A stretch of DNA of 62,695 nucleotides, from the NCBI GenBank assembly GCA_016196035.1, contig JACPYM010000075.1:1-62695 (forward strand), in the 5' to 3' direction. Each line of letters begins with the position of its first letter. Position 1 is the stretch's first letter. Made by a program: the position numbers and the translations under genes. Under the pieces are notes generated by a model that had not been told where the DNA came from, made no database searches, and saw only the letters and a list, made by a program, of their open reading frames with translations. This DNA is from Acidobacteriota bacterium. GTDB taxonomy: Bacteria; Acidobacteriota; Blastocatellia; RBC074. Shown here piece by piece: positions 1 to 62,695 of this stretch.

Positions 1-57
1 TACCAAAGCGGCGGCCTGTGCCGCACGCACTCCAAAGGCTTCGCCCTGCCAGAAGAT

Positions 58-189
58 TCATTGAAACTGCTTGGAGATGAACCACAACACAGCAATCAGT
101 GCGATGGTGTAGACGATGACGGTGAGATAAACGCGGTTCCAGTATGGATATTCCTGCTCTTCGTTCGGTCCAAGCTTTTCGTTTTTCAT
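58..189 (-). CDS. Small single-pass membrane protein, unknown
   Basis: A 43-residue protein: a charged, Pro/Tyr-containing N-terminus (PNEEQEYPYWNR), one strong hydrophobic helix at about residues 20-39, and a short basic tail. The only in-frame ATG before the hydrophobic part is at 189; longer in-frame readings run into a repeat-derived sequence. The start codon abuts a solo repeat arm (184-227) and the ribosome binding site is weak. It lies 38 bp after the decarboxylase gene on the same strand. Small proteins with a PYWNR-type segment and one helix often accompany transporters or oxidases, and the partner could lie beyond the window edge. No function is assigned. Confidence 0.5.
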   Translation of the reverse strand: MKNEKLGPNEEQEYPYWNRVYLTVIVYTIALIAVLWFISKQFQ

Positions 190-227
190 TTCGTGTGTTC
201 CGTTATTTCCGTGTGTGTCCCGTATTC
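184..227. repeat. Solo arm of a TTCCGT-type intergenic repeat
   Basis: A stretch built of TTCCGT/TTTCGT steps resembles one arm of the complete inverted repeat at 45614-45725 (shared core GTGTTCCGTTATTTCCG). No second arm is visible, so this looks like a half-element or a decayed copy between the decarboxylase and the small membrane protein. Confidence 0.5.
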
Positions 228-1634
228 TCAAACTGCCAGTGTCGCCAGCACCCGCGCGTGCAACACCGGCACATAATCCAAATGCTCCGGCTTCATCAAC
301 ACGCTGCGCAACACGGTCAACGTCGGCGCATCCCAAACCAGTTCGGGATGGCGCGCGGCCAGTTGTGGTTTCAGGTTGAGCTTGGCCAGGTAGACCGGAT
401 GTTGCTTGTCATTCATCAACGCGCCAAACACACGCTCGGTCAGCGCGTTGATGCGCGACACCTGCCAACCCTCCGTCAGCGCAAAGAAATTGACAATGTC
501 GAGCGACGGCTCGACGACCAGCCGCAACTGTTCGGAAGCCGTAATCAATTCGGCCCAGCGCAAGGCCGCCTGCCGCGTCTTGCCGAGCACCGCGCCCAAG
601 CCGGTCGCTGCTTGCAACGGGAAGCATTGCAAGGTTGCCCACAACGCCGCCGCCGCCGCGCCCGCGCGCGAGCATTCCAGACTGATCTCGCCCAGATGCA
701 ATTCGTGCGAGGTGAAATAGGTATACGGCGAATCGTGTTTGTAAAAGCGCCCGACCGCCGGATCGCGAAAGAGTACCGCGCCGCAGCCATACGGTTGCAA
801 GCCGTGTTTGTGCGGATCAACCACGACGCTGTCGGCCTTGGCAATGGCACGAAAAGCCGCCGCGTCTTCGGCGCGCAAGGCATCCGGCACATCCGCCAGC
901 AGTTTGAAAAAGCCGCCATACGCGCCATCCACGTGGATGCGGAAATCATAAGCGCGTTGCAAGGCGATGACTTCGTGCAACGGATCAACCGCGCCCAGCG
1001 CTGTCGTGCCGGTGGTCACGACGACAGTGCCGATGCGCCCGGTTTTCAAATAGGTGCGCAGATCGTCCAGATCGAGCCGCCCGCGCGCATCGCTGCGCAG
1101 TTTGACGTTGCGCGCGCCGAGCACTTCGCACATGCGCCCGTGCGTGTAATGCGCCTCGGCGGAAAAGGCGATGGCTTTGTCAGGATGCAACGAACGCGCG
1201 ACCCAGAGCGCTTCCAGATTGGCGATTGTCCCGCTCGAGGTGAGATGCCCCAGATGCTGCGGATAGCCGAACATGCGCGCCAGTTCGGCCACGGCTTCGA
1301 TCTCCATTTTGGCTGTCGCGGGGCCGCCATCCAATGCGTGGTTGTTCGGATTGATCTGCATCGCCAGCATATAAGCAATGGTGGCAATGGCGTGCGGCGG
1401 TTTCAGCATCTGCCCGGCGTAGCTGGGATGAAAGAAGGGATAATTGTCATCCAGTCGCGCGAGCAATTCGGCCAGCACGGCGCGCGCCTTGTCTTCCGGC
1501 ACGTGCAGCGTTTCGTCCAGGTCGTAAGCGTGCCAGCGGCTAGCCTGCCAGGCGGCGAATTGCTGGAGCGTGTCGGGCAATAACTCCAGCAACGCGGAAT
1601 GCGCGGGTGCTTGGTGAAAAGATTGATCGGGCAT
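228..1634 (-). CDS. PLP-dependent group II amino-acid decarboxylase
   Basis: A 468-residue fold-type I enzyme of the group II decarboxylase family (aromatic amino acid / glutamate / tyrosine decarboxylases). The PLP-binding lysine is K276 in VDPHKHG. The cofactor-binding [12 protein letters not shown] segment and the HVDGAYGG aspartate are intact. The expected reaction is loss of CO2 from an L-amino acid, but the substrate cannot be read from sequence. The ATG at 1634 is chosen because it follows the upstream stop at 1648 by 13 bp; a longer start at 1730 would overlap the preceding gene. It is third in a tightly packed minus-strand operon, after the Fic-like and peptidase-like genes. Confidence 0.85.
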
Positions 1635-1647
1635 GATTTTATGAATC

Positions 1648-2106
1648 TTATGGCTCAAACAGCTTGAGTACACTGACATTGAGCGCCATTTGTTGCGCGG
1701 AAAACTCGGCCTGTTCCTGCAAGGTCTCAAACACCAGGTCTTCGACAGCGCGCGCCTGAATCTCGAACGGGACGTGCCAATAGGCCGTGGCGTGGTTCAG
1801 GCCGCGCCGCCGGTTTTGGAAATAGGCCCGCAAATAACGCGCGCGAAATTGCCACGTGCCGTAACGGTCGTATTGCTGGCAATGCGCGATCTCGTGCGCC
1901 AGCAAGGCCAAGCCCGCAATCGTTTCGGGCTGGTAAGCGCCCTTTTGCAAATAGATGTTATCGCGGTCGGCATAACCCAGCGGGTCGCCGATGACATAAC
2001 GCGGGATGCCTTCGCGCACGCGCACGCGCCGCACATCGTAGCCGGGAAAGAAGGGCTGCAAGACGTGCACCGCTTCCGGCGGCAGCGCAAAGCGGACGCG
2101 CTTCAT
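1648..2106 (-). CDS. HExxH metallopeptidase-like protein (DUF4157/eCIS-core-like)
   Basis: 152 residues with a central zinc-peptidase helix, [11 protein letters not shown] (HExxH). It is flanked by a YLQKGAY strand and a downstream [10 protein letters not shown] helix carrying a possible third-ligand acid. This matches the layout of DUF4157-type domains, small zincin-like modules often found in contractile-injection and toxin loci. No signal peptide is seen, so a cytoplasmic location is expected. The start overlaps the upstream stop by four bases (ATGA), which implies translational coupling with the Fic-like gene. Whether it is a protease is not shown. Confidence 0.7.
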
Positions 2107-2792
2107 GCCGCTTCACCCGTTTGTCCGCCTAGTTGCAACACCCGCATCAGTTGTTCGGCAAAGAATTCGACCAACGGCTGCGTCAGCATACGAAAGGCCG
2201 TCTCGGTCACGACGGCGTAGCGTTGCAACGTGACTTCGTCGTTGAAGACAAAGAGCGGCGGCAACCCGGCGCGCTCAATATAATAGCTGGCGGCCAGCAG
2301 CGCAGTGATTTCGGTGTATTGCGAGAATGGGTGCAGATCAAGCAACCGCAGAAACACGACGGCGGCCTGTTCGACCGCATGTAACTCGTTGAAGCCATCC
2401 GTCGAAAACCAGTCAAAGGCGTTGTCGAGCAAGCGCGGCAACAGCACGGCTGGTGTCGGATCGTGCAAGGCATTCAGCGGCAGCGGCGCGGTTTGGCGCA
2501 ACACATTCGCGCTGGTTGTTGCACCGGTCAATGTTCGGTGCAACAGCAGCAACCCCTCCATACCGAAGGTTGGGGCAGATTCTGCCGCCCAGCCTGAAAC
2601 TAATTCAACTCCCGCATACAACCGCGCAAGCGCCGCCTTGTCACTCGCCCAGCCTGCGCGCCGCCCCAATTGCGCGACCTGTTCAGCACGGACAGCGGCG
2701 GCTGACGAAGTCCGCGCGGCTTGGGCCTGGGCGAGTCGTTGGTTCCAGGTCGCCGACGATTTGAGGTTGTCGTTGAAAATCGGCAGTTCCAT
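2103..2792 (-). CDS. Fic-fold protein lacking the catalytic loop
   Basis: 229 residues follow the Fic core in order: a helix ending LLLLHRTLTG, the N..ALHDPTPAVLLPRLLDNAFDWF segment in which canonical Fic proteins carry the PP loop, the LHAVEQAAVVFLRL helix, and then HPF. After HPF, where active enzymes read (D/E)GNGRxxR, this protein reads SQYTEITALLAA before the usual YYIERAGLPPLFV. The AMP-transfer loop is therefore absent although the scaffold is kept. It is first in a minus-strand operon, coupled by ATGA to the peptidase-like gene. The likely role is binding or regulation rather than AMPylation, by inference. No strong ribosome binding site is seen. Confidence 0.6.
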   Translation of the reverse strand: MELPIFNDNLKSSATWNQRLAQAQAARTSSAAAVRAEQVAQLGRRAGWASDKAALARLYAGVELVSGWAAESAPTFGMEGLLLLHRTLTGATTSANVLRQTAPLPLNALHDPTPAVLLPRLLDNAFDWFSTDGFNELHAVEQAAVVFLRLLDLHPFSQYTEITALLAASYYIERAGLPPLFVFNDEVTLQRYAVVTETAFRMLTQPLVEFFAEQLMRVLQLGGQTGEAA

Positions 2793-2880
2793 AAATGTTG
2801 TGTGATTGCTTGACGAGGCATCCTAGCACACCGGATTTGTTTGCCGAAAAGCTGCCCGCGGCCCACGCCAAACCGGCAGT

Positions 2881-2909
2881 TTGCCGTATATTTTTCGCCC
2901 CGCTATAAT
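2881..2909 (+). promoter_or_regulatory. Sigma-70-type promoter for the HAD gene
   Basis: TTGCCG (2881-2886), a 17-bp spacer and a perfect TATAAT (2904-2909) lie about 19 bp before the ATG at 2928. Transcription would begin close to the start codon, giving a very short leader. Confidence 0.6.
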
Positions 2910-2927
2910 CCCGCGCGGTCACCAAGC

Positions 2928-3587
2928 ATGCAAAAACAATCCGCTCAATCCCCATACACGGCCGTCGTCTTTGATCTCGACGGCACACTGGCCAATACGA
3001 TTCCCACGGTGGCGCGTCTTTATAGCCAGGTGTTGCACCAACACACGGGCCGCCAGTGGACATTGGCGGAACTGCTGCAATACTTCGGCCCGCCGGAAGA
3101 CATCATTTTCGAGCGCATCACCAATGACAAAACCCTGAGCGCGACGATGCTCGCCGAGTATTACCGCTTGAGCGAAGTCCACGGCGCTGAATTCCAAGCC
3201 TTCGCGGGCATCGCCGAAGTGCTGACCAGGTTGCGGGCGCTAGACGTGCGCCTGGGCGTCTTCACCAGCGGCGTGACCGCGGCGGCGCTGATCCGCTTGC
3301 GCCATGCCGGACTGCTCGATTTTTTTGAAGCGGTGATCGGCGGCGATCAAGTCACGAATTACAAACCGCACCCCGAAGGCTTGCAACGGTTGCTCCGTCA
3401 GTTTGAAGTCGAACCGCAAACAACCCTTTTCATCGGTGATTCGCCGCTGGATGTGCAAGCCGGGCGCGCGGCGGGCGCGAAAACAGCAGGTGTGTTGTGG
3501 GGCGCGGGAACGCGTGAAGCATTGGCTGACGCGCAGCCTGCCGAGCTATTCGAGCATCCGCAACAGCTTCTGCAATTCATCAAATAA
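2928..3587 (+). CDS. HAD-family phosphatase, phosphoglycolate phosphatase-like
   Basis: 219 residues with the four HAD motifs: DLDGT (nucleophile and acid), a TSG motif II in GVFTSGV, lysine in YKPHPEG, and GDSPLDV. The cap is the small helical type of subclass I phosphatases such as Gph and PpaX. Substrate is not determinable; phosphoglycolate or pyrophosphate are the usual family substrates. The ATG at 2928 is preferred over the longer reading from 2841 because the upstream part covers the promoter. It is transcribed away from the Fic operon and followed by the DapA-family gene after 26 bp. Confidence 0.85.
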   Translation: MQKQSAQSPYTAVVFDLDGTLANTIPTVARLYSQVLHQHTGRQWTLAELLQYFGPPEDIIFERITNDKTLSATMLAEYYRLSEVHGAEFQAFAGIAEVLTRLRALDVRLGVFTSGVTAAALIRLRHAGLLDFFEAVIGGDQVTNYKPHPEGLQRLLRQFEVEPQTTLFIGDSPLDVQAGRAAGAKTAGVLWGAGTREALADAQPAELFEHPQQLLQFIK

Positions 3588-3613
3588 CCCGAACGTAAAG
3601 CCGAACGTAACCT

Positions 3614-4570
3614 ATGTCACTCAACTTACAAGGTATCATCGCCGCACTGCCCACGCCGTTTAACGCGACGGGCGACGTAGATCATGAACAGCTCAAGAAC
3701 AATATCGAGCAATGGAACCAGACCGATTTGCGCGGCTATCTGGCGCTCGGTTCGACGGGCGAGTTTCCGCATTTGACGACGGACGAAAAGCTGGCCGTGA
3801 TTGAAACCGTGCGCGGCGCGATGTCTTCGGACAAGTTGCTGTTTGTCGGCACCAGCGAACTTTCGACGCGGCAAACATTGTGGATGACGAACAAGGCGCA
3901 CGAATTGGGCGCGGACGTGGCGCTGGTCGTCACGCCGTTCTACTACAAAAAGGTTTTGCAGGACGAACATCACGAAGCGCATTACCAACGCATCGCCGAT
4001 CACGCGCCGATTCCCGTGATGATCTATCTGATCCCGCAATTCGCCGGTGTTTACCTGATGCCCGAAACGGTCGCGCGGCTGGCCGAACATCCGAACATCA
4101 TCGGCATGAAAGAAAGCTCCGGTGATTTGCAGGCGATCAAGGACGTTTTCCGCGAACTGAACGGGCGCGAGTTCAATGTGATGATCGGCGCGCCTGCAAT
4201 TTTGACCGAAGGGTTGGAAGCGGGCGCGACAGGCGGCATGCTGGCTGTGGCCTCGCTGGCCCCGCGCGCGGCGGCGGCGGTCGAACAGGCGTATCGTTAC
4301 GGCTATCCCGAACGCGCCAAGGAATTGCAAGGCAAGCTGGCGATGCTGGCGCGGCGCACGACGGCAGGCGGCGTCGGCGGCTTGAAAGCGGCCCTGGATC
4401 GCGCGGGTTATTACGGCTACATGCCGCGTTCGCCTTTGCCGCCACCCAGCGACGAAGACAAGGCGGACATCGAAAACGCCCTGGCCGAATGCGGTTTTTT
4501 TGAAAAGAGCCAGGACGATAGCCTCTGGATTGAGCAAACACCAAGCATCTATCCAGAATATACAGACTGA
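3614..4570 (+). CDS. DapA/HOGA-family Schiff-base lyase
   Basis: 318 residues of the dihydrodipicolinate synthase superfamily, a TIM-barrel aldolase group using pyruvate-type substrates. The Schiff-base lysine is K166 in IIGMKESSG and the conserved tyrosine is Y138 in MIYLIP. The GSTGE substrate-carboxylate loop is present at 46-50. The protein is longer than typical DapA (about 290). The YLIP motif in place of YNVP/YNIP leaves open 4-hydroxy-2-oxoglutarate aldolase or a sugar-acid lyase; a lysine-pathway role is not supported by neighbours. It is followed by a strong hairpin repeat. Confidence 0.75.
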
Positions 4571-4576
4571 TAGAGT

Positions 4577-4668
4577 GTGTCAGAAGCCCGACCGTGAGAG
4601 AGGGCAAGGTTGGCCTTTAGACCGTTCCCGGCCAAGGCTGCCCTCTCTCACGGTCAGGCTTCTGACAC
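4577..4668. repeat. Intergenic inverted repeat, 30-bp arms
   Basis: Arms 4577-4606 and 4639-4668 are complementary over 30 bp with one mismatch (core CCGTGAGAGAGGG). The inner bases add further pairing (TTGGCC/GGCCAA). It separates the DapA-family gene from bshC and could act as a terminator or RNA processing site. No long T-run follows, so it is scored as a repeat. Confidence 0.8.
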
Positions 4669-4695
4669 GCGCCACCAACAGGAGAGGGAGCATCA

Positions 4696-6327
4696 ATGAC
4701 CGACACTGCCATCAGCTTTGGCGCCATTCCGAAAATCTCGCAGCTTTACAAAGACTATCTCTACGACTTCGACCGCGTTGCGCACTTTTATGAAGAAGAA
4801 GGCCGCGATGTGGCCTCGCTGGTGGCACGGGCCGCGCGTGTGGCGGCACAACCCTTTGCGCGCGACACCGTCGCCGACGTGCTGGCCGAACAGAATCGCG
4901 CGGCAGGCGCAGGCGCGGCGACCTTCGCCAACATCGAACGGCTGCGCCAAGCCGATTCCGTCGTCGTCATCACCGGACAACAGGCGGGCCTCTTCGCCGG
5001 GCCGCTTTACACCGTGTTCAAAGCGCTGACCGCCATCAAGCTGGCCGAAAAGCTGCGCGCGGAAGGCGTCAACGCGGTGCCGATGTTCTGGATTGCCGCC
5101 GAAGATCACGACTTTGAAGAGGTCAATCACACGCGGTTAGTCAATCGCGAAGGCCACCTGACTACGATCACTTACACCGCCTGTTCACCCAAAGAAGGTA
5201 AGCCGGTCGGCCACGTCAAACTGGCCGCAGGCATCAGCGAAAACATCGAGCAATTGTTGGCTGCGCTGCCCGAATCGGAATTCATCCCGCAAATCGCCGC
5301 TGACTTGCGCGCGTCGTATCAAGCCGGAGACAACTTCGCCGCCGCGTTTGGCAAGCTGATGATGCGCTGGTTGAATAAGTTCGGCGTGGTGCTCATCAAT
5401 CCGCTGGATGACCGGCTGAAACATGTCGCGGGCGAGATTTACACCAATGCCTTTGCCCGCTCACCCGAATTCGCCGCGCAATTGGTCAATGAGAGTGCCG
5501 CGCTCGAAGCCGCCGGCTATCACGCCCAGGTGTTCACCAGCCGCGAAGCCGTGCCGCTGTTTATGCTCGACGATGGCCGCCGCACCGCGTTGGTGCGCCG
5601 CGATGACGGGCGCTTTCATCTCAAAAACGGCGAGAAGAGTTTTGCGGCGGATGAGTTGCTTGATACCGTCACGCGCTGTCCGAACTGTTTCAGCCCCAAT
5701 GTCACGCTGCGCCCGATTGTGCAGGATTATCTTTTGCCCACGGTTGCTTACATCGGCGGCCCGGCGGAGATCGCCTACTTCGCGCAACTGCGTCCGAATT
5801 ACACGCTGCTGGGCCGCGTCCCGCCCGTCGTGCTGCCCCGCGCCAGCTTCACGCTGATCGAGAAACGCCACGCCAAGACGCTGAACAAATATCACCTCAA
5901 TTTCACCGACCTGTTCAGCGGCCTGGAAGAAGTGCGCCGCCGCGTCATCGAAGAAGGCATGGACGCCACGACTGCCGACGTCTTTGCCGAAACCGAGCGG
6001 CTGTTTGAAACGCAATTGGAAAAGCTGCGCGCCGCGCTCGTCGCGGTTGATCCAACACTGGCCGATGCCTTGAAAGGCGGCCACGACAAGATTCTTTATC
6101 AACTGCAAAACCTACGCACACGCTTCATCAACAATCGCGGCAAACGCGATGAAACGGCGCTGCAACAGCTTGAACGCCTCTTCGCCGTGCTCTATCCGAA
6201 CAAAGGCTTGCAGGAACGCGAACTCAATTTCACCTACTTCCTGGCACGCTATGGTTACGAGTTGATTGACCGGTTGTATGAGGAAGTTGATCTAGCCTCG
6301 CACGATCACCGGCTGGTTTACCTGTAA
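4696..6327 (+). CDS. bshC: BshC, putative bacillithiol-forming cysteine ligase
   Basis: 543 residues, the normal BshC length. The protein contains the diagnostic block [16 protein letters not shown] followed by [15 protein letters not shown], and a C-terminal alpha-helical coiled-coil part. BshC adds cysteine to GlcN-malate in the last step of bacillithiol synthesis, in the cytosol. A good ribosome binding site (GGAGAGGGAG) precedes the ATG. The stop overlaps the start of the exporter gene (TAATG). A BstA-type bacillithiol transferase occurs at 45797-46321, so the thiol is probably used in this cell. Confidence 0.9.
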
Positions 6328-7073
6328 TGACGCTGGCTTTTGAAACGTTGTTGCTGCTCAGTCTGGCGATTGCGCTGGTGGCCTTCTTGTATTCCTCGGT
6401 CGGTCACGCGGGTGCCTCGGGGTACATCGCGGTGATGACCTTGTTCGGGCTGACGGCAGGCGTGATCAAGCCCGCCGCCCTCGTGCTGAACATCCTGGTG
6501 GCCTGTCTGGCGGCCTGGCAATTCTGGCGCGCGGGGCATTTTGAATGGCCGCTGTTCTGGCCATTCGCCATGCTGGCGGTGCCGTGCGCGTTTCTGGGTG
6601 GATACCTCAACCTGCCCGCACACCTTTTCAAAATCCTGGTCGGATTGGTGCTGCTCTTTACCGCCGCGCGCTTCCTGGTGAAACCGCAAGCGGATGATGA
6701 AGCGCGCTTGCACCCACCGGCCAAACCGGCAGCGCTGGCGGTTGGCGCGGGCATCGGTTTGTTATCGGGATTGACCGGCACGGGCGGCGGCATTTTTCTT
6801 TCGCCAGTGTTGATCTTTATGCGCTGGACGCGCACCAAAACAGCGGCGGCGACTTCAGCGCTGTTCATCCTGCTCAACTCCGTTGCCGGATTGCTCGGCA
6901 ACATCGCCAGCACGCGGCAATTGCCGCTGTTCACTCTGCCATTGGTAATTGCGGCATTGGCAGGCGGAGCGGGCGGCGCATATTTGGGTAGCCGCCATTT
7001 TTCGGCGGACTTCATCAAAAAGCTGCTGGCGATTGTGCTGTTGATTGCGGGCGCAAAGCTATTGTTCACTTAA
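6327..7073 (+). CDS. TauE/SafE-family sulfite/organosulfonate exporter-like protein
   Basis: 248 residues, about eight hydrophobic helices, with the family pattern of two repeated halves. The first half carries GHAGASGYIAVM near residue 28; the second carries GLLSGLTGTGGGIFLSPVL. Members move sulfite, sulfonates or related anions across the inner membrane. Translation is coupled to bshC by a one-base overlap. Together with the sulfite dehydrogenase at 37-38 kb this suggests active sulfur metabolism, but the substrate is inference. Confidence 0.8.
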   Translation: MTLAFETLLLLSLAIALVAFLYSSVGHAGASGYIAVMTLFGLTAGVIKPAALVLNILVACLAAWQFWRAGHFEWPLFWPFAMLAVPCAFLGGYLNLPAHLFKILVGLVLLFTAARFLVKPQADDEARLHPPAKPAALAVGAGIGLLSGLTGTGGGIFLSPVLIFMRWTRTKTAAATSALFILLNSVAGLLGNIASTRQLPLFTLPLVIAALAGGAGGAYLGSRHFSADFIKKLLAIVLLIAGAKLLFT

Positions 7074-7145
7074 CCGCTTGCGTCAAGGTACTCGTAATGA
7101 GAACCTCCTGGCTGACCGCCGGAACCGTTTGAAGAGAGTAACTGA

Positions 7146-7445
7146 ATGCGAATCGTCAGCCGGAAGATGTTGCGCGCATTTTGGGAACGCCAGCCGGATG
7201 CTCGCCAGCCGTTGGAAGACTGGTATCGCATCACCAAAAATGCGAACTGGTCGAATCTGGCGGAAACACGCGGCAATTTTGCGCACGCTGATCTGGCGGG
7301 GAATTGCACTATCTTCAACATCGGCGGGAACAAATACCGGCTCATTACGAAAATCAATTTCCGTTGGAAGATGGTCTATATTCGTTTCGTGCTAACGCAC
7401 GCAGAATATGACCGGGGAGGTTACGCCAATGACTGCGCCAGCTAA
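7146..7445 (+). CDS. higB: HigB-family mRNA interferase toxin
   Basis: 99 residues of the HigB/RelE-like fold: the family block ADLAGNCTIFNIGGNKYRLI, then KMVYIRFVLTHAEYD near the C-terminus. The conserved Arg, Tyr and His needed for ribosome-dependent mRNA cleavage are present. The gene order is toxin first, antitoxin second, as in HigBA loci, and the end overlaps the antitoxin start. Confidence 0.88.
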   Translation: MRIVSRKMLRAFWERQPDARQPLEDWYRITKNANWSNLAETRGNFAHADLAGNCTIFNIGGNKYRLITKINFRWKMVYIRFVLTHAEYDRGGYANDCAS

Positions 7446-7842
7446 AAGAATCAACAAAGCCAAGTATGCGGCACTGCTGTCTGAAGTGTTGCCGCGCCCG
7501 ATTCAGAGCGAGGCCGAGAACGAACGCGCATTAAAAGTGGTGGACAGGCTGATGTCCAAGGGCGAAGACAAACTGACAGCGGAAGAAGGCGTGTTGCTGG
7601 AACTGCTTATCCAGTTAATCGAGCGTTTTGAAGAACAGCATTACGCCATACCGGAAGCGCCGAGCCATCGCGTGCTGCAAACATTGATGGAAAATCGCAA
7701 CCTGAAGCAGAAAGATTTGCTGCCCATCTTTGGCTCGAAAGGGATCGCCTCGGAAGTTATCAACGGCAAACGCGCTATCAGCAAAGAGCAGGCCAAGAAA
7801 CTAGGAGAGTTTTTCAAGCTCTCGCCAGCCGCGTTTATTTAA
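7429..7842 (+). CDS. higA: HigA-family HTH antitoxin
   Basis: 137 residues: an N-terminal helical part and a C-terminal Cro/CI-type helix-turn-helix (LKQKDLLPIFGSKGIASEVINGKRAIS, residues about 96-122). It is expected to neutralise HigB and repress the operon. The ATG at 7429 is chosen over 7408 because GGGGAGG (7414-7420) is correctly spaced before it. Seventeen bases overlap the toxin gene, which ensures coupled synthesis. Confidence 0.88.
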   Translation: MTAPAKRINKAKYAALLSEVLPRPIQSEAENERALKVVDRLMSKGEDKLTAEEGVLLELLIQLIERFEEQHYAIPEAPSHRVLQTLMENRNLKQKDLLPIFGSKGIASEVINGKRAISKEQAKKLGEFFKLSPAAFI

Positions 7843-7855
7843 TGGCCGGTGCGGC

Positions 7856-8737
7856 TTACTTGCGATTCTTCACGATCTCCAAAAACGATTTCGCCGCGTG
7901 CGACAGACTCTGCTCACGGCGGTAAACCAACCGCAAGGGCTTCTCGATCTTCATTCCATTGACCGGTACTTCGACCAGGGTTCCCGCCTCTAATTCAGCC
8001 TGAACGGACATGCGCGGCAGAATTGCCAAACCAACCCCACGCAAGACGAAATCTTTGATCGTGTCGAGCGTGGCGAGTTCGACACAGATATTGAGCGGCG
8101 TGCGGTTTTGGGCAAAGAGTTCAAAGATGCGTGTGCGCGCGGGCGTTTTGACGTTGTGGGCGACGAATTGCTCACCCGCCAGATCGCGCACCGTCACGCC
8201 TTTGCGTTTGGCCAGCGCATGTTTCGGCGGCACGACCAGAACCAATTCATCACGGTAAATCTCAAAGGATTGTAGCGACGGATTCAGCGGATCGTAAGAG
8301 AGAAAGCCGAAGTCCAGATTGCGTTCCAGCACTTCGTTGGGAATGCGCTCAGAGACGTTGCGGTAAACCTCGATCTTGATGTTCGGGTTCTGCTTGCGGT
8401 ATTCGAGCAAGAGCGGCGGCAACAGATACAGCGACGTGCTCTCATTCGCGCCAATGGTCAACCGCCCCCGATACATGCCGCGCAATTCGCCAACGGCTTC
8501 GCGCGCTTCGTCACGCAGATTGATCATGCGTTGCGCATAAGAAAACAGAATCCGACCCGCTTCGGTCAACGTGCCCGATTTGCTGCTGCGGTCAAACAAC
8601 GATTCGCCCAATTCCTCTTCCAGCCGTTTGAGGGCAATGCTGATGGCCGGCTGCGTGCGGTGCATACGCTCCGCCGCACGCGAAAAGCTTTTCTCTTCGG
8701 CGATGCTCAAGAAGATTTCCAGTTGCGATAAATCCAA
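7856..8737 (-). CDS. LysR-type transcriptional regulator, divergent from leuA
   Basis: 293 residues: an N-terminal winged HTH ([36 protein letters not shown]) and a C-terminal periplasmic-binding-like effector domain. A TTG start at 8737 is favoured: GGAGG lies eight bases before it, and the longer ATG reading from 8794 would translate the repeat at 8760-8831. It is transcribed away from leuA, the standard layout for a LysR regulator of its neighbour. A LysR-type box lies in the leuA promoter. The inducer is unknown. Confidence 0.85.
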
Positions 8738-8759
8738 ATCTCGCGTCCTCCAAAAACTC

Positions 8760-8831
8760 TCCCACGAAGACACACGAAGAAGCACGAAGATCAACCCTTT
8801 TCTTCGTGCTTCTTCGTGTGTCTTCGTGGGA
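8760..8831. repeat. CACGAAG-type inverted repeat, perfect 31-bp arms
   Basis: Arms 8760-8790 and 8801-8831 are perfectly complementary and consist of short direct units around CACGAAG. It lies between the LysR start and the leuA promoter. The same sequence type occurs inside the TIR-CHAT gene (42051-42189) and, more diverged, at 30314-30387 and 30873-30975. Confidence 0.9.
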
Positions 8832-8870
8832 GGTAATACGAATTCCGCCTCGCATCCTACAATAATCTGC

Positions 8871-8899
8871 TTGCCACATCCATAAATATCATTTATAAA
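8871..8899 (+). promoter_or_regulatory. leuA promoter with a LysR-type T-N11-A box
   Basis: TTGCCA (8871-8876), a 17-bp spacer and TATAAA (8894-8899) form a good sigma-70 promoter. The spacer and -10 contain a perfect dyad, ATAAATATCATTTAT (8882-8896), which includes the T-N11-A pattern of LysR-type regulators. The divergent regulator at 7856-8737 is the natural candidate to bind here. Confidence 0.6.
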
Positions 8900-8946
8900 A
8901 CTGGAAAAAGAATAAATTATCCACTCGCGATCAACGGTGCTATGCT

Positions 8947-8968
8947 GCGCCCCTCGTCGGGCGCTTTT
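8947..8968 (+). terminator. Terminator-like hairpin in the leuA leader
   Basis: GCGCCC (8947-8952) pairs with GGGCGC (8959-8964) across a 6-nt loop and is followed by TTTT. The leuA ribosome binding site GGAG begins directly after it. It could act as an attenuator or limit ribosome access. No Leu-rich leader peptide was found upstream, so the sensing mechanism is unknown. Confidence 0.45.
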
Positions 8969-8981
8969 GGAGAAAATTTAT

Positions 8982-10541
8982 ATGAGCGAACGAATAGCAA
9001 TCTTCGATACGACCTTGCGCGACGGTGAGCAATCGCCCGGTTGCAGCATGAATTTGGAAGAGAAATTGCGCATGGCGCGCCAACTGGATGCGCTCGGCGT
9101 GGATGTCATTGAAGCCGGCTTTGCGATTGCTTCGGACGATGATTTCGCCGCCATTCGCGAAGTCGCCAAGCAATGCCGGCGTCCGATCATCGCTTCGCTT
9201 TGCCGCACGACGCCAGAAGACATCGAACGTGCGTGGGAAGCACTGGCGGATGCCGCGCATCCGCGCATTCATACATTTGTGGCGACGTCCGACATTCATC
9301 TGCAATACAAGTTGCAGAAAACTCGTGAAGAAGTCTTAGAAATGTCGCGCGCGGCGGTGCGGTTGGCCAAAAGCTTTACCGACGATGTCGAGTATTCCGC
9401 CGAAGACGCGACGCGCACCGATCTCGATTATTTGTGCGAGGTAATCGAAGCTGTGATTGATGAAGGCGCAACGGTCGTCAACATTCCAGATACGGTCGGC
9501 TATACGATTCCCAGCGAATATCGCCACATCATCTCAGCGCTCAAACAGCGCGTGCGTAACATTGACCGCGCCGTCATCAGCGTCCATTGCCACAACGATC
9601 TCGGTTTGGGCGTAGCCAATTCACTGGCTGCGATTTCAGCCGGCGCGCGCCAAATCGAATGCACAATTAATGGCATCGGGGAACGCGCCGGGAACGCTTC
9701 GCTGGAAGAAATCGTGATGGCGCTGCGCGTGCGCAAAGATTTGATGCCGTATGAAAACAGCGTCGTCACCGAAGAGCTATACCGTTCGAGCCAGACGCTA
9801 TCGAACATTACAGGTGTGCACGTACAGCCGAACAAAGCCGTCGTCGGCAAGAACGCTTTCGCACACGAAGCGGGCATTCACCAGCACGGCATGCTCAAAA
9901 ACCGCACCACCTACGAAATCATGACGCCCGAATCCATCGGCGTGAAAACCAACAGCCTGGTGCTAGGCAAACATTCAGGCCGTCATGCGTTGAAGGCGAA
10001 ATACGAAGAGATGGGTTACAACCTGGCGCGGCCTGAACTCGACAAGGCGTATAAGCTGTTCACCAAGCTGGCCGATCAGAAGAAAGATATTTTCGAGGAA
10101 GACTTGATGGCGATCTTGCAAGACGGCATCGCCTCGATCCCCGAACGTTACAAGCTGCGCAACCTGCAAGCGACCGCCGGCACTTCAACGCTGTCCACCG
10201 CGCTAGTCACGCTTAACGATACAACGGCGGATGAAGACCGCACGCAGACCGCCGCAGGCGATGGACCGGTCAACGCCGTCTACTCGGCCATAGACAAAGT
10301 CATTGGCATAGATGGCACGCTGCTCGATTACACCGTGCGTTCGATCACGCGCGGCACCGATGCAGTCGGCGAAGTATTTGTTCACGTCGAATTCGGCGGC
10401 ACTTCTTATACGGGCAAGGCCGCCAGCACGGACGTCATTGACGCCAGCGCGCGCGCTTATCTGAACGCCGTCAATAAAGCACTTTACGCAAAGGAAAGAA
10501 GGAAGACAGTTAGTAGTGAACAGTTGGCAATCGGCAGTTAA
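8982..10541 (+). CDS. leuA: 2-isopropylmalate synthase
   Basis: 519 residues. The catalytic TIM barrel begins with [13 protein letters not shown] and contains the metal-binding [13 protein letters not shown] and the [10 protein letters not shown] block. A C-terminal regulatory domain of the leucine-feedback type follows (about 390-505). It condenses acetyl-CoA with 2-ketoisovalerate, the first step of leucine synthesis. The ATG at 8982 follows TTTTGGAG. The last dozen codons lie in a repeat-like sequence (10505-10541), so the tail [13 protein letters not shown] is probably not ancestral. Confidence 0.93.
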
Positions 10542-10564
10542 AGCTGCCTGGTCGCTGCCAACTG
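10521..10564. repeat. Short nested inverted repeat across the leuA stop
   Basis: CAGTTGGCA (10521-10529) pairs with TGCCAACTG (10556-10564), and inside it GGCAG (10533-10537) pairs with CTGCC (10544-10548). The left arm encodes the last residues of LeuA; the right arm lies before leuC. Confidence 0.6.
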
Positions 10565-10595
10565 CGCACGCTTGTCTGCTTACTGGAGACTGATT

Positions 10596-11861
<1,266 letters not shown>

Positions 11862-11872
11862 CCGAGTTAGTT

Positions 11873-12286
11873 ATGCTCAACTGGTCAAACTTAGTGCCAT
11901 TACTCATAACAACCATTACTGTGGTGGTTGGCTGGGTGATCGCACATAGGTTAAACGCTGCTCGTGATCTTCAAAATAAACGCCGAGAGATACGGGTCAG
12001 TTACCTAATAGAAGCGTTTAGAAAAATTGAACGAGGTTCGATTCCGGAAGCAAAGGCATACAAACAAGAAGACTTTGAAACAGCTATCACGGACGTTCAG
12101 TTATTTGGGTCAGTAGAACAGGTTGATCTGGCACATCAATTTGCTGAAGCCGCTTCAAAAGGTGAAGGAGCATCGCTTGATTTGTTATTGTTGAGTTTAC
12201 GTAACGAGCTGAGAAAAGAGCTTGACCTTGATGAGGTTACAAAACCAGTGAGGCCTTTTAGGATACAAACAAAGAGGAAGCTATAA
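11873..12286 (+). CDS. Membrane-anchored protein of unknown function between leuC and leuD
   Basis: 137 residues: one N-terminal hydrophobic helix (about 8-24), then a charged helical cytoplasmic part with [25 protein letters not shown] and an Ala/Leu-rich C-terminal helix region. The codon use is clearly AT-richer than leuC and leuD on either side, which points to a later insertion. It starts 11 bp after leuC and ends 4 bp before leuD, so it is co-transcribed with them and does not break the operon. I do not recognise a named family. Confidence 0.7.
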
Positions 12287-12290
12287 ATAT

Positions 12291-12809
12291 ATGCCTGAAT
12301 TACCAACCAATCTGAAAGGCACCGCGCACGTTTACGAACGCGCGCACATCAACACCGACGAGATCATTCCGGCACGCTACCTGAACGAACATCAGGAAGC
12401 CGTGCTGGCCAAATCCGCGATGGAAGACATTGACCCGGACTTCGTCAAGCGCGTCAAACCGGGCGATTTCATTATCGCGGGCGACGATTTCGGCTGCGGC
12501 TCTTCGCGCGAACACGCTGTCTGGGCCTTACGTGGCGCGGGCATCAAGGTCGTCGTGGCGAACAGCTTCGCGCGCATCTTCTTCCGCAATGCGATCAACA
12601 ACGGCTTTCTCGCCATCGAATGCGCGGATGTCTGTGAGGGCACGCAGACGGGCGATGAAGTCGAACTCGACCTGCTGGCCGGGCGCTTGCGCAACCTGAC
12701 ACGCGGGACAGAAAAGACCTTCGTGCCGATCAGCGATTTTGCACGCGAATTGATTGAGGACGGCGGCTTGCTGCCGCACATCCAGAAGAAAGCGGCAGGT
12801 GCGGCCTGA
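12291..12809 (+). CDS. leuD: 3-isopropylmalate dehydratase small subunit
   Basis: 172 residues with the small-subunit swivel-domain signatures: [11 protein letters not shown] near the start, [13 protein letters not shown], and [18 protein letters not shown]. It forms the isopropylmalate isomerase with LeuC. Its ribosome binding site, GAGGAA, lies inside the end of the inserted upstream gene, so expression of LeuD now depends on reading through that insertion. Confidence 0.93.
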
Positions 12810-12882
12810 CGGCAGTGGCGTAATACGTACTAGCTGAAACCTGCTCAGGCTCTCGGTAATCAGCCAATCAAGGAGGCGCAAC

Positions 12883-14655
12883 ATGAGGAAGGCTCCGTTC
12901 TTTGCAACCTTTGCCCTGCTTTTGCTGACAGTCTCGATTTTGAGCGCGCGGCGACAAAGCGTGACTTCGGATGAGACGAATCATGTGCCCGCTGGATATA
13001 GTTATTTGAAGTGGGGGGATTTTCGCGCCAATCCGGAGCATCCGCCCTTCATCAAGCAATTCGCCGCGTTGCCCTTGCTTTGGCTCAATCCGGAAATGAG
13101 CAAGGTGGCTCCTTATTGGATGGAAATGGGCAAGGGACTGATCGGGCCGCGCCATTCTGACGAACTGCTTTTCGGCTACGAATTTCTGTATCAGCAAAAT
13201 GCGGGCGACCGGCTGGTCTTTTGGGCCAGAATCCCGATCATTTTGCTGGCGCTCTTGCTGGGTTGTGGCGTGGGGTGGTGGGCTTGGCAGCTTTATGGCT
13301 GGCAAGCCGGTGTCACCGCGCTGCTCTTATACCTGCTCTTGCCTGACTTGCTGGCGCACGGACAATTGGTGACCACCGATCTGGGCGTGAGTTGTTTTCT
13401 CTTTTTCAGCGTCTACGCTTTTGTGCGCTTGTTGGCGCGAGCCAACTGGCAAAACGTTTTGCTGTGCGGCGGGCTGGTGGGATTGGCACTGGTGACCAAG
13501 TTTTCTGCCGTGCTTGTGTTTCCGATGCTGGCGTTGCTGGCGCTGGTGTTCGCATTCGCGCCGGAAAAGTTAGTGCTCAAGCTGCCCCGGCGCGCGGAGC
13601 AAGTATTGACCAGCCCACGCGAAAAGCTTTGGGCCTGTGCTGGCTTGCTGGCAGTGATTGTCGCCATTAGCACGTTGGTGATCTGGGCCGATTACGGATT
13701 TCGTTATCGCCTTTCACCTGACCCGTTCGTTTCCATGCGCCTTGATTGGAATCGGCACTGGGCACAAGGCGGATTGCTGCGAGAAGCCATGCATAGCGCG
13801 CAAAATGCGCAATTGTTGCCCGAAGGTTATCTGTTCGGCTTTCTCGAAATGCTGGAATCCATTAAGGGCCGCCAGGCGTTCCTGCTGGGCCAGCATTCCA
13901 ATACCGGCTGGTGGTATTACTTTTTAGTGACGTTCTTGGTCAAAACACCGCTGCCCCTGCTCATACTCATTGGCTTAGGCGCGGTGTTCATCCGGCGTTA
14001 TGGCGCGGGCTGGTGGCTTGAGACAAGCTTGTTATTGCCGGTCGCGATTTATTGGGCTGTCACCTTGGGCAGCAAGATCAACATCGGCAACCGCCACCTG
14101 TTGCCGATCTATCCCTTTCTGATTGTCTTTGCGGCCAAAGCCGCGCGCGCTTTCGCCGAACCGCAACAACGCTTTTTGAAAGCCGCATTATTGTTGCTAT
14201 TAGGTTGGAACCTGGTGGAAACGGTGCGCGTCTATCCGCATTTTCTGACATATTTCAATCAAATCGCGGGCGGCTCGGCGGGCGGTTATAACTGGCTGGT
14301 GGATTCCAATCTGGATTGGGGGCAAGGGCTGAAGGAACTCGCCAAATACCGCCAGGCGCACCCCGCAGAGCCGTTTTATTTTTCCTACTTCGGTTCCGCC
14401 GATCCGGCGATCTATGGCATCCAGGCCAAGTATCTGCCCGGCTTCAACCCGATTGCTTTGGCGGAGCCGGAAAAGACCGCGCGCTTCAATGAAGTCCCAT
14501 CCGGCGCGACGGTCGCCGTCAGTGCCACCATGCTGCAAGGCGTCTTGCTCAATGACCAGATTGCGCCAGGCGCCGGAAGCTTCATGCAAAAACTCAAGTT
14601 GCTGGCTCCTGAAGCGCGCGTCGGCAATTCGATTTTCATCTACCGGATGCCCTAA
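12883..14655 (+). CDS. Multi-pass membrane glycosyltransferase (GT39/ArnT-like)
   Basis: 590 residues with about ten hydrophobic helices after a short N-terminal one. The first outside loop carries TSDETNH (D30, E31), the acidic pair that polyprenyl-phosphate-sugar transferases of the PMT/ArnT group use for catalysis. FRANPEHPPFIKQ follows, also typical. It would transfer a sugar from a lipid carrier to a protein or lipid on the outer face of the inner membrane. It lies between leuD and leuB with a strong AAGGAGG site; its link to leucine synthesis is only positional. Confidence 0.75.
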   Translation: MRKAPFFATFALLLLTVSILSARRQSVTSDETNHVPAGYSYLKWGDFRANPEHPPFIKQFAALPLLWLNPEMSKVAPYWMEMGKGLIGPRHSDELLFGYEFLYQQNAGDRLVFWARIPIILLALLLGCGVGWWAWQLYGWQAGVTALLLYLLLPDLLAHGQLVTTDLGVSCFLFFSVYAFVRLLARANWQNVLLCGGLVGLALVTKFSAVLVFPMLALLALVFAFAPEKLVLKLPRRAEQVLTSPREKLWACAGLLAVIVAISTLVIWADYGFRYRLSPDPFVSMRLDWNRHWAQGGLLREAMHSAQNAQLLPEGYLFGFLEMLESIKGRQAFLLGQHSNTGWWYYFLVTFLVKTPLPLLILIGLGAVFIRRYGAGWWLETSLLLPVAIYWAVTLGSKINIGNRHLLPIYPFLIVFAAKAARAFAEPQQRFLKAALLLLLGWNLVETVRVYPHFLTYFNQIAGGSAGGYNWLVDSNLDWGQGLKELAKYRQAHPAEPFYFSYFGSADPAIYGIQAKYLPGFNPIALAEPEKTARFNEVPSGATVAVSATMLQGVLLNDQIAPGAGSFMQKLKLLAPEARVGNSIFIYRMP

Positions 14656-14687
14656 ACCGCTAGGCATTTTTTTGTGAAGAGAGCTTT

Positions 14688-15752
14688 ATGAATTACCGAA
14701 TCACCGTGCTCCCTGGCGACGGCATCGGCGTGGAAGTCGCGCACGAAGCAGTCGAACTGCTCAAAACCGTCGCTCAAACCTTCGGGCAGGAATTTGAATT
14801 TCAAACGCGCCTGATCGGCGGCGCAGCGCTCGATGCCGTGGGCGTGCCCTTGCCCGACGAGACGTTGCGCGATTGCCAGGCCAGCGATGCCGTATTGCTC
14901 GGCGCCGTCGGTGGCCCGCAATACGACAACAATCCGCCCAAGCTGAAACCGGAAACGGGCTTGCTGGCATTGCGCAATGGCTTGGGCGTCTTCGCCAATC
15001 TGCGACCCGCGTTGTTGCACGATCCGTTGATTGACGCTTCGCCGCTGAAACCGGAAATCGTGCGCGGCACCGATATGATCATCGTGCGTGAATTGCTGGG
15101 CGGCGCGTATTTCGGCCAACCGCGCGGCGTGGATGACGAACGTGGCTGGAACACGATGGCGTACACCGCGCCCGAAGTTGAACGCATTGCGCGCGTGGCA
15201 TTCGAGTTGGCACGTGGACGCAAAAAGAAGCTGCATTCGATTGACAAGGCCAACGTGCTGGAAAGCTCACAACTCTGGCGCAAGGTCGTCATTCGCGTGG
15301 CGCAGGATTATCCCGATGTCACACTCGAACACGGCTACGTGGATTCGTGCGCGATGGCGCTGGTGATGCGCCCAACAGCGTATGACGTGATCGTGACCGA
15401 GAACCTGTTCGGCGACATCTTGAGCGATGAAGCCTCCGTTTTGACCGGCAGTTTGGGTATGTTGCCTTCCGCCAGCATCGGCGGCAAAGTCGGGCTGTAC
15501 GAACCCGTGCATGGCAGCGCGCCCGACATTGCGGGCAAAGGCATCGCCAATCCGTTGGGGATGATTGCCTCGATTGCGCTGATGTTGCGTTACAGCTTCA
15601 AACTCGAAGCCGCCGCCGCTGCCGTTGAAAAAGCCATCAGTGACACGCTGGCCGAAGGCTACGGCACACCGGATTTGAAGAGTCAGGCCAAGCAGATCAA
15701 GACGAGTGAAATGGGCGCGCTCATTCGCCAAAAGGTCGCGGCGGCCAACTAA
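14688..15752 (+). CDS. leuB: 3-isopropylmalate dehydrogenase
   Basis: 354 residues of the isocitrate/isopropylmalate dehydrogenase family. Visible are [10 protein letters not shown] at the N-terminus, [15 protein letters not shown] typical of LeuB rather than Icd, the catalytic lysine region DKANVL, the metal aspartates in [12 protein letters not shown], and the NAD-binding region [18 protein letters not shown]. It completes the leu gene set. A simple terminator follows directly. Confidence 0.93.
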
Positions 15753-15759
15753 GCCAACC

Positions 15760-15786
15760 AAAGGACAGGTGAAATGCCTGTCCTTT
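15760..15786 (+). terminator. Rho-independent terminator after leuB
   Basis: AAAGGACAGG (15760-15769) pairs with CCTGTCCTTT (15777-15786) over 10 bp with a 7-nt loop. The T-run is short, but the position directly after the leuB stop supports the call. The leu unit therefore ends before the ilv promoter. Confidence 0.7.
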
Positions 15787-15839
15787 GTTGTCTCTGAACG
15801 GACATAACGGATATTTATCATTTGGCAGAGATTATTTAC

Positions 15840-15868
15840 TAGACTGAATCTAGCGTGCTGACTATAAT
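15840..15868 (+). promoter_or_regulatory. ilv operon promoter
   Basis: TAGACT (15840-15845), a 17-bp spacer and a perfect TATAAT (15863-15868). Transcription from about 15875 would give a leader that includes the peptide at 15928 and the terminator at 16109-16144. Confidence 0.65.
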
Positions 15869-15927
15869 GCGCCTGCTTTTTCAAGCATTCGCACTTATAT
15901 CAACCCAATTCGCCGAGAGTTTCAGTT

Positions 15928-16083
15928 ATGTCTGATCGCCTTCAATCAAACACGTTGCTTAGCCCGGTCGGCACTGATGTGCGACTTCGCGGCCTGAACG
16001 CGCTGGTTGTCGCGATTATTAACATTATCGTAGTAGGGGGCGTACTACTCGTACGCGTACCACTCGTCGGCTGGGCCGCCTGA
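15928..16083 (+). CDS. Branched-chain amino acid leader peptide (ilv attenuator)
   Basis: A 51-residue peptide. Its first 25 residues are ordinary; residues 26-47 contain 16 Ile, Val or Leu out of 22 (for example [11 protein letters not shown], then VLLVRVPLV). That is far more than chance and matches the three products of the pathway encoded downstream. It sits between a good promoter and a strong terminator, ahead of ilvB. By analogy with the IvbL and IlvL leaders, its function is the act of translation: the ribosome stalls when any of the three charged tRNAs is scarce. No strong ribosome binding site is visible, only GAGAG at 15914-15918. Confidence 0.85.
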
Positions 16084-16144
16084 AACACAGGCAATCAAGA
16101 TGCACAGCAACCCCGGCGAGCCAAACGACTCGCCGGGGTTTTTT
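16063..16144 (+). promoter_or_regulatory. Transcription attenuator: antiterminator and terminator
   Basis: Terminator: AACCCCGGCGAG (16109-16120) pairs with CTCGCCGGGGTT (16129-16140), a perfect 12-bp stem with an 8-nt loop, ending in T6 (16139-16144). Antiterminator: CTCGTCGG (16063-16070) can pair with CCGGCGAG (16113-16120), with one G-U pair, and would block the terminator. The first strand covers codons Leu46-Gly48 of the leader peptide, so a ribosome at the stop (16081-16083) would mask it and permit termination. A ribosome stalled earlier in the Ile/Val/Leu run would expose it and permit read-through to ilvB. Confidence 0.85.
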
Positions 16145-16219
16145 ACTTTGAAATGCGGGCACGGTATCGGGAGCAAAAGCAACGGGTACTGTTATGCCCA
16201 GGATTGAGGGAGAACTTAT

Positions 16220-17923
16220 ATGAAAATGCGTGGCGCACAAATTCTGCTTGAATCGTTGCGATGCGAAAACGTGAAGCATGTGTTCGGCTATCCGGGCGGC
16301 GCAGTGCTGCACATCTATGACGAACTCAACAAGCACGAGCAGGAACTCGGCATCAAACATTATCTGGTACGGCACGAACAGGGCGCGTTGTTTGCCGCCG
16401 CCGGTTACGCCCAAGCGACTGGCCAGGTAGGCGTAGCGCTCGTCACTTCCGGCCCTGGCGGCACCAATGCCGTCACGGGCATCGCCAATGCGTTCATGGA
16501 TTCGATCCCAATGGTTGTTTTCACTGGCCAAGTGCCGACGCATTTGATCGGCAACGACGCTTTTCAGGAAGCCGATTTGACGGGCATCACGCGTTCATGC
16601 ACGAAGCACAATTACCTGGTCAAAAAAGTCGAAGACCTGGCGCCGACGATCAAAGAGGCCTTTCACGTTGCGGCCAACGGGCGGCCCGGCCCGGTACTGA
16701 TTGACATGCCCAAGGACATGACCGCGCAAGAGATCGAGTTCAGCTACCCCGAAACGATTCAACTGCGCAGCTACAACCCGCAAGTTCAACCCAGTCAAAA
16801 ACAAGTCCGCAAAGCTGTCGAAGCCATGCTCAAAGCCGAACGCCCGGTGCTGTATCTGGGTGGCGGCGCAGTTGCGGCAGGTGCGTATGAAGAAGTACGC
16901 CGGTTGGCTGAACGGCTGAACCTACCGACGACCTGCACGCTGATGGGCCTAGGCGCGTTCCCGGCCAGCCATCCACTGAGTTTGGGGATGCTGGGCATGC
17001 ACGGTGGTTACTGGACGAACATGGCCGTGAACAATTGTGATCTGTTGATCTCGATTGGCGCGCGTTTCGACGACCGTGTGACCGGCAAGATTAGCGAGTT
17101 CGCCAGCGGTGCCAAGTTCATCCACGTAGACATTGACCCATCCTGCATCAGCAAGAATGTGCCTTGTGATTATCCGGTCGTAGGCGATGCCCGCGCCGCG
17201 ACTAAAGCCTTCCTGGCCGAGGTCGAAGAGCAATTGGCAGGTGGCGCAAAACTGGCCTCGAAGGATTCCTGGCACGCCCAGATCGCCGCATGGCGCAAAC
17301 AACATCCATTCTGGTTCAAAGAAGAAGGTGATGTCATCAAGCCGCAATTTGTCATCCACGAATTGCATCGCATCACCAAGGGCCAAGCCATCGTCTCTTC
17401 TGACGTGGGCCAGCACCAGATGTGGACGGCGCAACTTTACGGCTTCGATTCGCCGCGTCAGTGGCTGAATTCCGGCGGCTTGGGCGCGATGGGTTATGGC
17501 TTCCCCTCGGCAATGGGCCCGGCGGTGGCTTACCCCGACAAACTTTGTGTCGCGGTCGTGGGCGATGGCGGCTTCCAGATGTCTATGAACGAATTGGCGA
17601 CGGTCAAGCAGTACAACATCCCGGTCAAGATTCTGATCATCAATAATGGCTATTTGGGTATGGTGCGCCAGTGGCAAGAGCAGTTCTATGAACACCGCTA
17701 TGCGCACGTCAATCTGGAAGTCTCGCCCGATTTCGTCAAACTGGCCGAAGCTTATGGCGTGCCCGCTCTGCGCGCGACCAAGGCCAGCGAGGTCGCTCAT
17801 ACACTCGAAAAAGGCTTGAACATCCCCGGCCCGGTGTTGATCGAGATGAAGGTGGCGCGCGAGGAAAACGTGTTTCCGATTGTGCCGGCAGGCGCGGCGT
17901 TGAAGGACATGATCTTAGCTTAA
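16220..17923 (+). CDS. ilvB: Acetolactate synthase, catalytic subunit
   Basis: 567 residues, the usual three-domain thiamin-diphosphate enzyme. The catalytic glutamate region [21 protein letters not shown]-associated [14 protein letters not shown], and the TPP/Mg motif [12 protein letters not shown] to INN are all present. It makes acetolactate and acetohydroxybutyrate for valine/leucine and isoleucine. It is the first enzyme gene after the attenuator and is followed by ilvN. Confidence 0.95.
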
Positions 17924-17972
17924 GGAGCAGGCAGGTGTGAGTTCACGCCGCTGACATCCAAGCAACAACTAA

Positions 17973-18527
17973 ATGACTATGCGACATACAATTTCTATTC
18001 TGCTTGAAAATGAATACGGCATGCTCTCGCGCGTGGCTGGTCTCTTCAGTGCACGCGGCTACCAGATTGACACGCTCAGTGTCGCCCCGACGTTGGAGGA
18101 TGGGGTCTCGCGCTTGACGCTGACGACGCACGGCAACGACCACGTCATCGAACAGATCGTCGAACAGACGCGCAAGATGGTGCGCATCCTCGATGTCGTA
18201 GACATGACCGCCAACCCGCACGTCGAACGCGAGATGGTCATGCTCACGGTCAGCGCGCATCAGGGCGAAGAACGGCAAGAAGTCTTAAGCCTCGTCGAAA
18301 TCTTCCGCGCCCGCGTGGTGGATGTCTCGAACGATACGTTTATCGTCGAGTTGACCGGCAATGCCGAAAAGGTCAACGCCTTTATTGAACTGCTGCGGCC
18401 CATCGGCGTTCACGACATGGTCCGCACCGGCACCGTCGCGCTGACGCGCGTCGCCTACATCAAAGCGCAAAAACTGAAAGACGATGACGAAGAGTTTTCG
18501 GAATTGTCGCTGAACGAAAAAGTCTAA
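17973..18527 (+). CDS. ilvN: Acetolactate synthase, regulatory subunit
   Basis: 184 residues with an N-terminal ACT domain ([31 protein letters not shown]) and the C-terminal ALS_ss domain (about 85-170) ending in GTVALTR. It gives valine feedback control and activates IlvB. It lies 49 bp after ilvB; a repeat then separates it from ilvC. Confidence 0.94.
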
Positions 18528-18535
18528 ATCGAGTT

Positions 18536-18662
18536 CTGTGTTCTAGGTTCTGTGTTCCAGGTTCTAGGTTGCTCCCTACTTGTTGGTATGAACTTCAACC
18601 ATAAAACCCAGAACCTAGAACCTAGAACCTAGAACCTGGAACACAGAACCTGGAACCTGGAA
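18536..18662. repeat. Inverted repeat of tandem CCTAGAA units
   Basis: The left part (about 18536-18570) is GTTCTGTGTT/CTAGGTT units. The right part (about 18611-18662) is the complement, with CCTAGAA repeated three times and then GGAACACAGAACCTGG. It can fold into a long hairpin between ilvN and ilvC. Its sequence is unrelated to the CACGAAG repeats but has the same architecture. Confidence 0.85.
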
Positions 18663-18687
18663 CTTCCCTAAGGAGCACTCAACTGCA

Positions 18688-19704
18688 ATGAACATTTATT
18701 ACGACAAAGACGCTGACCCGAACGCCCTCAAAGGCAAACGCATCGCCATCATCGGCTACGGCTCGCAAGGCTTCGGGCACTCAAACAATCTGAAAGATAG
18801 CGGCGCGGATGTGATCGTTGGCTTACGCGCGGACAGCCCCTCGGTGGCGAAAGCCCAAAGCGCGGGCCTTGAAGTCCTGCCTGTCGCCGATGCCGCCGAA
18901 CGCGCGGACATCATCATGCTGCTCACGCCCGACGAATTGACGCCCGGCATTTATAAACGCGACATCGAACCGCATTTGAAAGCGGGCAAGTACCTGGCTG
19001 TCGCGCACGGTTTCTCGATTCACTTCAAAAAGATTGTGCCGCCCGCTGACGTCAATGTCTTCATGGTTGCGCCCAAAGGCCCCGGCCACCTGGTGCGGCG
19101 CGAATATGAAAAGGGCGGCGGCGTACCTTGTTTGATCGCGGTTGCCCAGGACCCCAGTGGCGATTCCAAGCAGGTGGCGCTCGCGTATGCCAGTGCCATC
19201 GGCGGCGCGCGCGCGGGCGTGATCGAAACGACCTTCAAAGAAGAAACTGAAACTGATCTGTTTGGCGAACAGTCCGTGCTGTGCGGCGGCGTGACGGCGT
19301 TGATTCAAGCCGGTTTTGAAACGCTGGTTGAAGCGGGCTACGCGCCCGAAATGGCCTATTTTGAATGCCTGCACGAGATGAAGCTGATCGTTGACCTGAT
19401 GTATGAAGGCGGCATTTCGACGATGCGCTATTCGATCTCGAACACGGCTGAATACGGCGATCTGACGCGCGGCAAACGCGTCATTGGCCCGGAAGTCAAA
19501 GAGCGCATGAAGGAAATTCTCGGCGAGATTCAATCCGGCCAATTCGCTGACGAATGGATGGCTGAGGCCGAATCCGGCAAGCCCAATTTCACGCGGCTGG
19601 TCGAAGCTGAGAAGAAACACCAGATCGAAGACGTTGGCGCCAAGCTGCGCGGTTTAATGCCGTGGCTGGCGTCGAACAAGATCGTAGACAAAGCCAAGAA
19701 CTGA
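18688..19704 (+). CDS. ilvC: Ketol-acid reductoisomerase, class I (short form)
   Basis: 338 residues, the short bacterial class. The Rossmann motif [17 protein letters not shown], the [14 protein letters not shown] strand, and metal-binding acidic residues in [13 protein letters not shown] and [14 protein letters not shown] are complete. It converts acetolactate to dihydroxyisovalerate, and acetohydroxybutyrate likewise. AAGGAG precedes the ATG directly after the repeat. Confidence 0.95.
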
Positions 19705-19752
19705 GGCAGCCGCCATTGCAATGCGAACGGCCTGCCAGGAAAGGAATCTGAC

Positions 19753-20523
19753 ATGCACTCCACCGCGCAAGCGCAACACAACGAGTCCATCGTAGATCAA
19801 TTCACCCGGCAGGCCGTTCCCTTTTCCCGCATTGCCGCGCAATCCGAAGAACTGCTGTTGGAAATGTCTGGCGTGACGGGCGCAGACACCGTGCTCGACC
19901 TCGCGTGTGGCCCCGGCATCGTCGCCTGCGCTTTTGCTACTCGCGCCAAACACGTCACCGGCATTGACCTGACGCCCGCGATGATCGAACAGGCGCAGAA
20001 ACGCCAGCGCGAACAGCAACTCGACAACCTGACCTGGCAAGTTGGCGATGTCTTGCCACTGCCGTTTGCCGACGCCTCCTTTTCGACTGTCGTCACGCGC
20101 TATTCGTTCCATCACTTCCTGAATCCCCAAGCCGTTTACGCCGAGATGCTGCGCGTTTGCCAGCCGGGCGGCACCGTAATGGTCGTGGACGCCGCGCCGC
20201 CGCCGGAAAAGCAGAACGCTTACAACCACGTCGAAAAGCTGCGCGACCCATCGCACACGCGAGCGCTGAATGAAGCAGAGTTTTTGCAGATGGCTGCGAC
20301 GCTTGGGCTGCAAGAAATTAAAACTGCGCATTACTATTTCGAGGTGGATTTGGAATTGGCGTTGAAAGGTTCGTTCCCCAACCCCGGCGATGACGAAAAG
20401 ATTCGCCAGCTTTTCCGCGCTGATGTCGGCCAAGATCGCTTGGGATTGAACGCACAGTTCAGCGGCGCTGATTTTCATTTTGCCTACCCAGTGCTTATAC
20501 TGGTTGGGAAGAAAGCCACCTGA
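19753..20523 (+). CDS. Class I SAM-dependent methyltransferase (UbiE-like)
   Basis: 256 residues with motif I VLDLACGPGIVACAFA (about residues 49-64), the acidic residue GIDLTPAMI, and the post-motif SFHHFLNPQAVYAEMLRVCQPGGTVMVVD typical of the UbiE/BioC-like group. It probably methylates a small molecule; the substrate is unknown. AGGAAAGGAA precedes the ATG. It follows ilvC by 48 bp and could be co-transcribed. Confidence 0.8.
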   Translation: MHSTAQAQHNESIVDQFTRQAVPFSRIAAQSEELLLEMSGVTGADTVLDLACGPGIVACAFATRAKHVTGIDLTPAMIEQAQKRQREQQLDNLTWQVGDVLPLPFADASFSTVVTRYSFHHFLNPQAVYAEMLRVCQPGGTVMVVDAAPPPEKQNAYNHVEKLRDPSHTRALNEAEFLQMAATLGLQEIKTAHYYFEVDLELALKGSFPNPGDDEKIRQLFRADVGQDRLGLNAQFSGADFHFAYPVLILVGKKAT

Positions 20524-20581
20524 GACTTCTTGGCGGCCAACCGAAAACGGAGGCATGGCGCGGCAACGCGATGAACTACTT

Positions 20582-21040
20582 ATGGGACAAGTTAAAACGC
20601 AAATTACGATTACTAACCGTTTAGACGAAGGTATGGCTGAGCGCGGTGTGCTGCCTGCCGATCAAGTCCGCCGCATCACGCTCGACAACGTGCTGGCGGA
20701 TACGGGGGCGACGCATCTATGCTTGCCCGCAGAAATCATCCAGCAGCTTGGCTTGTCTCCGTTGAAACAGGTTTTGACTTCAACAGCGGCTGGCTATCAA
20801 AAGACGACCGTGTACCAGGATGCGAAAGTTTCTATCCAAGGGCGTGAAGGAATCTTTCAATGTGTCGAGCTACCAGGCGGCGAACATCCGTTGCTTGGTG
20901 TCATCCCGATGGAAGATCTCGGCCTTGAACTGGATTTACAGAAACAGCAAATGCGCTTATTGCCGATGGAGCCTGGCAACACTTACGTGATGATCTATGC
21001 CAACCGGCTAACGCACGAACCACCAGCAGAGGAAAGGTGA
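20582..21040 (+). CDS. Retropepsin-like aspartic protease domain protein
   Basis: About 152 residues with one clan AA half-domain: [12 protein letters not shown] (DTGA-type active aspartate), then the flap-like region and [18 protein letters not shown] near the C-terminus. Such single-domain proteins act as dimers. The start is uncertain: ATG 20582 is conservative, ATG 20555 has GGAGG only one base away, and the open frame overlaps the preceding gene from 20480. It ends three bases before the cimA start. Confidence 0.65.
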
Positions 21041-21042
21041 AG

Positions 21043-22602
<1,560 letters not shown>

Positions 22603-22637
22603 GTAGCTAAGAATCAGTGGTGGGGAGTAACCATTGC

Positions 22638-23561
22638 ATGTTGAAAAAAGCTAAAGCGCTTTCCCAAATCTTTCTGGATGAACAATTTGAAGTAGAGCGA
22701 ACCAGCGCCGTTCAGTTACGCGTGCGCGGTCGCCGCCGCATCGTGTTCGGTTGGTATGGCGGCAAGTTCTCGCACCTGGATTGGCTGCTGCCATTGTTGC
22801 CGCGCTGTCACCATTATTGCGAACCGTTCTCAGGTTCGGGCGCGGTGTTGCTCAATCGGGAGTCATCACCTGTTGAGACTTATAACGACATTGATGGCGA
22901 GGTCGTGAATTTCTTTCGCATGCTGCGTGAGCGCCACGAAGAGTTGATCCGCGTCATCGCCCTGACGCCTTTTTCCCGTGAGGAATATCACCGGGCCATT
23001 TATGGCGCGACCGAAGACGTTAGCGACGTAGAGCGCGCTCGTCGCTTTTATATCAAAGCGCGCCAAACCCGCACGGGGCTGGCGCAAACTGCCTCGTTGG
23101 GGCGTTGGGCGAATTGCAAAGACACTAGCCGCGCCGGAATGTCAGGCGTTGTTTCACGCTGGCTGGGTGGCGTTGAAGCCCTCGACGAAATCGCGCAGCG
23201 TTTGTTGCGCGTACAAATCGAAAACCGCCCTGCCACAGACATACTGCGCCTTTATGATGGCCCCCAGACGTTGTTTTATTGCGACCCGCCTTATTTGCAC
23301 GTGACGCGCGGCGATGCCAAAGCCTATGGTTTCGAGATGGACGAAAACCAGCATCGTGAATTTGCCGAAGCCGCCAATTGCTGCGTTGGCATGGTTGCCG
23401 TGTCCGGCTACGACCATCCGCTGATGAACGAATGGTTCAAGCCGGAGCGCTGGTTCAAGACCCTGGGTTCAGACAAAACCATTCACTCGACGAAAGACAC
23501 ACGCCAGGAAGTGCTGTGGACGAATTACGATCCGCACATTCAAAAAGGACTTTTTGGATGA
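22638..23561 (+). CDS. D12-class (Dam-like) adenine-specific DNA methyltransferase
   Basis: 307 residues with motifs in the alpha order: EPFSGSGAVLL (SAM loop, residues 62-72), then catalytic DPPY at 216-219 in FYCDPPYLH. The N-terminal GWYGGK stretch is typical of this class. It would methylate adenine N6 at an unknown site. It forms a translationally coupled pair (ATGA overlap) with the endonuclease. GGGGAG before ATG 22638 argues against the GTG at 22617. Confidence 0.88.
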   Translation: MLKKAKALSQIFLDEQFEVERTSAVQLRVRGRRRIVFGWYGGKFSHLDWLLPLLPRCHHYCEPFSGSGAVLLNRESSPVETYNDIDGEVVNFFRMLRERHEELIRVIALTPFSREEYHRAIYGATEDVSDVERARRFYIKARQTRTGLAQTASLGRWANCKDTSRAGMSGVVSRWLGGVEALDEIAQRLLRVQIENRPATDILRLYDGPQTLFYCDPPYLHVTRGDAKAYGFEMDENQHREFAEAANCCVGMVAVSGYDHPLMNEWFKPERWFKTLGSDKTIHSTKDTRQEVLWTNYDPHIQKGLFG

Positions 23562-24679
23562 CGCCCGATGAAATCCTGCGAGGCATTCAAGCGCGTGCGC
23601 TGGCTACGTTAAAGGTGTCCGTCGTCGCTGACGCGGCCATACGGGAGCGCGTTGACTACGTCTGTCGTTGTCTGAGCAACCGCGCTGGCGTGCGCTTGCT
23701 GATGGCTTGTCTGCTCGGCAAGCTGCATCAGCCAGCCGTAGATCCGCGCAAGCCTTACACTGAGATTGGCAGTGACGACAGCTTTTCGGGACGCACGTAT
23801 GACGAGCGCTATCTGACCAAGTTCATCAACGAAAATCGTTTACCCATCAATCGGACGACGGCCTTTCTCACGCCTACGCTGCGCAACATCAATCATGCGC
23901 TAACCACTGACCGCCAGTTGGTCGGCAGACCGCGCGAACTCTATCAAAAGACGTTGGAACTGTTGGAAGACGTAGCCGAGAACCGCATTACAGCCGAGGC
24001 GCTCTTCGTTGAGACAGTGCGTGTATTGCTGGAAATGCGTGATGAGACGCTCGCGCGCATGGATTCACTGCTCAATACGTTCAAACGCGCCGAAGGGGCC
24101 TTACCTTTATCCTCAGAAGCCATCTTGACGCTGATAAGCCAGCATCTCGCTTGCAAAAACGCGAGCCGCTTGCCAGTGCTGATTGTTACGGCGGCGTATA
24201 AAGCAGCAAGCGCGCAACTAGCAGAAAGGCCGTTGCCGTTGAATGCCCACAATGCTGCCGATCTGCAAACCGGATCGTTGGGCGACGTAGAAGTTTGCTT
24301 ATTGGATGATGATGCAGTAGTGACGGCCTACGAGATGAAGATGAAACGTGTCACACGCGATGACATTGACGCTGCCGTAACGAAGATCGCCACCGCGCTA
24401 CCGCGTATTCATAACTACCTTTTCGTGACAACTGACGTCATTGACCCGTCCGTAGCCGAATACGCCGCGACTTTTTATGAGAAGCTCGACGGCGTTGAGA
24501 TTGCGATTCTTGATTGCATTGGCTTCTTGAGGCACTTCCTGCATCTCTTTCATCGGCTACGCGCAAATTACCTGAATGCTTATCAAACGCTGGTTTTGAA
24601 TGAACCGGACTCCGCCGTGAGCCAAACACTCAAGGAAGTCTTCCTAACCTTGCGCAAAGCTGCCGAAAGCGGCGAATGA
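23558..24679 (+). CDS. SacI-family type II restriction endonuclease
   Basis: 373 residues. The block KPYTEIGSDDSFSGRTYDERYL plus TTAFLTPTLRNIN matches what I know of SacI-family enzymes. A PD-(D/E)xK-like centre is visible as GDVEV (D243, E245) and, fifteen residues on, YEMK (E259, K261). It would cut unmethylated DNA; the site is not provable here. GAGCTC, the SacI site, does occur in the window (27292-27297), so protection would have to come from the methylase. The ATG at 23558 overlaps the methylase stop. Confidence 0.75.
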   Translation: MTPDEILRGIQARALATLKVSVVADAAIRERVDYVCRCLSNRAGVRLLMACLLGKLHQPAVDPRKPYTEIGSDDSFSGRTYDERYLTKFINENRLPINRTTAFLTPTLRNINHALTTDRQLVGRPRELYQKTLELLEDVAENRITAEALFVETVRVLLEMRDETLARMDSLLNTFKRAEGALPLSSEAILTLISQHLACKNASRLPVLIVTAAYKAASAQLAERPLPLNAHNAADLQTGSLGDVEVCLLDDDAVVTAYEMKMKRVTRDDIDAAVTKIATALPRIHNYLFVTTDVIDPSVAEYAATFYEKLDGVEIAILDCIGFLRHFLHLFHRLRANYLNAYQTLVLNEPDSAVSQTLKEVFLTLRKAAESGE

Positions 24680-24706
24680 GAGACTATTCTCTTTGAGGGC
24701 TAAACC

Positions 24707-25672
24707 ATGCTGCACATTCACAATGGCGATTCGACTGCCAGCACGCTACGTGAAGCGGGTTTCCCGGGCACGCATTTCGCCTTTCGTGAGGCTTTAGCAA
24801 CCGGGCCGACGCCGCAAGGCTTGAGCAAAGACGAATGGTTTGCCGTGCGCGCCAAACACCTCGCTGGCATGGCTGCGCAAGAGGTGGCGAGCATTCAACA
24901 GGAATTGCTGGCACAAGCTGCCACGCTTGCCAGCGCGAACCAACACGACGAAATCATCCTCTGGTTCGAGCACGATCTGTTTTGCCAGATTCATCTGATT
25001 TACCTGCTCGATCATTTCGCCCAGCATCCCGTTGCGCCCGCGCGTCTCAGTTTGATTTGCATTGGCGCATTTCCTGGCAAGCCCAACTTTCACGGGCTTG
25101 GCGAATTGACTGCGGAGGAAATGGCATCTCTCTTTGACTCGCGGCACGAAGTCAACGCGATGGAATTGCAGTTGGCACAGCGGGTGTGGCAAGCCTTTTG
25201 CTCGCCTGATCCGCAAGCCATTATCACTTTGCTTGACGAAGACACTTCGGCGCTGCCGTTTTTGCGCGGCGCATTGTTGCAACATCTGGCGCGCTTCCCT
25301 GCCGTTCGCAACGGCCTGAGCCATGCTGAAAACACCTTGCTCGCGCTCATCGCCGCAGGTAGCACCGCTTACATGAAACTATGCCCGGCGTTCTTTAACG
25401 CCGAACCGGCTTACGGGCTGGGCGATACGCAAATTCAAAGCGACCTCAAACACATGGCCGCTGCGCCGCCGCCGTTGCTGCAATTGACCGGCTTGGCTGA
25501 GGCAAACGGCTGGCGCAACGTCACGTGCGACCTCACCGCAATCGGCCAGCAAGTCCGCGCGGGCCAAGCCGATTTCGTCAGCCTCAACGGCATTGATCAG
25601 TGGCTAGGCGGCGTACATCTGACCACGGGCCATTTGTGGCGTTGGGATGAACAGCAGACAAAACTCGTGTGA
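24707..25672 (+). CDS. DUF1835-domain protein
   Basis: 321 residues beginning MLHIHNGDSTASTLREAG, with FREALATGPTP and then IILWFEHDLFCQIHLIYLLD, the features of DUF1835. A C-terminal helical part includes HAENTLLALIAAG. Function is unknown. It follows the endonuclease by 27 bp and overlaps the open frame of the ankyrin gene at its 3' end. Confidence 0.7.
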   Translation: MLHIHNGDSTASTLREAGFPGTHFAFREALATGPTPQGLSKDEWFAVRAKHLAGMAAQEVASIQQELLAQAATLASANQHDEIILWFEHDLFCQIHLIYLLDHFAQHPVAPARLSLICIGAFPGKPNFHGLGELTAEEMASLFDSRHEVNAMELQLAQRVWQAFCSPDPQAIITLLDEDTSALPFLRGALLQHLARFPAVRNGLSHAENTLLALIAAGSTAYMKLCPAFFNAEPAYGLGDTQIQSDLKHMAAAPPPLLQLTGLAEANGWRNVTCDLTAIGQQVRAGQADFVSLNGIDQWLGGVHLTTGHLWRWDEQQTKLV

Positions 25673-25692
25673 AGCTTTGGCAAAGGAGCAAT

Positions 25693-26370
25693 ATGCTTGA
25701 ACAAATTACCGCTGGACGCACCGATCTGGTCTTTGATTATTTAGCGGCGGGCAATGCTGCCGCCGCCACCGATGCCGCTGGCGTATCGCTGCTGCAATGG
25801 TGCGCGTATTACGGCGATGTCAGCGCCATGCGTTACTTGCTCACCCAAGGCGCAACGCTGGCGGCGCTGGGCGACAACCTCGATCTCAACGGCGCGGCGT
25901 TTCATGGGCACTGGCGGCTCTGCTTATTCCTGCTCGAAAACGGCGCGGACGTGAATCAGCCGTTGCCGGACACGGGCGAAGCGGTGCTGCACGCCGCTTT
26001 GTGCAAAGCCAACAGTCCGGCGCACGAACTGGTCATTCAGGTATTGCTCGCCAAAGGGGCCGATCCAAATTGCGTCACCAAACCAAACGTCGAAACGGGC
26101 GGCTTTATGCGTGACTGCCGCACCAAAGGGGAAACGCCATTACATCGCGCGGCGGCGTTCGGTTCGGCACGCACCATCCAAATGTTGCTGGACGCTGGCG
26201 CCATTGTTGACGCCAAGGATATGAATGGCGATTCGCCGCTCGGTTGGGCCAGTTGGTATTTGCGCCCGGATGCCATTCTCCGCCAGCTTTGTTACGGCGA
26301 CTTTTACATTCGCCCTGATCGAGAGCCGGGCGGCATGGATGCATATCTACGCGGGACGCCGCGCGTCTAA
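25693..26370 (+). CDS. Ankyrin-repeat protein
   Basis: 225 residues with about five ankyrin units: GVSLLQWCAYYGDVSAMRYLLTQGA, the FHGHWRLCLFLLENGADVNQP unit, LHAALCKANSP..LVIQVLLAKGADPN, TPLHRAAAFGSARTIQMLLDAGAIVDAKD and a last partial unit. No signal peptide or catalytic domain is seen; a protein-protein interaction role is expected. AAGGAG correctly precedes ATG 25693. Confidence 0.85.
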   Translation: MLEQITAGRTDLVFDYLAAGNAAAATDAAGVSLLQWCAYYGDVSAMRYLLTQGATLAALGDNLDLNGAAFHGHWRLCLFLLENGADVNQPLPDTGEAVLHAALCKANSPAHELVIQVLLAKGADPNCVTKPNVETGGFMRDCRTKGETPLHRAAAFGSARTIQMLLDAGAIVDAKDMNGDSPLGWASWYLRPDAILRQLCYGDFYIRPDREPGGMDAYLRGTPRV

Positions 26371-26385
26371 ACCAAGCTGAACATC

Positions 26386-26796
26386 ATGCTTGCCAAATTC
26401 CGCTCAATTCATCTTTACGCCGGTTGGCTCTTTGTGTTGATCTTTGTGCTGACCGGCCAATACATGCGCCACGTCATTCACCCGGCAATGGTGGCCGACC
26501 CGGTCTTGCGTTATTCGATCCGCGCCAATCACATTTACATTTTGCTATTCGGCCTATTGCATCTTTGTCTGGGCGCGTATTGGCGTGTCAGTGAGAGATG
26601 GTACCAGCAGCGGCTGCAACTGGCCGGATCGAGTTTCTTGTTGCTGGCGACAGTGGTGACCATTGCGGCATTTTTCTTTGAACCGAAAGTCGGCGAAGCG
26701 CGACTTGGCGTGCTGAGTGCAATGGTTGCGGCAGTGGTTGGCGTAGGGTTACATTTGCTCAGCGTTCGCAACACATCACATCCACCTGAGGAGTAA
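26386..26796 (+). CDS. Four-helix integral membrane protein, unknown
   Basis: 136 residues with four hydrophobic helices (about 9-25, 46-66, 79-98 and 107-127). Histidines near the first two helices (RSIHLYAGW, MRHVIHP, HIYILLFGLLHLCLG) could bind heme, but this is not established. It sits between the ankyrin and TPR genes with short gaps, so it is probably in the same unit. Confidence 0.6.
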   Translation: MLAKFRSIHLYAGWLFVLIFVLTGQYMRHVIHPAMVADPVLRYSIRANHIYILLFGLLHLCLGAYWRVSERWYQQRLQLAGSSFLLLATVVTIAAFFFEPKVGEARLGVLSAMVAAVVGVGLHLLSVRNTSHPPEE

Positions 26797-26804
26797 CCAG
26801 ACGA

Positions 26805-27116
26805 ATGTCAGAAGCCCGCATCGAAGTCTTTCGCAAAATGCTCGCCGCCGAACCGCATAACACGACTGTGCGCTTTGGCCTCGCCAATGAATTGTTGAAG
26901 CTGGAACGTTGGGATGAAGCCGCGCAGGAATTGCAAACGTACCTGGGCCAAACTGACGATCAAGGCAATGCGTATGGCAAGCTGGCGCAAGCGTTGGAGC
27001 GGTTGGGCCGCACCGCAGAAGCGCGCGCCACCTATCAACAAGGCATTGCCGCCGCCAACCGCCACGGCCATCCAGGCATGGCGCAAGAATTTGAAATGGT
27101 GCTGGAAGAGTTATAA
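26805..27116 (+). CDS. Small TPR protein
   Basis: 103 residues forming about two and a half TPR units: VRFGLANELLKLERWDEAAQELQTYL, then AYGKLAQALERLGRTAEARATYQQGI. No export signal. It lies 8 bp after the membrane protein gene and just before the AlkB-like gene. Confidence 0.75.
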   Translation: MSEARIEVFRKMLAAEPHNTTVRFGLANELLKLERWDEAAQELQTYLGQTDDQGNAYGKLAQALERLGRTAEARATYQQGIAAANRHGHPGMAQEFEMVLEEL

Positions 27117-27141
27117 CAGCGCGCCTGCTCAGTTAAACCTT

Positions 27142-27789
27142 GTGTCGAACTCAAGCGGCGAACAACTTGGATTCGGATTTTCGGTCGAAACAGCCACACC
27201 GCGCGCACCACTGCTTGATTCGCTGCCTGACGCCGACGTCCGACTTTTTGCGAACTTCTATGACAGCGCCACGGCTACCGCGCTGTTCGACGAGCTCCTT
27301 TCCCAAACGCCTTGGGCACAACGTCACGTCAAAGTCTACGGCCAGCTTCATCCCGAACCGCGCTTGACCGCGTGGTATGGCGATGGGGGCAAAGGCTACA
27401 GCTATTCCAGCCTGACGCTCGAACCGTTGCCGTGGACGCCCACGCTCTTGCAAATCAAAACACGAATTGACGCGGTGGCAGGCGTCAACTTCAACAGCGT
27501 CCTACTCAATCTTTATCGTGATGGACGCGACAGCAACGGCTGGCACCAGGACAACGAGCCGGAGTTGGGGCACAATCCCGTCATCGCGTCGCTCAGTTTG
27601 GGCGCAGTGCGGCGCTTTCAACTGCGCCACAAATTCCGCAAAGACGTACCCAAGCTCGAACTGGATTTGCCGCACGGCAGTTTGCTGGTAATGGCCGGGC
27701 CGACACAGTATTTCTGGCAACACCAGATTCCGAAGACGGCCAAACCCGTTGTGGCGCGCATCAATCTGACGTTTCGTATAATTTCATGA
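27142..27789 (+). CDS. AlkB-like 2-oxoglutarate/Fe(II) dioxygenase
   Basis: About 215 residues. The iron ligands are H135 and D137 in WHQDNEPELG and H194 in FWQHQIPK. The 2-oxoglutarate arginine is in RINLTFR at the end. The nucleotide-recognition lid includes LTAWYGDGGKGYSYS, as in AlkB/ALKBH2-like repair dioxygenases of alkylated bases. The start is uncertain: the GTG at 27142 follows the preceding stop, whereas the frame stays open far into the TPR gene. Confidence 0.8.
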   Translation: MSNSSGEQLGFGFSVETATPRAPLLDSLPDADVRLFANFYDSATATALFDELLSQTPWAQRHVKVYGQLHPEPRLTAWYGDGGKGYSYSSLTLEPLPWTPTLLQIKTRIDAVAGVNFNSVLLNLYRDGRDSNGWHQDNEPELGHNPVIASLSLGAVRRFQLRHKFRKDVPKLELDLPHGSLLVMAGPTQYFWQHQIPKTAKPVVARINLTFRIIS

Positions 27790-27908
27790 GAAGAATTTGG
27801 ATAAGCTATCGCAAGAACTTGGCAAGTCTAGCGTAAGAATTTATTTTACCCGCTTCCGACTACAGCCAATTACGTTATTGATCTCCAAACCACTATGATG
27901 GAGGAACT

Positions 27909-28652
27909 ATGTCCAGTAACCAACCAATCTCAGATTCGCGTAAAAGCTTGGCTTCAAAAATATTTCAGCCCTTAGTGTGGACTACTATTGGTGCGCTGAC
28001 AGCTTTGGTGGCCGTGCGCTTTCTCTACCCTAATGCAGAGAATGTAAAAATCAACTTCTTCGGCAAGCAATTAGAGGTGGCCGTAAAAAATAAGCAAGTC
28101 ACCCATGAAGAACTACTAAATGAGATTTTCGCTAAAGATTTCGCGCGTGCTGGCGCAGTTGATTGGGTAAAGAAAAACCAAGGGCTTTATCCTTTCACTG
28201 ATACTGCTCTCGTGGAGAAATTCAGTGAAATGTTGCCAGACAGACCTCCTGCCAGCCAGCAAGAAACCCTCCAGCAACGGACAGAACGATTACAAAAAGC
28301 TATTGAGAAAGTGCCTTCAGTTCGAGAGTTACGGCGCAAATCCAAGGATCGTGAGGCACCGTTCCAACCAGTTGGCGAAATTATCCAAGTAAAATACCAA
28401 AAGAGCGGTACCAAAGGCCGAGCATTTGTGCCGTATGGCAGTTATTTAGTTGGCAGGGTAATTGAGCTTTATGATCAAGCTGAAGAAAAGCTTCTCACTT
28501 TACGTTGCGAGGAGGGTATTTCAGGAGCGGATGGAACCAAAGTACTGCTCAACCCCAATCAGTTTAAGTATCTATTCGGCAGTATTGCACCTGGAATGGT
28601 CAACGCGATCGTAATCGAGGTCAGTAATAGCAAACAACTCAGCAACTTATGA
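27909..28652 (+). CDS. Membrane-anchored protein of unknown function
   Basis: 247 residues: one N-terminal helix (about 23-40), a polar helical middle (GKQLEVAVKNKQVTHEELL, then a Gln-rich region) and a C-terminal beta-rich segment around YGSYLVGRVIELYDQ. Codon use is AT-richer than in the adjacent acyl-CoA synthetase gene, similar to the inserted gene at 11873-12286. ATGATGGAGGAACTATG gives a good start. No family recognised. Confidence 0.65.
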   Translation: MSSNQPISDSRKSLASKIFQPLVWTTIGALTALVAVRFLYPNAENVKINFFGKQLEVAVKNKQVTHEELLNEIFAKDFARAGAVDWVKKNQGLYPFTDTALVEKFSEMLPDRPPASQQETLQQRTERLQKAIEKVPSVRELRRKSKDREAPFQPVGEIIQVKYQKSGTKGRAFVPYGSYLVGRVIELYDQAEEKLLTLRCEEGISGADGTKVLLNPNQFKYLFGSIAPGMVNAIVIEVSNSKQLSNL

Positions 28653-28685
28653 TTGGCATTGGCTAAAGCCACACGAGACAATCCG

Positions 28686-30326
28686 ATGAGTTCTCAATTC
28701 CCACCCTTCCGCGATGTCACTGTCGGCGCGCTGCTCACGCGTTTGGCCGCATCTATCCCTGACAACGAAGCGCTGGTTTACACCGACCGCAACTTGCGTT
28801 TGACTTTCGCGCAACTGGAAGCCGAAGCGCGGCTGATCGCGCGCGGCTTGCTGGCGAGCGGCGTCGAGCGTGGCGAACGTGTGGCGTTGTGGGCGACCAA
28901 CGTGCCCGAATGGGTCGTGCTGCAATTCGCGCTGGCCAAAATCGGCGCGGTGCTGGTGACGGTCAATACTTCGTTGCGCGCGCAAGAAATGGATTACCTG
29001 CTGCGCCAGAGCGAAGCCGCCAGCGTCATCACCATCGGCGGCTTCCGCGATGTGGATTACGTCGCAGCACTGCGGGAAATCGGCGCCGTTGGCGACGTGC
29101 GCTTGCCCGCGTTGAAGCGCGCGTTTTATCTCAGCCGGGGCGAAGCGTGCCCGGCGGATCTGACGCCGTATGACAGCTTGCGCGAACTGGCCGCGCAGGT
29201 CAGCGAAGCCGAACTCGACGCGCGCGAAGGTCAGGTCGGGTTGGACGATGTCATCAACATGCAATACACGTCGGGCACGACCGGCTTCCCCAAAGGTGTG
29301 ATGCTGTCGAGCCGCAACATCGTCAATAACGGGTATTGGATGGGCGAAGGTTTGGGCTACACGCCGCAAGATCGCCTGTGTCTGTGCGTGCCGCTCTTTC
29401 ATTGCTTCGGTTGCGTCATCGGCGTGCTGGGCGCGTATACGCACGGCGCGTGTTTATGCCCGCTCGAAGCGTTTGACGCGCGCAAGGTGCTTGAAACGGT
29501 CGAACGCGAACGCTGCACTTCGCTTTACGGCGTGCCCACGATGTTTCTGGCGGAGATGGAGGACCCGGAATTCGCCCGGTTCAATCTCAGTTCGCTGCGC
29601 ACCGGCGTGATGGCTGGGGCGCTCTGCCCTGAGGCCTTGATGAAGCGCGCCATCGCCGAAATGAACCTGCGCGAGATCACGATCATTTACGGCCTGACCG
29701 AAGCCTCGCCCGGCATCACACAAACCCGGCGCGACGACACGCTCGAACACCGCACCCAAACCGTCGGTCAGGTCTTGCCCGAAATGGAAGTGCGCATCGT
29801 TGATCCCGTCACGCGTGCAAGTGTCGGCCTGAATCAACCCGGCGAATTGTGCGTGCGCGGCTACAACGTGATGCTCGGCTATTACAACAACGCCGAAGCA
29901 ACGGCGGCGGCGCTCGATACCGATGGCTGGTTGCGCACCGGCGATCAAGCGACGCTGGATGCGGACGGTTATGTGCGCATCACCGGGCGCATCAAAGACA
30001 TCATCATTCGCGGCGGCGAAAACATCGCGCCCAAAGAGATCGAAGATTTCCTACGCCAGCACGACGCTGTGTCTGACGTGTATGTCTACGCCATCAAGAG
30101 CGCATTCTTTGGCGAAGAGGTCGCGGCGGCGGTGCGGCTGAAACCTGGCCTAACGGTGACGGCGGACGAATTGAAAGCCTTTTGCCACGATAAACTGGCG
30201 CGCTTCAAAATTCCGAAACACTGGCGCTTCGTCAACGACTTCCCGCAGACGGCGTCGGGCAAGATTCAAAAATTCAAGCTGCGCGAACAACACGAACAAG
30301 AACTCGACACCTCTTCCATGAAGTGA
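28686..30326 (+). CDS. AMP-forming acyl-CoA synthetase
   Basis: 546 residues of the ANL superfamily: P-loop-like [22 protein letters not shown], the [11 protein letters not shown] motif, [18 protein letters not shown], and the C-terminal lysine in SGKIQKFKL. It activates a fatty or other carboxylic acid through an acyl-AMP to the CoA thioester. Chain length is not determined. The stop codon lies inside a CACGAAG-type repeat. A thioesterase gene follows. ATG 28686 is chosen over TTG 28653. Confidence 0.88.
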
Positions 30327-30387
30327 CACGAAGGAAACACGAAAGGAATTCTCTTTCTTCGTGTCTCCTTCGCGTCACCTCGTGGAA
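30314..30387. repeat. CACGAAG-type inverted repeat, imperfect
   Basis: The left arm (about 30314-30348) and right arm (about 30350-30387) pair imperfectly over about 35 bp. The left arm includes the synthetase stop codon at 30324-30326. Confidence 0.75.
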
Positions 30388-30402
30388 AAAGATTGCTGAC
30401 TC

Positions 30403-30837
30403 ATGACCAAACCAATCATCACCCGCGCCCAATTCCCTTTCTGGTTCCCCATCGAAGTCCGTTGGGGCGACATGGATGCGATGGGCCACGTCAACAATTC
30501 GATTTACTTCCGCTATTGCGAATCGGCGCGCATCGCCTTGCTGCGCCGCCTGAATATCACCGGACGCGCCGAAGGCAGCCAGCACGGGCCGACGCTGGTC
30601 ACGACTTCCTGCGATTTCAAACGCGAGGTCAAATACCCGGCACAACTCGATGTCGGCGTGCGTGTCGAAGCTCTCACGCGGCGCAGCTTCGCGATGCAAT
30701 ACGCGATGTTCTTTGCGGGCACGGATGAGCTGGCGGCGGTGGCCCGCAGCGTCAACGCCTGGGTAGATTATGCCGAGCTGCGCGCAGTGGAATTGCCGGA
30801 AGAGTTGCGGGCGGCGCTGGCGCAGTATCAAACCTGA
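30403..30837 (+). CDS. 4HBT-family acyl-CoA thioesterase
   Basis: 144 residues with the hotdog-fold signature RWGDMDAMGHVNNSIYFRYCESARI, whose aspartate is the usual catalytic residue. It hydrolyses acyl-CoA and may act in balance with the upstream synthetase. No good ribosome binding site is visible, and the repeat stands just upstream. Confidence 0.85.
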   Translation: MTKPIITRAQFPFWFPIEVRWGDMDAMGHVNNSIYFRYCESARIALLRRLNITGRAEGSQHGPTLVTTSCDFKREVKYPAQLDVGVRVEALTRRSFAMQYAMFFAGTDELAAVARSVNAWVDYAELRAVELPEELRAALAQYQT

Positions 30838-30872
30838 AGGCATAGTCAGTGCTGCCGCAAAAATTCTTTGAC

Positions 30873-30975
30873 AACCACGAAGAACCGAAGAGCACGAAGA
30901 AGGAAGAAAGAGAAGCAGTAGGTTTCGCTTGGCTTTTCTTCTTTCCTCCTTCGTGTCCTTCGTTTCTTCGTGGTT
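30873..30975. repeat. CACGAAG-type inverted repeat between convergent genes
   Basis: The left arm (about 30873-30910, beginning AACCACGAAGAACCGAAG) and right arm (about 30933-30975, ending TTCGTTTCTTCGTGGTT) pair along most of their length. It separates the thioesterase gene and the BNR gene, which point at each other, so it could serve as a bidirectional terminator. Confidence 0.8.
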
Positions 30976-31019
30976 AAAAGGCCTTGTCAACGTACTTTCT
31001 GCGCCTTACTTAACCCGCC

Positions 31020-32759
31020 TCAACGTTGCGGCAACCCGCGCGCAAACACGCCGGGCTTGGTGCGTTTGAAATAAATCTCGGCGTTGCCGTCGCGCTGATC
31101 GAACCAGACCACATAGACAGCCGCACTGGTCGCCGCCACCGTCGGATGCAGCGAATCGCCCGGCGCGGCGGTCAAGCGCGCATCCGGCGTCCAACTCGCG
31201 CCGGCGTCCGGCGAGTGTTTGTAATACACCTCGGTATTGCCAGCGCGCCCGTCATACCAAACCAGATGCAAGTCCTGGCCCACCGCCGCCAAGCTGGGCC
31301 GTGCCGAAACGCTGGGCGCAGCGGTCAGGCGTTGCGCCGCTTCCCACGTGCGCCCGCCATCGGTCGAGCGCCGGTAATAGATGTCCCATTCGCTGCCAGC
31401 CAGCGCCAGCCGCCGTTGAAACTCTTGCAGCAAGGCTTCTAATTGCGCCAGGTCGCCGCCGCGTTGCACCCAGGCGGGCGCGGCGGTTTGAATCTGTTTC
31501 ACTTTGTCCTGCACGCGGATTTGCAGCGCCTGCCATTGATCTACGCGGGGCAAATCGTCCGCCGGCCCCGGCGTATAACTCAACCCCATCAGTCTGACGG
31601 CTTCATCAATCTTGCGTTCTTTTTCGAGATACGAAGCGTTTTGCTGCCCCAATGCTTCCAACTCGCGCAGGATGGTTTGCAGTTTGAGCACATCGCCACC
31701 TTGGGCAATCCAGCGCAGCACTTCCGCCTGAAGCAATTGATATTTCTCTTGCGTGCGGCGTTGCGCGGCGAGTTCGGGATGCACAACGGTCACGCCAGCG
31801 GGCGCGGGATCTACGGCTAAGCCCACCAGGCGCATGGCTTCATCCAACTTCGCCTCGGCCTCGCGCGGTTGAAAGGGGCTGTCCTGCTGATCGAACCAAA
31901 CCAGATGCACTTCATTGCCGTTGGCGGCTAACGAAGGCGCCCACGAATTGGCCGGGTTATTAGTCAGCCGCAACGCCGGTTCCCACGTCGCGCCGCCATC
32001 GGTAGAACGGCGGAAATACTCCTCTTCGTTGCCGTCGCGCGTGTCCACCCAGGCGGCATAGATTTGTCGCCCGGCCACGGCAATGGTCGGCACCCACGAA
32101 TCATCGGGCAAGTCTGACAGGCGCTGCGGCGTTGACCACGACAAGCCCGCGTCGGGCGAATGCGCGGTGTAAATCTCGGCTTGGGGTCCATCCTGATGAC
32201 TGACCCAAACGACATGCACTTGCTCGCCCTGCGCCGCGATGGAGGCGAAGGCCGAAGTGTTGTCGTAGGTCAGTTGCCAATCTTCACCCCACGTCGCGCC
32301 GCCGTCGTGCGAAGCTTTGAGATAGAGATTCAGCCCTTCGCCGCTGCGCGCGTCGTGCCACACGACATAAACGTGATCGCCCGCCGCCGCAATCGCCGGG
32401 TGTTCGCGCGGCGACGGGTCATTGCTCAACCGCACATCCGGCCCCCACGTCAGCCCGCCATCGGTCGAACGTTTGTAATAGACCTGCGCATTGCCGTCGC
32501 GCTGGTCGTACCAAACCACGTGCACGCGCCCGGCTTCATCGGCGGCAATGCTCCACGCGAAGTTGTAACTCAGTTGCGAGGCCGCCGGATCGAAGGTCAA
32601 CCGCTGGTCGGCCAGCCATTGACTGCGCGCCGGGGCAATTTGTTGCGCCAGTGTTTTCCCGAATGCGGTTGCGTGCGACGCAATGCCAAGGCCGCTGACG
32701 GCCAGCGCCAGTACGGCGAATAGACACACAAATTCCTTCACGCTTTGTGAGCGTTGCAT
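31020..32759 (-). CDS. Secreted BNR/Asp-box beta-propeller with helical insert
   Basis: 579 residues with an N-terminal signal peptide. Six Asp-boxes (SxDxGxTW-like) occur, for example STDGGLTW, SHDGGATW, SPDAGLSW and STDGGRTW, as in sialidase-like propellers. No sialidase Arg triad is obvious, so a binding role is likelier than catalysis. Residues about 293-456 break the propeller with two copies of an 80-residue helical module (KLDEAMRLVGL and KIDEAVRLMGL mark the two starts). It is last in the sigma-factor operon, with AGGAGGAG before the start. Confidence 0.8.
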   Translation of the reverse strand: MQRSQSVKEFVCLFAVLALAVSGLGIASHATAFGKTLAQQIAPARSQWLADQRLTFDPAASQLSYNFAWSIAADEAGRVHVVWYDQRDGNAQVYYKRSTDGGLTWGPDVRLSNDPSPREHPAIAAAGDHVYVVWHDARSGEGLNLYLKASHDGGATWGEDWQLTYDNTSAFASIAAQGEQVHVVWVSHQDGPQAEIYTAHSPDAGLSWSTPQRLSDLPDDSWVPTIAVAGRQIYAAWVDTRDGNEEEYFRRSTDGGATWEPALRLTNNPANSWAPSLAANGNEVHLVWFDQQDSPFQPREAEAKLDEAMRLVGLAVDPAPAGVTVVHPELAAQRRTQEKYQLLQAEVLRWIAQGGDVLKLQTILRELEALGQQNASYLEKERKIDEAVRLMGLSYTPGPADDLPRVDQWQALQIRVQDKVKQIQTAAPAWVQRGGDLAQLEALLQEFQRRLALAGSEWDIYYRRSTDGGRTWEAAQRLTAAPSVSARPSLAAVGQDLHLVWYDGRAGNTEVYYKHSPDAGASWTPDARLTAAPGDSLHPTVAATSAAVYVVWFDQRDGNAEIYFKRTKPGVFARGLPQR

Positions 32760-32786
32760 AACTCCTCCTGGTCGAATCGTGAATGG

Positions 32787-33434
32787 TTACCTGGCCTGCG
32801 CTTTGGTTTTGAGTTCGCGCAACCGCGTTTGCTGTTCCGGCGTGAGTTTGTTTTTGAGCCGAATGAGCAAGACCATTTGGGTGCGTTTGATGTCTTGCTC
32901 AAGGCCGAGCACTTTATCCAACTGCGCGATGATCGTCTGTTCGCTCATCTGATCGGCTTTGAGCAACGCCGCAATCTTTTCGACGCCGTCCTCCAGCTTC
33001 CATTGCAACTCGGTCAGCACGGTTTGTGTTTTACGGACTTCGGCTTTGATGTAACTCTTCTGCTCTTCACTCAAGCCGAGTGCTTGCTGATTCTGCATAA
33101 TCAATTCCGGCGGGAACAGGTTTTCAGAAAGGTCGGTATCTTCTGCCCGCGCAACCGGCACAGCCAGTAATAGCAACATGCATACAAGCAGCGTTGTTGT
33201 CCTTACTGGCGCATTCGAACGTTGCTCCGCTGCCCTGAAAGGGCGCAATTTAATAGCCGGGGGCAACGCCCCCGGAATAGCGCCGATACATTCGGCCCTG
33301 AAGGGGCCGCATTTGATGTTGAATGCGGCCCCTTCAGGGCCGTGGTTCACCGCGCCGCCACCGGGGGCGTTGCCCCCGGCTATTAAATTGCGCCCTTTCA
33401 GGGCGTTAACTGAATTTCGCAAAGGGGTACTCAT
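32787..33434 (-). CDS. Spy/CpxP-like periplasmic protein with repeat in its leader
   Basis: 215 residues as read. The mature part (from about 97) is helical: LGLSEEQKSYIKAEVRKTQ, then a coiled region and LTPEQQTRLRELKTKAQ, matching Spy/CpxP-like or heavy-metal-sensor proteins with LTxxQ-type motifs. The start ATG overlaps the upstream stop (ATGA) and has GGAGGAG. Residues about 10-73 are translated from a palindromic repeat. Without them the protein would begin MSTPLRNS, then APVRTTTLLVCMLLLLAVPVARA, a normal signal peptide. Confidence 0.7.
   Translation of the reverse strand: MSTPLRNSVNALKGRNLIAGGNAPGGGAVNHGPEGAAFNIKCGPFRAECIGAIPGALPPAIKLRPFRAAEQRSNAPVRTTTLLVCMLLLLAVPVARAEDTDLSENLFPPELIMQNQQALGLSEEQKSYIKAEVRKTQTVLTELQWKLEDGVEKIAALLKADQMSEQTIIAQLDKVLGLEQDIKRTQMVLLIRLKNKLTPEQQTRLRELKTKAQAR
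33232..33404. repeat. Nested perfect palindrome, 44-bp outer arms
   Basis: Outer arms 33232-33275 and 33361-33404 are perfectly complementary (44 bp, containing GGGGGCAACGCCCCCGG). An inner pair, 33294-33313 and 33322-33341, is perfect over 20 bp around an 8-nt loop. It lies wholly inside the open frame of the Spy-like gene, near its 5' end. Confidence 0.95.
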
Positions 33435-33952
33435 AGCTCCTCCATTTCGTTGTTCTGCTCAATCACGAACGGCTTGATTTCCAGGCGCGGCACGCCCAAA
33501 CGTGGCACTTCTTTCAACCAACGCTCGCCGGGGGGTTTCAGTAAAAAATCCGTCGGTGAACGCCATTGCGAAACCAATGTTTCCAGCGGCAACGGCGGGG
33601 AGAGCCTGTGTCGCCGTTGTTTCGCTTGCCTGACAGACTTGCCGCTTGATGCGGCGATGGCCTGCTCCTGCGGTTCGCGCAACGGCGCAGGTACGGCGTG
33701 CTCGGCAGGCGGTGTCACCGGCAACGCAATCCGCTCAACCGGCGCGCGTCTGAAAAGCGCGAACCACACACCAGCGCAAGCCAGCAACGCCAGCGCCACG
33801 ACGGCCCAGCGCCACACAGGCCGCTGGTTGGCGTTGTCTGCGCTATGCGCCGCAGCGGTCGCCCACGTGCGCGTGAACGACGGCGTGCGCCGCGTGTCTT
33901 CCTGCTTGAGTGCTTGAAACAGTTCATTGAACTGCCGGTCTGGTTGCTCCAT
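33431..33952 (-). CDS. Single-pass membrane protein, probable anti-sigma factor
   Basis: 173 residues: an N-terminal cytoplasmic part of about 45 residues (FNELFQALKQEDTRRTPSF), one helix (WAVVALALLACAGVWFALF) and a Pro-rich periplasmic domain. It overlaps the sigma factor gene by 29 bp and is coupled to the next gene by ATGA. Size, topology and context match an ECF anti-sigma factor, but no zinc-binding motif is present, so the call rests mainly on context. Confidence 0.6.
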   Translation of the reverse strand: MEQPDRQFNELFQALKQEDTRRTPSFTRTWATAAAHSADNANQRPVWRWAVVALALLACAGVWFALFRRAPVERIALPVTPPAEHAVPAPLREPQEQAIAASSGKSVRQAKQRRHRLSPPLPLETLVSQWRSPTDFLLKPPGERWLKEVPRLGVPRLEIKPFVIEQNNEMEEL

Positions 33953-34466
33953 CGCTGACCTGCTCTTCCTGTAAAAGTTGGCGCAGCCGCTTTTTGCCGC
34001 GCTCGTAATGTGTGCGCGCCGCGCCCAGCGAGACGCGCATCACCACAGCGGCCTCGGCCAAACTGAGTTCGTGATAAAAAACCAAGTGCAAGACTTCGTG
34101 CTGCCGTCGCGGCAGCACGGTCAATGCATGGCGCAACTGCGTTTGTTGTTCCGCGCGCAACAACGCGTCGTCAGGACTGTCTGCCAATTTCACCGGAGCC
34201 GCGCGCTCGCCGTATTTCAACAAGCCAAATCCGCGCAGCCAGTGCCGCCGCCGCTCATCCGCCGCCGTGCGGCGAATCACGGCAAACAGCCAGGTCTTGA
34301 ACGCGGCCCGGCCGTCATAGCGCGCCTTGCCTTCGAGCACTTTCAAGTAAACCGCCTGCAACACGCTCTCGGCTTCACCATGCTTGTGCGCGCAACAACT
34401 CAGCGCCCAGCCGTAACATTCGCTGTGGTACCGTTCCAGATTGGCTCGCAATTCGGCGCTGTCCAT
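33924..34466 (-). CDS. ECF-type RNA polymerase sigma factor
   Basis: 180 residues from ATG 34466. The sigma region 2 equivalent is AESVLQAVYLKVLEGKARYDGRAAFKTWLFAVIRRTAADERR. Region 4 is LTVLPRRQHEVLHLVFYHELSLAEAAVVMRVSLGAARTHYERGKKRLR, a clear HTH. A TTG at 34508 would add 14 residues; neither start has a strong ribosome binding site. It heads an operon with the membrane protein, the Spy-like protein and the BNR protein, suggesting an envelope-stress response. Confidence 0.88.
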   Translation of the reverse strand: MDSAELRANLERYHSECYGWALSCCAHKHGEAESVLQAVYLKVLEGKARYDGRAAFKTWLFAVIRRTAADERRRHWLRGFGLLKYGERAAPVKLADSPDDALLRAEQQTQLRHALTVLPRRQHEVLHLVFYHELSLAEAAVVMRVSLGAARTHYERGKKRLRQLLQEEQVSDGATRPAVQ

Positions 34467-34566
34467 CAACTTCAGTACGTCCGGTTTCGCAATGTGTTCG
34501 TCGCGCAATTAGTCGTTTGGCGGGCGCGCGTATATGACAGGCTGTAGGAAAAATTATCCGTGACGA

Positions 34567-36516
34567 TTAGACCAACTCCGCCAACGCCGCCCAGCGCTCT
34601 ACATCCGCATCCAACGCGGTGTTCAGCGTTTGCAACTCTTCGTAAAGTTGCGCGACCAGCACGTGATCGCTGGCGTGGGCGTCAAGAAGTTGTTCAATCT
34701 CGGCCTTGCGCGCTTCCTGCGCAGGGATGCGGGCTTCCAATTCTTCCAACTCTCGTCTCTCTTTGAAGGTCAGCTTGCGTTTGCCGGAAGCATCAGCGGC
34801 GGGCTTTTCGACCGGCGCTTTGGCAGCGGCGGCAGCGGCTTTGACAGCACCGGCTTGCAATGCAGCCTCGGCACGTTCGCGGTCGCGGATTTCGATAAAC
34901 GTCGAATAATCGCCTGGGTATTCGCGAATCCGGCCTTCTCCCTCAAACCGAAACAGATACTCAATCGTGCGATCCAGAAAATAACGGTCGTGGCTGACGA
35001 CGACCAGACAGCCGGGGAACGTTTCCAGATAATCTTCCAGCGCGATGAGCGTGGCGATGTCCAGATCGTTGGTGATTTCATCCAGCAGCAAGATGTTCGG
35101 CGCTCTCATCAACAGCCGCAGCAAATACAAGCGCCGCCGCTCGCCGCCCGACAGCGTGGCAATCGGCTGATATTGCATCGCGGGCGCAAACAGAAAGCGT
35201 TCCAGCATCTGGCTGGCCGTGATCCAATCGCCATCGCTAGTCTGAATGCGTTCGGCCACTTCTTTAACGTAATCAATCAAGCGCTGCTCGCCGGGCAAAT
35301 CGCGGCTCTCTTGATCGTAATAGCCAATCACCACCGTCTGGCCTTTCTCGACCTTGCCCGTGTCGGGTTGCAAACGGCCCGCGATGATTTCAAGCAACGT
35401 CGTCTTGCCCGAACCATTCGCGCCGATCACGCCGATGCGGTCGCCGCGTTTGAACTGATAGCTGAAATTACTGACGATCTGTTTGTCGCCAAAACGTTTG
35501 CTGATGCCATCCAGCGTCAGAATCTTGCCGCCCAGCCGTTGCGCATCAAACGCGATGTCCAAGCTTTTCTTTTCGGCGATGGCACTAGCAGCTTCGCGGG
35601 ACTTTTGAATGACCTCGTTGGCGTTGTCTATGCGGGCTTGCGATTTGCGCGTGCGCGCCTTGGCCCCGCGCCGCAACCATTCCAATTCGCGCCGCGCCAT
35701 TTGTTTCAGGCGTTGCGTCTCTACGACCTGGCGTTCCTCCTGCTCCTGCTTCTTTTCCAGGTAGTAGGCATAACCACCAGAGAACGATTGCACGCGCCCG
35801 CGCTCGATTTCCAAAATGCGATTGGTGACGCGATCTAAAAAGTAACGGTCGTGCGTGACCAGCAGCAACGCGCCTTTGAAATCACGCAGATACCGTTCCA
35901 GCCATTCGACCGTCTCGGCATCCAGATGATTGGTCGGCTCGTCCAGAATCAGCAGGTCGGGTTTGATGATCAGGCTGTGCGCGATGGCGACACGTTTGCG
36001 CTGCCCGCCCGACAGCGTGTTCATCTTAGCGTTGAGCTGGCTGATGCCCAGTTGCGCCAGAATCGTCTTGGCCTCGGTTTCCAACTGCCACGCGCCGCTG
36101 GTGTCCAGCTTGTGCGCCAGTTCGGACACGCGCGCCAGCAGCTTTTCATCCTCACTTTTTTCTGGCCCTCCCGCTTCGGCCAACGCGCCGCACGCCGTCT
36201 CGTAATCGCGCAACAAATCCAGCTTCTCGCGCAAGGCCGCATTGTTGCCGCTGAAGACCGCCTCGCTCACCGTTTGCGCCGGATCATACGGCGGATTTTG
36301 CGACAGGTAGGCGATGACCCGCTCGTTCGACAGCACGACGCGGCCCGTGTCGGTGGCCTCTTCGCCCGCGATGACGCGCAACAGCGTGCTCTTGCCGCTG
36401 CCATTCGCGCCGATCACGCCGATCTTGTCGGCTTCGTCGAGGCCGAAGGTGATGGCGGAAAAGAGCGGCTTGATGCCAAAGGTTTTGCTGACGTTTTCGA
36501 GCGAAAGGATATTCAT
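34567..36516 (-). CDS. uup: ABC-F ATPase (Uup-like)
   Basis: 649 residues with two ABC domains and no membrane part. Walker A motifs: GANGSGKST near 35 and GANGSGKTT near 360. Signatures: LSGGQRKR and LSGGERRR. LLILDEPTNHLDAETV (first) and LLLDEITNDLDIATL (second) are the Walker B regions. The arm linker between domains is Glu/Arg-rich, and a C-terminal coiled coil follows an Ala-rich linker, as in Uup. ABC-F proteins act on ribosomes or DNA structures. A subfamily call other than Uup is possible. Confidence 0.85.
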   Translation of the reverse strand: MNILSLENVSKTFGIKPLFSAITFGLDEADKIGVIGANGSGKSTLLRVIAGEEATDTGRVVLSNERVIAYLSQNPPYDPAQTVSEAVFSGNNAALREKLDLLRDYETACGALAEAGGPEKSEDEKLLARVSELAHKLDTSGAWQLETEAKTILAQLGISQLNAKMNTLSGGQRKRVAIAHSLIIKPDLLILDEPTNHLDAETVEWLERYLRDFKGALLLVTHDRYFLDRVTNRILEIERGRVQSFSGGYAYYLEKKQEQEERQVVETQRLKQMARRELEWLRRGAKARTRKSQARIDNANEVIQKSREAASAIAEKKSLDIAFDAQRLGGKILTLDGISKRFGDKQIVSNFSYQFKRGDRIGVIGANGSGKTTLLEIIAGRLQPDTGKVEKGQTVVIGYYDQESRDLPGEQRLIDYVKEVAERIQTSDGDWITASQMLERFLFAPAMQYQPIATLSGGERRRLYLLRLLMRAPNILLLDEITNDLDIATLIALEDYLETFPGCLVVVSHDRYFLDRTIEYLFRFEGEGRIREYPGDYSTFIEIRDRERAEAALQAGAVKAAAAAAKAPVEKPAADASGKRKLTFKERRELEELEARIPAQEARKAEIEQLLDAHASDHVLVAQLYEELQTLNTALDADVERWAALAELV

Positions 36517-36575
36517 AGAAACAGGTAACGCATTGCCCGTCGCCGAGAGAGTGTGCGTTCCACATACAGGAAATA

Positions 36576-36640
36576 AAAGCGCGAAGCTTCCTTTTTCGCA
36601 ATACGCTTCTGTGAATCAGGAAAAGGAAGCTCCGCGCTTT
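36576..36640 (-). terminator. Hairpin between cytochrome and ABC-F genes
   Basis: Arms 36576-36597 and 36619-36640 pair over 22 bp with two mismatches (core GCGCGAAGCTTCC). Read on the minus strand it follows the cytochrome gene and runs into CTTTTATTT, so it can terminate the sulfite dehydrogenase operon. Confidence 0.65.
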
Positions 36641-36676
36641 GTTATATTTTGTGCTCGGGCCAAGCGCGCTCTCAGG

Positions 36677-37201
36677 CTATTTCAAAGGCCGCACCGGATA
36701 GTTTTTGAAGAGGTAATCCACCAACGGGTCTTTGTCATCGTCTTTGACCACTGCACCCCAACGCACCATTTTTTCGACTTCGCGTACCCAGCCGGGACGC
36801 GCCAAACGTTGCACAACGATCAAATCAGCTTCGTGGCAGAGCAAGCAGCGCGCTTCGTAAAGCTCTTTGCCACGCGCTTCATTCGATGCTGCCGCTGCCG
36901 GGGCCGCCACCGGGCGCGGGGCAAAGCGTGCGGCGAAGTAATCCACCAGCGTGTCTTTCTCTTCGTCTCTGACCACTGCGCCCCAACGCACCATCTTCTC
37001 GACCTCGCGCACCCAACCTGGGCGCGCGAGTTTTTGGGCGACGATAACATCGGCTTCGTGGCACAGCAGGCAGCGGTTGCGGGCGATGTCTGCGCCTTTG
37101 CCGTCAGGCAAGTCTTGCTTGGCAGTGACGGAACGCAGACCCGTGGCGGCAACCAATGCCAGAAACACAAGCGCAATTTTGAATAAGTTAGGCTTCGACA
37201 T
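36677..37201 (-). CDS. Di-heme cytochrome c, sulfite dehydrogenase partner
   Basis: 174 residues: a signal peptide (to about 28), then two near-identical c-type domains with CLLCH at 44-48 and 119-123. Each domain repeats ARPGWVREVEKMVRWGAVV, whose methionine may be the axial ligand. This is an internal duplication of a SorB-like domain. It overlaps the sulfite dehydrogenase gene by 14 bp, so it is the likely periplasmic electron acceptor. Confidence 0.85.
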   Translation of the reverse strand: MSKPNLFKIALVFLALVAATGLRSVTAKQDLPDGKGADIARNRCLLCHEADVIVAQKLARPGWVREVEKMVRWGAVVRDEEKDTLVDYFAARFAPRPVAAPAAAASNEARGKELYEARCLLCHEADLIVVQRLARPGWVREVEKMVRWGAVVKDDDKDPLVDYLFKNYPVRPLK

Positions 37202-38372
37202 TGATCCTCACTTTATCAATCACGTTCCAGAGATAGCCGGACGGGTTCCATTGCGGGGCGACGGGTTGCATGTTGCCTTTGTCATCGGTGGCGCGTGCCA
37301 TCAGCAGATACGAACCGGGTTTGGTGATGTTGAAGGTATGCTCGAACGATTGCCAAGCGTACTTTTCGCGCTCCTTGCCCAGCTTGGCCAGTTGCCAGGT
37401 CGAGCCGTTATCCATTGAGACTTCGACTTTGGTGATGAAGGATTCGCCCGCCCAGGCAAAACCGCTGACGCGCACAGGGCCAGCTTTTTGTTTGGTCCCA
37501 TCGAGCGGTGCGTTCAAAAACGATTTCACGAAGAGACCTTTCACCGGCTCCATGTCTTGCGGCGCGACGGCTTCACCAGGGGCGACGCGCCGGTTGGGAT
37601 AACGATAGGCCGTCTTGACAAAGAAGCCTTCGTGCTCTTGCGGAATGACCGCGATGTGTTGCAGCCATTTGACGGCGTAAGCGCCTTCCCAACCGGACGC
37701 CACGGCGCGCAACGGAAAGCCGTGCAGCACGGGCAAGGGCTGGCCGTTCATTTCATAAGCCAAGATCGTATCCACGTGCATGGCTTTTTCGAGCGGCAGG
37801 TTGCGGATGAATTCGGGTTGCTTGCCCACGGCTTTGTCCGCACCGTCCAGCGCGACATATTTGCCGGTTGTCTTGACGCCCGCGCGTTTCAACACATCGG
37901 CCAGCCGCACACCTGTCCAGCGCGCCGTGCCAACTGCGCCGCGTTCCCATTGAATCCCCGCGACCGGCGGCTCGTAAAAGGCGCGGCCATTGCCGGCGCA
38001 TTCCAGCGTGACGGTGACAGTGGCGCGCGGGAATTTCTTCAACTCATCCAGCGTCAGCGTGTAGGGCTTGTCCACTTCGCCATCAATCGTCAGCTTCCAA
38101 TCCTTTTCGCTAACGGTCGCCGCATAGGCGTGATGGCGCACGTAAAACAATTCATTCGGCGTGAGATAAGAGTTGAGCAGACTGACCGGCGTCTCCAAGT
38201 CTTCGGGACGCGCCGAACGCACGATCAAGCGGCTGTCTTTGCCTTTGAACGTAGCGCCTTGCGCGAAGGCTGCGCCGGGCAAAAGCTGGCTCAAGCCCAG
38301 CGCGGCGCCGGTTTGCGCTGCGCCAATCAAAAAGTCGCGGCGGGCTGCCGCACGACGGGATTGCTTCTTCAT
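37188..38372 (-). CDS. Periplasmic sulfite dehydrogenase, molybdopterin subunit
   Basis: 394 residues of the sulfite oxidase family, with a twin-arginine-like signal (ARRDFLIGAAQ, residues 10-20). The molybdenum cysteine is C125 in TLECAGNGR. GIQWERGAVGTARWTGVRL and HGFPLRAVASGWEGAYAVKWL are cofactor-domain blocks, and a C-terminal dimerisation domain follows (RVSGFAWAGES). It oxidises sulfite to sulfate in the periplasm and passes electrons to the cytochrome. GAGGAAG precedes the ATG. YedY-type activity is less likely given the cytochrome partner. Confidence 0.88.
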   Translation of the reverse strand: MKKQSRRAAARRDFLIGAAQTGAALGLSQLLPGAAFAQGATFKGKDSRLIVRSARPEDLETPVSLLNSYLTPNELFYVRHHAYAATVSEKDWKLTIDGEVDKPYTLTLDELKKFPRATVTVTLECAGNGRAFYEPPVAGIQWERGAVGTARWTGVRLADVLKRAGVKTTGKYVALDGADKAVGKQPEFIRNLPLEKAMHVDTILAYEMNGQPLPVLHGFPLRAVASGWEGAYAVKWLQHIAVIPQEHEGFFVKTAYRYPNRRVAPGEAVAPQDMEPVKGLFVKSFLNAPLDGTKQKAGPVRVSGFAWAGESFITKVEVSMDNGSTWQLAKLGKEREKYAWQSFEHTFNITKPGSYLLMARATDDKGNMQPVAPQWNPSGYLWNVIDKVRINVEA

Positions 38373-38530
38373 TACACTTCCTCGCTGGTGATAAATGATG
38401 TCTGTGTTGTCACGTTGATGTAGTGCGGTAATACGGCGGCGATTCTATGCGCGGTGTGAGAGCGGGTCAAACAACGGCTTGATAATCGTCAGGGCAAGGC
38501 AAGGCCGGGCGTATCAGCACGGCCTGACCG

Positions 38531-39604
38531 CTACTTCCACACGCGCCGAAAGAAATTGATGATGTGAAAGGCATCCAGATACTTAAACGGCGACCGGCCC
38601 ACCGTGTAATGCCCGCACGGCAAAAAGACCGTTTCAACCGGGATAGCGTGACGGCGGCAATCGCGCACAAAGATGTCGGTCAAATCGGGCACCATCGTCA
38701 GATCGTAGCGCGCCGAAATCAGCAGCGCCCGCCGCCGCACCTGATGAAACTGTTTGTCGGCGTAAAAGCTCGGACTCAAACTCAACCAAGCCTCGCGCGT
38801 GGTTTCGAGCGACAACTCCTGCTCCAGGCTTTGCCGGATGTGCCCAGTGGTCACGCCGCGCCAAACCACGTCGCCAAAATAGCTCGACACCAGGTTGAAC
38901 ACGCCCGCCTCCAGCCGTTCGTCGTGAATGAATGCCAGCCACGACACGCAGGAACCGATGCTGGTGCCCGACAGACCTACGTGCTGATAGCCTTGCAAAA
39001 ACAGCCAATCCGCCGCGCGCCGTATGTCGTGCACGGCCTGGCGCACCGCATGAATCGTGCGCCCGATGTTGGAACTAATCAGATAATCGGCGCGCTGCAA
39101 TTCAGGCGGACGCCGCCAATCGTGAAAGGGCAGGCTCAAGCGCAACGCCGCAATGCCCAGCCGATTGAGCGCCCGGCACAACGCCACGTGCGACTGTTCA
39201 TCGGCATTCCATTGCGGCGAAACGATCACCGCGCGGGCTTGCTTGCCAGCGGGGGTTTCCGCCGGAAAGAAGCGCGCGTGCACCGTGTCGTTCTTGGCAT
39301 ACGGCGTGGTGATGCTGCTGGGAAAGCTCAGCCGAAAGCCGTCGAAGCGAAAGTCTTCGGCGCGACTGGGCGCAGGTGCAAAAAACTCGGCGTTGGCCTC
39401 TAACACCTGCGCATTGAATTGCCGCAGGTAATCCAGCGGGCGCACAGGCGAATGCCCATTGCCGGGCGCACCCAAGAATTCCAAGCCCCATTCAAAAGGC
39501 CGCACCACACGTTGATCGAAATCGCGCGCGTGCAACTTGTGCTCGAGGCGATGCATGTATTGTCGAAGCATAAAAAGAAACCGCTCCAAAAAATGAAACG
39601 GCAT
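38531..39604 (-). CDS. Alpha/beta hydrolase (ABHD18-like)
   Basis: 357 residues. The nucleophile elbow is GTSIGS in VGLSGTSIGSCVSW; a probable acid is in SARYDLTMVPD and the histidine in PCGHYTVG. The N-terminal region (RPFEWGLEFLG and DYLRQFNAQVL) resembles the uncharacterised ABHD18/DUF2048-type hydrolases. The ATG at 39604 is preferred: the longer reading from 39712 is translated from the repeat at 39657-39770. The substrate is unknown. Confidence 0.7.
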   Translation of the reverse strand: MPFHFLERFLFMLRQYMHRLEHKLHARDFDQRVVRPFEWGLEFLGAPGNGHSPVRPLDYLRQFNAQVLEANAEFFAPAPSRAEDFRFDGFRLSFPSSITTPYAKNDTVHARFFPAETPAGKQARAVIVSPQWNADEQSHVALCRALNRLGIAALRLSLPFHDWRRPPELQRADYLISSNIGRTIHAVRQAVHDIRRAADWLFLQGYQHVGLSGTSIGSCVSWLAFIHDERLEAGVFNLVSSYFGDVVWRGVTTGHIRQSLEQELSLETTREAWLSLSPSFYADKQFHQVRRRALLISARYDLTMVPDLTDIFVRDCRRHAIPVETVFLPCGHYTVGRSPFKYLDAFHIINFFRRVWK

Positions 39605-39656
39605 TGTATGAATCACCGCGCGAAAGACAAGCCAGCCTTTTGCAGCTTTGCAGCAC

Positions 39657-39770
39657 AGTAGCGCAACCCTGCCGAGGTTGCGCGGCGTTATCCGTGAAAC
39701 CGTGAAGGTCATGGACGAACTGAATGCCGTCCATGCTGAAGCCGCGCAACCTCGGCAGGGTTGCGCTACT
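39657..39770. repeat. Inverted repeat with perfect 30-bp arms
   Basis: Arms 39657-39686 and 39741-39770 are perfectly complementary (core AACCCTGCCGAGGTTGCGC). It fills most of the 317-bp gap between the hydrolase and TIR-CHAT genes. No promoter matching the consensus was found in the rest of the gap. Confidence 0.9.
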
Positions 39771-39921
39771 TTGGCCGCGTCGTCTCACTTCCCTTTCGCT
39801 CACGATTCCTCGCGCGGGTTTGAAGCCTGCGCTAAGATGCCGCCGCAGTAACTCGGCAGAGACGCCAACGACACAGCCGCGCCGCCCCGCGCCACCACAA
39901 CTTTGGCTTTTAGGAGATCGC

Positions 39922-42900
39922 ATGGCAGCTCACATCTTTATTTCGCACACGAGCAAGGACGACGCCTTCGTCAAGGAATTGCGCGAGAAACTCGCCGCGC
40001 ACAAACTCACGGTTTGGGACGACGCACACAAGTTGCGCGGCGGAGACCGACTCAAACCGGAAGTCAGTGCGGCCATCGAGACCGCACGCAAGTTCATCGT
40101 CGTGCTTAGCCAAAACGCGATTGAATCAGATTGGGTCTTTGACGAAATCAACCAGGCGCTGGCCGTCGAACAGGCGCGTAAGGCTGAAGGCTACAACGTC
40201 ATCCCGCTGCTGTTGCCCGATTTCAAAGCGGCGATGCTCAAACGGCTGAAGGTCTTCCCTGACGAACGGCTCGGCATCAGCATCGCGCCCGGCCCGAATG
40301 GACTCGCCGATGCCATGCCGCAAATCCTGGCCGCGCTGGGCAAAGAACTTCCGGCGGATGCCGCGCCACCTGCTGCCGTCGCGGAAAATCCCGTCGCCGA
40401 ATTGTTGCTGGAACTCAGAAATCTGAAGGTCGAGACCGACGACGGCAAGACGCGGGCAAAAGCTGAAGCGACGCTGACGTTCCAGCCGCCGGAAGCCGGA
40501 GCGCGCGAGGTAAAAAGCGAGCCGTTCTTTTTCACTTCGCCGTTGGGGCCAATCGAAAGTGACGATCTGCGCTGGTATCTGGAAAAGTTTTATCAATGGC
40601 CGATTGGCCAGTTCAAAGAGCGCGGCGAACGAATCGCCAAACAATTGCCCGACTGGGGACGGCTGCTTTACCAGGCTGCGCTCGAAACCGAATCCGCCCA
40701 GGAAGCGTTGCGCGGTTGGCTGGACAGCGCCAGCAAAGCCGAGCGCCGTTTTTCGGTCGAAGTTTCAGACAAGCTGCCGTCCGGTTCGCCGCCCGAAGCC
40801 ATCACTTCTGCCAAAGAAGCCGCCACCTTGTTGCTGTCGCTGCCGTGGGAATTGCTGCACGACGAGCGCGGATTTTTATTTCATGGCAAGCACGCTGTCC
40901 GTGTCCGCCGCCGTCTGCCGAACAACGTCAAATTCGAAGACTTCGAGCGCAAATTGCCGATCCGCGTGTTGCTGGTCAGCCCTCGCCCCGAAGACGACAG
41001 CGCCGCATACATTGACCACCGCGTCAGCTCTCAACCGCTGGTCGAAGCCATCGAAACGTTGGGCGAAACGGTCAGCCTGACGATTTTGCAGACGCCGACC
41101 TTTCCCGCTTTGCAGCAGGCGCTGCGGCGCGCACAGTTCGACGTAGTCCATTTCGACGGGCACGGCGTTTTCGATCCGCGCGTAGGTTTGGGCAAGCTCT
41201 GTTTTGAAGCTCCCGACCAGGACGACCAATTGCACAACCGCAAAAGCGAATTGATTGACGCCGAACGGTTGGCCGCAGTCATGCGCGATCACCGCATTCC
41301 GCTGGTGTTTCTGGAAGCCTGCCAAAGCGCCAAAACCGACGATGACCCGACGGCTTCGGTGGCGGCCAAGCTGTTGGAACAGGGCGTAGTTTCCGTTGTG
41401 GCAATGACGCATTCCGTGCTGGTCGAAACGGCTCGACGTTTCGTCAAAGAGTTTTACCGCGAATTGGCCGAGGGCGCACGCATCGGAGCCGCGATGCTGG
41501 CCGGGCAACAGGCGCTGCACGCCGACACGCGCCGAGGCGCCATCGCTGGCGCGGGCGAATTCCATTTGCAGGACTGGTTTGTGCCTGTGCTGTATCAGGA
41601 ACGCCAGGACCCGTCGCTGGTTCGTCAGCGTTTGTCGGCAGCCGCGCTGGAAGACGTCGCCGTCCGTCGCAAATTCAATCTGGGCGAATTGCCTGACGCG
41701 CCAGAACACCGCTTCATCGGGCGCAGCCGCGAACTGCTGGCGCTGGAACGCTTGCTGCTGACCGAACCTTACGCCGTCATTCGCGGCGTAGGCGGCGAAG
41801 GTAAAACGACGCTGGCCGTGGAACTGGCGCGGTGGCTGGTGCGGACAAATCGCTTTCGCCGGACGGCTTTCGTCAGCTTGGAACAGTACAGCGACGCCAA
41901 AGGCATGGCGGACACGATTGGCCGCCAACTGGTCGGCGCTGGTTACTCGGCTGGCGGGCACAGCGACTGGCGCGCAGCCATGCTGCCGATCAAACGCGAG
42001 CTAAAAGACAAACCGACGATCATCGTGGTGGATAATGTGGAGAGTCTTTTTTCTCCCACGAAGACACACGAAGAGGCACGAAGGGATGAGAATGATTCGG
42101 GTGAAACGTCAGGCTCCTCCGCAGAATCAACGAAAGCAACTGAACCCTCTTCCAGTCTTCGTGATCCTTCGTGTGACTTCGTGGGAGAAGTTTTTCTTTT
42201 CTGCCAAGCCTTGCTCGACGCACATCCGGCGACACGGATTGTGTTCACCAGCCGCGAACTTCTGCCTCGTCCCTTTGCCAGGCGGGATCGCGTGATCCCG
42301 CTCGACCGGCTGAGCCGCGAATACGCCGTCGAACTGGTCAGCCGCGTCATGAAACGGCGCGAATACGACGAACAAGGCAACACACCCACCGACATCGCCG
42401 AACTGGTCGAAGCCGTCAACCGCCACGCCCGCGCGCTGACCCTGCTGGCGCACGAAGTGAAGGCCAGCGGCGTGCGCTCCACCACAGACAATCTGCGCCG
42501 GTTGATGATTCGGCTGGAAAAAGATCATCCCGGCGAGCGCGAAAACTCGCTTTACGCCAGCGTAGCCCTCTCGCTGCGTCGCCTGCCGCTCGATCTGGGC
42601 CAGCAGGTGAAGGCACTGGCCGTCTTTCACGGCGGCGCGCACCTTGGCGTGTTGTGGGTGATGCTGGGAGTACCGCTGGAAGCTGTGGATCTGTTGGCGA
42701 CAGCATTGATCGAAGTGGGCTTGGCCGAAATGATGGACTACAGCCACTTGCGGCTTGATCCGGCGCTGCCCAACTATCTGCTGGCGCAGATGGACGCGGC
42801 GAAACTGCCATCGCTGACCGCGCGCTGGGCGGAAAGCATGCGGGCGCTGACCGGGTTTCTGTATCAGCAACGATCTCAAGATGCCCAACTCGCGCAGCAA

Positions 42901-44349
42901 CTGACGCTGCTGGAACTGCCCAATCTGCTGGCGCTGCTCACCGTGGCGGTTGACACGCTGCCGCCAGAAAGGGTGGTGGATTTGGCAGGCAGGATAGAAG
43001 ACCTGCTCACTCCCTTGGGTCGTCCGCAGGCACTGGCACAGGCGGTCAGCGTGCGCGCGACAGCGGCGCGGCGTTTGGGGGCGTGGAGCCACGCCCAAGT
43101 TCAGAACGCGAGCAATAACATTAACCGGCTGTTGGAGCAGGGCGCAATGCCCGAGGCTTTCGCGGCGGCGCAACAACTGCTCGCGCGTTGCCAATCCGCC
43201 GGAGCCGACGCTTACCCCGAAGCGGCGTATGACAGCGCGATGGCGTATTTCCTGATAGGGGAGGTGCTGCAGACAGGCGGGGCCGCCGAAGAGGCGCTAG
43301 TGCAACTAGCTGAAGGCCAACGCCGTTTTCAGACCCTCGCCGATACAGGTGAACCCAGTGCTATACAGATGACGGCAGTTGCTATCATCCATATCGCAGA
43401 TTGTTTGAGAGATTTAGGACGATTAGATGAAGCACTTGCAGGTTATCAGGATTGCAGCGAACGGGCCACCAAACTTGGTAATCAAAGATTACTAGCAAAC
43501 AACAAAGAGCGAATAGGAACAGTCCGCCTGATCCAGAATCGTTATACCGAGGCACTTGAAGCTCATTCCGAAGCACGCGGAATTTTTGAACGATTGGGCG
43601 AGCCGGGCACTGTTGCTCGTTCATGGCACAGAATCGGTATGATCCACAGTAAAACCGAGCATTTTGAACAAGCGGAGTATGCCTACCGGCAAGCACTAGC
43701 AATCAATGTGCGACATAAGTTTGTTGCGGATGAGGCCATTAACTTAGGCCAACTTGGCATTCTTTATTCTGAAATGGGATTGTTGGAAGAGGCAGTAAAA
43801 TTCTGTCGGCAGGCAGTGGAAATTCACGCTAGTCTACAAGATCAATGGCATGAAGGATCAGCCCGCAGCAATTTGGCCTATACGCTGATCAAGCTGCAAC
43901 GCTACGACGAAGCCCGCCGCGAATTGCACCGCGCGATTGAATGCTCGAAGACTCTCGGCCACGCCGCCAAACCCTGGAAGACCTGGGAGTTCCTGCACGA
44001 CCTGGAACAAGCCACCAGCCACGCGCAGGCTGCCGCCGAGGCGCGCGGACAGGCCGTGACAACCTATCTAGCTTACCGGCGCGCGGACGGGGAGAGCCAG
44101 GCCCCTACCGCACCACTTTACGCGCTGGTGGCGCAGGCACTGGGGGCAGGCACACCGGACGCGCTGACCGCCGCCGCCGCGCAACTCGCCGAAGGTGCGC
44201 AAGCCGCCATTACCGCGTCGTTCACGGCGCTGCTCGACAAGCTGCAAGCGGTCTTGCGTGGCGAACGCGACCCGGCGCTCGCGGCTGATCCGGCGTTAAG
44301 TTTCTGGGATGTGGTGGAGTTGCAGTTGTTGCTGGAAGGGTTGGGCTGA
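39922..44349 (+). CDS. TIR-CHAT-STAND NTPase-TPR protein, candidate defence gene
   Basis: 1475 residues. An N-terminal TIR domain (1 to about 135; HIFISHTSKDDAF) has the NADase-type glutamate E75 in SDWVFDEI. A CHAT caspase-like protease domain follows (about 320-570) with LPWELLHDERG, catalytic H414 in VVHFDGHG and C467 in FLEACQSA. A STAND/NB-ARC ATPase comes next (about 598-850): Walker A GVGGEGKTT (K628), Walker B IIVVDN (D704), sensor RIVFTSRE. TPRs occupy about 1060-1360 and a helical tail ends the protein. Such proteins sense through the repeats, oligomerise and activate effectors; having two effectors in one chain is unusual. ATG 39922 follows AGGAG. No partner gene is adjacent. Confidence 0.88.
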   Translation: MAAHIFISHTSKDDAFVKELREKLAAHKLTVWDDAHKLRGGDRLKPEVSAAIETARKFIVVLSQNAIESDWVFDEINQALAVEQARKAEGYNVIPLLLPDFKAAMLKRLKVFPDERLGISIAPGPNGLADAMPQILAALGKELPADAAPPAAVAENPVAELLLELRNLKVETDDGKTRAKAEATLTFQPPEAGAREVKSEPFFFTSPLGPIESDDLRWYLEKFYQWPIGQFKERGERIAKQLPDWGRLLYQAALETESAQEALRGWLDSASKAERRFSVEVSDKLPSGSPPEAITSAKEAATLLLSLPWELLHDERGFLFHGKHAVRVRRRLPNNVKFEDFERKLPIRVLLVSPRPEDDSAAYIDHRVSSQPLVEAIETLGETVSLTILQTPTFPALQQALRRAQFDVVHFDGHGVFDPRVGLGKLCFEAPDQDDQLHNRKSELIDAERLAAVMRDHRIPLVFLEACQSAKTDDDPTASVAAKLLEQGVVSVVAMTHSVLVETARRFVKEFYRELAEGARIGAAMLAGQQALHADTRRGAIAGAGEFHLQDWFVPVLYQERQDPSLVRQRLSAAALEDVAVRRKFNLGELPDAPEHRFIGRSRELLALERLLLTEPYAVIRGVGGEGKTTLAVELARWLVRTNRFRRTAFVSLEQYSDAKGMADTIGRQLVGAGYSAGGHSDWRAAMLPIKRELKDKPTIIVVDNVESLFSPTKTHEEARRDENDSGETSGSSAESTKATEPSSSLRDPSCDFVGEVFLFCQALLDAHPATRIVFTSRELLPRPFARRDRVIPLDRLSREYAVELVSRVMKRREYDEQGNTPTDIAELVEAVNRHARALTLLAHEVKASGVRSTTDNLRRLMIRLEKDHPGERENSLYASVALSLRRLPLDLGQQVKALAVFHGGAHLGVLWVMLGVPLEAVDLLATALIEVGLAEMMDYSHLRLDPALPNYLLAQMDAAKLPSLTARWAESMRALTGFLYQQRSQDAQLAQQLTLLELPNLLALLTVAVDTLPPERVVDLAGRIEDLLTPLGRPQALAQAVSVRATAARRLGAWSHAQVQNASNNINRLLEQGAMPEAFAAAQQLLARCQSAGADAYPEAAYDSAMAYFLIGEVLQTGGAAEEALVQLAEGQRRFQTLADTGEPSAIQMTAVAIIHIADCLRDLGRLDEALAGYQDCSERATKLGNQRLLANNKERIGTVRLIQNRYTEALEAHSEARGIFERLGEPGTVARSWHRIGMIHSKTEHFEQAEYAYRQALAINVRHKFVADEAINLGQLGILYSEMGLLEEAVKFCRQAVEIHASLQDQWHEGSARSNLAYTLIKLQRYDEARRELHRAIECSKTLGHAAKPWKTWEFLHDLEQATSHAQAAAEARGQAVTTYLAYRRADGESQAPTAPLYALVAQALGAGTPDALTAAAAQLAEGAQAAITASFTALLDKLQAVLRGERDPALAADPALSFWDVVELQLLLEGLG
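42051..42189. repeat. CACGAAG-type repeat inserted in frame in the STAND domain
   Basis: Arms 42051-42083 and 42157-42189 pair over 33 bp with a few mismatches (TTCTCCCACGAAG at the outer ends). The sequence type is the same as 8760-8831. It encodes about 46 polar residues ([26 protein letters not shown]) between Walker B (D704) and the sensor motif, with no stop or frame change. Confidence 0.9.
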
Positions 44350-44473
44350 CCTGGGTACGCACCGCTTCCAGCGTGCAGACGTGGCGTCAGACCATATCAG
44401 GCCGGTAGGCTCCCCCTTCCGCATCAAGCTATTCACTGCCAAGACCGCACGCTGGAAGCGGTGCGTACCCAGG
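44350..44473. repeat. Inverted repeat with perfect 27-bp arms
   Basis: Arms 44350-44376 and 44447-44473 are perfect complements (core ACCGCTTCCAGCGTGC). It lies directly after the TIR-CHAT stop, between that gene and the convergent LysR gene, and could terminate both. Confidence 0.9.
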
Positions 44474-44492
44474 ATTGAACACCGTTCCGCTG

Positions 44493-45419
44493 CTACGCCG
44501 AAACCAGTTTGACGATGCCGGGTTTGGCGAGCGGCATGGCCGGGCGCGATAGCAATTCGACAAAGTCATTCACATAGGCGGGCACGAAATCGTGGCGCAG
44601 GAGGGCGGCGCTCCATTGGCGGTGCAGGCCCTTTTTGGTGACGGGGCGGGCGATGAGATTCCCCGCCTTGAGTTGTTCTTGCACGGCCCAACGCGCCAGC
44701 ACGCTGATGCCGAGATCGGCTTTGACCAGTTCGATGATCGCTTCGGTCAGTTGCATAACCGTCAACCGCGCAGGCTTGACGCCCGCCGGAACCAGGACGT
44801 TGTTGAACAAATCGCTGTCTTTGGGCGGGACGTACAGGATCAAATGCTGGTCGGCAAAATCGCGCGCGCGCAAATAATCGCGCGCGGCCAGCGGGTGTTC
44901 GGGGGCCATCACGGCGACGAGTTCGTCGCGGAAGAGCGGTTTGTAATGCACCCGTTTGTCGCGCGAGCGGGATGACACAATCGCCAAATCAAGCTTGCCG
45001 TTGAGCAGCGCGGGGAACGGGTCGTGGGTGAATTCGACCATGATCTTCATCTCGACATTGGGGTACTTGCCGCCGAATTCGCGCAACAGTTCCGGCAGCC
45101 AGTGATAGCAGGTGTAACACTCGGTGCTCAGCCGCAACGCGCCACGGTCGCTGGCGGCCATCTGTTTGAGGTCATCTTCCGCCCGCCGAAGTTCTTCCAG
45201 CACCTGACGGGCTGAATACAACAAGCGTTCGCCCGCCTGGGTCAGCACCATCTTTTTGCTCAAGCGCAAAAACAACGGCGTGCCGAGCCGCGCTTCGATG
45301 TCGCGCAATTGATGGCTCAGCGCCGATTGCGTCAGGTGCAGGCGTTCGCCCGCGCGGGTCACGCTTTTCTCTTCGGTGACGGCAATGATGAGTTTGAGGT
45401 GGCGGATGTCCAGTTGCAT
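44493..45419 (-). CDS. LysR-type transcriptional regulator
   Basis: 308 residues: an N-terminal winged HTH (LKLIIAVTEEKSVTRAGERLHLTQSALSHQLRDIEARLG) and an effector domain similar to MetR-type regulators. The ATG at 45419 is used; the longer reading from 45521 adds a non-homologous tail. It is divergent from the BstA-like gene, across a 377-bp gap that holds a long repeat. The target is unknown. Confidence 0.85.
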   Translation of the reverse strand: MQLDIRHLKLIIAVTEEKSVTRAGERLHLTQSALSHQLRDIEARLGTPLFLRLSKKMVLTQAGERLLYSARQVLEELRRAEDDLKQMAASDRGALRLSTECYTCYHWLPELLREFGGKYPNVEMKIMVEFTHDPFPALLNGKLDLAIVSSRSRDKRVHYKPLFRDELVAVMAPEHPLAARDYLRARDFADQHLILYVPPKDSDLFNNVLVPAGVKPARLTVMQLTEAIIELVKADLGISVLARWAVQEQLKAGNLIARPVTKKGLHRQWSAALLRHDFVPAYVNDFVELLSRPAMPLAKPGIVKLVSA

Positions 45420-45613
45420 TTGGGCGGTCTCGCTTTCGGTGAGTGAAAGTAATTCATCGAAAGGATGAAAACAATGAGTTTTCTGCATTCGATATTTCTG
45501 CGTATGATGTGGGTGCGTCAAACAAATGTAACCACAAAGCGACGAAGAGCACGGAGGAAGACTTCCCTGTTCGACTGTTTCGTCTCTTTACAACGGGTAG
45601 TTGATCAACGAGG

Positions 45614-45725
45614 AAAGAGAGATTACGGAACAAACGGAAATAACGGAATAGACGGAAAAGCCTGGCTGGCTTAACGGTTTCTTCCGTGTGTTCCGTTATT
45701 TCCGTTTGTTCCGTAATCTCTCTTT
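45614..45725. repeat. TTCCGT-type inverted repeat with perfect 35-bp arms
   Basis: Arms 45614-45648 and 45691-45725 are perfect complements, made of ACGGAA units. It occupies the gap between LysR and the BstA-like gene. Left of it (45530-45610) a CACGGAGG-like, CACGAAG-related fragment is also visible; otherwise the gap shows no gene. Confidence 0.9.
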
Positions 45726-45796
45726 TGTCTCTAACTGGAATGCTACTCGTGGTGAAAGTCTTTCTTTTGGAAGTCAACGCATAAGGAGAAATGAGA

Positions 45797-46321
45797 ATGT
45801 CCGATCTGAGCTACCCCATCGGCGATTTTGTCGCCCAACCCGTCATCACCGCCGCCCAACGACAGGAACTCATCACCAGCCTGGATCAAACGCCTGCCCG
45901 TATGCGGGCCGCCATTGCCGGGCTGTCGCACGAACAACTCGAAACGCCCTATCGCCCTGAGGGCTGGACGGTGCGTCAAACCGTGCACCACACGGCTGAT
46001 AGTCACGCCAACGCCTACGTGCGATTCAAGCTTGGGCTGACCGAAGATGTGCCTACCGTCAAGCCTTACGATGAAAAGCGTTGGGCCGAGTTGGAGGACG
46101 GGCGCAACGCCAACCTGGAACCCTCGCTGCGCTTGCTGGAAGCGATTCACGAGCGTTGGACGATCTGTTTGCGCGCGCAACCAGCGGAAGCGTTTGCGCG
46201 CGAGTTGCGGCATCCCGAAGCGGGCGTAATGTCGCTGGATGTCGCCTTGCAAATGTACGAGTGGCACGGGCAGCATCACGTTGCGCATATCACCCGGTTG
46301 CGTGAACGTATGGGTTGGTAA
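45797..46321 (+). CDS. bstA: YfiT/BstA-type bacillithiol S-transferase
   Basis: 174 residues of the DinB-like four-helix fold. YPIGDFVAQP at the start, GWTVRQTVHHTADSHANAYVRFKL, and YEWHGQHHVAHI near the end give the three-histidine metal site of this subfamily. It conjugates bacillithiol to electrophiles, consistent with bshC at 4.7 kb. AAGGAG (45783-45788) is better spaced for ATG 45797 than for ATG 45791. Confidence 0.82.
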   Translation: MSDLSYPIGDFVAQPVITAAQRQELITSLDQTPARMRAAIAGLSHEQLETPYRPEGWTVRQTVHHTADSHANAYVRFKLGLTEDVPTVKPYDEKRWAELEDGRNANLEPSLRLLEAIHERWTICLRAQPAEAFARELRHPEAGVMSLDVALQMYEWHGQHHVAHITRLRERMGW

Positions 46322-46368
46322 GCGGCCCTCTGCGTTCGATTTGCTTCGGTGCATACAAACGCACCGGT

Positions 46369-46402
46369 ACGGTGCAGGGAGCGTGCGTGCTCCCTGCACC
46401 GT
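46369..46402. repeat. Short perfect hairpin after the BstA-like gene
   Basis: ACGGTGCAGGGAGC (46369-46382) pairs with GCTCCCTGCACCGT (46389-46402) around a 6-nt loop. There is no T-run; it may be an RNA stability element or weak terminator. Confidence 0.7.
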
Positions 46403-46505
46403 TTGGCTCGGAATTGCCAAGTTCAGCCTGCCACGCCTACAATCCCGCCGCATTTAGAGAAGCAGTCTTTCCCGCATAGCAACAATTCAACAGGAGGCCG
46501 CACCG

Positions 46506-47588
46506 ATGATGAACACGGGTCAGCTCAAGCTTCGCCGCAACACTGCCACCACGACGTTTTTGGCCATTGTCGCGGTGCTACTGGCGTATCTCTGTTTTCA
46601 GATCGCGCAGCCGTTTCTGGAAGCCATCGCCTGGGCCGGCATTCTGGCGATTGTTTTTGCGCCGCTGCATACGCGGCTGGGCAAGTTCATCAAAAATCCT
46701 GATCTGCGCGCCTTGGCCAGCACGTTGTTGACGACGCTGGTGGCGGTGTTGCCATTACTGTTGCTGGTGCTGGCGATTTCGCGCGAAGTGGCGCTGGGCG
46801 TCGGGCAAATCAAAACCAGCGCGGCAAATATCAAAGACTGGGAAGCCGCGTTGACACAGACGCGCTACGTCGGCCCGGCCTGGCAATGGGTGCAGGTGCA
46901 TTTCAAAGACTTCGAGGGCGATGCTAATGAGATGTTGAGCAATGCCGCGCAGCGCGCGGGCGCGGTGGCGGTCAGCGTCTTCAGCGGCGCGCTGACCAAT
47001 ATCTCTGCGTTCCTGTTCAACGTCGTGATGGTGGCCTTCACGCTCTTTTTCTTCTTCCGCGATGGCGCAAAAATCGTTGAGTATTTGAAACGCGCCTTGC
47101 CCATCGAGGCTGAGACGGCAGATGAAATCGGCGCGATGATTGCCGATGTCGTGCGCGCTTCGATCAACGGCGTCGTGGTCATCAGTTTGATCAAAGGCTT
47201 GCTGGCGGGGCTGGCGTTCTGGCTGCTGGGCGTACCCTCGCCCGCGTTGTGGGGCGCGGTGGGCGCGGTGGCTTCGTTGATCCCGGTGATCGGCATTGCG
47301 CTGGTTTGGGTACCGGCGGCGCTGTTGTTGTGGATCAAAGGCTCGGCCATCAAGGCGCTGATTCTGGCCGTTTGGGGCGTGACGGTGCTGAGCTTTATTG
47401 ACAACATTCTTTATCCGTACTTGGCGCAGGGCGAGGTGCGGCTGCACACGCTGCTGGTCTTTTTCAGCGCGATGGGCGGCTTGGCGGTCTTCGGTTTTTT
47501 GGGGTTTGTGCTGGGGCCGGTCGTAACACTCTTGGCGGTGACGCTGGTCGAAGTGGCGAGCGAGTATTATTCGGGGCGGCCTGGGTGA
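46506..47588 (+). CDS. AI-2E/PerM-family membrane transporter
   Basis: 360 residues with about seven to eight hydrophobic helices, a soluble segment (about 100-155), and the family region SLIPVIGIALVWVPAALLLW followed by a C-terminal GPVVTLLAVTLVEV. Members export AI-2-like molecules or act as Na+/H+ antiporters; specificity is unknown. GGAGG precedes the start; the second in-frame ATG at 46509 is an alternative. Confidence 0.82.
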   Translation: MMNTGQLKLRRNTATTTFLAIVAVLLAYLCFQIAQPFLEAIAWAGILAIVFAPLHTRLGKFIKNPDLRALASTLLTTLVAVLPLLLLVLAISREVALGVGQIKTSAANIKDWEAALTQTRYVGPAWQWVQVHFKDFEGDANEMLSNAAQRAGAVAVSVFSGALTNISAFLFNVVMVAFTLFFFFRDGAKIVEYLKRALPIEAETADEIGAMIADVVRASINGVVVISLIKGLLAGLAFWLLGVPSPALWGAVGAVASLIPVIGIALVWVPAALLLWIKGSAIKALILAVWGVTVLSFIDNILYPYLAQGEVRLHTLLVFFSAMGGLAVFGFLGFVLGPVVTLLAVTLVEVASEYYSGRPG

Positions 47589-47589
47589 G

Positions 47590-47679
47590 GATGGGAACGA
47601 TGGGAGAGGTGAGGGGAACAAGGGGACGGGAAAACTGTGTAAATCGTCGCGTCTCTCAATTGCTCCCATTGCTCCCATC
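47590..47679. repeat. GATGGGA-type inverted repeat between convergent genes
   Basis: The left arm, 47590-47606, pairs with 47663-47679 over 17 bp with two mismatches. It fills the gap between the transporter and the DUF481 gene, both of which end here, so bidirectional termination is plausible. Confidence 0.7.
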
Positions 47680-47683
47680 ACAG

Positions 47684-48778
47684 TTATTTCGCAAACGTAA
47701 ACCGCAGCCCCGTCGTCAACAGCGAATCGCTCTTTTTCAGCGCGGGCACGATGACCGGCGGATTGCTCAGGTAGCGGTTGCTGTACGTGACCTGCCACGC
47801 CAGCCAGCGATTCAGATTGGTCGAGAGCGCGGTGTCGAATTGCATGCGGTATTCGCCGCGCTGGCTCATGTTCGGGAAAAAGACGAGCCGTTCACGCAAC
47901 AGGGAACGGGCCGCCAGTTTGTGCGTTAGCTCTTCGCCTAGCAACACTTCGCCACGGCTGCGCTTGAGCGGCGAGCCAGCCGCAAAATACTCCTTGGTAT
48001 AAGCGCCGCCGCCGAATACATCCAGCGCGGTACGGTCATTCTTGATCGGCTTATAACCGAAGCCGCCGCCCAGCGACATACGCAAATCCAGATTCTGAAA
48101 CTCATCGAATTCCAGATCGCCGGTGCCAAAGACGAAGCTGCGCGACGACAGATTCACGTCATAACGCCCGCCGCCGCGAATGGCATTGGCCACCTGCGCG
48201 AAATCTTTTTCGGTGCGCCGACGTGAACTGGCCCGCAACGAAGTCGCATAGACGGTGATTTTGTCGCGCGGCGTGGCGCGCACGGCGTTGGCCGCCAGCG
48301 TGAAGGTATTCGTCTCAGCGTTGCCACGCGCCAAGCTCAAGCCCACATCCACCGCGCCCGCCCACAGATCAAGCAGGCCGGGATTTTTCAGCCGGTCAAC
48401 TTCGGCTTTCCAGGCGTTGAATTCGGCGGCGTTGCGCACCGCGGCAATCGCAGCCTTGGCGACTTTGACCTTGCCGGTCTCTTTGGTTTCGACTTCGTAT
48501 TGGTCGCCGCTGGCGCTGACCTTGCCGACGACGGTTTGGTTGTCGGTGAGCGTGAGGTAAACCGGTTCGGTGCTGGCCAGCACGTCTACGGCCTCCCAGG
48601 CGATTTCAACCGTCCCCATGAATTCGGTTTTGACCGTGATTTTCTTGCCGTCTGATTTGACGATCTGGCCGCTGACGCGGTCGCCATTCTTGAGCGTCAG
48701 GGTATCGGCCTGAATGCTCAGGCACACGCCACACAGCAACAGACATAACGCTGCCAGTAAGTTCATTTTGCGAATCAT
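47684..48778 (-). CDS. DUF481 outer-membrane beta-barrel protein
   Basis: 364 residues with a signal peptide (to about 24; ends SIQA). A small beta domain follows (LTLKNGDRVSGQIVKSDGKKITVKT, of a type that begins many such proteins). A DUF481 barrel starts near 130 (GNAETNTFTLAANAVR) and ends with FTFAK, an outer-membrane-like terminal aromatic strand. GGAGGAGC before the ATG at 48778 decides the start. Function is unknown; these barrels respond to salt or low pH in other bacteria. Confidence 0.82.
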   Translation of the reverse strand: MIRKMNLLAALCLLLCGVCLSIQADTLTLKNGDRVSGQIVKSDGKKITVKTEFMGTVEIAWEAVDVLASTEPVYLTLTDNQTVVGKVSASGDQYEVETKETGKVKVAKAAIAAVRNAAEFNAWKAEVDRLKNPGLLDLWAGAVDVGLSLARGNAETNTFTLAANAVRATPRDKITVYATSLRASSRRRTEKDFAQVANAIRGGGRYDVNLSSRSFVFGTGDLEFDEFQNLDLRMSLGGGFGYKPIKNDRTALDVFGGGAYTKEYFAAGSPLKRSRGEVLLGEELTHKLAARSLLRERLVFFPNMSQRGEYRMQFDTALSTNLNRWLAWQVTYSNRYLSNPPVIVPALKKSDSLLTTGLRFTFAK

Positions 48779-49172
48779 TCGTGCTCCTCCGGGTTTGGGC
48801 GCAAGACGCAAGCCGGTCGCAAAAGTTGCTAACCAACGAGCGTTGAGAAATAGGCGCTGTTAAAAATTGATGAGACAGATGGGGGAGAATGGCGTTGTGG
48901 GGAACGCGGGGACTGCTGGTCTGATGTTTGCAACTTGTGTGGGGTGCCTTGAGTGGCGGGCCGCATCTTACGAATTTTCCGGCGGGCTGTCCACGTATGA
49001 ATTCGCAGTGCGCCAAGCGGTTACAACGGCCTGTGACACCCGAGACATGAAATTACCGCCTGGGGCTTGAACGACAAAAATGTTATCTTATCGGCATCAT
49101 TCAAACATTTTTGTAACAGGATAAACGGGAGCGGCAAGCGACTGGAAGATTTTTTCCGGCAGTCGAATTTTT
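48779..49172. other. 394-bp intergenic region before the sigma-54 activator gene
   Basis: A divergent promoter region. Apart from the operator-like inverted repeat at 49074-49114 and a possible TTGAAC -35 at 49067-49072, I see no gene or structure. Confidence 0.6.
49074..49114. promoter_or_regulatory. Operator-like inverted repeat upstream of the activator gene
   Basis: ACAAAAATGTT (49074-49084) and AACATTTTTGT (49104-49114) are perfect 11-bp complements with a 19-bp spacer. The same half-site with the same layout (within 1 bp) occurs before glnN at 50966-51005. Autoregulation by the activator is inferred. Confidence 0.6.
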
Positions 49173-50714
49173 ATGGATGAACAAGCAATGCAGATTCGGC
49201 GGTTGACGGCCTTGCTCGATGTAAGCCAGGCCTTAGGCTCCACGCTTGATCTGCGCGAAGCGTTGGAAAAAGCGCTGGAGATTTTAGACCGTGAACTGGG
49301 GATGCGGCAGGGCGCGATTGCCCTGCTCAACGAAAAGGCCGGCGAAAGCGGCGAACTTTCGATCAAATACGCCCACGGCATGAGCGAGAAAGAGATTCAG
49401 CGCGGCAAGTACCGCCTGGACGAAGGCATCACCGGACGTGTGGTCACGACTGGCAAGCCCGTGATCGTGCCGCAAATCAGCAAAGAGCCGCTCTTTCTGA
49501 ACCGCACCAAACGCACGGGCGGCGGCCAGGAAGATTCCTTCATCTGCGTCCCGATCAAAGACCGCCGCAAAACTATCGGCGCGCTTTCGATTCTCTTCCC
49601 GTACAAGCAAAATCGCAGCTATGACGATTCGGTCAAGCTGCTGACGATCATCGCTTCGATGATTGCGCAAAGCTTGCGGCTGGCCCAGATGGTCGAACAG
49701 GAAAAGGCCCAACTGACCGAAGAGAACACGCTGCTCAAACGCGAATTGCAGCAGAAATACGACTTCCGCAACATCGTCGGCACCAGCAAGGAAATGCGCG
49801 ATGTTTACGAACAAGTCGCGCAGGTCGCCCATTCCAACACCACGGTTTTGATTCGCGGCGAATCGGGCACCGGCAAGGAATTAGTCGCGCACGCCATTCA
49901 CTACAACAGCCCGCGTTCGGCCAAGCCCTTCGTCAAAGTGAACTGCGCGGCGCTGCCCGAAAGCCTGATCGAAGCCGAGCTTTTCGGCCACGAGAAAGGC
50001 GCGTTCACCGGCGCGATTCAACGCAAACGCGGGCGCTTTGAATTAGCCGAAGGCGGCACGCTTTTTCTGGATGAGATCGGCGACCTCTCGCCCGCGATGC
50101 AGGTCAAACTGCTGCGCGTTTTGCAAGAGCGCGAATTCGAGCGCGTCGGCGGGATGGAAACCATCAAGGTCAACGTGCGCGTGATCACCGCGACCAACGT
50201 GGATTTGGAAGCGGCGGTGCAGGACGGCAAGTTCCGTTCGGATTTGTATTACCGGCTGAATGTCTTTTCGATTTACCTGCCGCCGCTGCGCGAACGCAAG
50301 ACCGACGTGCTGTTGCTGGCCGATCACTTCCTGGAAAAATACGGACGGCAGAACGGCAAGAGCATCAAGCGCATCTCGACGCCTGCGATTGACATGCTTA
50401 ACAGCTACCACTGGCCCGGCAATGTGCGCGAATTGGAAAACGTCATCGAACGCGCGACGCTGGTTTCAGATGGCAACGTCATTCACGGCTATCACCTGCC
50501 GCCCACGCTGCAAACCGCCGAAGGCTCCGACACCGGCACGCGCCTGGGCTTGGATCAGGCCGTCGGCGCCTTCGAGAAAGAGATGATTCAGGACGTGCTC
50601 AAAACCGCGCGCGGCAACCGGGCGCGGGCGGCGCGCATGCTGGATACGACCGAGCGGATTTTGGGCTACAAAGTGAAAAAGTACGGAATTGATTGTAAGC
50701 GGTTCAGAGGTTAA
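49173..50714 (+). CDS. Sigma-54-dependent activator, GAF-AAA-Fis (NifA-like)
   Basis: 513 residues. GAF domain about 18-172; AAA+ domain with Walker A GESGTGKE (229-236) and the sigma-54-contacting loop GAFTGA (276-281), both intact; C-terminal Fis-type HTH ([26 protein letters not shown]). The order matches NifA/FhlA-type activators that open sigma-54 promoters in response to a signal bound by GAF. A sigma-54 promoter and a matching operator stand before glnN, 381 bp downstream, so nitrogen control is likely. Confidence 0.9.
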
Positions 50715-50813
50715 ACAAGGCCACACCTGAATCTTGTTAGGTATGCGGCAACCGGGCTTTAGCAAAGCCCAGCAGGTTACTAACTTTGGTGGTGGGTCAA
50801 TGGGGAGAGCTAA

Positions 50814-50905
50814 GCCGCAGATCAACGCAGACCAACGCAGACCAACGCAGACCAATTCCATTGTCTATGCAGCTTGCTCTGCGTTTTTCTGCGTTCATCT
50901 GCGGC
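50814..50905. repeat. AACGCAGACC-type inverted repeat
   Basis: Arms about 50814-50840 and 50879-50905 pair over 27 bp with a few mismatches; the left side is a tandem AACGCAGACC. It lies between the activator stop and the glnN promoter. A GGGCTTT/AAAGCCC hairpin (50754-50770) stands before it. Confidence 0.8.
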
Positions 50906-50965
50906 ATGACCCCTCCTTTTTGAGCCACTATCCTAACTTTGTACAGCCAGAGATTGCGCCGACAG

Positions 50966-51005
50966 ACAAAATTGTTGTATTACCGACTCTTCACGACAAT
51001 TTTGC
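50966..51005. promoter_or_regulatory. Operator-like inverted repeat upstream of glnN
   Basis: CAAAATTGT (50967-50975) and ACAATTTTG (50996-51004) are perfect complements; ACAAAATTGTT resembles the half-site at 49074. Its centre is about 110 bp before the -24 element, a normal distance for an enhancer-type activator site. Confidence 0.6.
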
Positions 51006-51094
51006 AACTCTCTACATTCTTCTCTCATCACTCGAAACATGTCTTTTGCTTGCATAATCAACGTTTACCTTGGTTATCCGCTGTCACTCAGTGC

Positions 51095-51110
51095 TGGCAA
51101 GCCAATTGCT
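51095..51110 (+). promoter_or_regulatory. Sigma-54 promoter of glnN
   Basis: TGGCAAGCCAATTGCT matches TGGCACG-N4-TTGCW with one difference, with GG and GC exactly 10 bases apart. It is 147 bp before the glnN start. Together with the sigma-54 activator gene just upstream this is a strong call. The rest of the 542-bp gap holds the repeat and operator described above and no gene. Confidence 0.75.
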
Positions 51111-51256
51111 ACAAGATCGTCGGGAATCGGCTGGTCAGACAGCCCACACCAACTCCCACGGCATGATGCATTACCGGACGCAGCAGTTGCGGGGTCGCGT
51201 TTGACACTGCACGGCGCGCCACACATCCCAACTACATCGGAGAGACCAAACACAGT

Positions 51257-53449
<2,193 letters not shown>

Positions 53450-53544
53450 TGGGAACTCACGTTTCACAGCGATTGGGTGTCAGGTGGCAGGTGCTGCTTG
53501 ACACCCATTTTGCTTGGGCGAAGCAACGTCAAAAGGGAAAGTCC

Positions 53545-53757
53545 ATGAGTGCGACAAGCGAACAACCAACTGGCCCCGGCGAACTGATGAAGTGTTTGTT
53601 GAATGAACGCCAGCGCTTTGCCAGCGAGGACGAATTCATCGCCTTCGCGCTGGCCGAAGTGCGCCGCTTCATGCTCGACCTGCGCACGCTCAACATCGAA
53701 ATCGCCGTGCGCAACAGCACGGGCAAGTTGCAACAGTTTTACAGCCCTAAAGAATAG
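53545..53757 (+). CDS. Small protein of unknown function after glnN
   Basis: 70 residues with no membrane segment: a short disordered start, then two predicted helices (ELMKCLLNERQRFASEDEFIAFALAEVRRFMLDLR) and a beta hairpin (IEIAVRNSTGKLQQFYSP). AGGGA lies before the ATG at 53545. It is 95 bp after glnN in the same direction, so it may share its nitrogen control. In the following 156 bp a short frame ends in MTMREIERGFQRP, but it has no start or binding site and may be a remnant. Confidence 0.55.
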   Translation: MSATSEQPTGPGELMKCLLNERQRFASEDEFIAFALAEVRRFMLDLRTLNIEIAVRNSTGKLQQFYSPKE

Positions 53758-53913
53758 GCACTCAACCGACGCCATTTCGGCCCGGCTTCAACAAAGCCAC
53801 AAATACCACAGCGACACCTGTTCAAGGCGCGCAGTACCCCGCCGCCTGTCCGCCCGATCATTTTGCGATGACGATGCGCGAGATCGAGCGCGGCTTTCAA
53901 CGCCCTTGAGTTG

Positions 53914-56397
53914 TCAGCGGATACCGGTTGATGGACAGGGAACATCTCCGGATTGCCCGTGTGCCTGTATCAAGTTTGAGCCATTGCTACTGCGTTTGAT
54001 GTACCACTCCGCTGTCGAAGGTCGCCACACCGCAATGTCCGCCTTGCCGTCACCGTCATAGTCGCCTGGTGTTGGAATATCAAAGTACGGCGAATTGCTC
54101 GTCCCCCACAATTGCAGTATGAATTGTCCATCACTGCTCTTACGGATGTACCAGATTTCATCCGCCCCGCGCCAAATCGCCAAGTCCGTCTTGCCATCGC
54201 CGTCATAATCCGCCGGAACAGGTTGGTCGTTGTATGGCGCATAGCCCGCGCCCCATTGAATGCTGATTACTGTATTCGTTGTGCTTTGTAAGATCAGCCA
54301 GTTTGGCGCCGGTGCCACCGCCAAGGGACGAAACACTGCAAGGTCTGTCTTGCCATCGCCGTCGTAATCGGCGGGCACCGGAATGTCGTCCTGCTGCCCG
54401 TGCGTCTGGATCAGGGACATGCCATCCGAACTGCGTTTGACGAACCAGGTACCACTGCGCCGGAAGACGGCGACGTCGGTCTTGCCATCGCCGTCATAAT
54501 CACCCGGCGTCGGAATATCGAAGTATGGCGCATAGTTTGCACCCCACAGTTGCACTATCGGACTATTGGGCGTTGCGCTGGGCCGGATATACCAGAGCGA
54601 ATCCGCGCCGCGCCAGATGGCGTGATCGGCCTTGCCATCGCCATCGTAATCACCAGGTACGATCACATCATTGTAAGGCGCATAGCCCGCGCCCCATTGC
54701 ATTGTAATCGTCGCGTTATTGCCACTATTGATCACAAACCAGTTTGGCGTAGGGGCCACTACACTGGGCCTAAAAACACTCAGATCGGTTCGGCGATCAC
54801 CGTCAAAATCGGCCTTGACCGCCCGTAGAGTGCCTGCATTCACCGCGTTATCAACTGTCTGCTTAATGTTCAACAACCCGAAGCCCGTCACATTATTTGG
54901 CGCGGTATTGTTGCCGTTGCATTCGGTCGTAGGCATGCTCACCGCGCCGGAACTGAGATAGTTTTGGGTCTGCGTGAGATTCCCGCGCAACACGGGCCGC
55001 GCCGACCACAGCAACGCGATGGCCCCTGCCACGTGCGCCGCCGCCATCGAAGTCCCGCTGTATTCCACATATCCGCTTCCCGCACGCGCCGAACGCACGC
55101 CCACACCCGGCGCAGCCAAGTCCGGCTTCATCCGATTGCTGCCATCTACCGTCACCGGCCCGCGACTGCTAAAGGTGGCAGGGACGATAGTGGTGGGGCT
55201 GAGCGAATTGACCGCGCCCACCGTATAGGCCGTGCTGTAAATCCCCGGCGGATCGAACACCGTTGAACACGCCGGCCCATTGCTGCCCGCCATCGTCACC
55301 ACCGGGATGCCTGCATTGCGCAAATTCGACACCGCCGTTGATAACGCGCCGAACGCGCAACCTTCGCTGGGCGGGCACGTCCAGGCTGCCAACACAATGT
55401 CGGGCCGTTTGTTGATGTCACCCTGCGTCACCGGGTCACCGCCAATGGGATAAGGTTTGAGCATCCATTCCAGGCATTTAAGGTAGGAATTCGGCGTGCC
55501 GATCAGGTTGGCGTCCATCGCGCGGCAAGCCATGAATTTCGCTTCGGGCGCGACGCCGATTTGATTGCTGCCGCCGTCATAGCCCAGCGCCGTGCCGATG
55601 GTGTGCGTGCCGTGCCCGTGGTCGTCAATCGGTTCGGAGTTCGCCTTGCATGTCACGCCGCCAGTCGTATCACACCAGTTATAGTCGAAGCCTTCCACCG
55701 TGCCGCGATACCGGTTCCGCAACGCAGGATGCGTCCATTCCACGCCCGAATCCACGCTGCCAATCACAATGCCGTTGCCCTTGTAACCCAGATTCCAGAC
55801 TTCGGGCGCGTGTATCACCGTGAGGCCCGGTTCGATGGCTTGCGGCGCGGCGGCGCGTTCGGCCAGTTGCGCCAACTCCTCAGCCGATGGGCGGGCAATG
55901 GCTGGATTGTGGATGGCGGGATTGCCTTCGATGCGGGCGACATCGGCGCGCGCGGCCAGCGCTTCGGCCACAGCGCGCGTGCCCGTCACCAGCACGGCGT
56001 TGACCAGATAGAACGTTTGATGTGACAAGCCATTGGCGCGCAACCACGCGAGCAGCGGCGCTTGTGTGCGTTGGGCATGCTCGCGCAAACGCGTGGCGAC
56101 GGCTTTGGCGCGCGTGTCGCGGTCGAGCACGGTGGATAATTCTGACAGGTCGGCTTGATCGGCAAGCAAGACGAAAAACTCGGCAGTTTGGCTGTTGTCA
56201 GTGTTTGCCAGCACCCAGGGCGTGAGTTTGCTTTGCGCTGGGGTTATTGCTGGCGACGGGCTCGCCTTGGTGCGCCGGGCAGAAATCAACATTGCCGCCA
56301 GCAACACGCCAACCAGTACAGGCAGCGTCCAAAACAACTGGCGCGCCTTTAGGCAATGAATAATGGCGCGAAAGTGAAAGCTGGAATTGGTCTTCAT
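53914..56397 (-). CDS. Secreted S8 serine peptidase with VCBS/FG-GAP repeats
   Basis: 827 residues. N-terminal membrane/signal helix (about 22-40); I9-like propeptide (about 70-160); subtilisin domain with D216 (VDSG), H262 (HGHGTH), oxyanion N373 (AGSNG) and S450 (GTSMAAAH), all intact. From about 530 there are at least six VCBS/FG-GAP units built on DYDGDGKTD-type calcium loops alternating with VF.P or IWRG. This is a secreted, calcium-stabilised protease. GGAGAG precedes the ATG. Confidence 0.9.
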   Translation of the reverse strand: MKTNSSFHFRAIIHCLKARQLFWTLPVLVGVLLAAMLISARRTKASPSPAITPAQSKLTPWVLANTDNSQTAEFFVLLADQADLSELSTVLDRDTRAKAVATRLREHAQRTQAPLLAWLRANGLSHQTFYLVNAVLVTGTRAVAEALAARADVARIEGNPAIHNPAIARPSAEELAQLAERAAAPQAIEPGLTVIHAPEVWNLGYKGNGIVIGSVDSGVEWTHPALRNRYRGTVEGFDYNWCDTTGGVTCKANSEPIDDHGHGTHTIGTALGYDGGSNQIGVAPEAKFMACRAMDANLIGTPNSYLKCLEWMLKPYPIGGDPVTQGDINKRPDIVLAAWTCPPSEGCAFGALSTAVSNLRNAGIPVVTMAGSNGPACSTVFDPPGIYSTAYTVGAVNSLSPTTIVPATFSSRGPVTVDGSNRMKPDLAAPGVGVRSARAGSGYVEYSGTSMAAAHVAGAIALLWSARPVLRGNLTQTQNYLSSGAVSMPTTECNGNNTAPNNVTGFGLLNIKQTVDNAVNAGTLRAVKADFDGDRRTDLSVFRPSVVAPTPNWFVINSGNNATITMQWGAGYAPYNDVIVPGDYDGDGKADHAIWRGADSLWYIRPSATPNSPIVQLWGANYAPYFDIPTPGDYDGDGKTDVAVFRRSGTWFVKRSSDGMSLIQTHGQQDDIPVPADYDGDGKTDLAVFRPLAVAPAPNWLILQSTTNTVISIQWGAGYAPYNDQPVPADYDGDGKTDLAIWRGADEIWYIRKSSDGQFILQLWGTSNSPYFDIPTPGDYDGDGKADIAVWRPSTAEWYIKRSSNGSNLIQAHGQSGDVPCPSTGIR

Positions 56398-56550
56398 TGG
56401 TTTACTCTCCGTAGTTTGGACACACTATGCCCCGGCGCAGCAGCAATGCGGGCTGTCGCGCGAGAAAATTCCGTGACAGATCACTTCTTGTTAGCTTGAT
56501 TCAAGCATTGTTCCGCTGGCTTCGGAAGGTAAAAACAGTATAGCTATAAG

Positions 56551-56597
56551 CCCATTTTGACTATCGTCGGCTTGGTCTGAAAGCCGGTCAAAATGGG
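56551..56597. terminator. Hairpin downstream of the putative immunity gene
   Basis: CCCATTTTGAC (56551-56561) pairs with GTCAAAATGGG (56587-56597), with an inner CGGCTT/AAGCCG pair. It lies after the 56659 stop (minus strand) and before the peptidase gene. Termination of the RHS-tip unit is plausible. Confidence 0.5.
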
Positions 56598-56658
56598 TGG
56601 TTGTCAACTGGGCCTCCCGTTTCCGTTTCCTTGTTGACAGAAACTTTGAGTTTCCCAG

Positions 56659-57189
56659 CTATGCAGAAAGATGGGCAAGAAAAATTTTTAACCAACCAAC
56701 GTCCGATCCATATTCCCTCACGTTTTGCCGCCAAAACTCTATAAATTTTTCGTGATCATCTTTCCACTGAGGATACTTTCTCTGAAAGTGTTCCCAAAAC
56801 GAGAAACGAGAGACAAGTAGCGCATGATCTTCGTGAGAAACTAAAATCCCCCATTCCCCATTAAGCGAGTAAAGCGCATTTTCTACGCTCAGAGGCAGAT
56901 TTAAGTACTCATCAAATGTTAGACCTTTGCACACCCAGTGCTGCCCCGTTACAAAAGGATCGGGTTGATATTCTACCTCTGAGATCAAAAAGCTTTCCTC
57001 ACCGCAAGCTAATGAGGCCTCAACTACTGCTTGAAACTGATTTTCTGCAAGATGATAACCATAAGTCGGATATAGAATTATTCGATGAGGCATATCGAGA
57101 TTGCCAGAAGGTTCAAAAGGATTCCGCGAGCAAAAGGAGGCATAGAAAGCTTCCCTCATTTTTGCGATATCAGTAGCCTTTGTCAGCAT
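56659..57189 (-). CDS. Putative immunity protein of the orphan RHS tip
   Basis: 176 residues, soluble, acidic, rich in Trp, Phe and Tyr (FSFWEHFQRKYPQWKDD, EFWRQNVREYGSDVGW). The base composition is clearly AT-rich against the flanking peptidase gene. Its place directly after an RHS C-terminal tip (35 bp, same strand) is the standard position of a cognate immunity gene. The family is not recognised; the role is inferred from context. Confidence 0.6.
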   Translation of the reverse strand: MLTKATDIAKMREAFYASFCSRNPFEPSGNLDMPHRIILYPTYGYHLAENQFQAVVEASLACGEESFLISEVEYQPDPFVTGQHWVCKGLTFDEYLNLPLSVENALYSLNGEWGILVSHEDHALLVSRFSFWEHFQRKYPQWKDDHEKFIEFWRQNVREYGSDVGWLKIFLAHLSA

Positions 57190-57223
57190 ATATCTCCCTT
57201 ATCAAACTACGACTATGGAATGG

Positions 57224-58669
57224 CTATTTAGGAACAAATTTGATCTTTGCCCAGTCTCCCATACCGTGAACGTCTACTGTAGGGGGACCAGATTGTGAAG
57301 TGGCTCTGAATGTAAGAGTTCCAGGACCAGTGTAAGGTTTTGCAGTAAACACACCGGGTGCCACTTGAGTGGCGGTGTTCGCACCACGAAGTTCATCAAA
57401 CAACACTTTCGCGTCTTTCACATCACCGACAATCTCAACAACCGCTTTCCCGGCTCCTGGGCGGACAAGAAAGTTCAACTTGGTTAATACTTTTGCAATC
57501 AAAGTGCCTGGTAAAGGCAAGAAAGTGACCGCCAATTGTCCTTCCTTGCTGTTCCAAAACTCCCTAAAACCACTGACGATTGGGATCATCTGCGGAGGTT
57601 CTACGGCTTGAGTACTCGGCCAAGTGCGCTGGCTATCTCGTGGGAAGTGACAATCACACTGATCCTTCTTATCTTTTCCGACTCGCGCCACAAATTCGCT
57701 ACCACTCTCCCAAACCTTCCCTTTTGCATTCCAATACAGATCGCCATTTTTTTCTCCGTCACGTACCCCACGACAGTTACCGTTCGCATCGCATTCGTAC
57801 CGCCCTGTTGGGTCAGTAAATGCAAGTGGGTTATTGCGAACATAAGAGTACAGATTCCAACTTTGCGGATCGGCAACATCCTGATCAGCCAAAGGAATAT
57901 CAGGACTTGTAAATCGTCCTTGCACATTAGCGTAATAACGCGCCTGCGCATAATCCAGCCCGGTTTCGTTGTCTCGCTCATACGACCCAAACTTCTGCCG
58001 CACCCCATCCGCCACATACCCATTGTTCGCTAACCGATACGGCGTCTGCAATGCCACCAACTCTTCTCCGAACGGCAAATAATCGTGCCGACGCACATCC
58101 GCCAGCGTTCCCGCCAGCCCCACGATCATGCGCGGCGTCCCCAGATGATCCGTCACCAGCCAGCGCACGTCCGCGTTGTTCGTCCCCGGCGCATTCCCCG
58201 TCAACGTCACGTTGTCCAGCAACACTGTCGTCGTGCTTTCCTTCTCGTTGCGCGCCACAAAGCGCACCGTCCCGCTGCCGGTGGGCGGCACGGTGAAGGC
58301 TGGCGTCGTCAGACTGACATAACTGGCCGCCGAGACTTCGTAAACGCCCAGCGATAAGTTGTCAAAGAACACTTCGAATTGCGCCGTCGTGGGCGGCGCA
58401 CTGCGCCGGTCTGCCCACCCTTGCGCCGCCTGGAAGCTGAGTTGATAACTACGCGTCGCATCGAAGCCATTGATCTTTTGTTCAATGAAAGACTCGCTAC
58501 CGCCTTGCAAAAACGCAGCCTGTCCGCCTTCGGGCGCGGCGCTGTTACCCGCATTCACCGTACTGCCGTTGCCGCTGATGCCCGCAGCGCCGGTGAATGT
58601 CCACTCCGCATTGGCCGGGTTCATCTGATAATTGCCCGCGCCAACCGTGGGCGTTTCAAAACCTTTCAA
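57224..58669 (-). CDS. Orphan RHS C-terminal tip with toxin-like end
   Basis: 481 residues read from a TTG. Residues 1 to about 290 duplicate the main RHS protein nearly identically: the CBM-like block (FETPTVGAGNYQMNPANAEW), the VRWLVTDHLGTPRM core motif and the ARYYANVQGRFTSPD..NLYSYVRNNPLAFTDPTGRY boundary. The last 190 residues are different and AT-richer, as expected for a toxin cassette. The N-terminal RHS cage is missing, and a 10-base duplication near 58665 shifts the frame relative to the parent. It may be a silent cassette, and could be called a pseudogene. Confidence 0.7.
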   Translation of the reverse strand: MKGFETPTVGAGNYQMNPANAEWTFTGAAGISGNGSTVNAGNSAAPEGGQAAFLQGGSESFIEQKINGFDATRSYQLSFQAAQGWADRRSAPPTTAQFEVFFDNLSLGVYEVSAASYVSLTTPAFTVPPTGSGTVRFVARNEKESTTTVLLDNVTLTGNAPGTNNADVRWLVTDHLGTPRMIVGLAGTLADVRRHDYLPFGEELVALQTPYRLANNGYVADGVRQKFGSYERDNETGLDYAQARYYANVQGRFTSPDIPLADQDVADPQSWNLYSYVRNNPLAFTDPTGRYECDANGNCRGVRDGEKNGDLYWNAKGKVWESGSEFVARVGKDKKDQCDCHFPRDSQRTWPSTQAVEPPQMIPIVSGFREFWNSKEGQLAVTFLPLPGTLIAKVLTKLNFLVRPGAGKAVVEIVGDVKDAKVLFDELRGANTATQVAPGVFTAKPYTGPGTLTFRATSQSGPPTVDVHGMGDWAKIKFVPK

Positions 58670-58711
58670 AGCCGCCGTTAGAGAGGGGCGGAGTATTGAT
58701 GGCGGTGAGCA

Positions 58712-59008
58712 TTACTTCGATAATCCATCTGCTTGTGCTACCAATTCAGACTCATGTCGCATTTGCTCCCAATCAATTTCAGCAACCCATTCATTAGTTA
58801 GCTTATTGAATTGAACTACCCCTTGCACAATTAAGTTGTCTGGGTTCCCATGCTCATCTCCATCATCCATATAGAATGTAAGAGTTAGGCCATCACGTAG
58901 CTCTAGCTGATGCTTTGCTAAATCTCTTTTGGTTCCATAACAGCAGAGCACTAAACGCCCAGTATCGTCAATTTTATGAAAATCCGCGTATATTCTCTCT
59001 ATATTCAT
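58712..59008 (-). CDS. Putative immunity protein of the main RHS toxin
   Basis: 98 residues, small, acidic, soluble, with alternating beta strands (RLVLCCYGTKRDL, LTLTFYMDDGDEHG, IVQGVVQFNKLTNEWVAEIDW). AT-rich codons. It begins 18 bp after the main RHS stop, the expected immunity position. ATG 59008 is listed; GTG 59017 with AAGG nearby is an alternative. No known family is recognised. Confidence 0.6.
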   Translation of the reverse strand: MNIERIYADFHKIDDTGRLVLCCYGTKRDLAKHQLELRDGLTLTFYMDDGDEHGNPDNLIVQGVVQFNKLTNEWVAEIDWEQMRHESELVAQADGLSK

Positions 59009-59026
59009 AGAAATCACATTGCCTTA

Positions 59027-62000
59027 TCATTTGTTTGGGTTAGGCCTGGTTGGCGTAAAGAGCTTGCTCGCCTCTTGAGGACTTAAATTACACACCGTGC
59101 AATGAAATGGATTTCTTGCACTTCTCATGCTCGGGAATATTGCTCCACCAGCAGCTCTTATCTCTCTTGCTGTTGTTACGCCTATTTGCCCGTTACGGAC
59201 GGTTTGTGAAAGTTCCGCGACAGACACTCCAGCCTCACTTGTAACTGACACTCCGTGCAACTGGTTGGCGGCATCGACAAAAACTTTGCTACCATTGATG
59301 AAATTTTCTGGGAGATTGAGTCCTCCGCGCACTACCAACGCTTCATCAGGTATGACAGATCCCAACCCCCTAGCTAAAGCTGCCATCTCTGCTTCAAGCA
59401 CCAACTCAATATCAGCTTCCATTACCGCCGCCGTTTCCTCAGCCGCGATCGGAGGTCCTCCAAACCCGTAAGTCGCCATTGTTACTGACATCTGAAAGCC
59501 TGGGTCATGGATACCTTCTTGAAAATTTCTGTATGTTTCAGAGTTATCCATCAGGAATTGACGCGCACGTGCCCCGGTAACGAGAGAGCCTGCGACTGGC
59601 ACCGCAAGAGGGGCGCTCAACCCAAAGACTTTTGAAAAGAACCGGCCAACTTTCCCTAAGAATCCGCCTTTTTCTTTTGTTTCAATCACAGCTACAGTTT
59701 TACGGGGATCATAATCATCATCCTTCTTCGGGTCTTGCGCCAAATGGCCGGATGGGTCGACATATTTCAGTGGGTTGTTCCTGACGTATGTGTAGAGATT
59801 GAGTGTCTGTGGGCTAATGGCTTTTCCCTGAAAGCTATCGGGGCTTGTGAATCTTCCTTGCACATTTGAGAAGTAACGCGCCTGAAAATAATCCAGCCCT
59901 GTCTCCCCATCCCGCTCCTTCCCCGTAAACTTCTGCCGCACCCCATCCGCCAAATATCCATTGTTCGCCAGCCGATGCGGCGTCTGCAATGCCACCAACT
60001 CTTCTCCGAACGGCAAATAATCATGCCGCCGCACATCCGCCAGCGTCCCTGCCAGCCCCACATTCATGCGCGGCGTCCCCAAATGATCCGCCACCAGCCA
60101 GCGCACCTCCGCGTTGTTCGTCCCTGGCGCATTCCCCGTCAACGTCACGTTGTCCAGCAACACCGTCGTATCGCTTTCCTTCTCATTGCGCGCCACAAAG
60201 CGCACTGTCCCGCTGCCGGTCGGCACGGTGAACGCGGGCGTCGTCAGATTGACATAACTGGCCGCCGAGACTTCGTAAACGCCCAGCGATAAGTTGTCAA
60301 AGAACACTTCGAATTGCGCCGTCGTGGGCGGCGCACTGCGCCTGTCTGCCCACCCTTGCGCCGCCTGGAAGCTGAGTTGATAACTGCGCGTCGCATCGAA
60401 GCCATTGAGCTTTTGTTCAATCAAAGACTCGCCGCCACCTTGCAGGAACGCGGCCTGCCCGCCTTCGGGCGCGGCGCTGTTGCCGCTGTTCAAGGGGCTG
60501 CCATTGCCGCTGACGCCCGCCGTGCCGGTGAATGTCCACTCCGCATTGGCCGGGTTCATCTGATAATTGCCCGCGCCAACCGTGGGCGTTTCAAAGCCGC
60601 CGTTGGGCGCGGCCAGATTGATCGTACTGCCCGCGCCGCTGGCGTTCGAGCCGGTGACAATGATCTTGCGCGCGCCCGCGCTGAAACCATATTCAGTGCC
60701 GGGCGCGGCGGGCAAGGCTTCGTTCGGATATTCGGCCACCAACTCGCCGTCAAACCCGTAGGCATACAGTGTCCAGCGCGGATTCGCCGCAAAGACGTTG
60801 GGCCGGAAGCGCGTCCGGTGCCCATCGGCGTCATACACGTACTGGCCGCCCGCCGTCCCCTGGCTGGCGATGCCCGTCGCTATGAGCAAGCGATTCTCGG
60901 CGTCGTAAGTGCCGCCACCCGCACCCGTTGGGTCGTAAGTCGCATTGCCCGCCGCATCGTATTGGAAAGCATAGCCCGCGCAATTGGTGAAGCGATTATT
61001 CGTCGTGCTTGCGACACAGGGGAATTTGTTGATGCCCACCGGATTGGTTCCGCCCGGCGGTTGCCAAATCGAGGTCAGGTTTTGGTCAATCGAACGGTTG
61101 CCCCAACGGTCGTAATTGAATTTCTGCGTGTAAACGTCAACGTAGTTCGAGAAAACATACTGCCGGCCTTCGACCCGATCAATCCGGTTTAATTGGTCGT
61201 AAAAATACCGGTCGTGCTGTGCGACTTTGTAATTGCTGGCGTAGTTGTTCTCGTCAAACGGCGTCCAATGCTGCATCACGGTGACATTGCCGTTATTGTC
61301 CGTGCCTTGATCAGAAAGGTTCGGCGCTGATTGCGAACGGGCAAAGTTGGTGTAATAAAAGGTCAGCTTACCCAAATTCCAGCCATCGTTATTGACCGCC
61401 TCTTTGCCCAGCACCGTGCGCGTCAATTGCAAACGTGAGTTGTAAGCCATGTGGTGATACAACCCTGTGCCGGTCGGGTTGGTGTTCGTGGTGCCGAAGT
61501 GCTCGCGCGCCATCTGCCCGCTCGCTTCATACGTGAAGCCGTCCAGATACGTGCGCAAGTTCCCGTCACCCAATGTCCCCGTGAACAGGCTGGGCCGCCC
61601 CGCATTGTCGTAAGCGTAATTGACCGTGCGCCCGGATGGATAGGTCTGCGCGGTCACCGCACCCGCCAGATTGTAGGCGCGCGACATCGTGTAGGCGGGC
61701 CGCCAATTATTGCTGATCTTGAAGCGCTGCTCTTTGGTCAGCGGGCGGCCCAGCGCATCGTAGCCGGTGACGGCCATGTATTCGACGTCTTCGCCGGTGG
61801 TTTCGGTGCCGTTGGCATAGCTCTTCCACAACCGCCCGATGCCGTACTTGCCCGCCGCTTGGTTGTCATAAATGCGCGTGATGTCCGGCGTGATTGCGGT
61901 GTTGGAGTAATCCACCGTCGTATTCCGATTGAGCGCGTCGTAGCCGTAAATCAGTTCGATGTTACGCGCATCTTTCTTGCTAACCAGGTTGCCGTTTGCG

Positions 62001-62695
62001 TCATAGGCATAGGCCATTGACCAGACGTTATTGGTTTCGGCCCCCGTCGTGACTGAAATTTCGGGCGTCGAAAAGCTGATGGCCGATTGCTCAGGGTTGC
62101 GCGCCCGTAACAAGCGCGACAGCGAATCGTAAGCAAACCAGCGGCGCTGGCTGCCCTGCGCAACTTGAATCAGATTATTGAGCGTGTCGTAACTGTAACT
62201 GGTCGGGTATCCCTGCGTGACCGTAGGCTGGTTGGGGAAGGTCACAGGCATGGTTTCAGCATCTGACGCTTTGATCTCCCACACTTTCGCCAACCGCCCC
62301 AGCCCATCGGTTTCGCTCAAGCGTTTCGCCCCAGCCTGATCTATCACGAGAACTCGATTGCCGTCATAAGCGGTGTCTACGTGCGCGCCATCCGGCGTTG
62401 TGACTGAAACGACCCGTCCGGCGATGTCATAAGTGGTCGTCGTATAAACCGGCGTCTCGCCAGTACGGTACGGATTGCTCACCTGCTTCGCCCTGCCCAG
62501 GCCGTCATAAAGCGTTTGGCTGTGAATCGTGAAATTGGCACCGTCTTCAGCCCGGCTGGACAGTATCGGTCTGCCGAACCCATCAAAGGTGGTTTTAGAC
62601 GCCAGCCAGCGTGTGGCATCGAGTTTTTGACTCACCGTGGCCGTATTGCTGGTGGCGGTCGGGTAACTGAATTGTGTAACAGTCTCTTCCGGCGA
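59027..62695 (-). CDS. RHS-repeat polymorphic toxin, 5' end beyond window
   Basis: At least 1222 residues, open to the window edge; the 62635 GTG is not a real start. It has many YD-type repeats (YDGLGRAKQVSNPY, YDALGRPLTKEQRF), which fold as a cage. A CBM-like beta domain is inserted before the core (GGFETPTVGAGNYQM to LLDNVTLTGN, about 160 residues). Then come the core DHLGTPRMN and the boundary RGRFTSPD..NLYTYVRNNPLKYVDPSGH. The last 240 residues form a toxin module ending HCTVCNLSPQEASKLFTPT, a tip that I recall from other RHS proteins but cannot name with certainty. Confidence 0.85.
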   Translation of the reverse strand, partial: SPEETVTQFSYPTATSNTATVSQKLDATRWLASKTTFDGFGRPILSSRAEDGANFTIHSQTLYDGLGRAKQVSNPYRTGETPVYTTTTYDIAGRVVSVTTPDGAHVDTAYDGNRVLVIDQAGAKRLSETDGLGRLAKVWEIKASDAETMPVTFPNQPTVTQGYPTSYSYDTLNNLIQVAQGSQRRWFAYDSLSRLLRARNPEQSAISFSTPEISVTTGAETNNVWSMAYAYDANGNLVSKKDARNIELIYGYDALNRNTTVDYSNTAITPDITRIYDNQAAGKYGIGRLWKSYANGTETTGEDVEYMAVTGYDALGRPLTKEQRFKISNNWRPAYTMSRAYNLAGAVTAQTYPSGRTVNYAYDNAGRPSLFTGTLGDGNLRTYLDGFTYEASGQMAREHFGTTNTNPTGTGLYHHMAYNSRLQLTRTVLGKEAVNNDGWNLGKLTFYYTNFARSQSAPNLSDQGTDNNGNVTVMQHWTPFDENNYASNYKVAQHDRYFYDQLNRIDRVEGRQYVFSNYVDVYTQKFNYDRWGNRSIDQNLTSIWQPPGGTNPVGINKFPCVASTTNNRFTNCAGYAFQYDAAGNATYDPTGAGGGTYDAENRLLIATGIASQGTAGGQYVYDADGHRTRFRPNVFAANPRWTLYAYGFDGELVAEYPNEALPAAPGTEYGFSAGARKIIVTGSNASGAGSTINLAAPNGGFETPTVGAGNYQMNPANAEWTFTGTAGVSGNGSPLNSGNSAAPEGGQAAFLQGGGESLIEQKLNGFDATRSYQLSFQAAQGWADRRSAPPTTAQFEVFFDNLSLGVYEVSAASYVNLTTPAFTVPTGSGTVRFVARNEKESDTTVLLDNVTLTGNAPGTNNAEVRWLVADHLGTPRMNVGLAGTLADVRRHDYLPFGEELVALQTPHRLANNGYLADGVRQKFTGKERDGETGLDYFQARYFSNVQGRFTSPDSFQGKAISPQTLNLYTYVRNNPLKYVDPSGHLAQDPKKDDDYDPRKTVAVIETKEKGGFLGKVGRFFSKVFGLSAPLAVPVAGSLVTGARARQFLMDNSETYRNFQEGIHDPGFQMSVTMATYGFGGPPIAAEETAAVMEADIELVLEAEMAALARGLGSVIPDEALVVRGGLNLPENFINGSKVFVDAANQLHGVSVTSEAGVSVAELSQTVRNGQIGVTTAREIRAAGGAIFPSMRSARNPFHCTVCNLSPQEASKLFTPTRPNPNK

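Follow-up and report, generated by a model that had tools for sequence, protein, structure and literature searches.

The ilvL, ivbL, thrL and pheL leaders of Escherichia coli represent the proteobacterial attenuators of ilv, leu, thr and phe genes, and switching in attenuators of this type is generally held to be kinetic. Related systems outside the Proteobacteria are described in several papers. Candidate ilvB leader peptides with terminators were reported from Actinobacteria, together with codon changes in Streptomyces that were without effect on regulation (PMC1262725). The ilvB uORF of Corynebacterium was demonstrated, and the ilvB-OMG motif (various phyla) and a Leptospira motif were proposed to act alike (PMC10272879). 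Mutations support the attenuation model for Corynebacterium ilvB (PMC11857589), and a leucine-rich attenuator is described for Staphylococcus (PMC5794164). For the Acidobacteriota, a 2010 paper states that almost no predicted attenuator in the phylum had an assigned function (PMC2965389), and the string "acidobacter" is absent from the accessible text of PMC11109978 and PMC8632094. No acidobacterial ilv attenuator was found in the literature on leader peptides, uORFs and attenuation, a search that reached few subscription papers and does not prove absence. The initial annotation of the locus analyzed here called such attenuators textbook in Proteobacteria, which passes over reports of ilvB leader attenuation from Actinobacteria and its proposed occurrence in further phyla. 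Its expectation that an acidobacterial example would extend the range stands for the host phylum and the breadth of occurrence, which are new here; the mechanism is ordinary, and similar ilvB leaders have already been reported beyond the Proteobacteria.

The window, i.e., the whole stretch of 62,695 nucleotides that was analyzed, is contig C75 of a 9.6-Mb genome in 139 contigs (G000). The closest named record is a Blastocatellia MAG (L031; 76% IlvB identity), which fits the initial assignment to a probable acidobacterium. Analysis of the gene order revealed leuB, a promoter, a leader ORF, an attenuator, ilvB, ilvN, ilvC, a methyltransferase gene, an aspartyl-protease gene (weak match) and an HMGL-like/LeuA_dimer gene. 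The last of these resembles, by eye, loci that NCBIfam names citramalate synthase. The elements that had been proposed to lie in the right order before ilvBN-C were all located, with ilvB, ilvN and ilvC domains downstream, as follows.

14688-15752, leuB, followed by a terminator-like site at 15759-15787
15802-15839, + strand, AT-rich element (CATAACG...TTAT...) 5' of the promoter, partly conserved in an alignment of eight family copies
15840-15868, + strand, sigma-70-like promoter (-35 TAGACT, 17 nt, -10 TATAAT), from the promoter scan, with TATANT in 8/8 family copies
15912-15920, + strand, protector, a 5' leader segment predicted by folding to pair with strand 2 in ribosome-free RNA
15928-16083, + strand, leader peptide ORF of 51 codons with stop codon TGA at 16081-16083, from the ORF list, its run kept in relatives
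16003-16068, + strand, regulatory run (codons 26 to 47), 16 of 22 residues Ile/Val/Leu as counted from the codon list
16063-16070, + strand, strand 2, the antiterminator 5' arm inside codons 46 to 48, from alignment and folding
16109-16120, + strand, strand 3, common to antiterminator and terminator, from the terminator scan and alignments
16129-16144, + strand, intrinsic terminator consisting of strand 4 (16129-16140) and the U run to 16144, from the terminator scan and alignments
16220-17923, + strand, ilvB, acetolactate synthase large subunit (domain match), the putative first gene under attenuator control
17973-18527, + strand, ilvN, small subunit (domain match)
18688-19704, + strand, ilvC, ketol-acid reductoisomerase (domain match)

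Like the proteobacterial attenuators, as these are generally described, the device has a run of codons for its own pathway's amino acids, a stop codon close to strand 2, an antiterminator and a terminator that exclude each other, and genes of the pathway downstream. It differs in phylum and in the placement of strand 2, which precedes the stop codon by 11 to 18 bases in the window family and contains a stop codon in most other copies. With the Corynebacterium ilvBNC uORF and the ilvB-II motif, as described in PMC10272879 and PMC11857589, it shares an Ile/Val/Leu leader before ilvBNC and a terminator with an antiterminator. The Corynebacterium leader has 15 residues and a start codon one base from the transcription start (PMC11857589), and it has reporter and mutational support. 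A branched-chain amino acid-rich uORF before ilvB has also been proposed for the ilvB-OMG motif (PMC10272879). The window device may overlap this motif; the device has no match in Rfam, whose models may lack the motif.

Counting from the sequence bore out both the 51-codon leader and the Ile/Val/Leu content of codons 26 to 47 claimed in the initial annotation. Five of the eight Val codons within the last 27 codons of the window leader are GTA. Over seven family leaders GTA accounts for 34 of 56 Val codons, compared to 19 of 264 (7%) in nine window genes, and its share is higher in the leader than in the ilvB gene of the same genome in 7/7 family genomes (two of these ilvB genes are partial); P values for this bias were computed without regard to the relatedness of the sequences. 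The GTA preference in the run may reflect the choice of a starvation-sensitive codon; the window device offers a reporter-ready example with a testable codon choice. Among four close relatives, only three codons of the 22-codon core vary, and every change in them is synonymous. Comparison of the whole leader gave at least as many nonsynonymous as synonymous differences in 6/6 pairs of these relatives; the core alone is clean. The part of the leader that precedes the run is not conserved between genera. Its length is approximately 13 to 25 residues in most leaders of the family, and the 30-residue leader of L008 nearly lacks it; the long nonregulatory N-terminal half noted initially is therefore not a defining feature, and a meaning for it was dropped because its length varies among relatives. 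Family leaders tend to end in ...P/Q-L-A/V-x-W/G..., in which Leu-Ala/Val is encoded by strand 2 (CTC-GYY). Judged by eye, most relatives' leaders show no clear Shine-Dalgarno sequence.

The promoter proposed earlier was found upstream of the leader and matches 10 of 12 positions. Because chance alone would give 0.8 sites of this quality per region in the scan, the weight of the promoter rests on conservation: TATANT at the promoter position and a GCT a few bases 3' of it are kept in all eight family copies. The AT-rich block upstream, aligned in eight family copies (L008 ends short of the equivalent of 15802-15839), is a possible UP element or operator.

Downstream of the run, the terminator stem comprises 12 bp (16109-16120/16129-16140), and strand 2 pairs with strand 3 over 8 bp, including one G-U pair. 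Both stems agree with the initial annotation; two residues of the T run (16139-16144) lie within the terminator stem. Strand 2 is located 11 to 18 bases 5' of the stop codon; given the presumed size of the ribosome footprint, it lies at the rear edge of a ribosome positioned there, and we assume from this size that such a ribosome covers it. Folding with ViennaRNA gave energies of -20.6 kcal/mol for the 2:3 hairpin and -24.1 kcal/mol for the terminator. In RNA without a ribosome, strand 2 pairs upstream with a probability of 0.85 to 0.87 and the terminator forms with 0.98; in the RNA not occupied by a ribosome at the stop codon, the terminator probability is 0.97. With a ribosome stalled at codons 27 to 41 and the polymerase just beyond strand 3, the 2:3 probability is 0.72 to 0.95, where free RNA was assumed to begin 14 nt past the first base of the A-site codon. 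The proposed stall geometry holds in folding for codons 27 to 41, but a ribosome halted at codon 46 or 47, where the run ends, would itself cover strand 2. Once strand 4 is present, the terminator reaches 0.97 to 0.98 at equilibrium even with strand 2 free. The switch would have to be kinetic because the terminator wins at equilibrium whether or not strand 2 is available. The partner of strand 2 in the protector was sought by eye in relatives and none was seen; this pairing is predicted in the window and is not conserved.

The window device is very probably a classical ribosome-mediated transcription attenuator that senses charged tRNA-Ile and tRNA-Val and, to a lesser degree, tRNA-Leu. The basis is the anatomy of the sequence, its conservation, compensatory changes, codon bias and the match between leader and operon amino acids. 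Translation of the leader, stalling, masking at the stop codon, termination and readthrough would proceed as follows. Transcription would start near 15875, and a ribosome would translate the leader while trailing the RNA polymerase. When Ile, Val and Leu are ample, the ribosome would reach the stop codon, its rear half would hide strand 2, strand 3 would pair with strand 4 and transcription would stop near 16144. If Ile or Val is scarce, the ribosome would stall in the run at codons that leave strand 2 free, so that strands 2 and 3 could pair ahead of the synthesis of strand 4, no terminator would form and ilvBNC would be transcribed. If no ribosome were present, the upstream leader RNA is predicted to tie up strand 2, resulting in termination.

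Eleven genomes of the window's family (G000 to G010) were searched; G003 is without a close ilvB, and the other ten were read. The device lies directly 5' of ilvB in seven of these ten, the window included (G000, G001, G004, G006, G007, G009 and G010; loci L001, L027, L008, L003, L009, L005 and L004, respectively). In G008 (L227), it is positioned one gene further up, with a methyltransferase-like gene between device and ilvB. The upstream regions read in G002 and G005 (L006 and L007), which represent one genus of the family, contain no leader before ilvB. L006 carries a short tandem repeat, GATTAGAGGTT, where relatives carry the leader. The 2:3 pairing is present in 49/49 cells of the alignment of the seven direct copies, compared to 29 to 55% in slid controls, and the 3:4 terminator stem is paired in 83/84 cells (98.8%); L004, which the detector described below missed owing to a short T run, was added to the alignments by hand. 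The conserved codon run and conserved pairing that were to be looked for in related ilvB upstream regions are thus both found in the seven direct copies. In L009, matching changes C>T, G>A and C>T occur on strands 2, 3 and 4 together. Covariation of 2:3 within the family is shallow, with one double-change pair, a value reached by 64 of 500 shuffles.

Regions 5' of ilvB in the class and the phylum were analyzed with a detector that combines an Ile/Val/Leu-rich ORF, a terminator within reach and a strand-2 score. At its loosest setting, the detector reported devices in 25/56 class regions, compared to 0/56 reverse complements and 1/280 dinucleotide shuffles; G142, an ilvB fragment at a contig end, was excluded from the reading. 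At the strictest setting, the class gave 17/56 (controls 0 and 0). Outside the class, 130 genomes have an ilvB match and 114 qualify, of which 76 were read (16 loci and 60 fetched regions) and 38 were left out; L198 and L216 have fewer than 300 bases 5' of ilvB. This sample gave 4/76 at the loosest setting (0/76 reverse complements and 1/380 shuffles) and 1/76 at the strictest (controls 0 and 0). The value of 4/76 first suggested a device limited to the class, a reading that the covariance search described below overturned. The low count directly before ilvB is explained in part by several lineages that carry the leader before ilvD, ilvN or another gene.

In most copies from other families, strand 2 incorporates a stop codon (GGA-TGA, GGA-TAA, GGA-TAG or GGG-TGA), and strand 3 follows the form of this stop (TCATCC, TTATCC, CTATCC or TCACCC); in the window family, in contrast, strand 2 precedes the stop. 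An alignment of 20 of the 27 nonfamily rows, picked after strand 2 had been seen, was designated A3. The rows dropped were L025, L119, L131, L172, L189, L190 and L199, of which L025, L119 and L199 have a weak strand 2 or none. A stop triplet occupies the strand-2 site in 20/20 copies of A3 and is the called leader's own stop in 18 (L124 and L134 differ); 14 of the 20 leaders end in Gly. Changes on both sides number 24 for 2:3 (shuffled mean, 7.7) and 34 for 3:4 (shuffled mean, 10.8), with 0/500 shuffles as high in either case, although kinship among the sequences inflates this significance and the 3:4 pairing is partly due to selection, because the loci were found through ORF and terminator. 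The covariation called for by the initial annotation is thus strong in these 20 chosen class-type copies and shallow within the window family.

A covariance model (R2) was generated from the 20 A3 copies, 19 of them from the class and all 5' of ilvB, and was used to search 297 genomes drawn from the phylum. At E <= 0.01, 49 of these genomes gave a total of 68 matches. Sixty-six were tabulated, all but G111 and G273 (the latter at a contig end), and eight of the 66 are training copies. Amino-acid synthesis genes lie downstream in 44 of the 66 and in 36 of the 58 new matches. Among the 44, 28 are of the ilv type (ilvB 9, ilvN 8, ilvD 6, ilvA 2, cimA 2 and ilvC 1), and the others precede genes for aspartokinase or homoserine dehydrogenase (11), prephenate dehydratase (3), DAHP synthase (1) and glutamate synthase (1). 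These genes were called by NCBIfam in 35 cases (L325 under the model cutoff) and by known ilvB coordinates or translations judged by eye in nine. The remaining 22 of 66 have no recognized amino-acid gene downstream, and many of the low-ranking matches are probably due to chance.

The composition of the leaders was then compared with the genes downstream, where at most three candidate frames were considered per match and the richest was kept by the same rule for both groups. The last 25 residues contain on average 5.8 Thr before thrA/hom (n = 11) and 1.6 before ilv genes (n = 28; P = 4e-6), and 5.0 versus 10.1 Ile/Val/Leu (P = 3e-4). L325, before prephenate dehydratase, has a Phe/Tyr-rich leader. 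Against a simple match of leader and operon, the leaders of L321 and L316 before prephenate dehydratase are Val rich (in L316, ilvB is next by coordinates), the leader of L300 (hom) is rich in Ile/Val/Leu and not in Thr, and the leader of L269, before ilvB, is without a run. We consider it an even proposition that in the Acidobacteriota one portable attenuator cassette controls the synthesis of Ile, Val, Leu and Thr to a large extent and that of Phe in part. In this cassette, a stop codon would lie within the antiterminator strand, in most cases that of the leader itself (Gly-stop; GGA-TGA/TAA/TAG), and only the leader codons would be exchanged before ilvB, ilvD, ilvN, ilvA, cimA, thrA, hom and sometimes glutamate synthase; the window family, with strand 2 upstream of the stop, would be a derived form. 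The covariance models link leader composition to operon across many genomes of the phylum. Attenuators in this phylum, almost none of which had an assigned function according to PMC2965389, thereby gain a possible one; the finding is also consistent with a wider distribution of leader-peptide attenuation than the best-studied hosts indicate. Among the R2 matches, L318 and L319, from two genomes, have Leu/Val-rich leaders; the next small ORF belongs to no known family by eye, and the longer ORFs that were searched gave no NCBIfam match. L285 has a Leu-rich leader and an attenuator before a small gene that is cupin-like by eye, without NCBIfam match.

A second covariance model (R1), built from the attenuator of the window family, matched in the host genome at C130:7462-7559 (31.2 bits) before a glutamate-synthase-like gene. 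The best NCBIfam match of this gene is the glutamate synthase large subunit, below cutoff (255.7 of 1,047 bits over a 1,001-residue part). R1 also matches before a glutamate-synthase-like gene in eight relatives, giving nine family genomes in all (including L270, 3-3005); by eye, the relatives' genes are of two kinds. The leaders before these genes are rich in Lys, Arg, Ala and Ser and contain at most a short Leu/Val stretch. In L339, L340 and L341 (G149, G072 and G147), coordinates and open-frame lengths place a glutamate-synthase-like gene 5' of ilvB in the same orientation, apparently next to it, and a class-type terminator (hairpin plus T run) lies before the glutamate-synthase-like gene. 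Such an arrangement would tie the gene to branched-chain synthesis. The host genome carries a further device on contig C8 (L329, minus strand), whose leader ends in FAFSFYFYFSNDRRVGGSLI, a Phe/Tyr run, before a gene with a prephenate dehydratase domain (PF00800). Its terminator lies at approximately 60832-60864, and a 10-base strand 2 lies approximately 18 to 27 bases before the end of the stop codon. With the ilv and Phe-run devices and the R1 match before the glutamate-synthase-like gene, G000 appears to carry at least two clear attenuators and perhaps three; the regions upstream of its hom and ilvD genes contain no leader with terminator. The stop-in-antiterminator cassette and the glutamate synthase copy are the parts most worth specialist attention.

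These data bear on other explanations of the locus. The leader ORF might encode a small hydrophobic membrane protein, with a terminator independent of it, because a run of Ile, Val and Leu resembles a membrane helix as well and the peptide core is invariant among the four close relatives. This would leave without explanation the fact that cassettes of the same type have leaders rich in Thr in front of thrA/hom and one with a Phe/Tyr run in front of a prephenate dehydratase gene, and that strand 2, inside the ORF, covaries with strand 3. The biased GTA usage and the variation of the N-terminal part between genera also argue against such a protein, which we regard as very unlikely. Slightly less probable still is control of the terminator by a riboswitch, a T-box or a protein, with an incidental ORF. 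T-boxes do control ilv genes elsewhere, and ppGpp riboswitches do so according to PMC10272879. A search of Rfam release 15 (T-box, riboswitches and described leaders) revealed no family at the gathering score in the window region or in 17 other loci, and the conserved bases at the device are mostly leader codons and the three strands.

The least credible alternative, to which we give almost no weight, is a constitutive terminator next to a chance ORF. Single-site promoter and terminator scans do give chance matches, but the combined detector separated real regions of the class from reverse complements and shuffles, and the device is conserved in the family. The reading as an ilv attenuator given in the initial annotation is supported by the conserved run, the alternative pairing, the promoter, the position and the match of leader and operon amino acids elsewhere.

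A simpler scan, which required 8 or more Ile/Val/Leu among 14 residues of an ORF and a nearby terminator but no strand 2, was applied to 78 of 80 named loci; of the other two, L031 was read with the family and L073 is without upstream sequence. The scan returned 18 ORFs, many of them plainly pieces of ordinary proteins, and gave no support for the same device in these loci. The sole ORF with a nearby terminator (L044) was rejected, as it looks like the tail of a normal gene. In L043, L049, L051, L072, L086 and L102, with record titles Ignavibacteriae, Balneolales, Aliifodinibius, Balneolaceae, Sphaerobacter and Rhodothermus, respectively, ORFs with an Ile/Val/Leu run end 150 to 330 bases 5' of ilvB, and the scan found no terminator there. 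Elsewhere in the window, two matches to the Acido-Lenti-1 RNA were observed on opposite strands, at 33361-33405 (+) and 33231-33275 (-), approximately 85 bases apart.
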